64,000 bases of DNA from Salisapilia sapeloensis (Eukaryota; Oomycota; Peronosporomycetes; Peronosporales; Salisapiliaceae), in NCBI GenBank assembly GCA_023334545.1, contig JAADVB010000008.1, forward strand, positions 96,019 through 160,018. The letters are read 5' to 3'. A program made the position numbers and the translations under genes. Every line of letters begins with the position of its first letter. Position 1 is the first letter of the stretch. The notes beneath the pieces are model-generated. The model was not told the origin of the DNA, did not search any database, and saw only the letters and a list, made by a program, of their open reading frames with translations. This document shows positions 1-64,000 of this stretch, piece after piece.

Positions 1-223
1 AGGAAAGATGAAGAAAATATTTATAACTACCATTTGATTGATAAGATTTGGTGGCACCAATGTGCAGGCTAATGGATACACGCATCCTTTAAGTAGCAAA
101 TGTGGATCGTTACATGGGATGAAACTGATTGAATCGTTGCACCGCCGGTCCGACCGGTAGGAGCGTGACGTTTTGTTGAAGTGACAATCGAAAGAAGAGT
201 GCACTAAGTCGCTTTGCGCAAAG

Positions 224-619
224 TCAGACGGTGTGAAACGAGGTCTTACAACGCCAAGGAGGGAGCGGTCGATTGAGAGACATTTTGTTGGTCGAATATA
301 GCGTGCACCTGACATCGAGGTAGTTCAGTCTTCCTGCAAGATAAGAAACGACGTTACGATAGATCATTGCCCAAGTCTTCCCGCCATTTATAGAAACATG
401 AAATAAATCAAGTAGGCATGCATCAAACGAGACAGCGCTAATCTTGATAGTGCCAATCGACAAGGGAAAATGAAGAGCTTCGGATGAATGGAAACTTGAA
501 CCAACTGGAGATGATGCATGTAGCCACTCGGCGAGTGTACTATCCGTCTCTAATCGCGAATAAAAAGCGCAACGGTGTACTCGTGTCAACTCTACTGGAG
601 GCTGCTGTGTCGATTCCAT
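224..619 (-). CDS. Hypothetical protein, 131 aa, unassigned
   Basis: An ATG-initiated open frame of 131 codons reads on the minus strand. I recognise no family. The middle contains a run around SIGTIKISAVSFDACLLDLF that alternates hydrophobic and polar residues as in a beta-sheet protein, and codon use is not obviously random. A CTTGCAG acceptor-like sequence occurs inside the frame (just before the GRLNYLDVR stretch), so the last part may be a separate exon and the true product may differ. No TM segment or signal peptide is evident. It lies 245 bp from the 3' end of the convergent-side aminopeptidase gene and would be transcribed in the same direction. It may also be a gene relic or chance ORF. 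Confidence 0.3.
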   Translation of the reverse strand: MESTQQPPVELTRVHRCAFYSRLETDSTLAEWLHASSPVGSSFHSSEALHFPLSIGTIKISAVSFDACLLDLFHVSINGGKTWAMIYRNVVSYLAGRLNYLDVRCTLYSTNKMSLNRPLPPWRCKTSFHTV

Positions 620-863
620 TCCATTCGATCCAGTTCGTATAGGCGACGGTCATAACCTAGCGCTACAACGTCGCAAGGCAGTCCAGAATGCATGCCAACG
701 ACTTTCGTTAAAGACCTTCGACGTATCGTCAGATCCATTACGATACTTGGCGCTAATGAAAAGCTCTATGCTACTATAAAAATTTCTTGTCAAGTGACGC
801 TTTTGTTTTATTTTCTCATTCGTGATGCGCTCTACCTTCTAGCAAAGTTATATCGCACAACAT

Positions 864-2438
864 CTACCATCCAGCGCCGTCAATTTGCTTCAAAAGACTC
901 TGCATAAACGCCACACCAAATCCAGTCGAACGCTCATCGTCGCTCGTGAACGACGGGAAGGCCATGTCAACGTGGATCCACTTGCCGTTCTGCTCGAACT
1001 CGTCACCCAAGTGGTTCGCAATGAACTGTCCAGCGCACGAGACTTGGCCGTTCAGACGGTCCTTGACCGAGTTCTTCATGTCAGCCACCGTGCTCTTGAA
1101 CTCCTTGCGGAAGAACTCGGGTACGTACGGCATCGGGTGCACCAAGTCACCGCTGTCCTTGCCAGCCTTGACGGCAAAGCCTTCCAACTCCTCGTTGTTC
1201 GTGTACACGGCGCCAATCTCCTTACCCGTGGCAATACCCTGCGCACCCGTAAGCGTCGCCATGTCGACGATGACCTCAGGGCTCAAGTGCTTCACGGCAT
1301 AAGCGACACCGTCTGCGAGCACAAGTCTGCCTTCCGCATCCGTGTTGTTGATTTCAACCGTCTTGCCAGAGTACATGACGTGGATGTCGTCCGGACGAGT
1401 CGAGAGGGCATCAACCGAGTTCTCCGCCATACAGAGCACAGCGTGCAACGGACGCTTGTCCGTCGAATTCTTCGACTGGACAGCAGCTTCGAAGGCGCCG
1501 AGGAGACCGGCAGCGCCACCCATGTCGCGCTTCATGCCGACCATGAAGCCTCCAGTCTTGATGCTGAGTCCTCCCGTGTCGTAGATGATGCCCTTGCCGA
1601 CCATGGCAACACCGCCGTTGGAAGCATTCTGAGGAACGTGGCTGAGGACGATGAGTGCCGGAGGGTGGACTGCAGCCTTGCCGACACCGTAGATGCCACC
1701 AAAGCCTTGCTCACGCAGCTCCTCGCCACGGATAACCGTGATCTTGGCACCAGTACGTTTGGCAACACGTTGGGCTTCCGCGACAAATGCGTCCGAGTGC
1801 ATTTCGTTCGGAGGCGCATCAACTAGTCGAGCAGCGAGTTGGATGCCACGCGCCGTGTGGTGAAGCAAGTTCTTCTCAGCCTCCTGGAGCTGCTCCTCGT
1901 ACACGACGTCTAGCTTATCGTCCTTTTCTTCCACCTCTTGCTCACTCGACTCCGTCGGTAGGCCACTGGACAACTTCTGCTTGTGGTCGTAGAGGAAAGA
2001 GGCCTTGGCGACGGCGCATCCGGCCGCAAACCAAGTGGTCGTGTGCTGCGGCAACGAGAGCACGACGAGCACCTTTTCATCGTCCGAAGCATCACCGGCA
2101 GCGTTCTTGGCCAATGCCTTGTTGTTCTTGACAAAGCTCGCGATGGCGTGCGGACGCGCAGAAGAGTTGCCACGCGACACTTGCGTCGGGAGAGCATGCA
2201 AGCTCACGTGGAGAGGCGTTTCCTGGTCGCGAGGAAGGAGCAGACTGGCCGAAGCACCGCTGTCCGTGCCCGGCGTGAGCGATCCAACGGCGTGTTGCAG
2301 CAAAGATTGCGCGACGTCCGAGGCCTTGAGCGTTTCAAAGAGGAACTTGGACGTAGACGTCTGTTCCTGGAGCTTTTCCAAGGTACCGACGACTAGCACC
2401 TTGTTGATCTTGGAAGTAGCGCTGGCGTAGTTGACCAT
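864..2438 (-). CDS. Leucyl aminopeptidase, M17 family (NPEPL1-like)
   Basis: A metallo-exopeptidase of the M17 (cytosol/leucine aminopeptidase) family that removes N-terminal residues from peptides, normally as a cytosolic hexamer with two metal ions. The 524-residue frame starts at an ATG and has no apparent intron. The C-terminal catalytic half is intact: metal and catalytic ligands K282 and D287 in VGKGIIYDTGG, K294, D305 in MKRDMGG, and D367/E369/R371 in the family signature NTDAEGRLVLADG. The wording VGKG-x-YDTGGLS plus MKRDMGGAA is closer to animal NPEPL1 than to bacterial PepA, an inference from remembered family motifs. The N-terminal half (about residues 1-190) is divergent, as usual for the family, with an acidic linker near 165-180. 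There is no organellar signal I can see. A 258-bp spacer separates it from the divergent PHAX gene. Confidence 0.95.
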   Translation of the reverse strand: MVNYASATSKINKVLVVGTLEKLQEQTSTSKFLFETLKASDVAQSLLQHAVGSLTPGTDSGASASLLLPRDQETPLHVSLHALPTQVSRGNSSARPHAIASFVKNNKALAKNAAGDASDDEKVLVVLSLPQHTTTWFAAGCAVAKASFLYDHKQKLSSGLPTESSEQEVEEKDDKLDVVYEEQLQEAEKNLLHHTARGIQLAARLVDAPPNEMHSDAFVAEAQRVAKRTGAKITVIRGEELREQGFGGIYGVGKAAVHPPALIVLSHVPQNASNGGVAMVGKGIIYDTGGLSIKTGGFMVGMKRDMGGAAGLLGAFEAAVQSKNSTDKRPLHAVLCMAENSVDALSTRPDDIHVMYSGKTVEINNTDAEGRLVLADGVAYAVKHLSPEVIVDMATLTGAQGIATGKEIGAVYTNNEELEGFAVKAGKDSGDLVHPMPYVPEFFRKEFKSTVADMKNSVKDRLNGQVSCAGQFIANHLGDEFEQNGKWIHVDMAFPSFTSDDERSTGFGVAFMQSLLKQIDGAGW

Positions 2439-2696
2439 GATGTTGACACTTGGCAGAAGATCTGTAAATGAGGTTCAAGAATACTTGTCAGACGTGTACC
2501 TCGATACTTGTATAATTGTTCTCATAGTGAAATCTAGATGAATGGAATGTTGTTGATATCATATATACAAGTTGAAGAGATTGTCTTCTAATCAAGGGAT
2601 CTGTAAAGCCACTATTTTGTCCTATATTATAGGTGGATTATACTGTTTTTAGAGAGACGAGCGAGTAAATCGGAATTACGGGTGAGAAGCGTTGGC

Positions 2697-3437
2697 ATGA
2701 GCTCGTCTTCGGCTATCTCGAAGCTGTATCCGTCTGCGACGGAGCCTCAGTCATTGCTACAGAATGCAGCTTCGACACCGAAGAATAAGGTTGGACGGAA
2801 GAATGGGAAGAAGAAAGTGAAGAAGAGTAGTAAGAAAGCTACGACCAAGTCGAATGCTAAGCAAAAGAAGAATGGCATGCCATCCAAAGATACGATGCCA
2901 AAGGTCATTGCGAATCTGCTGGATGAACCCAAGGTAGGATTGATGAAGCGTGTGGTGCAGCAGATTGGCCAGAACGTTGCGTGGGATCTTCTCAAGCGTA
3001 CGCTTCAGATCGAACGGGAAGGTGGGATGTCGAAAACCGACGCTGTGACGGATGGAGAGATTCCGATGGAGGATCGAAGGTCTCCTGGTGGTGTCTATCT
3101 CTATCTACTCAAGCAAGACGTCTCTCCTCTCGTCTATAAAGAGATTTATCGTATTGAAGCAGAGAAGAAGAAGCATGCCAAAGTCCGATCGAGACGTCGG
3201 CGGCGGCAGAAAGAGGACAATGAGATCGTGGATGCAATCGGATTGAATAAGCTGGATATTAGTCAGGAAGAAAAGGACAGACAGCAGAAGACGGAAGAGG
3301 ATTGGAGTGCTCTCTCGCAATTGTATTTAAGTAGGACGTCCGAGAATCGAGATGAGGCCCAAGTGCAGGCTGGCGTTGGGCTACTTGCTTTGCATGGAGA
3401 AGTCGGAGAAGTCGACGAGGAAATGGCAGAATTGTAG
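2697..3437 (+). CDS. PHAX RNA-binding domain protein (snRNA export adaptor-like)
   Basis: A 246-residue protein starting at the first ATG of the frame. An upstream in-frame GTG is not a credible start. The N-terminus (about residues 30-60) is a lysine-rich, NLS-like tract. Residues of roughly 70-140 match the PHAX RNA-binding domain: an IANLLDEPK segment, then MKRVVQQIGQNVAWDLLKRTLQIEREGG, and the RRSPGGVYLYLLKQD hallmark. In animals PHAX bridges capped U snRNA and the export receptor CRM1. A KKKHAKVRSRRRRRQ basic stretch and an acidic C-terminal tail follow. The protein is shorter than animal PHAX (about 390 residues) and I do not see its leucine-rich export signal, so the export-adaptor role is inferred from the RNA-binding domain alone. 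It diverges from the aminopeptidase gene across 258 bp. Confidence 0.8.
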   Translation: MSSSSAISKLYPSATEPQSLLQNAASTPKNKVGRKNGKKKVKKSSKKATTKSNAKQKKNGMPSKDTMPKVIANLLDEPKVGLMKRVVQQIGQNVAWDLLKRTLQIEREGGMSKTDAVTDGEIPMEDRRSPGGVYLYLLKQDVSPLVYKEIYRIEAEKKKHAKVRSRRRRRQKEDNEIVDAIGLNKLDISQEEKDRQQKTEEDWSALSQLYLSRTSENRDEAQVQAGVGLLALHGEVGEVDEEMAEL

Positions 3438-3843
3438 TGAGTAGAATCAAGCAGCAAATGGATCTTGATCTTTGTTATGAATGGAATACTTAATCATCTT
3501 GCTCGAGTAACGTGAATATAAGTTTCCTAGCGACGCGCTTATCTACCAATGCCGACTCACTTTGTAGGAGTGCTAGTCGAATCTAAGCAGCATAGATGAA
3601 CACTTACAGCACGATACTAATTAAGTAAGGTCGTACCAAGACTGGCAGAAGGATTGACAGTGCATAAGTGTGTAAGAGTCGAAAGAGAAATGCTTTGGAG
3701 CTATAGAAGGGATCAATAGATACGTTAGCACTTAAACTGGATCATGGGAAGCTAGTGATCTACCAATTGCTAGCCAAGTGTCCGCATGATTCACTGCTTG
3801 GAGCGAAGTTGACGGTTTCTGGCGCAAGACTATCGCATAAAAA
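3438..3843. other. Intergenic region without a supported gene
   Basis: This covers the 3' flank of the PHAX gene and the spacer before the membrane-protein remnants. Only short overlapping ORFs occur and none resembles a known family. Confidence 0.5.
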
Positions 3844-4547
3844 CTATAATGACATTCTAAAGCTAGTGAAAATAGAAGTCGAGTACCACACGGTAGGAGC
3901 ACAGCAGCAGAGACTGGTGCCGCATTGCAATAGCGCAATAAGGAAGCTGTAGAGGATGCCAGTGATTGTAATGACAAGTACAACAAACTTGAGTAAAACC
4001 AGTTTGTGCCCTGATAAAGGAATTGCTGGGCCTCTTTTACGCAGCAAGAGGTACTTCTGCAGTGATGATATGTATATCAACATCGTTATAAGTGCAGGGA
4101 AGACAGCGATTGCTTCATTGAAGAATTTGTCTCCAGCTGAGCCATAATAAGTTGCCACTGGGATCACGCCACATACAACCTAACTGAAAGCGTTAGTGGA
4201 TATATTTGCAGTCCTGAAACTATCGATTGTACCAGGATTGGCTGCCAAAGTGGAAGTAACAGCTCCTGTGCGATAATAGAGCGCGAGTCAATGGCGGGTT
4301 TCTTGTTCGACTCCTTGATAGCACTGAGCAACGAAAACATGATCGCCTTGTCTGAAGAAGTAGATGCTTTGTGGAACTTGGATGACTTGGAAAGGGCTGA
4401 ATACAACAAGTACGACTCGCCTTTCTCATGCGTTAAAGCACTAGCTCTTGAATTTTCCTTGTTTCTGAAGTATTTCCTCTTATGTTCGAAGTTACCATTA
4501 TGGATTCTTCTCATAACTTCATGACGCATACAATATATTACTGACAA
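3844..4547 (-). pseudogene. Remnants of a membrane protein (possibly transporter)
   Basis: Two adjoining minus-strand frames overlap by a few bases. The downstream one (3844-4167) encodes about 107 residues with at least two clear hydrophobic membrane segments, around AIAVFPALITMLIYI and LKFVVLVITITGILYSFLIALL, separated by a short basic loop. The upstream one (4164-4547) encodes a polar stretch with many Lys and Ser. Neither has a convincing gene start, and no splice pair I could find joins them into a recognisable protein. The arrangement loosely recalls the N-terminal membrane block of ABC-C transporters, but the order of parts does not fit and I do not assign the family. It is most likely a decayed gene. 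It could instead be an intron-containing gene whose exons I failed to connect. Confidence 0.3.
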
Positions 4548-4935
4548 TGCTTCAGCTGTGGTTGGAGCCTAAGTCGTGCTAGCTACTTCTTTGTTAGCTT
4601 TCATTCTATCAATTACAATCGTAGATATATATGCATTGGTACTATGTTCCATCTTTCCACCGTACACGAAGATGGGAATAGAAAGTTAGGTAGAAGCGGT
4701 CTTCCACGAGGGTAATGACTTGAGTACTGGGCAAACATTGATAATGAGTTATAACGCTTGTAGCGCACACTAAGATCAAATTTCGCGGGAAGCACTTCAA
4801 TTTCAACATGAAAAACAATCGAAATGTTAGCAAAGCTTATCAAAGCAGATAGAAGATAAATAATTCATGTCTTCGCAAGTAAAAGTAACTCCAACCCACG
4901 CTTGAAACAAAAATAAAAGTGCGCTGTGACCTTTA

Positions 4936-6930
4936 TTAGTCGATACTTTCCAAATCTTCTCCACTGCTACTCCCACTAATATCCTCCGCATGATAGCTAT
5001 CTCCAGTCATCTGCAGCTCTTCCATCAAATCTTCTTCATTTCTGTCCGTACGTTCCTGATCATCTGCTCCAAAACCTAGGGACCGCATACTTCCACTCAA
5101 CGTCCGTCGCATGACTTCCAAAAACGTTGGATTTCGACGTTCTTCACTCGGAGCTCGCGTTCGCATGGTGTCCAGCTCTGGAAATGTACTAAACGACTGG
5201 TCCGACACGACCGTCGTCTCCTGCTCTGCCGGCCTGTCACTCTCATTCGACTGGTCCAACGCACCAAGCACCGAACGCATAAACCTCGACCTGTCCGACG
5301 CTTCCGATTCCGAGTCCGATCTCTCCCGTGGTGTCCGTGGCGAGTCCAAAGGCGCACTTGCCTCATTCTGGAACGTAAACGGCTCATACCTGCCATTAGG
5401 GTGTGGAGAAGCTGGTCGGGGTCGAAGCAACGGTGTTCGGCTCGTCGCTTCCTCTCGTCCAGCTCTCAGAGAAGAATCACGCAGACCGGTCCGAGAATAA
5501 CGATCTTCCCGACTGCGAGCAGCTACGCTCGTGCCTTCGTCACTTGTACTGGATCGTCCGTCTCGGAAGCGAGAAGCAAAATTGGACAAGGAGCTGGGTG
5601 CGACGATGGCATGGATATGTACGTCGATACTCCGATGGTTCCCATTATCATTGTTGTTGCGAGAGAAACTGGACATGTCTAATAGAGATCGGAATCCAGC
5701 CGACCTGTCACTCGTATCCTCTTCGTCGTGGTCGTATACAGTACTGGAGGACGACCGACGTGGACGCACGCCATTCGTTTCACGATCGAGGCCGTGAGCA
5801 CTGTCAATCAACGCTCTACCTAATCGATCTAGTAAAGGAGCAAGGAGAGATGTATCAGTCGTGTTGGACTGCGTGATACTGGTGGTTGACATGGTTAGAT
5901 CTTCGTCCTCGACTTCGGGAGTGTCGACGGAAGAGTCTCGATCCACCACTTCATTCAGACGTGGGAGAATTTCCTGAATAGCGTCTCGAACATCCCTTAA
6001 TGTGTTTTGGAAGGAAGGAGTTGTACCGTCCGTAGCGTTTCGAACGGTATTATCGATGGAAGCATATGGACTGGACGCTTGGATCGCTGCAGGATGGTGG
6101 ACCGTCGTCGCGACGCGTGGATTGTGGCTACGAGTGTGCGTCCGGAAGGCAGCAATACGATCCGAGTTACGATGAATCCATTCATCCCATCTCGTGGGCC
6201 AGTGGTGGTAATGGATGAAGATTTGCGTGCGAGATACTTGCATAACCGTTGCTTCTAGCCACTGATCGACTGTGTCGAGAGCATCTACCCATTGACCGAC
6301 GTGAAAATCACGATACGAGGCATTGTCTTCCGATGAAGTCGACGTGGATAGCATAGTCTGTAGCGTCAGTAGACCTTGTTGGATCGCTTCTAACTGCTGT
6401 GCACTTTGATCTGTCGATTCTTCCGTCTCTGTTGCCTGTGCAGGTTCTTGCAAGGACGAAAAGTTGAAAGGAGAATCATCGGATTCGGCACTTGGATTCG
6501 CTGTGCCTGGGATATGCGTGAACATGGGCCGATCGCTAGTCGAGTCATTCGATTGAGTTGGCGTAGATGAGCCTGGAGGTGGGGGAGGTCGAGACACGAG
6601 GTGGATGGTATGCTCATTCTGGACAGAGTACGAAGAAAGAAGCGTTCCATCTTTCATCAATTTTCCTATAACACGTACAAGTATGAACAAAGGAACGATG
6701 AGATTGGAAAGAGGGGAGGATGTACCTCGGTAGATGAGTCGCTGGCTTTCGGTCGGAATACGAGTAAGCTCTGCCACGCGCTCGCGAAAGTCGGTGACGG
6801 GCATCGATGTCGTGGCATCTACATGGAAGACGCGTTCATCCAAAAGCTTGACTTTTAGCATAATCGGTTCATCATCGGCAATCGAGATGTCCGAAGCATC
6901 GTCACTCTCCACAACATTTGCTGTCGCCAT
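4936..6930 (-). CDS. Ubiquitin-like domain and Tudor-knot-like protein
   Basis: A protein of 644 residues when spliced. Translation starts at 6930, the first ATG; the frame extends further upstream only through a TTG. An N-terminal ubiquitin-like fold (about residues 25-100: IMLKVKLLDERVFHVDA, RIPTESQRLIYRGKLMKDG, HTIHLVSRPP) is interrupted by an intron at 6666-6725. Removing it restores the canonical IYRGKLMKDG of ubiquitin-like domains. The intron is exactly 60 nt with no stop, so the unspliced frame stays open with 20 extra residues. Around residues 195-250 is a Tudor-knot/chromo-barrel-like module: VGQWVDALDTVDQWLEATV and FIHYHHWPTRWDEWIHRNSDRIA. The remaining C-terminal half is low-complexity, rich in Ser, Arg, Asp and Glu, with an acidic tail. 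An N-terminal UBL in a long disordered protein recalls BAG6/Scythe or ubiquilin-type shuttles, but I see no BAG or UBA domain. The function is unknown. Confidence 0.8.
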   Translation of the reverse strand: MATANVVESDDASDISIADDEPIMLKVKLLDERVFHVDATTSMPVTDFRERVAELTRIPTESQRLIYRGTSSPLSNLIVPLFILVRVIGKLMKDGTLLSSYSVQNEHTIHLVSRPPPPPGSSTPTQSNDSTSDRPMFTHIPGTANPSAESDDSPFNFSSLQEPAQATETEESTDQSAQQLEAIQQGLLTLQTMLSTSTSSEDNASYRDFHVGQWVDALDTVDQWLEATVMQVSRTQIFIHYHHWPTRWDEWIHRNSDRIAAFRTHTRSHNPRVATTVHHPAAIQASSPYASIDNTVRNATDGTTPSFQNTLRDVRDAIQEILPRLNEVVDRDSSVDTPEVEDEDLTMSTTSITQSNTTDTSLLAPLLDRLGRALIDSAHGLDRETNGVRPRRSSSSTVYDHDEEDTSDRSAGFRSLLDMSSFSRNNNDNGNHRSIDVHIHAIVAPSSLSNFASRFRDGRSSTSDEGTSVAARSREDRYSRTGLRDSSLRAGREEATSRTPLLRPRPASPHPNGRYEPFTFQNEASAPLDSPRTPRERSDSESEASDRSRFMRSVLGALDQSNESDRPAEQETTVVSDQSFSTFPELDTMRTRAPSEERRNPTFLEVMRRTLSGSMRSLGFGADDQERTDRNEEDLMEELQMTGDSYHAEDISGSSSGEDLESID
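6666..6725 (-). other. 60-nt in-frame intron (exitron-like) in the UBL gene
   Basis: The minus strand reads GAG|GTACATCC...GTTATAG|GAAAAT. Splicing gives R-G-K-L-M-K-D-G, the expected ubiquitin-like sequence. The segment is 60 nt, a multiple of three, with no in-frame stop, so retention would insert 20 mostly hydrophobic residues into the middle of the UBL fold. Confidence 0.75.
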
Positions 6931-7195
6931 GGTAGTCCGGTTCTTCCAGTACAAAGGCCAAAATGGGAAGTTTTCGACTTCTTTCGAGTATATTTCGCGA
7001 TTACGGAATCACCTAGTGCTCCCATCTGGGTAGAATTATCCGGGCGTTTTCTCTTGGTGACAGACAGGATGGAACATCTGCAATCGGTGGCGTTATTTTT
7101 TACAACCAATCACGAAGGATCATTTCCCACCACATACGCACCAAATCGTGACAACATCACATCCGAGTAGCTTGGACGATCGCGTCTGCACTACC

Positions 7196-8992
7196 ATGCA
7201 TCGCTGGCATCATATCCAGCAGCGTGCATTGCCAAGCATCCGCACGAGACATGCTTCTATGCAATCTAGTTCAAAAAAGCGTGTCACGTTGCGATCCAAG
7301 CTATGGATGCCTACTTTAAAGAAAGCTCCGAATGCAGAGGCATCGATTGCAAGCCATCAATTGCTACTTCGAGGAGGTTTTATTCGAAAAAATAACTCTC
7401 CTGGGCTCTTTTCTTTCCTGCCCATGGGTACAAGAGTGCTGAATAAGTTACAAGCCATCATTGAAGACGAAATGGATGCTGTTGATGGGCAAAAGCTCGA
7501 CTTGCCACTCTTAATACCGAAAGAGTTATGGGAAGTCAGTGGTCGATGGGATTCCAAGACAAGTGAACTTATGCGAATGAAAGACCGCCATGAGAGTGAA
7601 TTTACACTAGCTCCGACGCATGAGGAGAGCATTACAGACCTCGTGGCGAATAACTACACGCTCTCCACTTCATCCATAGACCGTGCCAATCCACCATCTC
7701 TTCGTCTTTATCAGATCGGTCGCAAGTTTCGAGACGAAATTCGTCCAAGATTTGGTCTCTTACGAGCGAGAGAATTTATTATGAAAGACATGTACGCATT
7801 CGACGTGTCCTCTGAAGCAGCCTTGACTACGTACCATGATGTAGCAGCAGCCTATCACCGTATTCTGGAAGACAGGCTACAACTAGATGGACATATCGCC
7901 AAGGTAGATGCTGATTCGGGAGAAATTGGTGGCAACTTGTCACAGGAATTCCACGTACTGAGCGACGTTGGGGAGGACGCTTTGTTGCTTTGTGATAACA
8001 ACGACTGCAAGTATGCTGCGAATGTGGAGAAAGCTATCAGCTGTTCTGACACCTCTTTCGTATCGAAAGACGAGGCATCTTTGCTTGCTGACCTGATGGA
8101 AGGTAGATCTACTGCCGATACCATCGTATCGGAGATCATTCGCAACCATCACAAGGTCAAAGCACATGTTGTGCACGTTTCGGATTCAAAGAGCGATAGC
8201 GCGTACTCTATCATCGTCTTGACGGCTCCAGATATGGATCTGAATCCGATTTTCATGACATCCTTTTGCTCGGACGAGCTCCAACTAGCTGATGCTTCCA
8301 TTCGATCTATCAAGTCTCTGTCCCCAGACAATTCTGCTCCATCGGGCTGGAAAGCTGTATGCATCGACACGTCCCTCATCAGCCCAGACACGGACAGTAG
8401 CAGAGCCAAGGACAATCATGTCCATATCGGAACGTTCCGTAGCGCGCAGGAAGGCGATACATGTGCACATTGTAACGAAGGTAAACTGCATGCCAAGCGA
8501 GGTATTGAAGTCGGTCATGTCTTTTACCTTGGGACCAAGTACTCGACCCCATTCCAAGCATCCTTTGATGAGAACATTCCTTTCGAAATGGGATGCTATG
8601 GCATGGGTTTGACCCGCCTCTTGGCTGGTATCGTGGAGGCGAGTCATGACAAGTTTGGCGTCGTTTGGCCCATGGCCATTGCTCCTTTCCATGTCTGTGT
8701 CTTGTCTACGAACGCCGCCTTCGCAGATGACACGATGCAGTTGAGTGAAGAGCTGCGATCGCAGTTAAACGCTGATGTTCTGCTGGATGACCGGTGGCAG
8801 GAGAGAGCAGGTGTGAAGCTTGCTGATAGTGAGCTTAGTGGTGTTCCTTTCCGTGTGGTGGTGGGGAAAAAGTTTGGAGAAGATAGACAGGTGGAAGTGT
8901 TGCGTCGAAGGGATATGACGAAATCGTTTGTCAAAGTGGAAGAAGTGTGCGACCACCTTGCGATGTGGATCAAAGAAGAGAGCAATAGATAG
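7196..8992 (+). CDS. Prolyl-tRNA synthetase, bacterial/organellar type
   Basis: A class II aminoacyl-tRNA synthetase that charges tRNA-Pro. It is probably mitochondrial, because it is of the bacterial type and carries about 55 basic, Ser-rich residues before the catalytic core, like a transit peptide. The start is the ATG at 7196 (598 residues); the frame reaches further upstream only through a GTG. Visible class II elements are the entry segment LLLRGGFIRKNNSPGLFSFLPMG (about 60-82), the TLAPTHEESI substrate loop, motif 2 around IGRKFRDEIRPRFGLLRAREF, and motif 3 EMGCYGMGLTRLLAG (about 465-480). A segment between motifs 2 and 3 (about residues 240-420) corresponds to the bacterial-type editing insertion and is divergent. 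The C-terminus (APFHVCVLS onwards) is the anticodon-binding domain. It diverges from the UBL gene with about 265 bp between the two ATGs. Confidence 0.95.
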   Translation: MHRWHHIQQRALPSIRTRHASMQSSSKKRVTLRSKLWMPTLKKAPNAEASIASHQLLLRGGFIRKNNSPGLFSFLPMGTRVLNKLQAIIEDEMDAVDGQKLDLPLLIPKELWEVSGRWDSKTSELMRMKDRHESEFTLAPTHEESITDLVANNYTLSTSSIDRANPPSLRLYQIGRKFRDEIRPRFGLLRAREFIMKDMYAFDVSSEAALTTYHDVAAAYHRILEDRLQLDGHIAKVDADSGEIGGNLSQEFHVLSDVGEDALLLCDNNDCKYAANVEKAISCSDTSFVSKDEASLLADLMEGRSTADTIVSEIIRNHHKVKAHVVHVSDSKSDSAYSIIVLTAPDMDLNPIFMTSFCSDELQLADASIRSIKSLSPDNSAPSGWKAVCIDTSLISPDTDSSRAKDNHVHIGTFRSAQEGDTCAHCNEGKLHAKRGIEVGHVFYLGTKYSTPFQASFDENIPFEMGCYGMGLTRLLAGIVEASHDKFGVVWPMAIAPFHVCVLSTNAAFADDTMQLSEELRSQLNADVLLDDRWQERAGVKLADSELSGVPFRVVVGKKFGEDRQVEVLRRRDMTKSFVKVEEVCDHLAMWIKEESNR

Positions 8993-10400
8993 AGCGTTTT
9001 GAATGCACATGAAATGCGTTTATGTTGTTTCATTGATGATCGTGATGGGTAAAGAAGAGAGAGTCGATTGCTGGAAACAGGATGAAATTTAAAGCTTTAC
9101 TATTCGCATGCAATTATTAGGCACATCTTGTCGCTGTAGATGAATTTATGACCATGCAATATGTTGTAAGCACATTTGTGGTGAAATGCGCGATGATATG
9201 ATCGGCTCTTGAATAGTTGTTGCTGAAGGAAATGCCCCTAGCATCCATTCTTCAATGGAACGACACATCTTTAGCATTGGTTCATTGGTTTCTACTCAAG
9301 CGAGTAGAACATTCATTAACGATCTTGCAAAGTAAACCGTTCATTCTGTCGATGGGAGAAATAATAGCCTTTAAGTTGTGATGTGTTTGACCTCATCGTT
9401 AAGTATTTTTTTAAACCTCGGTCTATTATATTACATCACCGTAAAATACTTCTCTTCTTTCTCGTGTGTCTGCAAATCTGCCGCTGCTGGTCAAGACGCG
9501 CACCCGAAAAGTTCACCATAGTCTAACAGTTTTAACAGGCAAACTACTTGACTGCGTTTAGAAGCTATTCACGCTACTATGTGAGAGAGGAACCGAGGCA
9601 ACGGCTAAATTACCATATACATGAGATATCAGCGTTTCTTTGCAGCTTTTAATGCAAATTGCTAGCATACTTTTAGACAAGGCTTGCACGATGAATTTGC
9701 ATCACTTCGATAAGGATGAGCAAGAATACTCACGAGAACTTGTAGCGAATACTGCCTTATCAATTTCACCTCCAATCGACTTCATTCGCATCGTTCTGCA
9801 TTTAAGTCATGCATAACTTCATAAGCAGCGTCCTGCAGCTACTTTAAATATGTGTCATTTACAACTTTGATGTCATTGCATCATGCAAGAATGCTTCCCA
9901 CAAATATAAGTGTTGCCGCCAATACATGAGTAGCTAGAGAAACTTTGTCAGCGAGCGGAAATGTCACTTTGATGGGACGACACGCCTAATATCAATAATT
10001 CTGAGCTCATCAAGTAAGCCAATGGATCGTGCATGTAGTAAGTTTATGGCAAAGCAAGACCCAAGACCAAACTGTCATACAATTGCGATGTCGGGCGTAT
10101 CAATATGTATCCATGCCAGGTTACCGGTAATGCAACCCTTTCGCATACACCGCAAAACAGCTCCAACCTTAGTATTTGGTCGAACGACTACATAGTGCCC
10201 TTTATCGCAAGATAGTTCATTGTCATATGACCGCTTAAACGAGAATTTATTCTCTCCGGCCAGCGCACATAACCTTTCAAGGATACTACTACGTAGCCCA
10301 ACTTTACAATTTCCCAGTGTGACTGATGATCGGGTTGTACTAAAGACAGGAAACTGAGATGGAGAAGAGACCTGAAGCAGTCTGTAAGCATTGCAAGTTA
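8993..10400. other. Gene-free stretch
   Basis: About 1.4 kb with frequent stops in all frames and AT-rich patches. The only ORFs are short and unlike known proteins. Nothing is supported here. Confidence 0.5.
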
Positions 10401-10824
10401 CGTTATCAGGAATTCGACGAGAGTGGAACTTGATCTTATTCCCTCGGAAGTTTCAAAGACGCTGACAATTGAAGTACTGGAGGACATGAAGTGGACAGAT
10501 GAGACTACTTCGTTTGCTTATCATCCGAGCTCCAAATCTTCAGCAATTTGTACTTCGATCTCTTTGTATTTAAACGACGTCTTGTGCTCAGCTCTTGCCA
10601 GAGCATATATGAACGGAGGATGTGATAGAGCCGTCAAAGTCTTTCGAGTGTTCAACGGCATCGCTCATTTTTCTGATTGAGATATGTTACCGTACCAAGC
10701 ACAAGACATTGCAAATCCACTATTGGATGATGTATTAAGCACGTGAGCAATTCCCGCCGTATCGTCTGCATCTAAAGGATTGGCATTGCGACTTTATATC
10801 ATTTGTAGATTAGCACACTGACAC

Positions 10825-12290
10825 TTGCATCGAATCCATGACGACACAGTGAAAGCAGACGAGTATAAAGTCTTTCACCTCTCGGATGAAAAGAAGGCTG
10901 ACTGTAAGCGCATTGCGATGATACTCGTACACGAAGCGCCCAGACATTATCAAAAGTTTGACCAGTCTGCGCCTTGGAAAATGGACAGCAAATGCTGGAA
11001 GCCGGTCAAGACATCCAACAATGTGACCGTGTATCGTGAGCGGAATCCACCTCGTCGTGTGATGAAAGACACGTATAGTGATAGTGCTGGCTGGCAAATG
11101 CCTCGTGTAGTCGTCGGAAACGGAACGATCTCAGGCAATATCGATGAGCTCCTATTTGGTCTCGTGAACGGCGACGAGGCAGCAATTTTGCAAGGTATAA
11201 ACTACTCGGGATCACTGGCAACAAATTTTCAAATCCTTTCGACGATTGAAAAGCCAACTCTGGAGCACCCGTACCGTTGTACTGTTCTCTAATGGCATGC
11301 TGCAAGTCCAAGTCCAGCACTTCAAGGCGTTGTCAAAGATCGAGATGTTGTCTACATTCGAGCGACTGGAATTCCCCAAGTCAATAGGGACGAACGTGTT
11401 AGGTATAATCTGATGCATTCAGTCGACTTGCCTTCTACACCGCTTGAACGACAAGGAATCATATGATCCCGCCTCTCATCTTGTGTTCTCTTGAAGCCTG
11501 TTACCGAACAATCGGTTGAAGTGTTTGTCAAGGCATACCATGAAGTATTTGGGATCAACGTTTTCGACTCCATTGGTGTTGTCACGTTGGCAAGTGCACT
11601 TATGGACAACTGGACATCGACCCGATGTGCAAAACGAAAGAAACTTTCGTGGCTCCTTTAAAGGAAAAATGCGAACAAGGGCAAGGTAATGAGCTTGATT
11701 GGCAGCAGTGAAGTTGACAGCAAGTCCGAATGCCGATCCTGCAAAAAGTAGTTTGGTCCTTTGCGCAAAGCTTATGCCTGTACTTGTGCGATTCGTCAGT
11801 CCGTCGCAAATGCCTTTTTCCCATCGAGCTATTCGACGTCGTTCCCAAGCTAAAGCTGATGGCTGAAAAGGTTCATCTTTGTCTCACTTGTGACCAATTC
11901 ACCGACCAAGTCAGCTCATATAAAGTAGCTCGACAAAATATTAAAGCTGGAAGGTATGAACAAGATCGCAGTAGATCCACCGTCGTCGAGGCGTCTAAGA
12001 TCTCTCAGCTGGAAGACAGGCTTAATGAATTGACAGGCAAAGAATCCTGCGCTGGCGAAGTCTACGAGTTTGATTCGGACCAGCTTAGTCCTTTGACTGA
12101 AGGCTTTTTGCACTCCTTTGCCCACTTTATATCGTCTACTGATAACGCTGAAGTTGTCGAGTCGAAGCGAAGACTCAGTGATGAAGGCTCTGCGGAAACA
12201 GACACTGGAAACGATGAAGATGAATTGGAAGTTCTAAATGAAAATGTATGGAGAGGTAGCATTTCGAAGCTAGATCTGAAAGATGAATAA
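10825..12290 (+). pseudogene. START/FYVE-like zinc finger protein, broken copy
   Basis: A decayed member of the large oomycete family that joins a START-like lipid-binding domain to a FYVE-related zinc finger. Frame 1 (10825 to about 11275) has the typical N-terminal helix (LSDEKKADCKRIAMILVHEA) and START strands: WKPVKTSNNVTVYRERNPP, WQMPRVVVGNGTISG, and ILSTIEKPTLEHPYR. The reading then continues in another frame from about 11285 (WHAASPSPALQGVV, VYIRATGIPQVNRDERV, LMHSVDLP) up to a TGA at about 11467. A further frame carries TEQSVEVFVKAYHEVFG to about 11600. The zinc-finger start ECRSCKK (about 11729) runs into a TAG, and the family sequence resumes in a third frame as VVWSFAQSLCLYLCD through VHLCLTCDQF and an acidic tail to 12290. 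At least three frame changes or stops make it nonfunctional as one protein. The family match comes from remembered motif patterns. Confidence 0.75.
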
Positions 12291-12891
12291 CGAGGTCGAT
12301 AATTGGCTCAGCTGAAGATGACTGAGCAGCGACTTTGACAGGACAATAGAAGTGCTGTGGAATGAGAGCGAGTGGAGGAGCATGGTGTTTAACTTGTAGA
12401 GAAGTTGGGCTTAATCGGAATTCGTGTTCTTCGGCTCTGGGCTACCCCACCATATAGTTTCTACCACAATACTCGGTTTAGGGGATTTCCTAGATATGCT
12501 CGCTCTCAGCTGACTGAGCCACATCTACCTCTTCTTTATTGTCACTACCGTCTATAGCTTGTGTCGTCAAGAAATCGATAGTTTAACAACTGCGTCTCAA
12601 CACCTTGGTTTCCAGCACAAGCATCAGGGTCTCTTTTGCCTCTATTTTGGGAAAGAGTCGAATCATTCTAATGAAAGTAGCTGCCTAAACGGCGGGTTTC
12701 TTGCTCAGGCATTAATGAATTTGTAGCCGATGTGAATGGCATATGCATGTCGTACTACGACGTGGAAGCCTCAACAACATAAACAATAAGGAATACATGC
12801 TACTTGAAACTAAATCCATAAAATCCTTCGGGAACGATGGCCAATCGGGTTGGTTGTGTTGACAGAAAATTATAGATTGAGCGTGTTTGCC
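12291..12891. other. Intergenic spacer between convergent units
   Basis: About 600 bp between the START/FYVE relic and the 3' end of the HTATIP2-like gene. No gene, repeat or RNA structure is recognised. Confidence 0.5.
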
Positions 12892-13548
12892 TTAATGCTT
12901 CTGCAAGTCTGCCATACTCCAGACTGTAACGCCAGCCTCGCTTTGCTTCTCATAGTCTGCAACCATGGCTTTTGCAACAGAGCGAACGGAGACGGACGGC
13001 AAAATGTATTGACCAATCTTTTCCACCGTCCGAACCTTTTCACCTCGTTGCAACAGTCCAGGTTGGAAGATACTTGTACGTGCAAAGCCCAAGTCTTTTA
13101 CCTTGTCTTCCAGCTCACCCTTACATTGCGGGTACAGGAACCAACTGGACGACTTTGCACCAGTAGAGGACAAGAGTCCAAAGTAAGGAATTTGATAGGT
13201 CTTGACCAATTCAGCAAAGCGAATGTTGTAGCCAAAGTCGATCTTCCGGAAGTTTTCAGCGCCACCGGCATCGGCACGAGTGGTACCAAAGCAGCTAAAG
13301 GCAGCATCAAACTTGTCCGATACGATAGACGCATCCATCTCTTCGAAGTCTATCGGACGAATTTCGAGCTTGGAGGATGCAGCGGAGACGTCCATGGAGG
13401 GGAATGCTTTCCCCCATTGGTCTTGCGGCACTTGACGGCGCGTGACAGCGACAACTCTGTTACAGTTTGAAGATGACACGAGCTCAGCAACGAGTTCACG
13501 GCCGACGGCACCAGTGGAGCCAAGGACGATTGCCGAGTAAGGAGACAT
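12892..13548 (-). CDS. HTATIP2/TIP30-like NAD(P)-binding oxidoreductase
   Basis: A 218-residue atypical short-chain dehydrogenase with one uninterrupted exon and an ATG start. The N-terminal nucleotide-binding motif is VLGSTGAVGRELVAEL (residues about 8-23). The strand-loop SCFGTTRADAGGAENFRKIDF (about 85-105) is the family hallmark seen in HTATIP2 (CC3/TIP30). It is followed by YFGLLSSTGAKSSSWFLYPQCKGELE (about 125-150), where a Tyr-free SxxK-type active site is typical of this group. The length is close to human HTATIP2 (about 242). The human protein binds NADPH and has been linked to importin-beta and transcription. Its role in protists is unknown, so I call it an oxidoreductase only. Neighbours are unrelated and the next plus-strand gene is over 3 kb away. 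Confidence 0.88.
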   Translation of the reverse strand: MSPYSAIVLGSTGAVGRELVAELVSSSNCNRVVAVTRRQVPQDQWGKAFPSMDVSAASSKLEIRPIDFEEMDASIVSDKFDAAFSCFGTTRADAGGAENFRKIDFGYNIRFAELVKTYQIPYFGLLSSTGAKSSSWFLYPQCKGELEDKVKDLGFARTSIFQPGLLQRGEKVRTVEKIGQYILPSVSVRSVAKAMVADYEKQSEAGVTVWSMADLQKH

Positions 13549-16500
13549 GCTTGTTCTCAGGAGGGGTGATTGACGAGGTGATGCCGTGCGAGATGTAAAG
13601 TGGACTTGGAAGTGACGAGTTGGCTCTATTTAGGGAAGCATATAAATTTCAAGTGTAAAATAAAGTTTCAAATAAATGTCTAATGGATCTTTAGGGGGCG
13701 CGGAGTAGGGGCGATGGGAACTTCAGGAGAGCTACGTTAAGGCAGTCTTTTGTGGATACAAGTCGCAGATAGACATTTTCCGGGAGCATGTCTCCAAGAA
13801 GTTAGCTGGTAGTCGTGAATACTGGATTTATATTAATAATAATGACAGTGAGATTATTGTAAGTAGGCTTGGCGAAGGTGAAGGCAAGTTTGGGAAGGGG
13901 TTTACGATCTATTAGATAGCACGCAGAGAAGGCAGCTATCCTCGTTTATACTTTATACATTGAGATAAACACTGTGTAAAATATACTTCGCACAGCCGAT
14001 GCCTTCTTGACGAACGAATGCGTTATTCGCAGTTGCAAACAACCCAGGTTCCGTTTCTGTTCATCGCTAAATAAGTTGCTATCAGACAAGTTCGATCTGC
14101 ACAAAACAACTCTCTTTGAATGTTTAGCTTGCATTGATGTGCAAATTGGGCATCGTTGATAAGTAATCGTCAAATCTTTTGGATCTAAGCGTGCTCTAAC
14201 GGAGAAGCAAAATTTTCCTCTGTGCTACGCACATTAAAATGATCTATCAGCACACACAATGGGTTTGAAAGCCGTCGTGACACTCTAGATCTAACTCCTT
14301 TCAATGCATCGATAGTTGCTTCCATTTCAACTTCGCGTTCAACCAGACTAGCAGCGTTCCCTCTACATCTGCAACATGCCTATATTCCTTTCGTATCTGT
14401 TTTCCTATAAGCTGTCCTTTAATAAAGAGGTGTGTCGGAGATTTTCAACATTTCTGCACTCTCTAAAACATTTAACAAGGAATTACTGATAAACATATAC
14501 GATCTCTTACTACTGTGTATTGCTTGTGTATCATCTAGTGGTTACACATGGAATACACGTCACGTGCTGTCAGGCCACAACAGGTCTTCGTGCAGTGTGA
14601 TTCGCTAAGGGAACCAAACTATCGTGTGCTGCCTGCTGTGGTGGCCAATCGAATAGCTGCCAAGTCAATCGTAACTTTATTGAACTATCAGCGTTCAATT
14701 AAGAACAGAGCGCAAGGCATTCATTGTTAGATTTCCTTCGAATATACACAGAAGCAGCTCCCACAGAACCCAGAGTGAGTGCAATTTTAGCCCACGGAAA
14801 CTTGTCAGCTCGAAGCTTGCCATGGGTTTGACTCGGACCAAGTGTCATTAACCCGTATCAATGCATCTTTCGTGAATACATTCTATCTAGATTCGGTCGG
14901 AGCGATAGAAGAGCATTTAAATCTACCTATACGATATGTTGCTGCATTCGATGCAAGTATCGCTTGACCTTGTCTGAATCATGACATTTTGACAGACCGT
15001 ATGCATATTCATCAATGCAACAACCTTATCTTTTATCTTCTCACCGAAACGACTAGCAGCACAGCAGCAACAGGTACTACCTCTAACTATGCTGAGTCGC
15101 TTTTAGTAGGCTTGCTTGCGCGCTACTGCATGCGGTGGTCTTTTAGCAATCTACTATGGTAACCTTGGATCGTTTGTTACGTGTTCGAACTGTTCCAGTG
15201 GATCGTGATACGACTTATGGATGAAAGGGATGAGCGTAGAGATAGATCGATTAAACCTCCATTTACGGAGCTACAGCCAAAGCTATGGTTTCATAGCTTT
15301 TACAAACTTGCAGGCATGACCAAGTTTCCATATTCGGCATTGAAGGGACATGACAAAAGCATTCATCGACTACGATCAACGAGTAGGATGATGAATTCGG
15401 ACGTTTTGCAACATCACTGGATGCGGACCAGGCTCGAGTATCAACCTCATTTTAATTGCATTTAAACAACAGCTGACTAGGTATGAGATATAAAAGTCGA
15501 TGTGCTCCGATTCAGCTTGTACAAACTGCTAGGTTCTTTTTGTTGAAGATAGCTGAAATGCTCGAGTAATGCATTTTGGTAGCTTTCGAAGCTTCCATTA
15601 AAACCGTTACTTGTCGTAGCAAGTCGGTTAGAAGCCAGTGGGTGTCGAATGTTGCTTCGGCTTATTCGCATCGATCCAATGATAGCGACACGAGCAGTCA
15701 TTGACGAATAATCTGAACATTAGGGGCGATCGGCACGCACTGTGCCAGATGGAGACTTTAGACAGGACTATATCGCAAGTACCATCACGTTTGTGAGGTG
15801 GGCAGGAGATAGACGTCGACGCTAAAATTACCAGTCTAGATAAACGTGGCTTTAATCGGTCACAAAGCAAAATTTTGATGTTCAACCAGGTACTTCCTCA
15901 ACGATTTGGTCTATCTTTTCATCGTGGTGGTGTTTGAGTGGACTCTTGCATTCAAAATCGATGCAGGGATATCTAATTGGAGCCGGTACACATGATGGAA
16001 TCGATGCCAAAGCAAAGTAATACGCGTAGAAATGCTGGAAACGGATGCTGTAATGTCAAAGGGTAGTAAAGAGAAATACTTATCGGTCGAAGCCATGTTT
16101 AAGCACCAAGTGTCACATTTCATGTTCATACATATATCGCTTTAAAATGACGGGTTCTTCCGGCACAAACAAAACAAAAAATGGCGACCCATTCGCTCCA
16201 GATGTCGTCGATCTCGATGATGTCAACAAGGATGATTCCTGATATAATACTTCTTGTCGATCCTAAGTCCATGCGCCTTATCAAGTTCCGTCCTTGCGTT
16301 TTCTCTAGTCTTCCCATTGGGTTCCGAATCATGTGCTCAATCCTACGGTACCGCTGACAGCACCGGAATACATAGCTTCAGCGCATCCCCCTTCCTTTGC
16401 GTTTCGCTGATGACTGTATCCTGTGGTAGAAGCGAAACGCGCCAAATGAAAAAACTCTTCCGATGCTCAAGAGCGAAATGTCCATGTGCGACATCGACAT

Positions 16501-16756
16501 GCATATTCGTGTTAAAATAGATCAGATACACACCGTGTGCTTATACCTACACTTGCTCCGGCATGCTCGTCAAGCCAGCTAGAGCGCATAGAGCGACTCT
16601 AAATCTACGCCTAATCTGATCAAAACCCCTACTCCGACATTATCTGGAGGCAAGTTCAAGGTGTAAAATTATCCGTTCCCGCCTGGCTTCTTCATTCTCT
16701 TATTAGCCATATCGAGGGGAAGCGAATTGTGTTTTTCCGACGGTATAGCGCCACTA
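13549..16756. other. 3.2-kb gene-poor region
   Basis: Only short, disconnected ORFs occur. One run at about 14810-14980 on the plus strand stays open and protein-like (CHGFDSDQVSLTRINASF, then LDSVGAIEEHLNLPIRYVAAFDASI). It has no start and is flanked by stops, which suggests the relic of an unidentified gene. The other ORFs here, including 15181-15465 and 16126-16531, match no family I know. I see no terminal repeats, target-site duplications or transposase motifs. Confidence 0.45.
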
Positions 16757-18073
16757 ATGACCAATCTCGAGGCCCCGCTCGTGCTCACGCCGTCCTCGTC
16801 GCTCGTGGACCTCGCAGCGGCATTGAAGAATAATGACGTCGACACCGATCTCCTGTCGGACTTGGAGGCAGCGACCACCAGCAGTATTACGTACCCAACT
16901 TCCCAAAGTGAACTCTGGAGCATGTCTTTCCAAAACTCACCCGTTGATGCGTTCGACCCTTTTCTAACGGATGAAGCGTCTGGATATGCAATGGAACCGG
17001 TGAAATCCGAGACGCGTGTATCACAGGATAATCCGAAGAAGAAACGAGGTCGAAAGCCAAGTGGCAAGGCGAAGGAGTCGACAAAGAAAAAGAGACCGCC
17101 TCCTACGCCACATAAAGCCAAACTACGTACGTACGAACGTCGGAGTCGACATAAGCGACAGTGTACAATGCAGCAGATGAAGGAAGAAGTAAAGGAGCTG
17201 GAGAGACGGGTGGCCATGTTGTGTTCGGCAGACGACTCGAACGAGCATCGACAGTTGACGAAAGAGATTGTCGAGCTACAGGAGAACAACTTTCACTTGC
17301 GACAGACGATTGATGAGCACAAATTCTTTCAGTCGATGGTCCATCTAGAATTCGAGCATCGTGAGTCTGCTCCGGAAGAAGAGATCGAAGCGACGTTGAC
17401 GACGCCCTTTGTCTGGCATCCCATGTCCGATGACGCGTGCTACGATACGATGCGCAAGTCCTTGGGTGAAATCGAGAGCTTTAGTAACGACCCAGACTTT
17501 ACGTCGAGTGGTCTCCAGGTCTTTGGCTGGAGTGAAAAGCGACTCTTGCGTGGTCATGACGTTCGCTTTTTATTCCACAAGCAGTTCCACCGGTACTCGT
17601 ATGAAGATCTCGCGCACAAGTCATTTGAAATGAGAGCCGTACAGGACCAGTGCTCTCGCTACCTCGGTCCGTTCTTGCGTGTGCAAGTGGAAATCATCCA
17701 GCGACTGAGCGACGACGTTGTCGTCGTCCGTCGTCGTATCCGGCATGAGCAAGATGGGTGGGTCCACCATACCATCTACCTCCTGTTCCGTATGGAAACG
17801 GAGGATGGACACGTCGTCTGCATACGAGACTTGAACCCGAGGAGCGCTGAGCAATTCAATGTCGTCCAGGACAGCACCAAATGCGTGATCTGGGCGCATT
17901 GCTTCATCTGGTGGAGGTTTAAGAAGATGGAGGAAGGTGGCTTCCAAGTTGAATATGGAGGCAGTCTCGGCTCTGCGACCAAGGCGGATGCTGCGTTTTG
18001 GATGAAAGAAGTTCTCTTGTGTGCTTTGCGATGGGAAAGTCTGACGATCGGACCTTTGCTCAAGGTCAGTTGA
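16757..18073 (+). CDS. bZIP-like regulator with START-like C-terminal half
   Basis: A 438-residue protein beginning at ATG 16757; the open frame upstream starts only with TTG. The N-terminal 90 residues are acidic and Ser/Thr-rich, like an activation domain. Lys/Arg-rich tracts follow (about 92-135, including KKKRGRKPSGK, which looks like an AT-hook/NLS). Next are a basic stretch (about 135-145) and a heptad coiled coil, MKEEVKELERRVAML through ENNFHLRQTIDEHKFF (about 145-200). This order fits a basic-leucine-zipper factor, although I cannot find the canonical Asn-x7-Arg signature. Residues of about 215-435 form an alpha/beta region (WHPMSDDACYDTMRKSL, FLFHKQFHRYSYEDLA, VVVVRRRIRHEQDGWVHH, HCFIWWRFKKMEEGGFQVEY) resembling the START-like part of oomycete M96 mating-specific and bZIP proteins. 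It probably acts in the nucleus. The PH-domain gene starts 68 bp downstream on the same strand. Confidence 0.7.
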   Translation: MTNLEAPLVLTPSSSLVDLAAALKNNDVDTDLLSDLEAATTSSITYPTSQSELWSMSFQNSPVDAFDPFLTDEASGYAMEPVKSETRVSQDNPKKKRGRKPSGKAKESTKKKRPPPTPHKAKLRTYERRSRHKRQCTMQQMKEEVKELERRVAMLCSADDSNEHRQLTKEIVELQENNFHLRQTIDEHKFFQSMVHLEFEHRESAPEEEIEATLTTPFVWHPMSDDACYDTMRKSLGEIESFSNDPDFTSSGLQVFGWSEKRLLRGHDVRFLFHKQFHRYSYEDLAHKSFEMRAVQDQCSRYLGPFLRVQVEIIQRLSDDVVVVRRRIRHEQDGWVHHTIYLLFRMETEDGHVVCIRDLNPRSAEQFNVVQDSTKCVIWAHCFIWWRFKKMEEGGFQVEYGGSLGSATKADAAFWMKEVLLCALRWESLTIGPLLKVS

Positions 18074-18141
18074 GGATGGAGATTTGTTTTGCATGTTGTA
18101 GCGTTTATCTATCGAAATGAAAAAAAACTTGAAACGAATGT

Positions 18142-19962
18142 ATGTTATGGATGAATTTGGAATCGTCTGTACGTTTCAACGAGACTGCTGTTGCTGCTGC
18201 AAGGGGCTCAAGGATTCGTATGGCAGAAGTAGGATGTATCGAAGGGTATTTGATGCTCTTGTGTGATACGACGGACGGACAGGAACTAGTGTCGACATTC
18301 ACGATGCTCAATGGGACCAAGCTACGGTGCTTTTATATGGGTGATGGACAGACTGGGAATGTACCAATGGAGGAGATTATGAGTATGGAAGTCGAAGGTG
18401 TCGGAGAGTGGGATCCATCGACAGAGTTACCATTCGATCGAGATCAGGCAAAGATTAGCTATTGTGTTGTCGGACATGGCGAAAGTAAGAAGGAACAGAT
18501 CGAGTTATGTTTCATGGCAACCTCAGTCGAGGAAAAGCAGCTTTGGGTGGATGCGATTCATAAAGCGTTATCAAGTCGTACAAGCTGCAGTGACAACCAT
18601 AGTGCTTTTACAATGGATGAACACCGACCATTGAGATCGTCTTCGTCGACATATTCTGCAGGAATTACTAGCTGTGTCATGCTTGAGCAAAGTGCATCCA
18701 AGACAGAAATCAATTGTCGACTGGATGCAAGAGCTTATGCGCGCAATCAGTCCATCGGCTCGAAATGGAGAGAGTGTCTTGTAGTATGGGAGCCGCCGAC
18801 GGTTAGTCTCTACGATACGTTTACGAGATCTTCTATCAACGGCACAAATAGTGCTCAGCCGATAGAAAGCCATGTCGTTGTGCGAGTGGCGCGATTTCGC
18901 TCACTCTTCGCGTACAGTCCATCCAAGCATCGATGTAAGTATGGATTACGATTTCAAGACGCAAAGGGAGAGTATATAGAGCTCTCTTTGTCCGAGAACG
19001 AACAAAAGCACTGGTATACGGTCGTTTCTGAGTGTCTTGCCAGCAGAAGCAGCTCTGCCAGCACCAACTCAATGCAAAGACCGACGAATGGAATAAGCGA
19101 AAGCTCTGAGAACTCTGAGGTATCTCGAGACCAGGCGATACCACCGATCGCTAGAGCAGCCATGGAAGGCTATGTCGATGTCCGAAGCAAGAAACGTTTA
19201 AGTGTACATTGGAGTCGGCAGTACGCTGTTCTCATCGGGACGCAGTGGCTGTTGTACAAAGACCAAATACAGGCAAGTAAGCTTAATTGGAAATCATCCG
19301 TCGAAAATGTGATACGTGGTTCAGAAGCGATACTTGCAACTGACATTGTGAAAGCGGAAGTATGGAATAAAACTAACAGCTCACCAATACGGCACAAAAA
19401 ACGTAGCAAGAAAGAGAAAGAGAAAGACTATTTTGTAGTGACGCTCAGCACAGGTAGTACAATGGTTTGTCGAGTTTCTACATCGACAGAGCGAGAGCAA
19501 TGGCTGGAGGCTATTGAAAATGAAATCAACCTTTCGTCCCAGACAGAGCGACAGGTAGCTCAAGCGATCGAAGATTCACGTGCTAAAGCAAAGGAAAGAG
19601 ATCGTGTACGATCCAAATTTACAAAACTACAATCGGAAGCCAAACGCCGGTCTATGCTGCTAAGAGAAATCTTGGAGGAAAACACAGAAGCAATGGACGA
19701 CCCCGAAGAGACAAACGAAGGGTTCCTCGCAAGAAGAGCATCGCGAAGACGGCGATCTTCGATATTGACTACTCCATCACCTGTTCAGAGCAGTAGCGCA
19801 GTGAAGCCTCAAGTAGGACTTTGGGATTGGATATGGACTGACTGGTTATTCCGCTGTTGTTGGCAAGAGCAGCATCACTGTCAACCAGCACCAGATTGGC
19901 TCGTACAGTCTGGTACTAGACAAAAACCTTTGTATATTTGTGAATATTATAGCGACGCATAG
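18142..19962 (+). CDS. Triple PH-domain protein
   Basis: A 606-residue protein with three pleckstrin-homology-like domains, each ending in the characteristic C-terminal helix with a conserved Trp. These are KQLWVDAIHKAL (about 133-143), QKHWYTVVSECL (about 288-299) and EQWLEAIENEI (about 452-462). The first PH begins at GCIEGYLMLLCD (about 31) and the third at MEGYVDVRSKKRLSVHWSRQYAVL (about 348). A basic coiled-coil segment follows (about 470-520, with KAKERDRVRSKFTKLQSEAKRRS), then an Arg/Ser-rich linker and an unusual Trp-rich C-terminus (WDWIWTDWLFRCCW). PH domains commonly bind phosphoinositides or proteins, so a membrane-associated scaffold is likely, but I see no enzymatic domain. The ATG at 18142 starts the frame; ATG 18220 is a possible alternative that removes 26 residues. 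It follows the bZIP-like gene by only 68 bp, so promoter or terminator elements must be very compact or overlapping. Confidence 0.8.
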   Translation: MLWMNLESSVRFNETAVAAARGSRIRMAEVGCIEGYLMLLCDTTDGQELVSTFTMLNGTKLRCFYMGDGQTGNVPMEEIMSMEVEGVGEWDPSTELPFDRDQAKISYCVVGHGESKKEQIELCFMATSVEEKQLWVDAIHKALSSRTSCSDNHSAFTMDEHRPLRSSSSTYSAGITSCVMLEQSASKTEINCRLDARAYARNQSIGSKWRECLVVWEPPTVSLYDTFTRSSINGTNSAQPIESHVVVRVARFRSLFAYSPSKHRCKYGLRFQDAKGEYIELSLSENEQKHWYTVVSECLASRSSSASTNSMQRPTNGISESSENSEVSRDQAIPPIARAAMEGYVDVRSKKRLSVHWSRQYAVLIGTQWLLYKDQIQASKLNWKSSVENVIRGSEAILATDIVKAEVWNKTNSSPIRHKKRSKKEKEKDYFVVTLSTGSTMVCRVSTSTEREQWLEAIENEINLSSQTERQVAQAIEDSRAKAKERDRVRSKFTKLQSEAKRRSMLLREILEENTEAMDDPEETNEGFLARRASRRRRSSILTTPSPVQSSSAVKPQVGLWDWIWTDWLFRCCWQEQHHCQPAPDWLVQSGTRQKPLYICEYYSDA

Positions 19963-20412
19963 GCTATAGATTAATTCCAAGTAGTTGATCTACCTCTCAT
20001 TCACTCTTTAATACAAGAAAATTGTAGAGTTGAGGAAGCATCACGCTACGGAGATCATAAAACAAGTAGCATAGGATAAAATGAAATGGTTTTAACGTTG
20101 TTTAATCGAAACAAAAGGTGGTTTCCGTAGCGTGGTTAATCTTATAAAAATCTCAGTAAGATTAGTATCAAAAGTATATTACAAAAAATAATGTAGAATA
20201 AATCAAACAAACCATCTTTACTTCATGGAATCACTGGGTATCCATTCTGTGCCACCGCATACATTTAGCTAGGACCTGCCTGACACTAGGGTTCTCGATC
20301 TATGTATGAAATGACCCGCGTGGCGGCGATGACCGTAGTTGTTGGTACGATTATGGTACAAAGTACCGCTTGCGACCACATATTCGACACAAAACTTTAC
20401 GAACACGAAGCG
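19963..20412. other. AT-rich intergenic spacer
   Basis: The 3' flank of the triple-PH gene and the 5' flank of the EMC10 gene. It is AT-rich with no ORF of note. Confidence 0.5.
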
Positions 20413-21525
20413 ATGAGGAGCGTAAGCGTCCTCTTCCTGCTCTTTGCACTTATCATTGCAGCCGTTGTTGCCGACCCACGTGAAGTGGAGAATGAAGCGT
20501 ATGTTTTGAGTTCATTCACATCCTTTAATGCTTTATAAACAACATCCATAACCTAGCATTTGATTGCCAATAGATACATGGACTTGGACGAAGCGTCTGT
20601 CCCTGATGTAGCAATCGAGAAGCGTGTATCCATTGCACTCGAGCATAACATCGGTCCAGAAGCCTCTAGCGTGTTTTCTCCTCGAGGCTCGGTCGAAGTC
20701 CTCTTCGGATCGTCCTTGGTGAAACCCCAAGCTACTTTCAAAGACACTCCTTCCTTGTCTGAAGTTGAGCTCCAGGAATTTCAGGTATGCATGCATGATG
20801 TAACAATGGACTATGATATGCTCACGACTTTATAGTCTCTCTTGGCGAATAATGGCTATTACATGGTTCGAGCTCGTTCAGATCCGGAGGATGCCAGCTC
20901 TCATTACGTCGCTGCTTCCATCCCCATCGTATTAGCTCTTTTATGGCAGCATCTGTAGTCATCTAAATGTAGCTGTGTGTAGTGCATGCTAGCGGCCGTG
21001 AAGATGCATGAAGACTTGGCTTTCCACATGTCAGATGACGGTCAGCTCATCGGCATCGAGTTCCTCACGCCTTACATTTCTCCATCTACCTGCTCTCAAG
21101 TCCAGAAGGTATGCAAGTCACGACTTGATGTGTATCCCCTCTTAGCATTTGAGTATAGAAGGGACTGTCTACGGCGCAATTGACACCCCACGCGACCGTC
21201 TTCTTGGCTCAACCTGGAGCGAGGTAATGCTCCAAACAACATGTACTAGTATCGAGTCTAATAAGAGTATCTAGTCCTCCCAAGAATGTTGGTGCTCGAA
21301 AGGATAGCATTCCGAAAGGAGTGAAACCAGCGAAAGCGGATGGCGAGGAAGAAGCTGTGGAAGAGAACCCGTCCTTCTTCCGAAAATATGTACGTTCCTC
21401 TTGGAGTTTGTTTAGATCGAGTACTCATGTCATTATAGTGGTACATCATCCTACCAATCGTCATCTTCAGCCTCGTGGGTGGACAGGAACCACAAGCGGC
21501 TGGAGCACCAGCGGGACGACGTTAG
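20413..21525 (+). CDS. EMC10: ER membrane protein complex subunit 10 (EMC10), 7 exons
   Basis: I assembled seven exons by frame continuity: 20413-20498, 20574-20784, 20836-20928, 20983-21108, 21159-21223, 21275-21389 and 21439-21525. All introns are 49-75 nt and GT-AG. They give 260 residues, close to the roughly 262 of human EMC10. A signal peptide opens the protein (RSVSVLFLLFALIIAAVVA). A luminal beta-sandwich follows with the EMC10-like segments FSPRGSVEVLFGSSL and NNGYYMVRARSD. A charged linker (about 190-230) leads to a single TM segment, WYIILPIVIFSLVGG, and a short Gly/Ala/Pro tail. EMC10 is a luminal subunit of the EMC insertase, which places TM proteins in the ER membrane. The family assignment rests on architecture and these motifs. 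Single-frame translation shows only disconnected fragments, so the gene is easily missed. Confidence 0.8.
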
Positions 21526-22129
21526 AATGGTCGTATCGAAACTTGGGTTGGAATAAAGCTACCTGCCTTTAAAGACTGAAGCTATGCTCAATCTCGAGAT
21601 TTCTATACGTAATAGTTGTATCGTTCTTTCGAAGGGTCCAGAGATCTGTCTTATATAATCTTTGCTTTTAATGTTGTGGATACTTGATACTGAATCATGA
21701 ACACTCTAGTTCCTCTCCTAGACATATAGATACAAGGTGAACTCAGAGATGGTACTAACCAGGAGCAATCATCACGCGACTACCTCGACATTCTTTTTTA
21801 TAAAAGGACTCGTTTACCCAACAGATTCTGCTTTTAGACGCTCGGAAAAGGATACTAGATGGAAGCATGAGCTAATCATCGACCTCATCGCCTTTTATGG
21901 ATGGCAGCAAAGCAAATCTTACTTTAGGATCCCTCGGATGTGTCATAGCTGAGTATGACGACATCGTGCGAGATCCAGACTGTAGCTGAAATCAAGTGAT
22001 AGCCAGATTAGCAGCACATTTCTCTTCCAGCCTTTAGTAATTTTCATCAAATGTGTATCTGCTATCAAGTGTAGATACCTCCAAAAATTGAAACGAACAC
22101 TACAAGCAAGTGACAGGAGAAATCAATTT
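21526..22129. other. Intergenic spacer between convergent genes
   Basis: About 600 bp between the EMC10 stop and the stop of the convergent A-domain protein. One 71-codon ORF (21737-21952) has no recognisable features. Confidence 0.5.
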
Positions 22130-22903
22130 TTAAATCTTTCGAGGCTGATGGTCCATTAATGACTGCGACTCTGTTTCTGGAGATAGTTCAGTTGGTGATA
22201 CGTCGCTAGTAGGATTCGACGCTTGTTGGATAGCAGATGCGCCAGTCCATTGCTGAGATAAGAGAAGCTGACCCCACACGGTGTTGTCTCCAGTGGCGAC
22301 TACAACCGCAACGAGCGATCCTTCCACTACTTTTGTCGTCATATAGATTAGGTGCGGCAGACAAAGAGCTTTGTCGGGATAATTTCCACTCGGACGACTG
22401 GACGGTGGCTCCGTCGATACTTTTTTACGCCACATATTCGAACCTCGGACACTACCTGACTCTAGCGTCAAGTCATCTCCTTCATCCGAAGTCTCCGAGG
22501 CCTCCAGTAGTTTAGACTGATCCACTATGCAGTCGTTGGATGCCTCAATGATACGCATATCAGCAGCGATAATGTCACCAGCATGCACTTCAACGACGTC
22601 GCCTACAACCAAGCTCGTGGCATCCATCCGCAATGTGCGTGTAGTCGCGTTGGATAGTCGTCGTCTTACTCTGGCTTCCCGAGGAAGAGCTTCGTTATAG
22701 TTCTGCATGGCAGGGGTCTGTGCGAGGCAGGGCAGTAGGCAGCAGAGCCAAGATGGGCACTGGAGAGGCGGAGACACGCGGTTCGCGCCATGCAGTTGCC
22801 TTCGCGCTTGGGCTTCATCACGCGTGAGTCCGCGAGCTGCGTCTACGCCAAAGCGCTGGATGAAGTTGGATAATGCCTCCTCCTCGACTTTGGTATCCAT
22901 CAT
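22130..22903 (-). CDS. P-type ATPase-related A-domain protein (no pump core)
   Basis: A 257-residue protein with an ATG start. Residues of about 8-50 resemble the cation-ATPase N-terminal domain (ALSNFIQRFGVDAARGLTRDEAQARRQLHGANRVSPP). There follows an actuator (A) domain: MDATSLVVGDVVEVHAGDIIAADMRIIEAS (about 95-125), then CIVDQSKLLEASE, where active pumps read VDxSxLTGES, and later MTTKVVEGSLVAVVVATGDNTVWGQL (about 188-213). The TGES glutamate loop needed for dephosphorylation is therefore replaced by LEAS. There are no ten TM helices, no DKTGT phosphorylation motif and no TGDGxND hinge. A Cys-rich hydrophobic stretch (CPSWLCCLLPCL) sits where M1 would begin. The frame is intact, so the protein may be a stable non-catalytic relative or regulator rather than a recent fragment. 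I recall similar short A-domain proteins in protists but cannot verify it here. Confidence 0.75.
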   Translation of the reverse strand: MMDTKVEEEALSNFIQRFGVDAARGLTRDEAQARRQLHGANRVSPPLQCPSWLCCLLPCLAQTPAMQNYNEALPREARVRRRLSNATTRTLRMDATSLVVGDVVEVHAGDIIAADMRIIEASNDCIVDQSKLLEASETSDEGDDLTLESGSVRGSNMWRKKVSTEPPSSRPSGNYPDKALCLPHLIYMTTKVVEGSLVAVVVATGDNTVWGQLLLSQQWTGASAIQQASNPTSDVSPTELSPETESQSLMDHQPRKI

Positions 22904-24709
22904 CGCTCTTTAAGAACGGTTTCCTATGCCACTCCTGGTGGTACAGTGGCTGTTTTCAGATTTTAAATAATACAATTGTTTACTTTTGGTATAAAGCAAA
23001 AGTGTTGCTTGCCGTTGTGATGAATTTCCAGAGTGCAGTACTGACTTTAATCGATGTTTTTGGACGTTGGTGCTTCTCGTATGCACATAGCCAATAGTGT
23101 AGATATATTCACTCTTATCTGTCCTTTTGATCGCTTTTTGGTCAATGCTAGCCGCTTAGATTATCGATTGACGTCTCTGTTTCGTGAGAAATGCCGTCCA
23201 TGCATGACATATCTAGCGTAAATGTGAAACGAAATGAACGTTCGAGAGGCACAAAATTGATGGGATTTATAGGCTACTTTAATAGCGTCTAAAGTGTGGA
23301 TATTTGTTTTATCAATCTACTTTGATATTCATAGGTTCAAAAATATGCACAGTTCGATTGTCATGAATGACATACTGAGTTATAACGTTGTAATCAAGAT
23401 AGCCTATAGTAAAGATCCAAATTCATCAAACTGTTATAAAATTTTGAACTAGCATTGATGCGCTCTAAGTGGCCATGCATAGTACAATTGAACTGAAAGC
23501 ACATAGCTAGACACTGGAACAACAGTTTCATCTTACTGATTCTACGTGAGTCATATTCTAACACAATACTCGTGTAGTATCTCTGGTCTACTATTCTTTT
23601 TAATTATATTGCCTCGAGGCTTTATAAACCAGCTTTGAATGCAAGTACTTCATATTTCTTTCGCGTAGACTGTATCCACTCGTCGTTATCAGGACTTCAA
23701 CGTTTATCAGATCTGATTTCCGGAACGGATTGTCGAATCTTTCCCGTCTAATGGCTGCTGGGAAACTTTACAAGTACTAGAGTGGATAGAGTACTTATCT
23801 CTGAAATATGATCCGTCCTGTGAAGTCTAAGCAGACACTTGGCCCGTGTGTTTGCCTCCATTGCGGTCATTCATCAGAAAACCGAAGTGACCAGTCTGTT
23901 GGGCTTGTAGAAGCAGCGTGAGGTACTTTAAGCAAAGCATCGCCAATACGATCGTTTATAGCTAAATCGAAAGCAGCTTTCATGACAGGACTGCTTTTAT
24001 AGGTTAGGATAATAAAATTTTGCTGATACATTCCCGTCGCAACATAACAGATAAGCGTGTGCAGTGAATTTATATGCGAACGCACTCAAGCCATGCCGAC
24101 GAAAGCTTTTACACAGAGTAATCGCACTCGGGTGACAACGTTCAAACTAGTCTATTCGAGTACTTGGTGTGTGATCAAAGATACGATTCCTTTTTAAGCA
24201 TATTCTGGACGGAGGTTTTTTGCAAGAGCCTGAAAGCTTTCGATGTTTTTATATCCTTGTACAAAGCACGAGTTAAAGCTCTGACACCCAGCTGCATAGA
24301 TCTTGTTTACCATTTCGATATTTCTTATCTCACAACGCATTACTGGTATGTCGTAGGTAGAGAAGGATGTATGTTACTATACTGGTGAACTACGGGAATG
24401 GAAACTAGAAGACTGTCGATATGTGGCTTGAAAAGGGCTACATCGGCTGAATGACCATCCGAGGTCATTGTGACCAACAATTTGATTTATTGCATTCTAA
24501 CACTATTGTAACCTTCTGTCACGAACTCAAGCCGTCACTACATGGAACCTCACCAACGAACCAGTCTACCCGAAGATGACTCCGATAGAAAAAATTGCGT
24601 ACTATGCTGACCATTCGTGGATTTGATTGATTTGTATTTTCATCCGCACTTCATATCATTCATACTTGGATCTGCTTCATCAAACACAAGATCCTTCCAC
24701 GTTGAGCAC
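22904..24709. other. 1.8-kb gene-poor region
   Basis: AT-rich, with many stops. The short ORFs at 23867-24085 (-) and 24164-24388 (+) are unlike known proteins. It includes the promoter side of both the A-domain gene and the ALDH-like gene, which diverge. Confidence 0.45.
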
Positions 24710-26413
24710 ATGAAGTCGAAAGTGAGCAAGAAGCGCACACCTGGAGTGTCGTCTACTACTCATAGTACAGAAATGTACGACTTCATGCGATCCACTACTA
24801 GTACGAACTTTAGCATCCAGTCTCCGGTCACGAATGGTAACGCAAATTCTTCCAACGTGATTATGTACGGGTCCCGTGAGAGTGCTCTTGTATCTCCTCA
24901 AACGATCACGACGAACTTCGTGCAGTCCACATCAGCCATGAAAACCCTTCGTCAGACATTTATAGATGGAAAGACACTACCATTGGAGCACAGGAAGAAA
25001 CTCCTTCGCAACCTTCAGATCATGGTCACGGAAGGACAGCGACAGCTCACAGATGCTATATGGCTCGATTTAAAACGCCATCCTGCAGAAACCTATAGCT
25101 TGGAACTTTCGGCTGTACATGCTGAGATCCAGCTTCACCTTGATCATTTGAACGAATGGGTCAAGCCGAAAGTGATTACGAACTATAACTTTACGACATG
25201 GCCGTCCCAGTCGTATATCGTCACTCAGCCGAGAGGTGTGATCTGTATCCTCGGTGCTTGGCACTTGCCGATCCGTATGATGCTACTGCCACTCATCGCT
25301 GCCTTGAGTGCTGGGAACTGTGCTCTACTCATCTTTTCCGGCGGAGATACTACTAAAAACACGAACGAGGCTCTTGCTTCTCTTCTAGAGCGCTACGTTG
25401 ACCAGCGCTACGTGCGACTTGTTGGAGGCGGTCGAGAGATGGCAACTCATGTGCTATTGCATGAACAGTTCGACCTTGTCTTTGCCTCTGGCGGGCCATT
25501 GATGGGTCGTGTAGTTGCAAGAGCTGCGTCCGAGTCATTGACACCAACGATCTTAGAACTTGGAGGGAAGAACCCAGCAATTGTGACGCATACTTGCAAT
25601 GTCCAAATGGCAGCAAAGAAGATTGCATGGGCATCTTTCTTAAATGCTGGCCAGACGAGTATGCGACCAGACTATGTGCTTGTCGATGCTCTAGTTGGTG
25701 ATAAGTTCACAAAGGCAGTGGAGTCCTGGGTCATGCATTTCTATGGTAGCGATCCGAAGTCGAGCGAAAGCTTTGGTCGACTCGTGAACAAGCGAGCATT
25801 CGACCGGATCGATTCCATCCTGAAGAGCGATCGGCGATGGATTACTTTCGGTGGATACAAGGACGCTCGAGACAAATTCATTTCGCCCACGTTACTACAC
25901 TTTGGTAAGAACCTTCCTGCGTTCGGTACGAGTTCCGCCATGGTTGACGAGATCTTTGGACCGATACTACCCATCGTCTACTACAATCAAGGACACATTG
26001 ACAGTGCCTTGATGTTCGTCTTGCAAAGAACTCGACCTTTAGCTCTATATCTCTTTACACAAGATGAATACGTTCGTCATCGAGTTGAGCAGCGGATGCA
26101 CTCTGGAAGCTTTGTGGTGAACGACTGCATGGCACATACCTTTCATCCGACGCTACCTGTTGGTGGCATTGGTGGCTCGGGTATGGGCAAGTATCAAGGC
26201 AAAGCTGGCTTTGACGCTTTCTCTCACCAGAAGAGTACGTTACGAAAGTCTGAATGGAATGATTTGGAGGCAAAGTATCCTCCGTACACAGACGCAAGTG
26301 AAAGCAAGTTGAAGAGAGCGATGCAACCGTCAAAGCGAACGCATCGAACGGTGGCTGTACTTGGCCTCGTTCTCTTTATCATCATTTTCTTGTTGATCTT
26401 ATCGACCATTTGA
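24710..26413 (+). CDS. ALDH3-like protein lacking catalytic Cys (probable pseudoenzyme)
   Basis: A 567-residue aldehyde dehydrogenase of the ALDH3/fatty aldehyde dehydrogenase type. The ATG at 24710 is preferred over an upstream TTG. A polar N-terminal extension of about 75 residues precedes the ALDH fold, and a C-terminal hydrophobic anchor (VAVLGLVLFIIIFLLILSTI) should tether it to a membrane, as in human ALDH3A2. The general-base Glu is present (E283 in LELGGKNP), and EIFGPILPIV and the C-terminal FSHQKS remain. However, the nucleophile position reads NAGQTSMRPDY, with Ser317 (codon AGT) instead of Cys, exactly 34 residues after the Glu as in ALDH3A1. GAWNYP is GAWHLP (Asn to His185), KPSE is IFSG, and FTGS is FASG. 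With the thiol, the oxyanion Asn and cofactor contacts altered, NAD-dependent oxidation is unlikely. The frame is long and intact, so a retained non-catalytic role is inferred. Confidence 0.9.
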   Translation: MKSKVSKKRTPGVSSTTHSTEMYDFMRSTTSTNFSIQSPVTNGNANSSNVIMYGSRESALVSPQTITTNFVQSTSAMKTLRQTFIDGKTLPLEHRKKLLRNLQIMVTEGQRQLTDAIWLDLKRHPAETYSLELSAVHAEIQLHLDHLNEWVKPKVITNYNFTTWPSQSYIVTQPRGVICILGAWHLPIRMMLLPLIAALSAGNCALLIFSGGDTTKNTNEALASLLERYVDQRYVRLVGGGREMATHVLLHEQFDLVFASGGPLMGRVVARAASESLTPTILELGGKNPAIVTHTCNVQMAAKKIAWASFLNAGQTSMRPDYVLVDALVGDKFTKAVESWVMHFYGSDPKSSESFGRLVNKRAFDRIDSILKSDRRWITFGGYKDARDKFISPTLLHFGKNLPAFGTSSAMVDEIFGPILPIVYYNQGHIDSALMFVLQRTRPLALYLFTQDEYVRHRVEQRMHSGSFVVNDCMAHTFHPTLPVGGIGGSGMGKYQGKAGFDAFSHQKSTLRKSEWNDLEAKYPPYTDASESKLKRAMQPSKRTHRTVAVLGLVLFIIIFLLILSTI

Positions 26414-26461
26414 TTTGGTGTTACAAGTAGTTTCGATTAATCACATGAGATCCTACTTGTC

Positions 26462-27946
26462 TTAGTCTCGTAGCTGTCCGATCGGTTTTCCAAGCATTAA
26501 CTGTCATTCACATACCATTAGCTTTTCAATTAGCTTGCTAGTGTTTGTTAAAGTACCTTTTCTCCTGGTTGTGTCGTGAATTGGAAGTTTTTAGGTGCTT
26601 CGAAGACGAGGACGACGGTTGATCCGAGTCGGAACTGTGCCACTTCATCTCCTTTCCCTGTGTCCATCCCACTTCCGTACTCTTTAATGAAACACTTTTT
26701 GTCTTCCGCAGCTTGATCCTGCTCCTTGACATTCGTCAAAAAGTCTGGCTCAGCGGACAAGGTGATGGACCCGACGTTCGTGGCACCGACTGCAGACATA
26801 CTGAACATCCCGTGCTGCCACTTTCCCATCAACACCACTCGTTCGTTTTCGACGAATAAGCTCGGAATGAGCTTGGCTGCTCGAGAGTTGACTGGGAAGA
26901 GGTTACCAGGAAAATGGCGTCGTTCCATCACCTTCCAGTCGATCGGTGAGTGGATACGATGGTAGTCGCCAGGGGCCAAGTAGATGACACACTGGTACAA
27001 AACCTTGTTCGGGTCTTTCGACCGCCATGAAGGAAAGTCTCCAATAAAGTCATCCAGACGATAGCGAGCTCCTTTGATCTGCTCTAGAGTTGCAGTAGGT
27101 GTAGTTTCATCCACGATACCAAAGGATGTGATCACGCCGTCCACAGGAGACGTGAGGACGCGTGGGTTCATCTCGATTGGACGCACGTCGTCCTTTAGTG
27201 GACGAGAGAAGAACTCGGCTAGATTGCGGTACGATTCCAGCGGGTATCTACGCACTTGCGAGTTAAAAGGATAGACACAATGCCAATTAATAGGACGTAC
27301 TTTGCTTCATCGAGGTTACAGTCGTAGACGTAGGTCCAAGCCTTGTACACTGGAGCTCGAAGGAACGTCGGTCTACAAGTTACATATTAATTATTAGATC
27401 TATAGATGGATTGAAACATCTTACAGTTCCTTGTCGTGGACTTTGCCCCAGAGGCGAGAGATGGCTCGATAGGGAAGCAGTTTAATCGATTCCAGCTACC
27501 GCATGTGAGACATTGTGCTCTATGATAAATATGTGGAGAAAGGAGTACTTGTCTTTGGGTTGCCATGCCACTCTCGAATTCAGTTGGCGGTGTAGGAAGC
27601 CTCGTCACTGCCAGTGATGGACCTTCGCGACGGTCATCAGCGGCAATGCTTAGATGATACCATTGCAACGCTGCAATCAGTGCAAATCCACCTGCTGCCG
27701 GCACTTTCCAGCCCATTGGGTTACCCCACCCAGGCGGAACGTCATCCTTTGGGGCTTCATGTTTGGTCTTTTGCTTGCTAGAAAATGAGCGGACTCTGTA
27801 CGACGATCACATCGTGTAGGCGATTAGTTTAAAGATTTAATGTGTTGGAATGATAGATTGCGAATCGAGCATGTAGCATACCTTGATGAACGCGCTGAAA
27901 GTCTGAAAGCGAATCGTGGCGAGGCTCTCGAGGGTGCTGCCAACAT
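26462..27946 (-). CDS. PSD: Phosphatidylserine decarboxylase, mitochondrial type, 6 exons
   Basis: It converts phosphatidylserine to phosphatidylethanolamine at the inner mitochondrial membrane and uses a pyruvoyl group made by self-cleavage. Exons in transcription order are 27946-27882, 27795-27549, 27495-27425, 27372-27301, 27247-26557 and 26500-26462, joined at GT-AG introns of 51-86 nt, for 394 residues. The N-terminus (MLAAPSRASPRFAFRLSARSS) looks like a mitochondrial presequence, and WKVPAAGGFALIAALQWYHLS is a membrane anchor. Core motifs are LLPYRAISRLWGKVHDKELP, YRNLAEFFSRPLK, SPVDG, YLAPGDYHRIHSPIDW and the self-cleavage site LGST followed by VVLVFEAP. The small last exon supplies MLGKPIGQLRD, the expected C-terminus; reading through the last intron would stop two residues after the donor. 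Its ATG lies 289 bp from the divergent eIF3j gene. Confidence 0.93.
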
Positions 27947-28235
27947 GGTTGCTACTCCACAGCGTAAGTGAACAATAACGATTTAACAAGCACATAAAGT
28001 ATTATTTTGATAAATACATACAAAATTATAGTGTATTATAGGCTTTCAGTTTCACTAGATGTATAATTTAATCTTAACAAGGCTGTATTACGAATAAAGT
28101 GAAAGGTTTTGGGCATAATGGCTACGAATTAGACTAGCCAAGCTCGACGCCATCCGACGAAATTCTTAAGCGAATCGAAAGGTTTTCATCCCTTGTGTAA
28201 TCTCTGCACTCCTTTTATAGACCTAGAACTGAATT
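27947..28235. promoter_or_regulatory. Shared 289-bp spacer between PSD and eIF3j
   Basis: The two divergent coding regions start on either side of this AT-rich segment, so both promoters must lie here or within the transcribed leaders. I can see no defined oomycete initiator element with confidence. Confidence 0.4.
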
Positions 28236-29011
28236 ATGGACTCGTGGGGTATGTACACATATGCATAATGTTATTGTACGAGGAATCTTAAATTAAAATT
28301 GGTCTAGACGATGATGAATTTGAGGTGCCAACCATTAATGCGAACAACGCCACCAAGCTGAACTGGGACGATGAAGAAGAAGAGGAGGAAGCACCTGCCC
28401 CTGTCCAGGAGCCCACGCCGAGTGCACCCAAGGGTCCGCTCAAGCCCAAGCAGCTCAAGAAGCTAAAAATGAAGGAGCTCGAGGAAAAACGCGAGTTGGA
28501 AGTCAAGCTCGCCAAGGCTCGCTTGGAAGACCAGGCGAATGAGACGGAGGACCAGCGTAAAGCCCGTGAGAAGGCTGCGATGGAAGAGGCGGACTTTGAA
28601 GCTGCTGTCGATGCGTTTGCCAGTGTCCCTCTCAAATCGGCCAAGGCCAGTGGCGATGACAGCGTCGAGGGCAGTATCGAGAGCATGCGTCTCATGTCGC
28701 TAGCTGACCACGAGAAGCTCGGTGAAGCCGTCTCGAAGCGTCTAGCTGACTCGAACGCCAAGTACGCTTTGGAGTGCATTAAGGTCTTGTTGACGAAAGG
28801 CACACAGAGTCTCAGTGCCGACGACATGAAGGAGCTGACGACGATTTTGAACGTCGTGAAGAACGATAAAATCCAACGTGCTAAGCCCAAGACCAAGAAG
28901 AAGAAGCAGTCGGGTCGTCAAGGCTATGCGAATGTCGAACGCAGTGCTCCGACTCGAGGCGTCGGCGCGATGGACTATGACGAGTACGATGACTTTGATG
29001 ATTTCATGTAA
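28236..29011 (+). CDS. Translation initiation factor eIF3 subunit J
   Basis: eIF3j binds the 40S subunit near the decoding centre and helps eIF3 and mRNA loading. A 13-nt first exon (28236-28248, ATG GAC TCG TGG G) is joined across a 59-nt intron (28249-28307) to the main exon 28308-29011. This gives the family's typical start MDSWDDDEFEVP and 238 residues, close to human eIF3j (258). Acidic runs (LNWDDEEEEEEAP) are followed by a Lys/Glu coiled coil (KQLKKLKMKELEEKRELEVK, about 58-80). The conserved helical core contains VPLKSAK, MSLADHEKLGEAVSKRL and YALECIKVLLTKG. A basic tail, KPKTKKKKQSGRQG, ends in an acidic DYDEYDDFDDFM. It is transcribed away from PSD. Confidence 0.93.
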
Positions 29012-29053
29012 GCAGCTAGAAGGAAATACAAGACGCTTGCGAAAAACCTTGCT

Positions 29054-32000
29054 TTAGTAGTAATTATTTCGAATGAACTGGTCTGACGTCCGACGCTTTC
29101 GACTCACTTCATTCGCCACTTGGTGCGTCGCATACAGCGTCTGCAGAGCTTTCATGCGTTGGGCACTCAGGAAGAGCGGTCGACCTCGTCGAAGGTTAAT
29201 GTCCTCTTCTCCAAACTTATCAAGGTAAGGAGATCCAAAGTAAGAGCTGCGAGGACCGTAGACGAGTAGCACCGAGCTCACGCGCATGAGGAAGAACATG
29301 CCGACACCTGCGCCACATGTCAGCGCGTGGTAAGTGCATGCGCCCATACCATTCTGTCGTCGACAGCAGTCGCTGCCAGCGCACAGGACCTGTCCGCAGA
29401 CGAGGCAGATGGCTGGGTTCTCGACAATGTTCCACGTCTGTCGACACTTGCTCTTGCCTAAGATATCCGAATGCAAGTCCGTGTACAGACTAGCCAGCGA
29501 GACCAGCCGGACGCTAGTGAAAGCGTAGCGGAGGGTAGGATCGTCACTGTCGTTCGTCATGCTGTCGCCTCGCATACGACGTAGAGGTAGAGGCGGCATC
29601 ACTTTCCAGTTACATTCTAGCACCTCATTGTCTACAGTCGTCGTCTTCGCCATGGCCGTGAGCAACGCCTCAGCATCGCCCTTCTCTTCATACGACACTC
29701 TCGCCTGATCCTCCACGGCTGCTAGACGGTGTGTCCGTAGCTGAGACGCAGCCATCAAGAGGTAGTTTAGCATATCGGCGTTGGACAAGACTTGCTCCAC
29801 GGACGGCACACCTAGCTGCTCGGCCATGTCGTCGTACTTTGTCGTGAGTCTCAAGGACTGGACAAAGTTGGCACTCCACGATGCGTCAGGGTCCTGCTCT
29901 GCTCGGAAGCAGGCGCGACAGAGCAGCGTCATTTCCCGCATGAAGGCCAGACAGCTCGATTCGAACATGCACCGAAGCTGCTTTCCTCTCGGTGGCGTCC
30001 AGTCCTCTAGCTGTGTGCTGCCAACGAGCTTACGCATGAGTTCAAAGAGCGCCGAGTCGTCTTCTTCCTCTCCTTCCTCTTCCTCTGGTGGCGTCCGAGC
30101 GACCTGAAGTAGCGTCTGAGCCATGTGAAGCACACATAAAGAACGTAACGTCTGGAGCATATCTGCTTTCGCCGTGAGGACGGTACCGCAAAGGAGGACA
30201 GCAAGGTAGGTCAAGTCCATGCTGAGGAGAGGTGCGCTGACAGCCAGCGGTGCGCCTCTCTTAAGACTGTCTGCAAACGTCTTTTCATCCGACTGTAGTT
30301 GCAATGCGGAGACAAGAGGCGAGGCGACAGCTTCTTGGAACCCTTCCGAGTCGGAGAAGAGAAGAGGGAGCTGTCGTAACGCACGCAAGACGCAGCTGAG
30401 CTTTGCATCGTCTTTAGCAGACCCACCGTCCATCTGACTTTCCAACGCTTCTGGCAACTCGACGCCCAGTCGATTCTCCAAAGGAGGTGTGAGGGGGTTC
30501 AAGAGAGCAGAGATGTGGAGAGATGACATAGAAGTAGCTTTGTTTTCACTCAGAGCGCCCTCGAGAGATAGAAGAGCAGAGGAGATGCCGGCTAACTGTG
30601 TCGACTTGACTGTTTCGCTCACACAGTTCCAGACGACGTGCATGAGCTGCGCTTCCGACCCTCGGAAACTTTCATGCATCCTTCGGACGGCGTGTCTCGC
30701 TGCCGTCGGAGTCATGAGGTTTGGTCGGAAGCGAATGTAAGCGTCCAATACAGAAGTCGCAAACTGTACGACCGGTTTCTTCTCTCCATTCACATTCAGA
30801 TTGCTCATCTTTTGTGGTAGTTCGTCTTGTAACCACGACAATATCCTCGTCGCATCCTGTTTCGTAGCAAAGACATCTTCCAATGCACTTCGATTCGCAT
30901 TCCGTTCGTCGTATGTTAGTGCTGAGCTCGTCGGGACGTGCGGCACGAGGACAGAGCTTAGTGCTTGACACAAAGGACACAAAAACTCTTCAAAGTGTGC
31001 GTCAAAAGCGACGTTCAGCTGCGCCTGTTCCATCTGCGCTCGAGGTTGCGACCGGACGGACGCAAAGTATGTCTTCCAGCAGGACAAGTGGACGGCATGG
31101 CCACACATGGACAAGACGGTGGGTGGAGGGAATGGAATGTCAGACGGTTCTTCCACCACTTTTTGGAAGACGTGTGTGCGCGTGAGAGACTGCTGCGCAT
31201 GACCTATGTACATGACGGCTTCATCGCGTTTCTTCTGAGCGCAGATGATGCAGTCCGGTGGTGGAGGAGGTCGGTAGACGACACCATCAGCGTCTTCTTC
31301 CATGTCCTCCTCCTCTTCCTCCATGTCCTCGAACGACGTGGCCATGGAAAACGCTTGCTGGCGCATCGACATGGCTTTCAACGCTCGTTCCTGCGCTTTC
31401 TTCCGACGTTCATCCTTGCTCTCGACCGTCGACTCTTGTGTATTGGACGCATTCAAATGCGTGTGAAGATAGGAAGCAACGGACGGATGTTCATTAAGCG
31501 ACTGGAGAAGCCAGTAGATGGCTGCAACAGTGCTCTTCGATGCCTCGAACTCCTCTTCTAACTGCTTGACGTATTGTACGAGCAAACCGATGATGGACTG
31601 ATCTGCAACATGGAGCTCATGACCTTCAGAAGGAGCACTTGTCTTGGCTCTTTTAGCACAACGACTCTCATCTGGTTCTTCAAACGCCTCCTTTCCTGAT
31701 GCCATGTACTCGATCACGTGAGACACAGAAGAGCTCAAGACCGTCACGTGGAGCAAGTGGACGACGGCGTTGGCGACACCTGCACTATTGTCCATGGCTC
31801 TTTCTAGCACGAGACGGAGGACACCGATTAATCCTTTATCACTTGCCAAGTCTCGGACGGACGTAAAGGCAGGATGGACAGGAGGGAGTGTCGAAATAGA
31901 TGGCACAGGTGCATGGCCGACGCGCCAATTCTTCAGCAAAGCTTCCTGTCGATTCGTCTGTGCTTTCTCATGCTCCGATCGACTGAGATGGAAGTAGTTC

Positions 32001-34708
32001 GGATCATACTCTGTATACCTGTCACCACGTAGGACGTATTTCGTCGGTTCCGAGCTTTCGTCCGTACTGTGTGGACTCTTGGCGTCTGCAACGTCTTGTA
32101 GTATCGATTCTAAACGTTCTAAATGCTTCGTATCACTTGTGCGACTACCGGATGCACCAAACGCTTTGGACGTGATGAAGGTCGTTTGATCAAGTAGTTT
32201 CGAAATACGTTGTGGACGATGCGATAGACGATGCACGACTTCTCGACGCAAGACACAGTCCTCGTTCTGGACGTTCGTGAGAGGGGGCGGGAGGTCGGTG
32301 AGGATCCAGCAGAGTGTTGTCAAGGCATGCTCTAACGTCGCACTCATCTTCTCGTCCGTACGTGCTGGGCGTGATGGAGAGAGGTAGTCAGACAGTCCGA
32401 AACGATCAAAGAACGTCGAAAGGAAGGTACAAGGACGAAGGATAGAAGCGACGACTTGCGTGATGAACAGATCCAAGTCTCTCAAATCAGCGCACCATGG
32501 AGGAGTGACATAGTTCATCGTCTGTCGAGCTAGCGTCTGTCCGTTGCGTATCCACAATCCGCTCTGGACATGGACACTGAGAGCAAGGGAACGGAGGGGG
32601 AACTCTAGTAAACCTAGGATCAGCAATCTCTTTCGCGAATCGTCCATGATCTCTCGTCGACGGAAGGACGTGACACCACTCGCTCCTTTTCCTACTTGAC
32701 CCATGGACGTTAAGAACGTCTCTTTCCAATTGATAATCGGATCGTCCTGGATGTCGTACATGGCCTCCATCAAGTAGGATGCTAGTTGAGTGTGCATTGG
32801 ATAGTGGTACGAGACAGGTTGGGATAAGACGTCGTACTTGACGATGAACAAGTCACGCTGCGAGTGCGACAGGAGACTGATGGGCGGAGCCTGCATCTGC
32901 ATTGCGCCATCAGCCACACCAGACAGTTCCAACTGGTCCCAAAAGCATAGCAAAACGTTCATCACCATTTCCATCCGTTCCTCGTCGCTAGGAAGAGAAT
33001 GTCGTAGAGACCTCGACACGATCGACAGGAGACGACTGACGCAACCATGGAAAGTAAATGCTGTCACCCACTGCCGAGACTCGTACGTCACGTGTGCTCG
33101 GCCTTCCTGCACACGTGTTTGAGGATCCATGCCCTGCATAAATCTCAACGCTTTCATCCACTTGGACAAAAGTTTGGTGTCTAGTAAGAGCTTTCGCGCC
33201 ATTTCTGGAACGTTTAGGACGTAGCCCAAGTTATCAGTTAAAAAGGAATATCGATGGAACTTTAAGAGCATGCGAGAACAGTCTAACATGACTTCTGGAG
33301 TCCATGAATGAGGAGATGCGACGCTGTTGGGTGCCAACGTACGTCCGGTGATCGGACATGCGCTCGTGGGAGACTGGGCGAGGTCGATGGCTGTGTGGAA
33401 GGTATCGAGGAGCGTGTCCAAGAGTCCGAGTGTCGACAGGTGCTGGACAATGGAAGGCGTTGTGAAGATCTGGACGCCGTATTGGAAGAGACTTTCGTCC
33501 ATGGTCCCAACGCCGCAAAAGTATTTGCTCATGAGACGATCGTAGACGTCGTAGAAGGCAATAGAGAATTGGAGCTTGGGTTCCTTTTCAGCCTGCAGCT
33601 TTAAGTAGAGTTGATACAGCTCTTGTACGAGAGGTTTAATGAGGAACGCGTCGGCTAGGAACATGACTTGCAGCGGTTCTTTCGGGCGAGAAGCGGCGTT
33701 CGAAGCGTCGAAGAGTTTAGCACAAAAGCGATGCAAGAGCTCTGAAGATAGACTACATACACGTCGCGTCCATTGAACGGCGCTTAGTGCGACTTGTTCT
33801 TTCCACAAATGATTATCGTCCACGACACAAATGAGCCACTCTTCCTCCTTTAGCTCTTTCATAAACGTCAGAGCCGATCGGAGTGACATGTTCCGAGCAA
33901 CAAGGTCACTTCCGTTCGCGTCGATACTACGCACAAGCTCTTTCGCTGATCCGACGCCTCGTTGGGTTAGCGAAAGGATCAGATCTTCGTCCGAATGCAC
34001 GTCATCGTTGCAGATACGAATGTGATAGCCGCTATTCAACAAAGTTCCGTTTCCTTCTCGATGTGCTCTCGACTGTGCTTTCGTCGCAACTTCCTCCGGA
34101 TCGAATATGGCCGTGGAGCTCTTGGCCATTTCGACCAACCACTTGACAATTTGTTCAAAGATCGTATCTGCTGCAAGTGCAAACTCTCGCGGAAGTGTCT
34201 CTGCTGTCGTATCTACATCTTCTACAGGTAATTCGCCATGGTCTTTACAAAATCCACTCGGGGCCCACGCTTCACTATCGCCACAGTCACAGACGCCACC
34301 AGGCATCGTCCGGTGAAAAAAGATCTCATGGCCTTCATGATTCCCATTCTGATAGCACTTGATACACAACACACACGTTTCATCTACTTGGCACGTCTTG
34401 CAATTGAATGCAATGTCGTTGCGTTGGAACATGTAGCCACAGAGCGGCTTGCGAGTGGACGATGCACTCGTCTGGCGTTCCAAGTACGCCTCGACACTTT
34501 CATCTCTATTATTCGATGCGTGGGCTAGCAAGGCAGTGTCCAATACGTCTCGGATCGTGGTTTCTTTATCCTCGGAAGGTAGCAACCTCGACGCATTCTG
34601 TAGCTCGTGAAAGAGTTTCGGGATTCCCGTCGAGACACACGAGTCGAATGACGTAGATAGCAAGTAGTTTCGTACGGCGTCCACTGACGTCAATCGCGGA
34701 CGGTCCAT
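29054..34708 (-). CDS. UBR-type E3 ubiquitin ligase (N-recognin)
   Basis: A large single-exon E3 ligase of 1884 residues. It is annotated from ATG 34708 (MDRPRLTSVDAVRN); the open frame extends further only through a non-ATG start. A complete UBR box near the N-terminus (about residues 95-165) has the Cys/His zinc ligands in CGYMFQRNDIAFNCKTC, CVLCIKCYQNGNHEGHEIFFH and GGVCDCGDSEAW. This box recognises N-degrons with basic or bulky N-termini. About two thirds along is a RING-type finger: DCIICAQKKRDE, a 50-residue loop, SMCGHAVHLSCWKTYF, then FLCPLCQALSSVLVP. The C-terminus carries the UBR autoinhibitory/cap segment with Cys-rich CLVCGQVLC, CCRR and ACTYHALTCGAG. The size and order match UBR1/UBR2-like ligases, and the RING plus UBR box implies N-degron proteolysis. 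A low-complexity acidic patch (EDMEEEEEDMEEDADG) precedes the RING. Confidence 0.93.
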   Translation of the reverse strand: MDRPRLTSVDAVRNYLLSTSFDSCVSTGIPKLFHELQNASRLLPSEDKETTIRDVLDTALLAHASNNRDESVEAYLERQTSASSTRKPLCGYMFQRNDIAFNCKTCQVDETCVLCIKCYQNGNHEGHEIFFHRTMPGGVCDCGDSEAWAPSGFCKDHGELPVEDVDTTAETLPREFALAADTIFEQIVKWLVEMAKSSTAIFDPEEVATKAQSRAHREGNGTLLNSGYHIRICNDDVHSDEDLILSLTQRGVGSAKELVRSIDANGSDLVARNMSLRSALTFMKELKEEEWLICVVDDNHLWKEQVALSAVQWTRRVCSLSSELLHRFCAKLFDASNAASRPKEPLQVMFLADAFLIKPLVQELYQLYLKLQAEKEPKLQFSIAFYDVYDRLMSKYFCGVGTMDESLFQYGVQIFTTPSIVQHLSTLGLLDTLLDTFHTAIDLAQSPTSACPITGRTLAPNSVASPHSWTPEVMLDCSRMLLKFHRYSFLTDNLGYVLNVPEMARKLLLDTKLLSKWMKALRFMQGMDPQTRVQEGRAHVTYESRQWVTAFTFHGCVSRLLSIVSRSLRHSLPSDEERMEMVMNVLLCFWDQLELSGVADGAMQMQAPPISLLSHSQRDLFIVKYDVLSQPVSYHYPMHTQLASYLMEAMYDIQDDPIINWKETFLTSMGQVGKGASGVTSFRRREIMDDSRKRLLILGLLEFPLRSLALSVHVQSGLWIRNGQTLARQTMNYVTPPWCADLRDLDLFITQVVASILRPCTFLSTFFDRFGLSDYLSPSRPARTDEKMSATLEHALTTLCWILTDLPPPLTNVQNEDCVLRREVVHRLSHRPQRISKLLDQTTFITSKAFGASGSRTSDTKHLERLESILQDVADAKSPHSTDESSEPTKYVLRGDRYTEYDPNYFHLSRSEHEKAQTNRQEALLKNWRVGHAPVPSISTLPPVHPAFTSVRDLASDKGLIGVLRLVLERAMDNSAGVANAVVHLLHVTVLSSSVSHVIEYMASGKEAFEEPDESRCAKRAKTSAPSEGHELHVADQSIIGLLVQYVKQLEEEFEASKSTVAAIYWLLQSLNEHPSVASYLHTHLNASNTQESTVESKDERRKKAQERALKAMSMRQQAFSMATSFEDMEEEEEDMEEDADGVVYRPPPPPDCIICAQKKRDEAVMYIGHAQQSLTRTHVFQKVVEEPSDIPFPPPTVLSMCGHAVHLSCWKTYFASVRSQPRAQMEQAQLNVAFDAHFEEFLCPLCQALSSVLVPHVPTSSALTYDERNANRSALEDVFATKQDATRILSWLQDELPQKMSNLNVNGEKKPVVQFATSVLDAYIRFRPNLMTPTAARHAVRRMHESFRGSEAQLMHVVWNCVSETVKSTQLAGISSALLSLEGALSENKATSMSSLHISALLNPLTPPLENRLGVELPEALESQMDGGSAKDDAKLSCVLRALRQLPLLFSDSEGFQEAVASPLVSALQLQSDEKTFADSLKRGAPLAVSAPLLSMDLTYLAVLLCGTVLTAKADMLQTLRSLCVLHMAQTLLQVARTPPEEEEGEEEDDSALFELMRKLVGSTQLEDWTPPRGKQLRCMFESSCLAFMREMTLLCRACFRAEQDPDASWSANFVQSLRLTTKYDDMAEQLGVPSVEQVLSNADMLNYLLMAASQLRTHRLAAVEDQARVSYEEKGDAEALLTAMAKTTTVDNEVLECNWKVMPPLPLRRMRGDSMTNDSDDPTLRYAFTSVRLVSLASLYTDLHSDILGKSKCRQTWNIVENPAICLVCGQVLCAGSDCCRRQNGMGACTYHALTCGAGVGMFFLMRVSSVLLVYGPRSSYFGSPYLDKFGEEDINLRRGRPLFLSAQRMKALQTLYATHQVANEVSRKRRTSDQFIRNNYY

Positions 34709-35189
34709 GGAGAAGATGGCAAGTCGACGCTCCGTTTCTTTGCCCACTTGGCGTGAAATGATAGTGTCTGGGACGTTGTATATTATTTTTCTCAACTTGC
34801 ACTTCTCGTGGCAGCATACTTTCTTCCAGTCAAACGGATGTCAAGGCAAGGATAAATTGCTGGTCTCGGTCGAAAAATACGAAAATATCAGGATCCGCTT
34901 GACTAGCTTTTGTATGTTTACCATGAAGGTCGTAACATTCCCATTCTTCTCTATGCATCTGGAAGTGAAGATATACCTCTATACACTGCTTCGACGTGCT
35001 CTTGATCGTAATGTATCGAGCATCCTGATCAATGGTCTCAACTGTGATTAGCTGAAATGCTGCATTAACGACCAATCGCAGCACTCTTCCTACACCTTCC
35101 GTTTTCAGTCCGATTGCTACGGTGCTTTATTCATCCTCGCTACGTCCTATCTCTAGCCTCGCCATTGTATATTCACTACACTTGTCAAG
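34709..35189. promoter_or_regulatory. Divergent promoter region of UBR ligase and TAF2
   Basis: This 481-bp region separates the divergent UBR-ligase and TAF2 start codons. Short ORFs occur but look non-coding. It must contain both promoters. No element is assigned. Confidence 0.4.
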
Positions 35190-38100
35190 ATGAAGAACTT
35201 TGAGTACCTACAAGAACGTGTGTGGCTTGACATCGACGTCATGAAGAAGCATGTGGATGGCAGAGCAGAAGTCTTTTTAGCTCCGCAAGACCTCGATGCT
35301 CTCCCGGATAGCCTTCGTCTGCACGCTCGGCAGTTAAAAGTCAAGTCCGTAAGTGTGAACGGGGTCAATGCTACGTTTGAGCAATTAGACTTTTTAGACG
35401 AGATTATAGATGAAGAGTATCGAGATCTCGCTGCCTTTGATCTCTTCTATCGTGGAGCGATCGTTGCTAGTAAGGAGGGCGAGCTCATCATTTACATTCC
35501 TTCTAGTGTACAGCTAGAGAGCAGTGATCAGCAGGATAATCAGGAGGATACCAGGCAGCTAGAAGACCAGGAAATTGTCGAACAGGAGACAGCAGCAACA
35601 GAGTGGGGCTCGGAGAAGGCACCAAAGAGTACAACAGGTTTCAAGCCTCTGCATATTATCATCGAGTACGAAATTCAAGATCCTACGTGTGGTCTACGCT
35701 TCGTATTGCCGGATCCAGACTACACACCAAATCGCCTTCCGCACATGTACACGTACTGGGGTCCCTTTGGTGGTCTCTGCGACGGTGCTCGTACCTGGAT
35801 GCCGTGTCGAGACACGTTGCGTGAATTCTCCAACTTTCGTCTTGAACTCACCGTTCCGTCCTGGTGTGTCGCGGTTGCGAGTGGTGAACTAGTGGATCAA
35901 ATGGTTGACACGGAGACAGAAAAGCGTACTCTTCGTTTCGTTCTTCCTTGTAAAACTAATAGCGCCAACGTCGGATTTGCCGTCGGTCCGTTTGCAAAGC
36001 ATACACCGTCTGATACGCCCCGCATGAGCCACTTTTCGCTTCCGGAGGGCAGTCAGGATTTGGAATTCGCTACTTCCAAGCTCCCGTCGTCTCTCCATTT
36101 CTTTGAAAAGTACCTGCAGTCGACATATCCATATCATGCCTACAGCCAAGTGTTCGTGGAGGATCCTCCGGATGAAATCCAGAGCTTTGCCGGTCTTTCG
36201 ATTCTAGATCAAAACTTACTGCACAGTCCTCGTATCATCGATCGAGAGCTACCGTCGCATCTGGCACAAGCGAAGGCATTTGTCGGGTCCTGGATCTCGG
36301 CAGCTGTCGGTATTCAAACCACGAAAGACGCGTGGGTGCTGCTGGGACTTACGGGACATCTCGTCAATGCGTATGTTAGATCTATGGATGGCGAGGAAGA
36401 GCACGGGTACCGCATCCAACTGGCTCTAGACGCACTCACAACGATGGAGCTGGTTGTGGATGAAAACGCTTCGCCAGCGCTACTTAGTAGCGAAGTAGAT
36501 GTGTATGCCGAGTACGATCCTACGAGCTTAAGCTTCTTAGAGGTAAAAGCGCCGTTGGTGCTGCACATGATCGAGCAACGTGTGGGTGAAAAATATCTTC
36601 GGCTGGCAATCCAACGCGTGGTTGCGGGAGATCAAGGAGATGCAGAGGACAGTGGCAAGTCGGAGACACAAAAGGACGATCGACCGTTGGAGGAGAAGAC
36701 GCTGCAAGAAGAGAAAAAGGACGAGAGTACTGAAAACGATGCGAATGCACAGTCTCGTGCTCAGAAAGTAAAAGCTTCGTGGGTAGCGGAACCTCTCTCT
36801 ACACTAAACTTTTTAAAAACAGTGAAAGCTGTGGCAGGTGCATCTGGCCAGGACCTGACCAAGTCGTTCTTAAGTTCCTGGATTCTAGATGCAGGTATGC
36901 CGTTCTTCACCGTCGGATACTGGTACAATCGAAAGCAGAATCAAGCAGAAGTCGTGATCCAACAAGAGATTCCGCCTGGAGGAAAGTTGTACACTGGTCC
37001 GATCAACCTCACGATCGTCGAAGAGACGAGCGAGTATCCGTATCAGCAACGTATTGAGCATCGACGACACAAGTGGGACTTTCCATGTCATACCAAAGTA
37101 CGGAAGAGTAAGCGACGTCGACAGGATCTAGATGCACCGGACGAGTCGGTGCAAATCAACGGACGTCCTGGTATGGGTTTAAACGACACGCCAGTGTTCT
37201 GGGTCAAGCTTGATCCAGGCGTTGGGTGGCTACGACACGTCGTGCTGCACCAGCCGGACTTTAACTGGATCGAGCAGCTGCTGTCAGATAAGCAAGTGGG
37301 CTCAAGAGTGCATGCCGCAAGAGCCCTTGCGCTCTTCCATCGTCCGCATGAAAAGCCGAATGTCGTGAGCTGTCGCGTGCTAACTGAGTGTATGAGTGGC
37401 TTGACGACCCACTCTCGTCGTCTACGTGCCGAAGCGACCATGGCACTGGGTGTTTGGCAGAGCATCCACGCTCCATTGACGAATGCTAATACGAGTCTCC
37501 CGATCTGGAAAGCTTTACATAATCTCTTCCGGATCTTCAAAGAGCATTTCTTTGATACAAATACGGACATGCCGCTGCCGAACTACTTTGTCCCGTCCGG
37601 TGGTAAGGTTGTGCTAGAGAGCTTAGGTGCACAACAAGCGTCGATTAGTAGTAAGCAGATCCAAGTGCAGGACTATGCTGCTGGTGAGTATGAGATAAAG
37701 AAAGCTGTGCCACGGGCGTTGGCACTTATTCGAGCGCAGAATGGACAGACGCCAGGAGAAGTAGAGCCGTTCTTGCTTCAATTGCTGCGCGAGAATGATA
37801 ACTCGAAGAATTATGTCGAGATGGATGATCAGTCGCAAGTAGCGGATGATTGTTATTACATTGGTACGATTGTCATTGCGATATCGACTTTAAAGCTTGA
37901 TCGATCGTCGCTTGTGGCAGAAGACAGTGACGTTGTCGATGAGATGCTCAGGTACTTGCATTACGACCAGGTGAAGCCGAGTTTCCGACAGACCACGAGT
38001 GTCTGTTGTCTCGAAGCGCTGTGTAACCTCATGATCGAAGGTCGGTGCAGCCTTGATGTCGTCGACTTTTTCGAGTACGCTCGTCCGAATCACCTGAGCA

Positions 38101-38864
38101 TCGTACGGAAGGTTGCGATCGAAAGCATCATTCGCTTGTTCTTTGCGGAAGACCCGAAGACTGGTGCTGAGCAAGACTCGAGTCAAGTGTATGGACCTGC
38201 AGCAGGTCTCATGTGGGCCATCGACCTCATTCGAACGGAGAACTCACCAGGTATCCGTCTCTTTACCGTCCAGTGCTGTCTCAACTGCATACGTGGCTTT
38301 CCCCCGAGCGTTGCGACGCAAGTGCTGGCGACATGGGAACATAGTTACACTTTATTACTACGCACGGAGATCCAACGCAAGGAGCCGACAACCTTCTTGT
38401 TGAACAGTCCAGATGCGTCGAAAGTTCGAGATATGTTCCACGCACCAGACCTGTCGGTACTGCGTGAAGACACGAGAGCTGCGAGACATTTGGTGGAGAA
38501 GATGTGGAAGCTGTTAAATAGGCAGACAGCGACGGACCAACGCCTTCGAGTCGCCTTGGTCGTCTTGTATCGAAAGGTGTGGGGAGATGAAACACCGCTG
38601 GCGGTCGGACATACCGTTGCAGAGAAGAGTGGGAATTGGGCGGGCGGATATGAGAACCTGCGTATCATGATGGAAGAGAACAAAGCGAGATCGAAATCTG
38701 GTGTCACCTATGGACGAAAGAGGGCAGCATCTCCTTCACCTACGAGATCTCCGACAGGGTCTCCTAGAGAAGCAAACACAGATGCAGCGTTGGAGCAGTT
38801 CCGAGGCAAGAAGTTTAAGATCAAGATGGGCGAGACACTCTTCCGGTCGTATCAGATGCAGTAG
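35190..38864 (+). CDS. TAF2: Transcription initiation factor TFIID subunit 2 (TAF2)
   Basis: A 1224-residue M1-aminopeptidase-like protein starting at an ATG, one exon. TAF2 is a TFIID subunit that contacts core-promoter initiator DNA. The first 600 residues follow the M1 fold: RVWLDIDVMKKHVDGRAEVF, then YTYWGPFGGLCDGARTWMPCRDTLREFSNFRLELTVPSW, then EDPPDEIQSFAGLSILDQNLLH. The zinc-binding HExxH-x18-E motif is absent; the aligned helix reads LLGLTGHLVNAYVRSM, as expected for catalytically dead TAF2. An acidic, Lys/Glu-rich insertion (about 485-525) interrupts this part. The second half is helical HEAT-like repeat sequence (VHAARALALFHRPHEKPN, CCLEALCNLMIEGR). The C-terminal tail is basic and Ser/Pro-rich. 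Length and order agree with animal TAF2 (about 1200). Confidence 0.92.
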   Translation: MKNFEYLQERVWLDIDVMKKHVDGRAEVFLAPQDLDALPDSLRLHARQLKVKSVSVNGVNATFEQLDFLDEIIDEEYRDLAAFDLFYRGAIVASKEGELIIYIPSSVQLESSDQQDNQEDTRQLEDQEIVEQETAATEWGSEKAPKSTTGFKPLHIIIEYEIQDPTCGLRFVLPDPDYTPNRLPHMYTYWGPFGGLCDGARTWMPCRDTLREFSNFRLELTVPSWCVAVASGELVDQMVDTETEKRTLRFVLPCKTNSANVGFAVGPFAKHTPSDTPRMSHFSLPEGSQDLEFATSKLPSSLHFFEKYLQSTYPYHAYSQVFVEDPPDEIQSFAGLSILDQNLLHSPRIIDRELPSHLAQAKAFVGSWISAAVGIQTTKDAWVLLGLTGHLVNAYVRSMDGEEEHGYRIQLALDALTTMELVVDENASPALLSSEVDVYAEYDPTSLSFLEVKAPLVLHMIEQRVGEKYLRLAIQRVVAGDQGDAEDSGKSETQKDDRPLEEKTLQEEKKDESTENDANAQSRAQKVKASWVAEPLSTLNFLKTVKAVAGASGQDLTKSFLSSWILDAGMPFFTVGYWYNRKQNQAEVVIQQEIPPGGKLYTGPINLTIVEETSEYPYQQRIEHRRHKWDFPCHTKVRKSKRRRQDLDAPDESVQINGRPGMGLNDTPVFWVKLDPGVGWLRHVVLHQPDFNWIEQLLSDKQVGSRVHAARALALFHRPHEKPNVVSCRVLTECMSGLTTHSRRLRAEATMALGVWQSIHAPLTNANTSLPIWKALHNLFRIFKEHFFDTNTDMPLPNYFVPSGGKVVLESLGAQQASISSKQIQVQDYAAGEYEIKKAVPRALALIRAQNGQTPGEVEPFLLQLLRENDNSKNYVEMDDQSQVADDCYYIGTIVIAISTLKLDRSSLVAEDSDVVDEMLRYLHYDQVKPSFRQTTSVCCLEALCNLMIEGRCSLDVVDFFEYARPNHLSIVRKVAIESIIRLFFAEDPKTGAEQDSSQVYGPAAGLMWAIDLIRTENSPGIRLFTVQCCLNCIRGFPPSVATQVLATWEHSYTLLLRTEIQRKEPTTFLLNSPDASKVRDMFHAPDLSVLREDTRAARHLVEKMWKLLNRQTATDQRLRVALVVLYRKVWGDETPLAVGHTVAEKSGNWAGGYENLRIMMEENKARSKSGVTYGRKRAASPSPTRSPTGSPREANTDAALEQFRGKKFKIKMGETLFRSYQMQ

Positions 38865-39433
38865 TGTAGCAATGGACAAAGTGAGCTTGTCTGCCGTGTA
38901 GGGTGATGCTATCTATAGTCTAGACCGAATACAAGTTTGTGCTTGTAGCAATGACTCTCTCTTTCCGTCCATTCCATAATTCACTTGACAACTGTTATAT
39001 TACTGAGTGACGGCTAGTAGCTACGTCTCGATGGTCCCTACTGCCCAGACAAAGCGTTGACACAATTACCGCCAAATGTCCATAAGACAAGCAAATTCAT
39101 GTAAATAACATTATCGTAGAATACTCGAAGGGGCGTGGACAAGATAGAAACCGAAGCAATCCGGGGCTATTCATAGGCTTTGACTAGCTATCCCTTTCTC
39201 TCCTAGTGTCCTTTGGTAATAGTAGGCTGTTGGTGTTGAAGATAGACGATCGACTTGGGTTGGTGGGTGTCCGTTACAATTCGATCCTGACACAGAGATA
39301 AAACTATTCGCTTTGTTATGAAGGATATGACGGAGATCCCTATTTAAAGGCAGATCTGAGCTGTTCTATATCCATCCGGCAGTAGGGGACACTTTAGGAA
39401 TTGACCTCCATTTCCGAATTTACTTCTTGCGTC
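38865..39433. other. Intergenic spacer
   Basis: 569 bp between the TAF2 stop and the F-box-like/LamG gene on the same strand. No gene or repeat is seen. An intron-split 5' exon of the LamG gene cannot be excluded. Confidence 0.45.
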
Positions 39434-40360
39434 ATGAGTAAGCTCCAACCATTCTCGACACTCCCATCCAATATTTTGGGCAGACTTCCCTCCTGTCTGC
39501 GAGGCAATGAGATCCTGAATTTGTCTCAAACACACCGCCATGCCATGACGCTTTTCTTTGAAAAGCGTTACTGGATGCATACTCTGCGAGATGCTGAGCT
39601 TGCAGGTCATGATTCTCCTCAAGTAGCATATGCAAAGCGACGATCATTTTATCTTGATGGCGATAGTGGTGATCACGGAAGCGCAATTGAAGTAACCTCA
39701 TTTGATGATCAAGCTGTGCTTCTCGACAAAGACAGTGGTTTTTCATTTGACCTGTGGTTTCGCTTACCCAAAGTATCTCCAGGAGCCGACGCTGTACTTC
39801 TTGGCGCACAATCACACCCGTTCACTAACGTTTCTTGGCCTTCGCTGCGACAACCGTTTGCTCGCATCGACAAGAACAACTTCTTGTATTGTGGTGTATT
39901 AGATCCAGGTCTCGGTCCCTTGAACATCATTTCTCGTCTGCAGCCTGATAAGTGGTATCACTTGGCTTTAACTTATGAAAGCCACCAACAAAATGTCTAC
40001 CTCAATGGAATTCATCTTGGTCACAGTGCTGGTCCACTCCGGAACGAATGGGGCGAACAGAACCACATCCAACTGGGCAATGGCTGCTTTCAACGCAATG
40101 CTCCGATGTGCAACATCTTTGGTACCGGGCCGCCAGTGAAAAGACTTAACGATTGGCATGGCTTTACAGGATACATCGATGATTTTCGCATTTGGGATCA
40201 AGCACTAACTAAACACCAAGTGGATGCATTGTGGAGAGGTCGAGATGACATTGCTGGGTTGACTCCGCAATACCATCTACTGCAGCAGCAGGGTAAGGCA
40301 AATATGCACCAAGTGTCTAAAGTCAAATGCGTTCGTCCACTAGATGATGCACTCTACTGA
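39434..40360 (+). CDS. F-box-like and LamG (concanavalin-like) domain protein
   Basis: A 308-residue protein from ATG 39434; the ORF continues upstream only via TTG. The N-terminal 60 residues resemble an F-box helical bundle (FSTLPSNILGRLPSCLRGNEILNLSQTHRH). From about residue 75 to 275 the sequence is a LamG/concanavalin-like jelly roll: FSFDLWFRLPK, then DKWYHLALTYESHQQNVYLNG and FTGYIDDFRIWDQALTKHQV. The last is the hallmark W-x(3-4)-L end of Laminin_G_3 modules. There is no signal peptide, so a cytosolic glycan or protein binder within an SCF-type ubiquitin ligase is possible. That is inference, because the F-box match is weak. It lies downstream of TAF2 on the same strand. Confidence 0.72.
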   Translation: MSKLQPFSTLPSNILGRLPSCLRGNEILNLSQTHRHAMTLFFEKRYWMHTLRDAELAGHDSPQVAYAKRRSFYLDGDSGDHGSAIEVTSFDDQAVLLDKDSGFSFDLWFRLPKVSPGADAVLLGAQSHPFTNVSWPSLRQPFARIDKNNFLYCGVLDPGLGPLNIISRLQPDKWYHLALTYESHQQNVYLNGIHLGHSAGPLRNEWGEQNHIQLGNGCFQRNAPMCNIFGTGPPVKRLNDWHGFTGYIDDFRIWDQALTKHQVDALWRGRDDIAGLTPQYHLLQQQGKANMHQVSKVKCVRPLDDALY

Positions 40361-42109
40361 CATCATTTGCCGCCCAAGCTCTATATGAATATATCGATTT
40401 ATTGCAATAAGATCATGGTGCTCAAGGCAATCCTTTATAAGTCGGCTGCATATAGATGTATTTTGTTCAATAAGCTAACGGTAACTTGGATCTACCTAGG
40501 TTATGATGAATTGCTATCAACTACGTTCTGCAATAAATTAGCTCGTTGGTTAACTTTTTGGCGTATATTCTTTCTAGACTTTTGCCACATTTGACGGCTC
40601 AGCTTCTCAAGCCCTCGCGATGAAAGGTTGTAGACCTCCCCTTCATAGCAGCCAGTAGGGCTTGCTTGACAGAAATATTTGATATCTATCTTTATAATCC
40701 GTCATGTCATCGGACCCTTGATGCTGAGCTGTAGGTACACTTTTATCATCATCAGCGTATAAATGACATGAAGCACGATCACTCTCATCGATAACGGGTT
40801 TTCGATGCATCTTGTTAGCCTTTTCATGTCAGTCTAGAATTTCATGTGAAGCTTCCTAGAAACAAGCTACCAATTTCGGCGCTACAGTGCTGTTTAGTTT
40901 ATAATCAGACATGCCAAACAGTTTATCAAGATCCTGTCAGTGGTCTTTCGCACGAACTGGTGAGTCAGTGTTCCTTCAGCAACTCAAGCTGCACCCATTT
41001 GTAGATCGTAGCTAGGAATCACGACCTACATTTCGTTTTTGTATAGCACTCACGACTACATCTTTTTCGTCGAAGCTACTTGACTTTCCCCTGGTATCTA
41101 ATGCGTGCAATGCAGTTTGTCATGCAATTTATCTCTGACGGCATCGATGTTGGTAGCTGCAGGGTAGGTAGATCAAATCAAATGGAATGCAAGAATTTCA
41201 TCAAAACTAATACCTCTACGGCTATAACTAGTCCGTGGGAGAAAGTTAAGGCGTTCATATCTTTGCTGCCATCATGAATGGCCGGAAGATTCACGAGTTA
41301 GCGATTTCTATGGTTATTACGGTGCTGATAATCATCGGAAATGAAATCGTCAAATGATGATGATTCGGTAGCCCTCTAGCTCGACATGACGATATGTAGG
41401 AGCTAGGGATCAGGTAGGTGGATTTCGTTACTATCTCATTTCAGTAGTCCTAAAACGCCCAAGCGAGTTCTCCGCTAAAAGCCGAGGTTGGTTGTATCAT
41501 GAATGGAGAAGTGCATTAGTATGTTTCCCTCGATCAAGTTCCCTCGGCTTACGCAAACTGTTTCGTTGCTTTATGTATGTGTGTCACCTCGAAATGAAAA
41601 GAAAAGATAAATGATCGCCTAAAGCTTCAAAAGCATGTGCCTCGTACGTACATCGCTCGTCCTTGACGATCGAAACGACGTTTTCATTAGTTTCGACTTT
41701 GTCAGCCAGTATCGCCCTTTGCAGGAGGACTAGCATGCACTTGAAACGATGTAGTTTGCAGTTCGTCTTTCCCGGGAGCACGTATGGTGTAAAACAATAG
41801 ACCTACTTCTGTCATCCCCATGAGTATCTTTTTCCTTCCTGTAGTGGCGTGGGATCCAAATCAACACGCAAGCGAGCTGGTGGAATCAGACGGCTTTTAC
41901 GGGAAAAATATAGATACTTCTCATACATTTTCGCATCACACGCATGGGACCATTTGCCGTACGAAACCGTATAGGACAGTCGATACTGATCGTGCCGACT
42001 CGACTTACAGCAACCGACGCACTAATTCCTACGATCATCTGTTTGCCGCATCTCCCTAGTCAACGGTGACATTTGTGTCGAGGAAAGACGTGCCTCGCCA
42101 TTACCAAAA
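40361..42109. other. 1.7-kb gene-poor region
   Basis: Several 60-80 codon ORFs (41080-41277 and 41820-42059, both +) have no recognisable motif. The last 50 bp form the leader of the zinc finger-GAF gene. No transposon or repeat features are seen. Confidence 0.45.
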
Positions 42110-44370
42110 ATGGCACGTTCGACGTCCGGCGGGCGCTCGACGCACGCACGGTCGACCAAGCACGCGTTCCGCACGTCGAGCACCGGGTACACGCCGACCG
42201 GTAGCATAAGCGACCCCTATGGCGACCACCCTCACCGGAGTCGCGACCCTCTCGACAGCGACGACATGGACTCGTATGAACAGCTCGGTAATAATTTAAT
42301 TCTGCCCTCCGTCCGGTCAAACAAGCCTCCCTCGCCGGAGGATGTAATCCTAAGGCAAGGCTCATTCCATCGCAACTCCTCCTCTAGCCAACGCGGCGGA
42401 TTTTACGATGCCCATGCACACTACCATCGATCGGAAGACGCGCCTCGGCATGTCCGCTTCACGGACCGCCATCTCTTTGAAATGGCTGCGGAAGCCTCGA
42501 CAAATGTTTCGGTACGCCAGTTCTATACCTTGTATACATCCAATTTATTTATGTGCATGCAATCTAGTGGGATGCTGTACTTCGCGACGTTGTTGGATGG
42601 AGGAAGCAGGCTTCAGAAGAGCACGTCGGAGGCGCAGTCACGTATACGAAACGTATGGGCAAAGCGTATTATATCAAGACCGTACAGCGCGTGGCAGCGA
42701 GCCCGACAGAAGTCCGACACCTCTTGCGGCCGTCCTCGACAGAAGAGTACGCCACGTGCATGCGAGAGCTCTTCGGCTCGAACTTTATCTTTGGCGCCGT
42801 TGCACACCGTGCAAAGAGTAAATCGAATCAAAGCGTGTCGACGGCAAGTGTGTCGACACAGCGTCGTCGTCGCGCTCGCCTCGCGCCGACTCCACAGATC
42901 CAAGACGTCATGGTCAAGACCGCGTCATTCGTCAAGACGAGTGTCTTTAGCCGGAATGAGCAAGCCTGTCTCCTCGACTCGCTAGAGCAACATGAGGATG
43001 GGAACGGCTTTACCATTATCCAAAGTTCCATGCATCCAGATGATATTTATGTAGGCAAAGCGAATGCCCATGTATGTGAACTACAAGATCTTCTATTAGC
43101 CACGGTCGTCGAGCGAGACCGACGTCGGAGAGGCTTTATCCGAGTCACGTTCTTCGGCCAAGCTTCTCTTCAACGATCTAGCACGTCCTCCGCCGCACCT
43201 ATAAAGCACATTGCATCGAAACGCACGATCCAGCATCGATTGCAAAATTTCGCCGCTTGCTCCCTTCGTCTTTCTATGATCGTGCGTCGCCATCGACTCT
43301 CTGATCAGGTGCTCTTGGCGCACCCAGCGACGTTCGATCCGAGCAACCAGCGCTGTATCTGTTGCACGCGAAGTCTGAACATCTTTTGTAATAAACGTCG
43401 GTGCTACCTCTGTCGATATTTCGTCTGTGAAGGCTGTAGCATCCGACAGCAAGTGGAGAATCCAACCCAACCGGATCGACCGAAGCGGGCTCGCTTGTGT
43501 GAGCATTGCGTCCAACGTGTCGATGGGCTGCCGACGATGCCACCGCCATCGGACGATGCAGCTAGCGTTAAGTACACGACCGCTTCTCAGCCGGAAAAAC
43601 GCAGTTCTAAACCACCAGCAGCACGTCGAGCTTCTCTGGCCGACATGCTGGAAAGCAAGATCGAGCACCAGGAAGACGAGTCGAAGCAGACTGCCGCAAA
43701 AAAAGTCATGGAAGACCTAGCAATCTTGGGCGATAACTTGCTCGACACTCGAGGAAGAGCGCAGTCGACTGCTGTGGCGGATCTGTCTCAGCCACGTCCT
43801 CCGGTCGAGACACGCCAGAGAGCTCGGACGAGAGCTGGGAAGGTCCGACCGACACGAATCAATGCTGATGTTTCTAGCAATAGAGAGTCGAAGGAGAGGC
43901 AGCAGACTATGGAGAGAAGCAGATTGGACAAGATCCAGGCCATGCCAGAGCTCGATATCATATGTGCGATTGCAGCGTTGGAGGTACAATGTGCGCTCTG
44001 TGTCGTTACGGTCGTGCAAGGAAACACGTTGCGTGCGATTGCGTCGAATGATACAAAGTACCTGCCCATCACATTACCTCGAAAACTGCCGTTCTTGAGT
44101 CCACGCAATGGCGAGAAGAGGTCGAGTCAGATGGATGTCCCGTTGGAGGGTACTGACCTGACGTTCCACTCTGGGTTTCCATTGCGCTCGAAAGATGGCA
44201 AGTTCATTGGTGCAGTCTGCTGCGCGGATACACAAGCGAGAAATCTTCCGGAGGTAGAAGGCTCGACGATGCAAAAGCTCGTGGCAACTGCAAGTCGATT
44301 TTTACAGATGGCACTCAAGTCGAGTGATGGACGTACGACCCCAGTGATCCATGTCGAGACGTCCGAGTAG
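42110..44370 (+). CDS. START-like, FYVE-related zinc finger and GAF protein
   Basis: Two exons, 42110-42511 and 42568-44370, join across a 56-nt GT-AG intron in phase 0, giving 734 residues. The start ATG has a favourable context (ccaaaaATGG). The order is a disordered, Ser-rich N-terminus (1-130), then a START-like region beginning WDAVLRDVVGWRKQA (about 135-330). Next is a FYVE-related zinc finger (about 395-455) with paired cysteines CICCTRSLNIFC, CYLCRYFVCEGC and LCEHC. A Ser/Lys-rich linker with coiled-coil tendency leads to a GAF-like domain (about 588-715; MPELDIICAIAALEVQCALCVVTVV, then GKFIGAVCCADT). The finger lacks the classical RRHHCR phosphoinositide loop, so membrane targeting is uncertain. 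GAF domains bind small ligands or mediate dimerisation. This combination is a stramenopile-style architecture whose biological role is unknown. A PTGR3-like gene follows on the same strand. Confidence 0.8.
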
Positions 44371-44500
44371 TAGCTGAGATGATTGTGTCTGATCTGATAG
44401 CGTAATCCGAAGTTTCGATATGATTGCGATTTATTCTCTGTTGTCTAAGCTTGTACTTTGCACCTTTTCAACTCTTCTCATTATAATACTTACTACGACC

Positions 44501-45549
44501 ATGCCAAGTTACAAGAAATTACAAGTCCATTCGCTCTCGAAAGACTTTCGACAATCGACCGAAGTCGTGGATGTCCCGAATGTTCCGACGGCCAACGAAA
44601 ATGAGCTCGTTATCCGAAACCACTATGCTGGAGTAAACGCCACGGACATTAACGTCACGAACGGAATGTACGGAGTGGATCAACCACCGTTCGGATGTGG
44701 TCTCGAAGCAGGTACGCAATCTGTAGTCTACTGCATTAGGTTGCCAATACTGACATGAAAGTAGTTGGTATCGTTGAGGAAGTGGGACCTAACGTATCCG
44801 GCTTCAAGAACGGAGATGCTGTCGTGTACCAAGCTCTTGGTGCCTTTGCGCAATACAACGTTGTTGCGGCCGATGTGGTACACAAAGTACCTGAATGCTC
44901 GCCCAAGTTGCTGCCGATTATGATCAGTGGCATTTCGGCGTCCATTTCGCTCGAGGTCAAGGGACAAATGAAGTCGAATGAAACCGTTCTGGTAACGGCG
45001 GCAGCTGGCTGCACAGGTCAATTTGCTGTTCAGCTTGCCAAAAAAGCTGGCAACCACGTCATTGGTACCTGCAGCTCGAAGGAGAAAGCTGATTTACTCA
45101 AGTCTCTCGGATGTGACCGTGTCATCAACTACACTGAAGAAGATGTCGGCCAAGTGCTACAGAAGGAGTACCCGGATGGTATCGATTTGATCTTTGAGAC
45201 GGTCGGAGGCAAATTGTTTAAGGATGTGGTTTCCAACATTGCCGTCAATGGACGCGTCCTGGCGATCGGAATGATCTCTTCGTACTTGAAGCAAGACCCG
45301 GATGCCCTGCCGACTCCGGACTTGATTTGGATGCTCCTACCGAAGAATGCTTCCCTTCATACCTTTAACATCTTTGGTCACCCCGACCTCATTCCTACTC
45401 ACGTCAGAAAGTTGATCGACATGATCGATGCTGGCGAAATTGAGTCTGGTCTCGACCCGACTACATTCCAAGGAGTTGAAAGCATCCCGAGTGCTGTCGA
45501 CCACATGTACGCTAAGAAGAACTTGGGCAAAATCGTCATCAAGCTTTAA
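44501..45549 (+). CDS. Prostaglandin reductase 3 (ZADH2)-like MDR oxidoreductase
   Basis: A 332-residue medium-chain reductase in two exons, 44501-44711 and 44762-45549 (50-nt intron). The start MPSYKKLQVHSLSKDFRQ aligns with the human PTGR3 start; the earlier in-frame ATG at 44420 would add a hydrophobic leader and is not preferred. N-terminal catalytic part: ENELVIRNHYAGVNATDIN and VGIVEEVGPNVSGFKNGDAV. Rossmann segment: VTAAAGCTGQFAVQLAKKAGNHVIGTCSS, where the Ala-Ala-Gly-x-Thr-Gly loop indicates NADPH binding. C-terminus: VDHMYAKKNLGKIVIKL. There are no structural or catalytic zinc cysteines, which fits the quinone-reductase branch. Likely activity is NADPH-dependent reduction of alpha,beta-unsaturated carbonyls; the physiological substrate in this organism is unknown. 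Confidence 0.88.
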
Positions 45550-47573
45550 CTAATAACATGATAAACAATCGCCATGCCATTTTAAACACGGACTCTAAAA
45601 ACTACGATTGTATCGAATAAAGAGTAGATTGGTGCAATATTCTTGGTGCAGTCAATAGATGTTAAGCGTTTGTTCAGGCACCTTCCTGCAAGTGACCACG
45701 GACTGTGCATAAAAGAAGAATCAGCTAGCAGGACTAAATTGTATCGAACCGCAGCGTTGTTTTCACATCGACATGTGGAACTATCAGCACTTATTTCTCG
45801 GAGATAACATAAAGACATTTAGGCCCTACTTCTTGTACGTTGTTGTTTAATATCATCAAACTCACGATCAAGTAACCTTCACCGTCGTGTTTTTCGACAA
45901 ACATTGACATTGCAAAACATGGCAGTATCAATTTCTAATATAAATGGTGTGCTATGGTGAGTGTAGAGATTTTACCAGGTAGAAGCTTATACTGAATGAC
46001 TTCATTATAGTGCCTGTAGTCTTGGAATCACAGCTTATTGAAAACAGAGCGAACAGAAGTATTGGCAGTCTCTCATTTCCATTCTAGCTGAATAGCAGAT
46101 GTAGTTCGTTGAAAGAATGTCTTGTGCTTTCTAGAGCGAACTTGAAATCACAACACGCTACATCAAATTTGTGAAGGAATCTAAATGTGAAAACGGCAGG
46201 TAAAGGCGTCGGGGAATACTTGATAGTCCTAATTACATGCCACGAGTATTTCTCTGAGTTGTCAATTTTGCAAAGTTTCCAATGACTATTCCCTGCTTCA
46301 AAATGCTTCAGTAACATCCAGAAACATGCTTGGTTCTCGGCGATGGCATAAATGTTTAATGCTCGAGCCGTTTGAGCTTCAAGTGTCCAAACTGTACAGA
46401 CTTTAAAGCTATCTGCCACTTTTACTGTTTTCAATATTCCTTGAAGCCGTATTGACACTAATACGAGTCCAATCTACTTTATTTCTTGGGAATCTGGACC
46501 AAACTCATTGGTCACCAACGGTAGTTTTGGGTGTAGAATCTTCGTATTAATCGCCAAAAGTTAATGACAGCAATCTTCAGAATGTACTTTTGCACATGAG
46601 CTGTTTATCAAACCAACAAGCGTTCATCTTCCGTCGCTTGTACGTTCTTCCTCAAGTTTAATCAGCGACCGATTACTAGATTTCCTCTCTACACTACCAT
46701 ATAAGATACTCAAACGTCACACCGAAGATCTTTGTCGACACGCTTACAAGTGAGATTAAAAACCGAGTACTGAAAGGATGCATTGAGTGCGAATTGTAGT
46801 TATAACTTATATATTCTTGCCTGTGAAAGCTTAATAGTTCATGCACCAACAGAAGTAGCTTGGTAAGTTCGACACCAACACTACGATTATTGTCGTGACA
46901 TGGACGAAGATCTAGTTACTCATGAGCAGTAGATCCAAGCAAGGAGACGCTTTAGCGAGGATACCATAATCCAGCAAGCTGAAGCCAAACAGCTATCAAA
47001 GATACATCTCACCACTCATTCCATTTCAATTGCCTCCTATTTATATCGTACCCGTCTTATGTGCACAATCATAATCGTGGTTGAAGCACGGAAACACTTC
47101 TTTGAAAGACGTGCTTGCATCAAAGGCTTCAAAGTCGAAATTTGACAAGAAATGATGGGGATTCATGCATACATATTTCTATCACGAAGACTTTATGAAT
47201 ACCATCTCATCCTGAGTTTCCTCCTGCCTGATCACAAAACAAAAGTAAGCCGATCCGTCCACTTATATAACTGTTCAAGATCATCTTGTAGTTGAATAGT
47301 GGGTGCAACTATTAGCATTTCACCAAGCATACAAAAGGCAAGATGAGGGGCTGCTAATCGACCAGCGCAAGACGACAAAATTAGATCCTCGAGTCCAATC
47401 GCAGCGTTTGATTGGCTAGAATCTACTAAAAGACCGTTAAATCCGTTAGAATGTCTAATTCCGCGCTTTTACGCGTCTAACCCCTCCAGCACAAGAGCCT
47501 CAGTCCAGCTAGTGTTCCCGATCTGCCATCGCTCGACGCATCACGTCCCCTCTATCTTTATTCCCACGGAGCA
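45550..47573. other. 2-kb gene-poor region with a weak transposase-like ORF
   Basis: A minus-strand 124-codon ORF (46084-46458) faintly recalls the middle of FAR1/MULE-type transposases (a hydrophobic run, then EAGNSHWKLCKID), but the catalytic acidic residues are not evident. Everything else is short and unassignable. No terminal inverted repeats are seen. Confidence 0.35.
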
Positions 47574-49747
47574 ATGTCATCGGACCATAGCTCTACCCGC
47601 AAGTCCATTAAGGAACGCAGCAAGCTCACGGGCAGGCGCAACCGGCAGGAGACGATGCTGTCCATTCGCAAAGCCAAGAAAGAGGATGCGTATGCCACTC
47701 GCCGGAATCTTCAGGCAAACCGCATCCCGTTCACGAGTGAAGACGGTGCACAGCATGCCCGAGACGTCGCGTCTCGCAAAGATCTATTTGAAAACCTCGC
47801 TGCGAGATCGCAATCGCTTCTTCAAGGTACATTTATCCTATTTCCTACTCGTCTACCTATGGACATTGGAAGGCACGAGCATCGGATCATGTCGACTTTG
47901 CTTCTATGAATCGTGTCGTGTATTCGATGTATATGCATAATGCATGGGTAGTGGTGGGACTAGAGTACTACCATGTCCTTTCTAGACTACCTGGAGCATG
48001 TAGATGATAAACTCCAGCTTACCAGTCCTGCATGCAACGTATATCAAGACTCCAACTAATTTGTAGCAATTGTGTAGGTATCCAGCATAAGGACATGATG
48101 ACGAGGCAGAAAGCCATGCGTGCCTTCGTCTACCTCTTGTCCAGCGGCGTTCCTCCTCTCTTTGACGAGTCAGATTCCCAGCACGTCGGTTTGTGGTCCA
48201 CCATCCTCTCTGCCCTCCCTCACTTTATTGCTATCCTGCAAGAGCCTGTCCAAGATGATAGTGCTATCCACCTGCATTCCGACGCTGCGTTTGCCCTTCG
48301 CTTCATCTCGTCCATGGACAAAGCTGCAGCCGTCATCCAAACAGGCGCCATCCCTCTCCTCGTGTCTCTCTTTCAAAGCGGCATTTCAGAACTGCAAGTC
48401 CAAGCAGCATGGGCGCTCGGAAACATCGCGTCCGAGTCCCCATCCAGCTGCGAAGCTGTGATCCAAGCCTGTCCGCCCCGCCATGTCCTTCCACACGTTC
48501 GTATGGCGACACCAGCCTTGCGTCGAGCTTCTGTCTGGCTACTCCGGAGTCTCGTGGACTCTCCGGAAGCAGTACAGTCGACACAGTCATTGGATTCGAG
48601 TACGCAAGAGGAGATTTTGGACGTTTTGTCGAGTATTTTAACCCAATTGACGAAAGAAAAAGTCTCTGCATTCTTACAAGCACGAGGCGAATCGTCTTTG
48701 ACGTTTCAAGTGCAGCAAGGGATGGCCAAGTGGCGTATATTTGAACTAAAAACAGGAAAACCTGCTCCGAACGATGTTGCTGTCGTTCGATTCGTACGAC
48801 AGGTGGATGCAGAGCAAGTGGAGGTAATGGATGTCGACGTGAACTTTGAAACAGGCGAAAATTCTGTCTTTACCGTCCGGAAACAAGACTTGCGACCCAT
48901 GACCGTCATGGACGATGGCATTGAAGATGAAGACGAAGAAGATGTGTCAGCGAATGAACAGTTGGATGAGCAGATGCTCACGTTATGCGATGGGTGCTGG
49001 GCGCTCGTGGAGCTATCTTTACAGAAAAATGACGTCATTCCAAAGCTCGTGGCGCATGGCGTGCCACCGAGGCTGGTGGAACTGCTCTACATCTCCCAGA
49101 GCTCGGTGGTTCTCTCCCCCGTACTGCGTCTCTTAGGCAACATCGTCTCTGCAGACGTCCAGTACGCCCAGAACGTACTGGAAGCGCACGTCCTCTCGGT
49201 CTTTCCCCACGTCTTGACGAATACCAGTCGAGCTGTGCGTGAAGAAGCGTGTTGGATGCTGTCGAATATCGCAGGCGGACAGGTGGATCAAGCGCAGGCA
49301 GTGCTGAACGCTCCGGACGTGCTGTCTGCTCTGATGGAGCAACTGTCGTGGGCCGAGTATAATGTCAAGCGAGAAGCGACGTGGGCTGTTTGTAATTTGA
49401 TGGTGAAATCGAGCGGACAGGAGCTGGAGCAGATCGTGTCGATGGGTGTGCTGGAGGCCTTTGTTCCGTTGCTGGACGAGTGGGAAGATCCGAGTGTTGA
49501 GATTGTGATTTTGGAAGCTTTGGAGAACTTTGTGCGGACAGGTGGACAGGATGCCAAGGTCAAGGTGGAGGAGGATGGGTGTTTGGAAAAGTTGGAAGAG
49601 TTGTGTTACGATGAGAATGAGCGCGTGAGTGAATTGGCGGTGCAATTGCTGGAAACGTACTTTGACGGACAGACGAAGGAGTCAATGGATCAAAACATGG
49701 ATTTCAAGCCTGTCGAAGGAGACGTCCAGTTTGACTTTACGCAGTAA
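47574..49747 (+). CDS. Importin-alpha-like nuclear transport adaptor
   Basis: It carries NLS cargo to importin-beta. Exon 1 (47574-47826) encodes the Arg/Lys-rich importin-beta-binding segment (KSIKERSKLTGRRNRQ). The main exon starts at about 48078 (GIQHKDMMTRQ) and encodes armadillo repeats: AAWALGNIASE, EACWMLSNIAGG and EATWAVCNLM, the familiar W-x-x-N cargo-contact pattern. Between them a 251-nt interval may be one long intron (a direct join keeps the frame, QG|IQHK) or may hold a small exon at about 47986 (DYLEHVDDKLQLT). Both are GT-AG-compatible, the second with an atypical donor. Unlike standard importin-alpha, the repeat array is interrupted by about 100 residues (MAKWRIFELKTGKPAP, then VDVNFETGENSVFTVRKQDLRPM, then an acidic linker). 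The C-terminal repeats complete the solenoid. Confidence 0.83.
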
Positions 49748-52377
49748 AAACAATACATACACTTTGCATTTAGTACTCTGTCTAGGACTTGCCTTGGTGA
49801 ATGATCTGTCGAGGTTTCAGCTCTTCTGAAGGTTTGGGATATCACAATGAGCTTTGGATTTATGTTTAAGATTGAAAGGTAGAGGTATTGGAGGACAGAG
49901 TATGGTCTGAGTGTATCTTGTTAGCGTCTTGAGAAAGTGGATGGCCAGCCGTGCGAGTCGCACGTACTTGGTCGTAGCTATAAAGATATATCACATGGTA
50001 AACACCATGACCGAGTCGTGCAGCTATTTTGAAGATCGGAATAGTTGATGTCTCATGTCTTGTAGCGTACGAGATTTCCATCAGATGCCAACACCGTATC
50101 TGGTTTCTTATCCTTCAGTGCACACGATCTAATTTAGATCTACTCTCTGTGTCATGGTTTGTAGAGGACTATGATAAAAGAGCAAGATAGATCCTACACA
50201 AGTAAATCCGCTTGCGATAGCTCACTAAAGTCTATACATACATTGAGGTAAAAGCGGCTGCCAGTTTTAGGCTAGCTTGACACTGCAGGATGGCCAAGTC
50301 ATCATAGCAACCACGACTCTATGAAGAAGCTCGGTCTGCAGTGCCGTCATTGAATTCCTAGCACTGCTTGCAATGCTCATCTGCTTCGACTCATGGGTCT
50401 TAAAAGCCAGTCGTATCAGCATGACTGATACGTTCGGAAGGACATTAACGAACGTGATCGTCCTAAATGAACTACCATAGTGGTGACTAGAGTATCACTT
50501 GTGGTAAGTAGGCACCATCCTTCTGTTTAATGCGGACTGCGAGGACCCTGAGTACAAAATACATTGACAAATCCGAGGATGTAATGTACGTAGCTCATAC
50601 TATCTAGGCATGGCGTCATCGAGGTTAATCAAGATTTTCCTACGGATAGCATCCATGCGCTTTACTCGCTTACAACCTATGCAAGTTGCAGTTACGTACA
50701 TGAAGTCATCTATGGCGTACCCGAAGATGGAGATGAGCAGGATCGTACCTCGAGGCTTGCGAGTCTTGTAGATATTGGAGCAAGGCTGGTGGAAATAATT
50801 GGTTTGAATGGCGTAATTGAGTTGATCTCATATATATCGGTGACACGCTTGGTGCGGCCGAATAGAATGCAATGCTTTTCTTTCTTGTGCGTGGAAACAT
50901 CTACGAGAACTCAGACTCGTCTTCGTTGACATTTTTCGAATGGCGTGACCGGTATCTGAGAATACGACAAGCGATAGTTCAATGTCCGATCGGTCTTAAC
51001 CAGACATCGTAGGGAAGTCGCTTCAAGTTGGAAAGATGACCATGAGGATTCTGACGATTGTACACGCCTAGAGGATCCAAGTTCTTTTTGATGATCAGCT
51101 ACGACACGTTTGTGCTCATTGTGTCAAAAGATAGCAAATCTGCATCAACGAACTTAGTAAACGTGCTCTTTATCGCGACTATAGACTTGTTTCTTCTGAC
51201 GGCAGAGTTGCAGTAGCAGCGATCTGTATGAGCTTTATTTGCTGATTACCGGAGAAGTAAACACTCGGAATTGAATGATAGTAGCTCTCGTCAGAGACCA
51301 CAGACATGTGTAAACTGAATACGAAGAAGACGAGGATAGAAGCCACATTGACCAGGAAAGAAAAGTCAACACGAAATCCGAGTGCAGGCTACATTAGCTT
51401 ATGTCTTTACGATCGACTGTCGCATGTTGCTATGAAGAGAAACTTTTCCAGCAGTACGCACCTCCTACATGCACTGCCAAGGAACTTTAATGCTATACAA
51501 GTGCAATAGTGCCCACGACTTGACCCATCTTACCCCTTTTATTAAACTGAAGAGCAGTGTACCCAGCTTTAATCACGAAGCCACTCTATCGGACAACTTT
51601 TTCAGTCGTGCCAACTTTGTTGGTCAAGTATCAGATGTCGGTCATTTGTAAACATTGCGATATGTGTACGAACGTATCGTCCTTTACTATCCGGAAAACA
51701 GGATAAGGATAAGATAACTCGAGGAGCTTTGGTCAGAGGTACAAGTACCCTTGGATGTTTTGTCTCCGATCTAGTTCATCAGAAAAAGTGAATCTTGTCT
51801 TTTCTATTGTACGATAAAATCCACAAGAGGCGGACATTTGTAATGATGGTGTGGGATTCCATCACATACACTGTATGGGTATAGAAGTGCGCAAAGGTCT
51901 CGTTTTGGCGAAGTTGAAGTCTCGTCGACCGAATGGAGCCGTCTCGCCTGAAAATTTGGTCATTTACCACGATGATATTTGTGGTAGATAATTTTGTCAA
52001 GAGATGATTTATACGTCATATCACCAGGTGAGACCGATGGCAGTGGTACTTGGATCGAAGTGCAAGTCACGTGATGGCAAGCAACGCACATCCCTGATTA
52101 AATCTTGTGCATGATGTGTGGGCTATCAACAACTGCACAATCTCATTCTAGTGGACATATTTATTCTTTATATTATTATATATGTCCCAGGACTTGTGAT
52201 CGACCGAAACCTCCTCGGGTCAGAACCCCAGCAGCATCCTTCATTTCGGAATTTTCCCTCGAGGACGCAAGGCGCGCTTTCATCGCTCCATACTTTTCGG
52301 TTTCGGCTCGTTGCCTCTCTTAAATCGATCGCCAGCAAGCGCCCTCTTCATCGACCACACGTAACTGCCGTCCTTGG
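49748..52377. other. 2.6-kb gene-poor region
   Basis: No supported gene. A coherent open stretch at about 50642-50935 (+), encoding SIHALYSLTTYASC through SLVDIGARLVEIIGLNGVIELI, ends at a stop and has no start; it may be a decayed gene. The ORF at 51306-51509 has no motif. The last 200 bp hold the leader of the cation ATPase gene. Confidence 0.4.
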
Positions 52378-55300
52378 ATGTCCGACCGCACGCCAGCTTC
52401 ATCAGCCGCGTCGGGTGCAAGATCACAATGGGCGAGCGAGAACAGATTGACGAGCACCGACGTGCACACGCCGAGGACGCAGTCCCAGCGCGACCTGGAT
52501 GCGCCGTCAAACTCCGATTTTTCTTACCAGAGAGCGCATACTCCTAAAGCAGACACTCCTGGTGGAATCCATTCCCCGCGCAAATCTAACTCCTCACTAC
52601 GACGCTTCTTCCCGAGCACACCTGGGAACGAAAAGCGCCATGAAGACAACCTGGGTATGTCTTACCGCCATTCGGAAGGAAACCCCAACTACGCTCTCAG
52701 CACGGAAGAAGACCGTGCTTCCCACCGAGACCGGTTTATGAGTGATGCCGAACGTACGTTGGCACGTGATCCGAGCCAAACGCGTGACTCGTTCCGTATC
52801 CTCGACGCTGATCAAGCCGAGTGGCATGACCAACCAGCTGACACGATCCTCGACTTGCTCAGCTCCGACATCAACTATGGTCTGTCTTCGGATGAAGCCT
52901 CTAAGAGACTCACCGAAAACGGCCCGAACTCTCTAGAAGCGGAGAAGAAGACTCCAACGGCTATCATTTTCCTATTACAGTTCACCAACTTGATTATTGG
53001 TCTCTTACTTGTCGCTGCCCTTGCCGCCGTGGCGCTGAAAGAGTTCGTGGAAGGTATTGCTATCATCGCGGTCGTGCTGTTGAACGCTGTCATTGCGACA
53101 GTGCAGGAGCGTAATGCGACGAACGCGCTGGAAGCGCTTCAGAAAATGTCATCGCCACAGTGTACAGTTCTGCGCGATGGTCGTCAACAGAGCATAGCGA
53201 GTGAACACCTCGTGGCCGGCGACATTGTCAATCTCACCACGGGTGACATTGTTCCGGCTGATATCCGTCTTCTTGCCAGTTCTGACTTGAAAGTAAATGA
53301 GATGATTCTTACTGGTGAGTCTGAAGACGTAATGAAGAAGTTTGATGCCGACATGAGTCATGGCTCTGGCGAAAAGCTTACGGCTCCTAATATGGTCTTC
53401 TCGTCGACGTCTGTTGCCACCGGTAACGCGACTGGTGTTGTCGTCGAAACGGGCATGTCCACCCGCGTCGGCTCCATCGCAGCGTTGCTGCGTGGCAAGT
53501 CGGCTGACGGCACGAAACAGAACCCGATCAAGCGCTTCTTTGATAAGTACCAGCCGAAGATGACTCCTCTCCAGCACACACTGCACAAATTGGGTGTTTT
53601 CATGGGTGGCGTCGTGATTGTTGTGTGCATCGTTGTGTTCGTTGTTGGTATGGTGCGTGACATTCCGGATCCCAAGAACCCTACTCGCCCTGTTTGGCTT
53701 CACATGATCATGATTTCCGTCTCGCTCGCCGTCAGTGCCGTGCCAGAAGGTCTTCCCATGGTTGTTACAATCTGCCTTTCTACCGGCACAGCCGACATGG
53801 TTAAGAAGAACGTTCTCGTGCGCAAGATTGCTGCTGTGGAATCCCTTGGTGCCAGTTCTGTCATTTGTACCGATAAGACGGGGACCTTGACGGAAGGTAA
53901 GATGCGTGCCGTTAAGATGTGGGGTGACGGCGTCGAGTACGAAATCACCGGTCGTGGCTTTGAACCGTACGGTGAAATCCTACACGACGGTGTCGCACAG
54001 GCCAAGTCCAACGCCCAAGTTCGCTCGACGCTTCTTTCCTCTGTCCTGTGCACGAACACCAGTGTGCAACAAGACAAGGATGAGAACGGAGAAACAACGT
54101 GGGTACCCATGGGCAACTCGTCTGAAGCTCCTCTTGTTGTCGCCGCTGCCAAGGCCGGTATCTGGCGCGAGGAAGTTATGGAAGCGTACCCACGTACAGC
54201 TGAAATTCCCTTCTCGTCGTCTCGTAAGATGATGATCACCGTAAACGAGTTACCGAAGGAGTCGTTTGAGCAGATGCCTCTTCCGAAGGACACTAAATAC
54301 GTTGCCAACGTGAAGGGTGCACCCAACTATATCATCAAGAATTGTACGCAGTACCTCCAAAAGGATGGTACAGTTAGCGAGATGCGCCAACGTGATGCGA
54401 ATCATGTCTTGGAAGCAGTTGACGCGCTGTCGTCCCAAGCATTGCGTGTTCTGGCTGTTGCTATGCGCCCAATGCCAAAGCTTCCGTACCCGGACGATGA
54501 AGATGACATTGAGAAGAAGTTTGAAGCGCTCAGTGAGCCGCTCATCTTCCTCGGCCTCGTGGCTTCCATTGATCCACCGCGTGAAGGTGTACGCGATGCG
54601 ATCCAGACGGCATACGACGCTTCGATCCGCACGGTCATGATCACGGGTGACTACTTGAAGACTGCAGTTGCTATCGGCAAGGACATTGGTCTGCTTGCTA
54701 TGGGTACGGATGAAGATTCGTACGCCGTGGACTGCACTGTCCTACGTCCTAATGGCGACTACATCGAAGACAGCCAGTTGGACGAGATCACTAGTCGCTG
54801 CGTCGTCTTCGCGCGTGCGAAACCGGAGGACAAGATTGAGATTGTCAAGAGTCTGCAGCGTCAAGGCATGGTTGCCGCCATGACCGGCGACGGTGTGAAC
54901 GACGCGCCTGCTTTGAAGGAGAGTGATATTGGTGTTGCCATGGGTCTTGCCGGTACTGCCGTCGCCAAGGGTGCGTCTGACATGTTGCTGACGGATGACA
55001 ACTTTTGCAGCATCGTGGCTGCTGTCGAGAAGGGTCGCGAGACGTATGAGAATATCCAGCGCTTTGTGTGCTTTTTGTTGTCGACGAACTTTGGCGAGAT
55101 CACAACGATCTTTGTCGCGATAGTCATCGGCATGGACCTGCCACTCGAGCCGCTTCAGATTCTGATCTTGAACATCTTTGCGGACGGTATGGCTGCCGTG
55201 GCGCTCAGCCTAGAAAAGGGCGACGGAACGGTCATGTCGGAGAAACCACGACCGCCGCAGCAACAAATTATCCACGGCCGACTGTGGGTCATTGTCCTCG

Positions 55301-56109
55301 TCAACGGAATGTTGATCGCGACCGGCGCCCTCACGGTCTTCATCGTCGGCATCTACTGGAACTTTGGCATGATCCTGCAGGAAGATTATATGGAGGGCAT
55401 TGACGTGGAAAGCGGAAAAAAATCCTATAGACACGCTGTGTGCCAACGGTGGTTGGGTATCAACACTGGATGGAAGGATGTGAGCAACTGCATGGCCGAG
55501 TTACCGGACGAAAACTTCCGATATAATGAAACCATTCGCGGCGAGTCGGACTTTATCGGCGAAGACTTTGAGTGCCATGGCGGAGACTACAGCTGCATCA
55601 ACGAAGGTGTGTCCCGAGCACAGACGATGACATTTATCTACATTACGATGATGGAAATGTTCCGAGCGTACACGGCGCGTAGCTTCACCAACTCGGTCTT
55701 CTACCGCATGTTCTCGAACAAGTGGATGCAGTGGGCGGCCGTCGGGTCGGTGACGCTGACACTGAGCGTGACGAACATCCCGGTGATCATGGACGACCTC
55801 TTTGGCTTTGCCTACATTGAGTGGTTCCAGTGGCTCTTTGCCATCGCCTTCTCGGTGCTCATGGTCATTGGTGGCGAGATCATGAAGGCTTGCTACCGTA
55901 TGAGTGACAAGAAGAAGTTTGTTAAACGGGAGCAGGAGCAGCACTATAACGATATGATGCTCGAGATCCGCACGCTGCGGGAGCAAGTGCAGCGCGTGGA
56001 GACGCGTCTCCAAGACGATATGACCGAGATCCGTCGCAACCACCGTCGTCAGCACTCGAACTCGACGCTGTCGAGCTCCAGCTCGGACGCAGATCACCAT
56101 CGCACCTAG
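52378..56109 (+). CDS. P-type II cation-transporting ATPase
   Basis: A 1243-residue ion pump with an ATG start and no intron. All catalytic motifs are present: the TGES loop of the A domain (T312-S315, LTGESEDVMKK), the phosphorylated aspartate D499 in ICTDKTGTLTEG, and the hinge motif TGDGVNDAPAL (T836 onwards). TM4 carries SAVPEGLPMVVTICL, the PEGL ion-binding signature of calcium and related P-IIA/IIB-like pumps. This is distinct from the H+-ATPase (PPALP) motif. A Cys-rich extracytosolic loop of about 80 residues lies before the last TM helices (VCQRWLGINTGWKDVSNC, FECHGGDYSC). The N-terminal 150 residues are phospho-site-rich and disordered, and the C-terminus ends in a coiled-coil segment and a Ser/Asp-rich tail. 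Whether it pumps Ca2+ or Na+ cannot be decided from sequence alone. Confidence 0.92.
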   Translation: MSDRTPASSAASGARSQWASENRLTSTDVHTPRTQSQRDLDAPSNSDFSYQRAHTPKADTPGGIHSPRKSNSSLRRFFPSTPGNEKRHEDNLGMSYRHSEGNPNYALSTEEDRASHRDRFMSDAERTLARDPSQTRDSFRILDADQAEWHDQPADTILDLLSSDINYGLSSDEASKRLTENGPNSLEAEKKTPTAIIFLLQFTNLIIGLLLVAALAAVALKEFVEGIAIIAVVLLNAVIATVQERNATNALEALQKMSSPQCTVLRDGRQQSIASEHLVAGDIVNLTTGDIVPADIRLLASSDLKVNEMILTGESEDVMKKFDADMSHGSGEKLTAPNMVFSSTSVATGNATGVVVETGMSTRVGSIAALLRGKSADGTKQNPIKRFFDKYQPKMTPLQHTLHKLGVFMGGVVIVVCIVVFVVGMVRDIPDPKNPTRPVWLHMIMISVSLAVSAVPEGLPMVVTICLSTGTADMVKKNVLVRKIAAVESLGASSVICTDKTGTLTEGKMRAVKMWGDGVEYEITGRGFEPYGEILHDGVAQAKSNAQVRSTLLSSVLCTNTSVQQDKDENGETTWVPMGNSSEAPLVVAAAKAGIWREEVMEAYPRTAEIPFSSSRKMMITVNELPKESFEQMPLPKDTKYVANVKGAPNYIIKNCTQYLQKDGTVSEMRQRDANHVLEAVDALSSQALRVLAVAMRPMPKLPYPDDEDDIEKKFEALSEPLIFLGLVASIDPPREGVRDAIQTAYDASIRTVMITGDYLKTAVAIGKDIGLLAMGTDEDSYAVDCTVLRPNGDYIEDSQLDEITSRCVVFARAKPEDKIEIVKSLQRQGMVAAMTGDGVNDAPALKESDIGVAMGLAGTAVAKGASDMLLTDDNFCSIVAAVEKGRETYENIQRFVCFLLSTNFGEITTIFVAIVIGMDLPLEPLQILILNIFADGMAAVALSLEKGDGTVMSEKPRPPQQQIIHGRLWVIVLVNGMLIATGALTVFIVGIYWNFGMILQEDYMEGIDVESGKKSYRHAVCQRWLGINTGWKDVSNCMAELPDENFRYNETIRGESDFIGEDFECHGGDYSCINEGVSRAQTMTFIYITMMEMFRAYTARSFTNSVFYRMFSNKWMQWAAVGSVTLTLSVTNIPVIMDDLFGFAYIEWFQWLFAIAFSVLMVIGGEIMKACYRMSDKKKFVKREQEQHYNDMMLEIRTLREQVQRVETRLQDDMTEIRRNHRRQHSNSTLSSSSSDADHHRT

Positions 56110-56617
56110 ACTTGATAGAGAATGTCTAGGCGTTTTCATTTACATCAACTCGGCGTGAGGTCTTGATATAGTAACAACGAGTGGCATTTTGAAAGTGATT
56201 CCGTCTTCATTTGTGTCTTATAGCTTTTGTATAGTACGATCGGATAGTAGACATTGGACGAGTACTACCCTCTCAGATAAAGTATTCTTCATGCAGTCAC
56301 TCTTTTACAGTAGATAGATTGGTCGATTCATAGGTCCAGGAAGAGGAGTATGACAGGACGATGCTGATGTGAAGAATGAGAGTGCTGTCGGAAGAGATGG
56401 AGATGTATACGAGTACTTTGTCAATGACCTCTGGATCGACTAGAAGAGCTATGAACGAAAAGCACAAGAATGTTTGATTCCAAAGAAGCCACGTTCACTT
56501 TATAACGATCGTCTAGCCGGTACGAACCTACACGTTCCGTCCCCGACGCATGTATCGTGGACAGGATGACCAAAACACAATGTCTTGCAAAGATGTTCAT
56601 CGGACGATCGAGGCAGT
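56110..56617. other. Spacer between convergent ATPase and GMPP genes
   Basis: 508 bp between the two stop codons, covering both 3' UTRs. Nothing coding is recognised. Confidence 0.5.
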
Positions 56618-57920
56618 CTACATGACGATAGTACCCGTTTCTGGCAAGTCGGTCGAAATGGACTTGTGCGGAAGGACGAGCGCTCCGTTGATGAACTTTT
56701 CGTCCTTCACTTGCACGTCTTCCCCGACGACCGTGACGCCTTCGATGCGGCACCAGCGACCGATGGTGGATCCCCAGCCGATGACACTGGAGTGGATCCA
56801 GGAATTCGCTCGGACAGTCACGCCTTTTAGCAACGTTGTTCGACTCAGGCGCACACCTACGACATAAGAGTAGGTATAAGACTGGGAGAGAAGGAGATAG
56901 TAAGCGTACCATCTTCAATGACACATCCAGGTCCGATGACGACGTTCGGACCGATGAGACAGCCTTCGCCAATAACAGCAGTCGGATCCACCATGACATT
57001 CCCGATGAACTTGCCCCCGTGAGTCAGCTGATCATCATCGGATCGAGCGAGGTAGTCCAAGTGGAGGCACATGCCGGTGAGAAAGTCTTTTGGCTGTCCG
57101 ATGTCCATCCAGTAGCCAGGCAAGACCATCGAGTATAAATTTCCTTCCGCTGCGATTTGAGGGAAGATCTCCTTTTCAATCGATGTCGGTCTCAACTAGT
57201 TAAAGACGGGGTAAGAGGAAGGATACGATGCAGTTTATATGTAAATGTACTTCGATGCGGTCGAGAATGTCGCGATTGAAAATGTAGATACCAGCGTTGA
57301 TCTTGTTGCCAACATACTCTGGTGGCTTTTCGACAAACCGTTGGATCTGACCCTCGTCGTCGGATAAAACGACACCGTATTTGCTCGGCTCGTCCACGCG
57401 AGTGACCTGCACGACGTGGAATTAGTAGACGACTCGAGAGGATAGAGATAAGAGATGCAACCATAATGGTGCCTTCTCCACCGTGGTTACGATGAAAGGC
57501 TAAGAAGTCATCTAGGCGGTATTCACAAATGACGTCCGAGTTGAAGACAAAGAACGGGTCGTCGTCGTCGAGGAGGTCCTTGGCCAAGGCAAGCGGACCG
57601 GCCGTGCCCAGCGGCTCGGTCTCATGCGAACATGTAATTTTGATGTTATACTGCTTCTCCATGCTCTCCAAAGCCTGGAGCATGACCTGTGGCTGGTAAT
57701 TGACGGCGAGCACGACTTCCGTGACGCCAACCTAGTGTGCGCCTCGTGAGCATCAAAGATCTTTACAATGGGGATGAGGAAGGGTGTGTACATTCACGAG
57801 AGCTTCGATCTGATGGACGACGATGGATTTGTTACAGAACTCCACGAGGGGCTTTGGACATGACAAGGTCAGTGGCCGCAGCCGCGTGCCAAAGCCTCCG
57901 ACTAGAATCAACGCCTTCAT
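56618..57920 (-). CDS. GMPPB: GDP-mannose pyrophosphorylase (GMPPB), 5 exons
   Basis: It makes GDP-mannose from mannose-1-phosphate and GTP for N-glycans, GPI anchors and cell-surface mannans. Exons in transcription order are 57920-57792, 57731-57462, 57406-57251, 57195-56910 and 56856-56618, with introns of 53-60 nt. They total 359 residues; human GMPPB has 360. The nucleotidyltransferase signature [21 protein letters not shown] is at residues about 8-28. Further motifs are NSDVICEY (metal Asp), the [20 protein letters not shown] segment, and [13 protein letters not shown]. From about residue 250 the C-terminal left-handed beta-helix runs in hexads ([44 protein letters not shown]). Several exons end in frames that read on for a few codons into introns, so naive ORFs look like separate genes. 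It is convergent with the ATPase gene. Confidence 0.96.
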
Positions 57921-60157
57921 GCTTTTCTGGATGGCACTTTCATGTGGGTACCTGTGTACCGGAATATAGCGTATAGTTTATTGCATTTTCTGTATGGAGG
58001 ATGTTAATATAGAATTTCGCCTATTAGAATTGGTTGAAAGTAAAGTGGATTCCAGGACTACGTCAGCACATTGAAGGCACCTTCAAGTTGCAACGAATAG
58101 ACGAAGGAATCTCCATTTGCTGCCTCGCCTACTGTGTTGTGAATGCAATTGTGTGCTTTCCCTTTCAAAGATTGCAGTACTGGGATCCATGCATTAAAAA
58201 GTAGGAAAGTCAATTTATAAAAGCCGAGTTAGGGTATGATTCTAGTCACTGAATTCGATATGGGATCACTTACCACAGCACCTTCGTGAGCCTCGCAAAC
58301 TTCATCCTTTGCTAGAAAGTATAATAAGTAGTGATCGTGAGTCTGCATTGTGAGATCTCACAAGTATTCTGCAGAATGGGTACACACAAGAATGATGCCT
58401 CCAGCTATCGTAGTTATTAATATGGATGTGCACACAGTTTAATGGCAAGTAGATGGGGCGCCCTTGCAGCTAATAACGGCTAATGGAAGCATGTACAGGG
58501 AATGACTTTAAAATAGTGAATAAGTGAGCAAGCGAAACACCATAAGAACAAGCGAGTGGAAGGTATATGACAACAGCTACCCATAATCTTGTTTTGCTCG
58601 TGAGTTTTACACGGCTCTACTTAACTTTTTAATGTCCTTCCCATATCTGATTCGCTTAGACATTCAGCTTTAGTGATCTTTAGTGCTATTGTCGTGTTCA
58701 CTTTATAGGGCACTTCGATTAGCTTGCAGTGAATTCTACTTCTGCGCTGTAAACTTCTACGTCGCTCTTTCGTCACTTATGTACATATTCCTACCATGCC
58801 GGAAGCTTGAGAGCAATTAAAGCAATGTGTCCACTGGTTTTAAACAGTGTATCCGACAAAAGCGCTTTCCCAAACTTCCGGATTGCTCTTCTCCGCTATC
58901 GGTCAAGATACCGCTTCATTTAAACGTATACAGTAACTTACCAACTTCCAAATTCAATCTGTAGGTAGCTTATAAAACACGCGCGAATTAAACTGCTCTT
59001 TGCAGTGGATGCCCGCCAACCGCCAGTGTGATAAAGCGACTTGCTAAGTACCATACTTTTGTATGCGTTTGGATATGTTTTTTTTTAAGCCCATCTTTTC
59101 TTGTCGTTAGAGAATACATTCGGAGTCAAAGATACAAAAATGATTTGATTGTGCTTAATAGGTATTCAAGCCACCACCACCCCCATAATTCGTCAATAGG
59201 ACTTTGCGTGGGAAGCAAAGACTTAATATACAACATCCTGGTTAGTGCAAAACAAAAGACAAAAGCGAGCATATGAGTCTGCGCATTGAGTTTTCTAGAC
59301 CGAATTAACGATCAACGAAAGGCTGAATTCTCTTCGAAAGTGTTCCCCGATTTACAACCAAATGCTGTTTTCCAACTCTCAGTCCCTATCGTATATCAAT
59401 TGGTACCAGTACGGAGACAAACTGTACCTTGCGCCATGGGTACTCAACCGAGATCTTGTCGTAGTAATGGACAAATATCTTTGAAGCACGTGCTTCTAAG
59501 CTAGCAGGTACGCAGAAGAAGAGCATGGGCCAAGTAAATTCTTCTTGAAGATCGCCCTAGCAGATACTTGGCCCATTTATTACAACCATCCAAGATACTA
59601 TCGAATACTGATGATGAACCTTTCCCGCACGACAACAGTATGAGCTTTTTGTATGTTATTCTATCGCGCTGTATAAAGCAGCACTTTCATCCCTATTAGA
59701 CAGTTGCCATATTGCTTCACCTGGTCTCCTCTTGGTCATAGGACAACGAAGTGGCTACCGTCCGAATACTTACGTAGCCAAACTTCTTACTAATGTACCA
59801 CTGTTTAAAGATAGACCTACCCATCGTAAACGACAATCACTCTGCTGTCTAAATATCTATGGCGGGGCACTGGTGCCTCCACGCTTCTTTCCGTAGGGTT
59901 TGCGAGACGGTATGTGACTCCATTAGGAAGCAGCTACAAGCACACAAGAGCTTGTTATCTATTCGGCAACGAGCGGAATTATGGCTGATATGAAAAGGTC
60001 TGCCGTAAGCATCACCACCACTCATGGGTTCATGCCCATGCTATGTAATTGCGTGACCTGCTATCAATTGACGCCTGAGCAGAGCGTATTGTCAGGCACA
60101 GACAGCAAGACTGACTTTCCTTTCGGACTAACTGGCGGTAGCCCCCGCGCTATAACG
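57921..60157. other. 2.2-kb gene-poor region
   Basis: AT-rich patches and short ORFs only (for example 59028-59276 and 59286-59504, both +), none recognisable. It includes the divergent promoters of the GMPP gene and the receptor kinase gene. Confidence 0.45.
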
Positions 60158-62437
60158 ATGCTCGCCTTGGTCCTTTTCTTGGTCCCACTTGTCGCAGCAG
60201 ACTGCCCCTCCGTTCTAAATACGCTCACATCCGACTGCAGGGGGGAGTGCTCCACATGCGTCGTGTATCAAGCGCACGCCGACGATAATCCTTGCAACAG
60301 CGCTGCTGTAAATGGTACCGTTGTGGGCGAGTGCCTTGACGCAGACGACGATGGCTGTCAAGTCCAGTGCTTTGGAAATCCTAGCGAAGACGGAGACCCA
60401 TATCGTATTCATATTTCGAATAACAGAGATGAAATGCCGACGAATGGTGACATGCAAAACGCCCCATATCTCAGCGCGGGGGTTGTTCACACGATCGGTC
60501 CGCTGTCCATTCCAAGCGACTACACCACATTGTAACCTGATTGCCTCTTCGTTTATATAAACCAGAGTCTTACAATTGCACTTAGATCAATCCAAGGCGG
60601 CAATACAGTTGATTCCGTCGGCGGTGACGCAGTCTTCATCTCTGTTGACGATGACTTGCTGAAAAGCTCTCCATCGATCCAGGTTTTGGAATTAGTCAAC
60701 ATCGACATGTCGAACAGCTTCCTGAATCTGCCAGCCATCGCTTCCCAAGATAAAGCCTTGGTCGACTTTCACTGTAGCAACTGTGAATTAACTGAAATGC
60801 CTACCTCTCTTACGGATGTCAAGAACCTCATTACGCTCAGGCTCCGACAGAACAAACTTACGTCTGTGCCTAGTGGTTTTAGTCACATGAATACTCTTAC
60901 TACGCTCGACCTAGCAAGCAACAATATCACCTCCTTCCATGCCGCATCATCGAGCTTGCAGGTGTTAAAGTTGACGAATAACAGCATGACTACCTTGCCG
61001 CAAGTCCTCGAAAACATGACTTCACTAATATACTTGGACGTGTCTGGCAATCCTTTTGAAGACATCATTGTCAGCAACAAAGTGTACGACGTCTTGAAAG
61101 GCCTCACGTACTTTACTTCGGAAACTGTAGAGTACAATGGGGATTGCGATGATAAGCGGACAGTCGGGACGATGCAGGTATGCATAGGCGACATGATTGA
61201 AGGTGTTGCTGGTAGTCAAGATCAAAGCCATAGTATATCAGTAGGCAACATCTTAATCGACGCAGTGGAGGCTTCTTCCGATAGTTCCACTGCCGATTCA
61301 AGTGGCATATCACCTACCACACTCGTCGTGGTGATTGTTATTGCCGGCATCATTGTCCTCTTATTGTGTGGCATCATCTGGTACTTTTACCGACGCAACA
61401 AGAAGCAACAGAAACTCTTGGAGGCTCACAACTTGACAACGCACAGCGTCGATCCGTCCTCCGTTTACTGGAGTAACGACACTTCCAAGGCAGCAACCAG
61501 TGATCCTCTATGGACGGCAGAAGAGAGAGTCAAGCTCCAGCTTCGCTACGAAGATGTGAAAGACATACGACGCCTTGGATCCGGCGGGTACGCTGATGTC
61601 TGGCTTGTGCAGTATTGTGGGAAGGACTTTTACGCGTCCAAGAGATTGCTTCCAGGTGAAGCGACAGTCGATAGAGTCTACTCTTTCGTTGAAGAGGTCA
61701 AGCTGTCTGCGTCTCTCCAGCATCCAAAAATCGTCCAGCTCTTTGGTGCGGCGTGGACAGTTGAAGCGAACGTCCAGGCGCTATACGAGTACATGCCCAA
61801 AGGCAATGTACGGACGTACCTCCAACATGCGAGGAAACGCAAATGGCGGCGGGAGAAGTTGCAGATTGCCATCGACGTCAGCGTCGCGCTTACCTACATC
61901 CATTCGTTCGATCCGCCACTGCTACATCGAGATCTAAAATCCACCAACGTCCTCTTGTCTGAAACGATGGAGGCGAAGCTTGGCGACTTTGGCACCGCTC
62001 GTTTCATGGCAGACGACTCGGAGAGCATGACTGTCGGAGCTGGGACAGGAAGGTGGATCGCCCCAGAAGTTTTGAGTCAGCGATATTACTGTGAGAAGAG
62101 TGACATCTACAGCTTTGGGGTCTTACTCTCTGAGATGGACACGCATGAACTCCCTTTCGACAGTAGAAGTAGTGACGATGGGAATGAACTGTCGGAACTA
62201 TCGATCCTCCACCAAGTCATGTCTGGGCAGCTAAAGCCGACTTTCCTGGATGCTTGTCCTCCAAAGCTTAAGCAACTGGCACAGAAATGCCTATCGTACA
62301 ATCCAAACGAGAGACCAGCTAGCTACCAGGTGCGTTATGAGCTCCATGAGATGTTGAAAGAAGCAGACGCTCGATCGGAGCGACGCAAGTCGGAACGATT
62401 GGCAAAAACAGTGCAGTACACGAAGCGTAGAAAGTAG
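60158..62437 (+). CDS. LRR receptor-like protein kinase (TKL type)
   Basis: A two-exon gene, 60158-60531 and 60586-62437 (54-nt intron, splice TT|A), giving 741 residues. The start ATG at 60158 opens directly into a signal peptide (LALVLFLVPLVAADC); the longer upstream frame is rejected. A Cys-rich segment (about 15-75: CPSV, DCRGECSTC, NPCNS) precedes a linker. Leucine-rich repeats follow (about 165-280: LITLRLRQNKLTSVPSGF, LTTLDLASNNITSF, LIYLDVSGNPFED). A TM helix (TTLVVVIVIAGIIVLLLCGIIW, about 369-391) leads to a Ser/Thr kinase domain (about 453-706). Key residues are the glycine loop RLGSGGYADVW, ATP-Lys in YASKRLL, HRDLKSTNV with catalytic Asp, DFGTARF and a GTGRWIAPEVL activation segment. 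All are intact, so the kinase should be active. The architecture resembles oomycete receptor-like kinases; the ligand is unknown. Confidence 0.92.
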
Positions 62438-62474
62438 ATGGTAATGAAAAGCAATTTTGGTCTGTTAACATGGC

Positions 62475-63621
62475 TTAATTGTTACTTTTAAACTCTCGGA
62501 AGGCATCCAGGTACTTCATGGAAGCCTCATTGACCCACGACTTGAGGAAGAAGTGGCCTTGGTAGAAGGCACAGTGGCTCCCTTCCGACGTTAGAATGAG
62601 CATGTTGGACGGGTGTCCTTCAAAAGCTTCCATCGGAATGGTTTCCGAGGTGCAGACTGGATCGTCCGCTGCGTTGATACATAAGATTGGCACACCTACG
62701 TTCTTCCAGTCGCGCATGGGGTTGTTATCTTTCCAGTACGCTTCCAAATCGTCGTATCCATGCATACCCATGTAGACGTGCTCATCAAATTCACGAATGC
62801 TCTTGGCTGCCATCGCTTTATCATAGTCGACGATCCCATCCAACTGCGTTCGGTGTCTTCTCAAGAACGACTTGAGACTGAATGTCATCAGGTAGTCGTA
62901 GATCGGATTGATCTTGTGGTTGCAAAAAAGTTCGAAGGCGTTGTAGCCTGGAGATACCATCACCCCGGCTTGTATCTTCGACTCTGCACCTGTCTCTCCC
63001 AAGTAGGAGCACAAGAGGCCAGATCCGGCAGAGTACCCGATGCAGTACAACGGTGCGTTTGGATATCGACCAAGTATCACGTCAATCGCTTCGCTCATGT
63101 CCTTTACGCAACCGAATGCCTGTAGCTTTGGCGTCGCGAGTGGGACACCTCCGTGACCGCGCTTGTTGAAAGCGACTGGACGATAGCCATGGACGCGGGC
63201 TTCGAGACAGGTAGTGGTCATACTGGCACTGCATCCAGTCAAGCCGTGCAGTACGAGGACGATGGGCGAATCGTCTGACAATGGAGGAAACTTGTCGGAA
63301 GAGGGGATGGTCCAGTCCAATGTGATGTGACCGCCATCGCTCATGGTTAAAAGTTCCCTCTCGTACGTGATCCCTCCGGCGGATGGAATAAGGAATGTTA
63401 GAGCTATCTGCAAGTGCGTATTCGTCCACCATGTCGGTGTAAATCGATCGACCACCGGTCTAAGTCTCTATAAAAAGAAAACAATTTGGAATTAATGCTC
63501 GTCCACAATACCAGATATTAAATCTGTATACACTCGAGATGAATCGATTAAGTGGGGAATTTCCAGCTAGAATGCGATGCTGATTAGATGCTCGACTGGT
63601 AGCATGCATGCGGTAAGACAT
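62475..63621 (-). CDS. Alpha/beta hydrolase, ABHD1/3 (EMB8) type
   Basis: A serine hydrolase of the ABHD1/ABHD3/EMB8 group, which includes phospholipases and esterases. The core exon (63467-62475) is certain. Upstream I join a 90-nt exon (63621-63532) across a 64-nt GT-AG intron in phase 0, giving N-terminus MSYRMHATSRAS and a total of 360 residues. This first exon is probable rather than proven. Family features are TPTWWTNTHLQ, VLVLHGLTGCSAS (oxyanion HG), FNKRGHGG, nucleophile Ser in CIGYSAGSGLLC, Asp in CINAADDPVC and His in SEGSHCAFYQGHF. The Ser-Asp-His triad is complete and ordered as expected. The substrate is unknown. It is convergent with the receptor kinase gene, with only 37 bp between the stops. 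Confidence 0.88.
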
Positions 63622-64000
63622 GACAGCGAGGCATGCCGAAACCGCGACGACGGACGCAGTCGTCGCAGCATTCCATCTACAGTGTTACACAGCATGAGAA
63701 CGACCAACAACACTGGCGTTCATTGTCCGTATGCGATATTAGTACGTGTCGATCGAGGAGTGCATCGGAATATCGTGCCGACGAGTCAAACCGTTGCTGA
63801 TATCTTCAAATTCTGAAGATCTCAGGCAAAAATATTTTGTTTGGAAATATTACGTCATCAATGTGCAATCACGGTCTATGTCCGACGTGGAGAAGCACTA
63901 TCCGAGACTCAAATCGGTTGACCTGCTACCAAGCCCCAAAGGTCCCGTCGAAAGGAAAACTAAGCTGCCACCTCTATCTTGTACGACAATCATAAGTAAA
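63622..64000. other. Window edge, no supported gene
   Basis: The upstream flank of the hydrolase gene. A 79-codon plus-strand ORF (63577-63816) overlaps the hydrolase first exon and has no motif. Confidence 0.4.

What the first reader, a model, noticed from the sequence alone, without database searches (positions are those of the whole stretch)
24710..26413. Membrane-anchored ALDH3 homologue with Ser in place of the catalytic Cys
Seen directly: NAGQTSMRPDY where active ALDH3 enzymes have Cys at the Ser317 position, GAWHLP instead of GAWNYP, IFSG instead of KPSE, and FASG instead of FTGS. The general-base Glu (E283), EIFGP and the C-terminal TM anchor are kept. Spacing from Glu to the substituted residue (34) matches ALDH3A1. 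A long intact frame with several catalytic or cofactor positions changed suggests a retained pseudoenzyme, not simple decay. It could act as a structural partner, lipid or aldehyde binder, or membrane tether.
Basis: partly seen in the sequence, partly recalled or inferred. Interest (0 to 1): 0.75.

Follow-up and report, generated by a model that had tools for sequence, protein, structure and literature searches.

The report
Aldehyde dehydrogenase with rewritten active site
A water-mould gene encodes a well-preserved, membrane-anchored aldehyde dehydrogenase whose catalytic pocket has been rewritten, including loss of the cysteine that does the chemistry, so it probably no longer oxidises aldehydes and may do something else.

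Summary
The frame 24710-26413 is intact and encodes a class-3 (ALDH3/FALDH-type) aldehyde dehydrogenase with a C-terminal membrane anchor; the start is more likely Met52 (24863). Ser317 replaces the catalytic Cys of 203 of 204 relatives, and His185 replaces the oxyanion-hole Asn of 204 of 204. The KPSE and FTGS differences are mostly lineage-wide or misaligned, although Lys/Arg208 (204 of 204) is Ile here.

Of 76 near-invariant family columns the protein departs at 6 of 7 that map to the catalytic/substrate pocket but at 1 of 69 elsewhere; none of the other 204 sequences departs at three or more pocket columns. This argues against read error and random decay, and for a constrained fold whose pocket was released or remodelled. 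An Achlya relative has Gly at the same site.

Best reading: a retained ALDH3 pseudoenzyme (0.6); its role is inferred only. The bold alternative is a Ser317/His185/Glu283 hydrolase-like site (0.08). Pseudo-ALDHs are known (ALDH16A1), so this is a new variant of a known kind. Activity, expression and dN/dS could not be tested.

The parts
24710..26413 (+). Open frame of 567 codons, ALDH3-type aldehyde dehydrogenase homologue (stop codon included)
24863..26413 (+). Likelier coding sequence, from Met52 (516 aa)
   Evidence: Inference: shared MYGS with P0003, length of relatives, low model confidence before it
25262..25264 (+). His185 codon CAC, in place of the oxyanion-hole Asn (ALDH2 Asn169, ALDH3A1 Asn114)
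   Evidence: Asn in 204 of 204 relatives; codon
25265..25267 (+). Leu186 codon, substrate-tunnel position (ALDH2 Phe170, ALDH3A1 Tyr115)
   Evidence: Tyr in 203 of 204; tunnel role from PMC9781114 passage
25277..25279 (+). Met190 codon, substrate-tunnel position (ALDH2 Met174); conservative, varies in some relatives
25331..25333 (+). Ile208 codon, in place of the cofactor-binding Lys/Arg (ALDH2 Lys192)
   Evidence: Lys 195 and Arg 9 of 204; NAD role of Lys192 from PMC8160307 passage
25487..25489 (+). Ser260 codon, in place of Thr (ALDH2 Thr244)
   Evidence: Thr in 204 of 204
25556..25558 (+). Glu283 codon, general base kept (ALDH2 Glu268)
   Evidence: Glu in 204 of 204
25658..25660 (+). Ser317 codon AGT, in place of the catalytic Cys (ALDH2 Cys302, ALDH3A1 Cys243)
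   Evidence: Cys in 203 of 204, Gly in P0005
25949..25951 (+). Glu414 codon of EIFGP, kept (ALDH2 Glu399)
   Evidence: Glu in 204 of 204
26159..26161 (+). Val484 codon, substrate-tunnel position (ALDH2 Phe465)
   Evidence: near-invariant Phe in relatives; tunnel role from PMC9781114 passage
26336..26407 (+). Predicted C-terminal membrane-anchor helix, residues 543-566

Best explanation
A retained ALDH3-type pseudoenzyme: a tail-anchored class-3 aldehyde dehydrogenase fold that cannot do thiol-based, NAD-dependent aldehyde oxidation, because the nucleophile (Cys to Ser317) and the oxyanion-hole Asn (to His185) are both replaced and a cofactor contact is lost (Lys/Arg208 to Ile). It most likely acts through the fold at a membrane: as a non-catalytic dimer partner of one of the two ALDH3-type paralogues of the same genome, or as a binder of long-chain aldehydes or lipids in a pocket widened by Tyr186 to Leu and Phe484 to Val; present evidence does not choose between these. 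Shown: the substitutions, the intact frame, the predicted fold and anchor, the concentration of changes in the pocket. Inferred: loss of activity, continued selection, membrane location, partnership, ligand binding.
Against: The end branch is long, 1.37 changes per column against 0.42-1.05 for the seven other oomycete-clade rows, and GC3 is below that of the paralogues (0.69, 0.735): compatible with relaxed selection. Three of the seven pocket columns (186, 190, 484) also vary in some Cys-bearing relatives. The pocket list was found after the departures were seen. No activity, expression, dN/dS or second species with Ser.
Confidence: 0.6

Rival explanations
1. Recently dead gene: selection was lost lately and the pocket changes are early lesions of a still open frame.
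For: Long end branch, GC3 lower than in the paralogues, intact paralogues that could cover the function.
Against: Only 1 of 69 non-pocket near-invariant columns is changed, bounding unconstrained change at about 7% per site; at that level three or more of four core columns change with probability about 0.001. No stop or frameshift.
Confidence: 0.15
2. New chemistry: Ser317, His185 and Glu283 form a hydrolase-like site (esterase or thioesterase) in the old aldehyde pocket, with no need of NAD.
For: Ser, His and kept Glu stand at three positions that line the bottom of the ALDH tunnel; Asn to His is not seen in 204 relatives; ALDHs have esterase activity with the same residues and no added cofactor (PMC8160307 passage); the cofactor Lys is lost and the pocket lost two aromatic residues.
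Against: No coordinates, so no distances; no relative with the same triplet; each change is also what a released pocket would show.
Confidence: 0.08
3. Still a slow aldehyde dehydrogenase or esterase using Ser317 as a weak nucleophile in the old mechanism.
For: Glu283, Glu414 and the rest of the fold are kept.
Against: The oxyanion-hole Asn and the cofactor Lys/Arg are lost as well, which such an enzyme should keep.
Confidence: 0.07
4. Assembly or read error at the Ser codon.
For: Reads were not available, so an error at one codon cannot be excluded.
Against: Six pocket codons at separate places are changed, the frame is intact, and no second version of the locus is in the assembly.
Confidence: 0.03

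Closest known systems
Fatty aldehyde dehydrogenase FALDH/ALDH3A2 (4qgk) and ALDH3A1 (3sza, 1ad3)
   Same: Class-3 ALDH fold over the whole domain; Glu, EIFGP kept; C-terminal helix and anchor as described for FALDH (PMC8160307 passage).
   Different: Catalytic Cys and oxyanion Asn replaced by Ser and His; cofactor Lys and two aromatic tunnel residues lost.
ALDH16A1, the human ALDH pseudoenzyme
   Same: An ALDH-family protein without the catalytic Cys, proposed to act by binding (PMC8160307 and PMC10650815 passages).
   Different: ALDH16A1 lacks the whole triad; this one keeps the Glu, is of the ALDH3 class, has a single domain and a C-terminal anchor.
P0005, Achlya hypogyna ALDH3-type protein
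   Same: Same oomycete clade; catalytic Cys also lost.
   Different: Gly, not Ser; Asn kept; 2 of 7 pocket columns changed, not 6.
P0002, Lagenidium giganteum N0F65_006708
   Different: Keeps all 7 pocket columns, Cys and Asn included; 46% identical over the core.

Membership tests
ALDH superfamily | Aldedh domain (PF00171) above the curated cut-off | tested here: met
   189.8 bits against 23
Class-3 ALDH (ALDH3/FALDH) | Closest in sequence and fold to class-3 enzymes | tested here: met
Class-3 ALDH (ALDH3/FALDH) | Catalytic Cys | tested here: not met
   Ser317; Cys in 203 of 204 relatives
Class-3 ALDH (ALDH3/FALDH) | Oxyanion-hole Asn | tested here: not met
   His185; Asn in 204 of 204
Class-3 ALDH (ALDH3/FALDH) | General-base Glu and EIFGP Glu | tested here: met
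   Glu283 and Glu414
Class-3 ALDH (ALDH3/FALDH) | Cofactor-binding Lys (ALDH2 Lys192) | tested here: not met
   Ile208; Lys or Arg in 204 of 204
FALDH-like, membrane-bound | C-terminal hydrophobic anchor | tested here: met
   Predicted only: helix 543-566, hydropathy 3.12
Class-3 ALDH (ALDH3/FALDH) | NAD(P)-dependent aldehyde oxidation | not testable with these tools
   Needs purified protein
ALDH16A1-type pseudoenzyme | Loss of all three catalytic residues | tested here: not met
   Glu283 kept; definition from PMC10650815 passages
Ser-His-acid hydrolase (works like) | Ser, His and acid in hydrogen-bond geometry, with hydrolytic activity | not testable with these tools

The most novel reading that the evidence does not exclude
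An aldehyde dehydrogenase fold turned into a membrane-anchored hydrolase: the nucleophile and oxyanion positions became Ser317 and His185, Glu283 stayed, and the pocket was widened (Tyr to Leu, Phe to Val), giving a Ser-His-Glu site for acyl substrates with no need of NAD.
Probability: 0.08. Interest if true: 0.8.

Novelty: new variant of a known kind. Interest (0 to 1): 0.45.

Why it matters
The reviews seen name one human ALDH pseudoenzyme, ALDH16A1. A tail-anchored ALDH3 in which almost only the pocket has been rewritten, in a genome with two Cys-bearing paralogues, is a clean case for asking what a dead fatty-aldehyde dehydrogenase does at a membrane. A second Cys loss in an Achlya protein suggests that oomycete ALDH3 proteins lose catalysis more than once. 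If Ser317, His185 and Glu283 proved catalytic, it would be a new chemistry in a very large enzyme superfamily.

Tried and rejected
Rejected: 'FTGS to FASG' and 'KPSE to IFSG' as clear lesions; mostly alignment or lineage effects. Rejected: a one-codon read error as the sole cause (six pocket codons). Considered and not used: staphylococcal AldH 6k0z/6k10, whose deposited sequence also reads NAGQTS; I believe (recalled) that it is an engineered inactive variant, but the review passages seen do not say so.

Not possible: fixation of Ser across species, dN/dS, expression, distances in the model. Led nowhere: NCBIfam gave only distant ALDH models well under their cut-offs; repeats in the gene showed one weak 20-base pair only; the first, 13-sequence model was replaced by the 99-sequence one. 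Literature: searches for ALDH pseudoenzymes, oomycete ALDH3 and Cys-to-Ser ALDHs listed nothing on this kind of protein in oomycetes, in an open-licence library only.

Database coverage: the search with a neighbouring gene lists many named oomycetes, Phytophthora, Pythium, Peronospora, Saprolegnia and Aphanomyces among them, while the two ALDH3 searches list named oomycete hits only from Lagenidium giganteum, Aphanomyces stellatus and Achlya hypogyna. As only the 7992 candidates sharing most words were scored and 120 were listed, this suggests a patchy family but does not prove it.

Full report

Start. Of residues 14-57, all but 15 and 39-41 are occupied in at most 11 of 203 relatives; the model is under pLDDT 50 over 1-4, 6-20 and 29-57; relative P0003 begins with the same MYGS; and a start at Met52 gives 516 aa against 507-518 aa in P0002-P0006. 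I take 24863 as the likelier start (inference).

The substitutions. I aligned the protein with 204 others: all 202 proteins listed by the two ALDH homologue searches and the two ALDH3-type paralogues of the same genome, C434 and C55. At 317 the relatives have Cys in 203 and Gly in 1; here Ser. At 185 they have Asn in 204; here His. At 260, Thr in 204; here Ser. At 208, Lys in 195 and Arg in 9; here Ile. Glu283 and Glu414 are kept (all). Cys, Glu and Asn are named as the catalytic triad of ALDHs (PMC10650815 passages), so two of three are gone; Lys192 and Glu399 of ALDH2 are named as NAD contacts (PMC8160307 passage), so one of those two is gone.

Is it more than chance. I took the 76 columns in which at least 98% of 203 rows agree (the query and the Gly-bearing P0005 left out of this definition), and marked the seven that map to ligand contacts of human ALDH2: Asn169, Phe170, Met174, Thr244, Glu268, Cys302, Phe465 (Table 3 of PMC11112092, passage; four of them also in a passage of PMC10650273). 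The numbering was counted by eye on the ALDH2 alignment, the match to this protein by the shared motifs. The query departs at 6 of these 7 and at 1 of the 69 others (Arg304 to Lys). The other 204 rows depart at 7 of 1428 pocket cells and 71 of 14076 other cells, and none departs at three or more pocket columns. The hypergeometric chance of such a concentration is 2.2e-7. Against it: I found the contact list after seeing the departures; columns 186, 190 and 484 vary in some Cys-bearing relatives (C434 2 of 7, P0006 2 of 7, P0009 1 of 7), so the firm core is 185, 260 and 317 of four columns, against 1 of 816 cells in the others; and the reference rows are mostly bacterial.

Decay or retention. 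With one change in 69 non-pocket near-invariant columns, unconstrained change is at most about 7% per site (95% Poisson bound), under which three or more of four core columns would change with probability about 0.001. The end branch is 1.37 changes per column against 0.42-1.05 for the other seven rows of the oomycete clade (28 rows chosen from the 205; two rows outside the clade have 1.25 and 1.33). So most of the divergence seems to have happened under constraint on the fold. The long branch, and GC3 of 0.515 against 0.69 and 0.735 in the paralogues, are compatible with some relaxation; GC3 lies inside the 0.42-0.72 of the 12 other frames of 300 aa or more in the window, and the upstream intergenic stretch has 0.395 GC. 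dN/dS was not possible: the nearest rows are 46% identical over the core.

Where it sits. A neighbouring aminopeptidase frame (864-2438, -) is 68% identical to a Lagenidium giganteum protein, 69% to one of [Pythium] brassicae and 70% to one of Phytophthora sojae, so the contig is from an oomycete; its genome is held as 19.5 Mb in 452 contigs. In the tree the query pairs with Cys-bearing P0003 (94/87, just under the program's mark), while the Gly-bearing Achlya protein falls with two Cys-bearing Aphanomyces proteins (96/91). This suggests two separate losses of the nucleophile; I made no formal test of it. Next to the gene lie frames for a phosphatidylserine decarboxylase (26548-27255, -), an eIF3 subunit (28325-29011, +) and a UBR-type ligase (29054-34795, -).

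How it most likely works. I commit to a retained pseudoenzyme (0.6). Fold and anchor suggest a place on a membrane. FALDH is described as dimeric (PMC8160307 passage), and the genome has two paralogues that keep Cys, Asn and Glu (C55 with all 76 columns kept, C434 with four departures): a non-catalytic partner is plausible. The loss of two aromatic tunnel residues makes a lipid or aldehyde binder plausible. A pocket freed from catalytic constraint would look alike in both. The boldest reading not excluded is a Ser317-His185-Glu283 hydrolase site (0.08): the three positions lie at or near the bottom of the ALDH tunnel (passages), and ALDHs already show esterase activity with these residues, but no distance could be measured.

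Novelty. ALDH pseudoenzymes are known: ALDH16A1 lacks the triad and is proposed to act by binding (passages). Ten searches of an open-licence library (listings, apart from the passages cited) listed no paper that I recognised as about an oomycete or ALDH3-class pseudoenzyme; subscription papers were not searched. I rate it a new variant of a known kind, of moderate interest because the central claim, loss of activity with a kept function, rests on sequence alone.

Noticed in passing
P0005 (Achlya hypogyna), column of window:25658-25660: A second oomycete ALDH3-type protein has lost the catalytic Cys, to Gly (NAGQTGIRPDY), with Asn and Glu kept.
   Followed up: partly
L010 (G000 contig 434), paralogue frame: This ALDH3-type paralogue keeps Cys, Asn and Glu but reads NAGQICMCPDY and WNCP, with Tyr186 and Trp307 equivalents changed to Cys and Met.
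   Followed up: no
ALDH3 family in oomycetes: Named oomycete hits of the ALDH3 searches came only from Lagenidium, Aphanomyces stellatus and Achlya, though many other oomycetes are in the database: possibly a patchy family.
   Followed up: partly
window:26548-27255 (-): Phosphatidylserine decarboxylase frame ends about 130 bases from the end of the ALDH3 gene, in convergent orientation; whether the pair is conserved elsewhere was not tested.
   Followed up: no
window:22130-22903 (-): A 257-aa frame with the N-terminal part of a cation P-type ATPase only; the rest may lie in further exons or be missing.
   Followed up: no
window:16757-18073 (+): Intact 438-aa frame without any Pfam match at E 0.001.
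   Followed up: no
PDB 6k0z/6k10 (staphylococcal AldH): The deposited sequence also reads NAGQTS at the catalytic site; probably engineered (recalled, not verified).
   Followed up: partly
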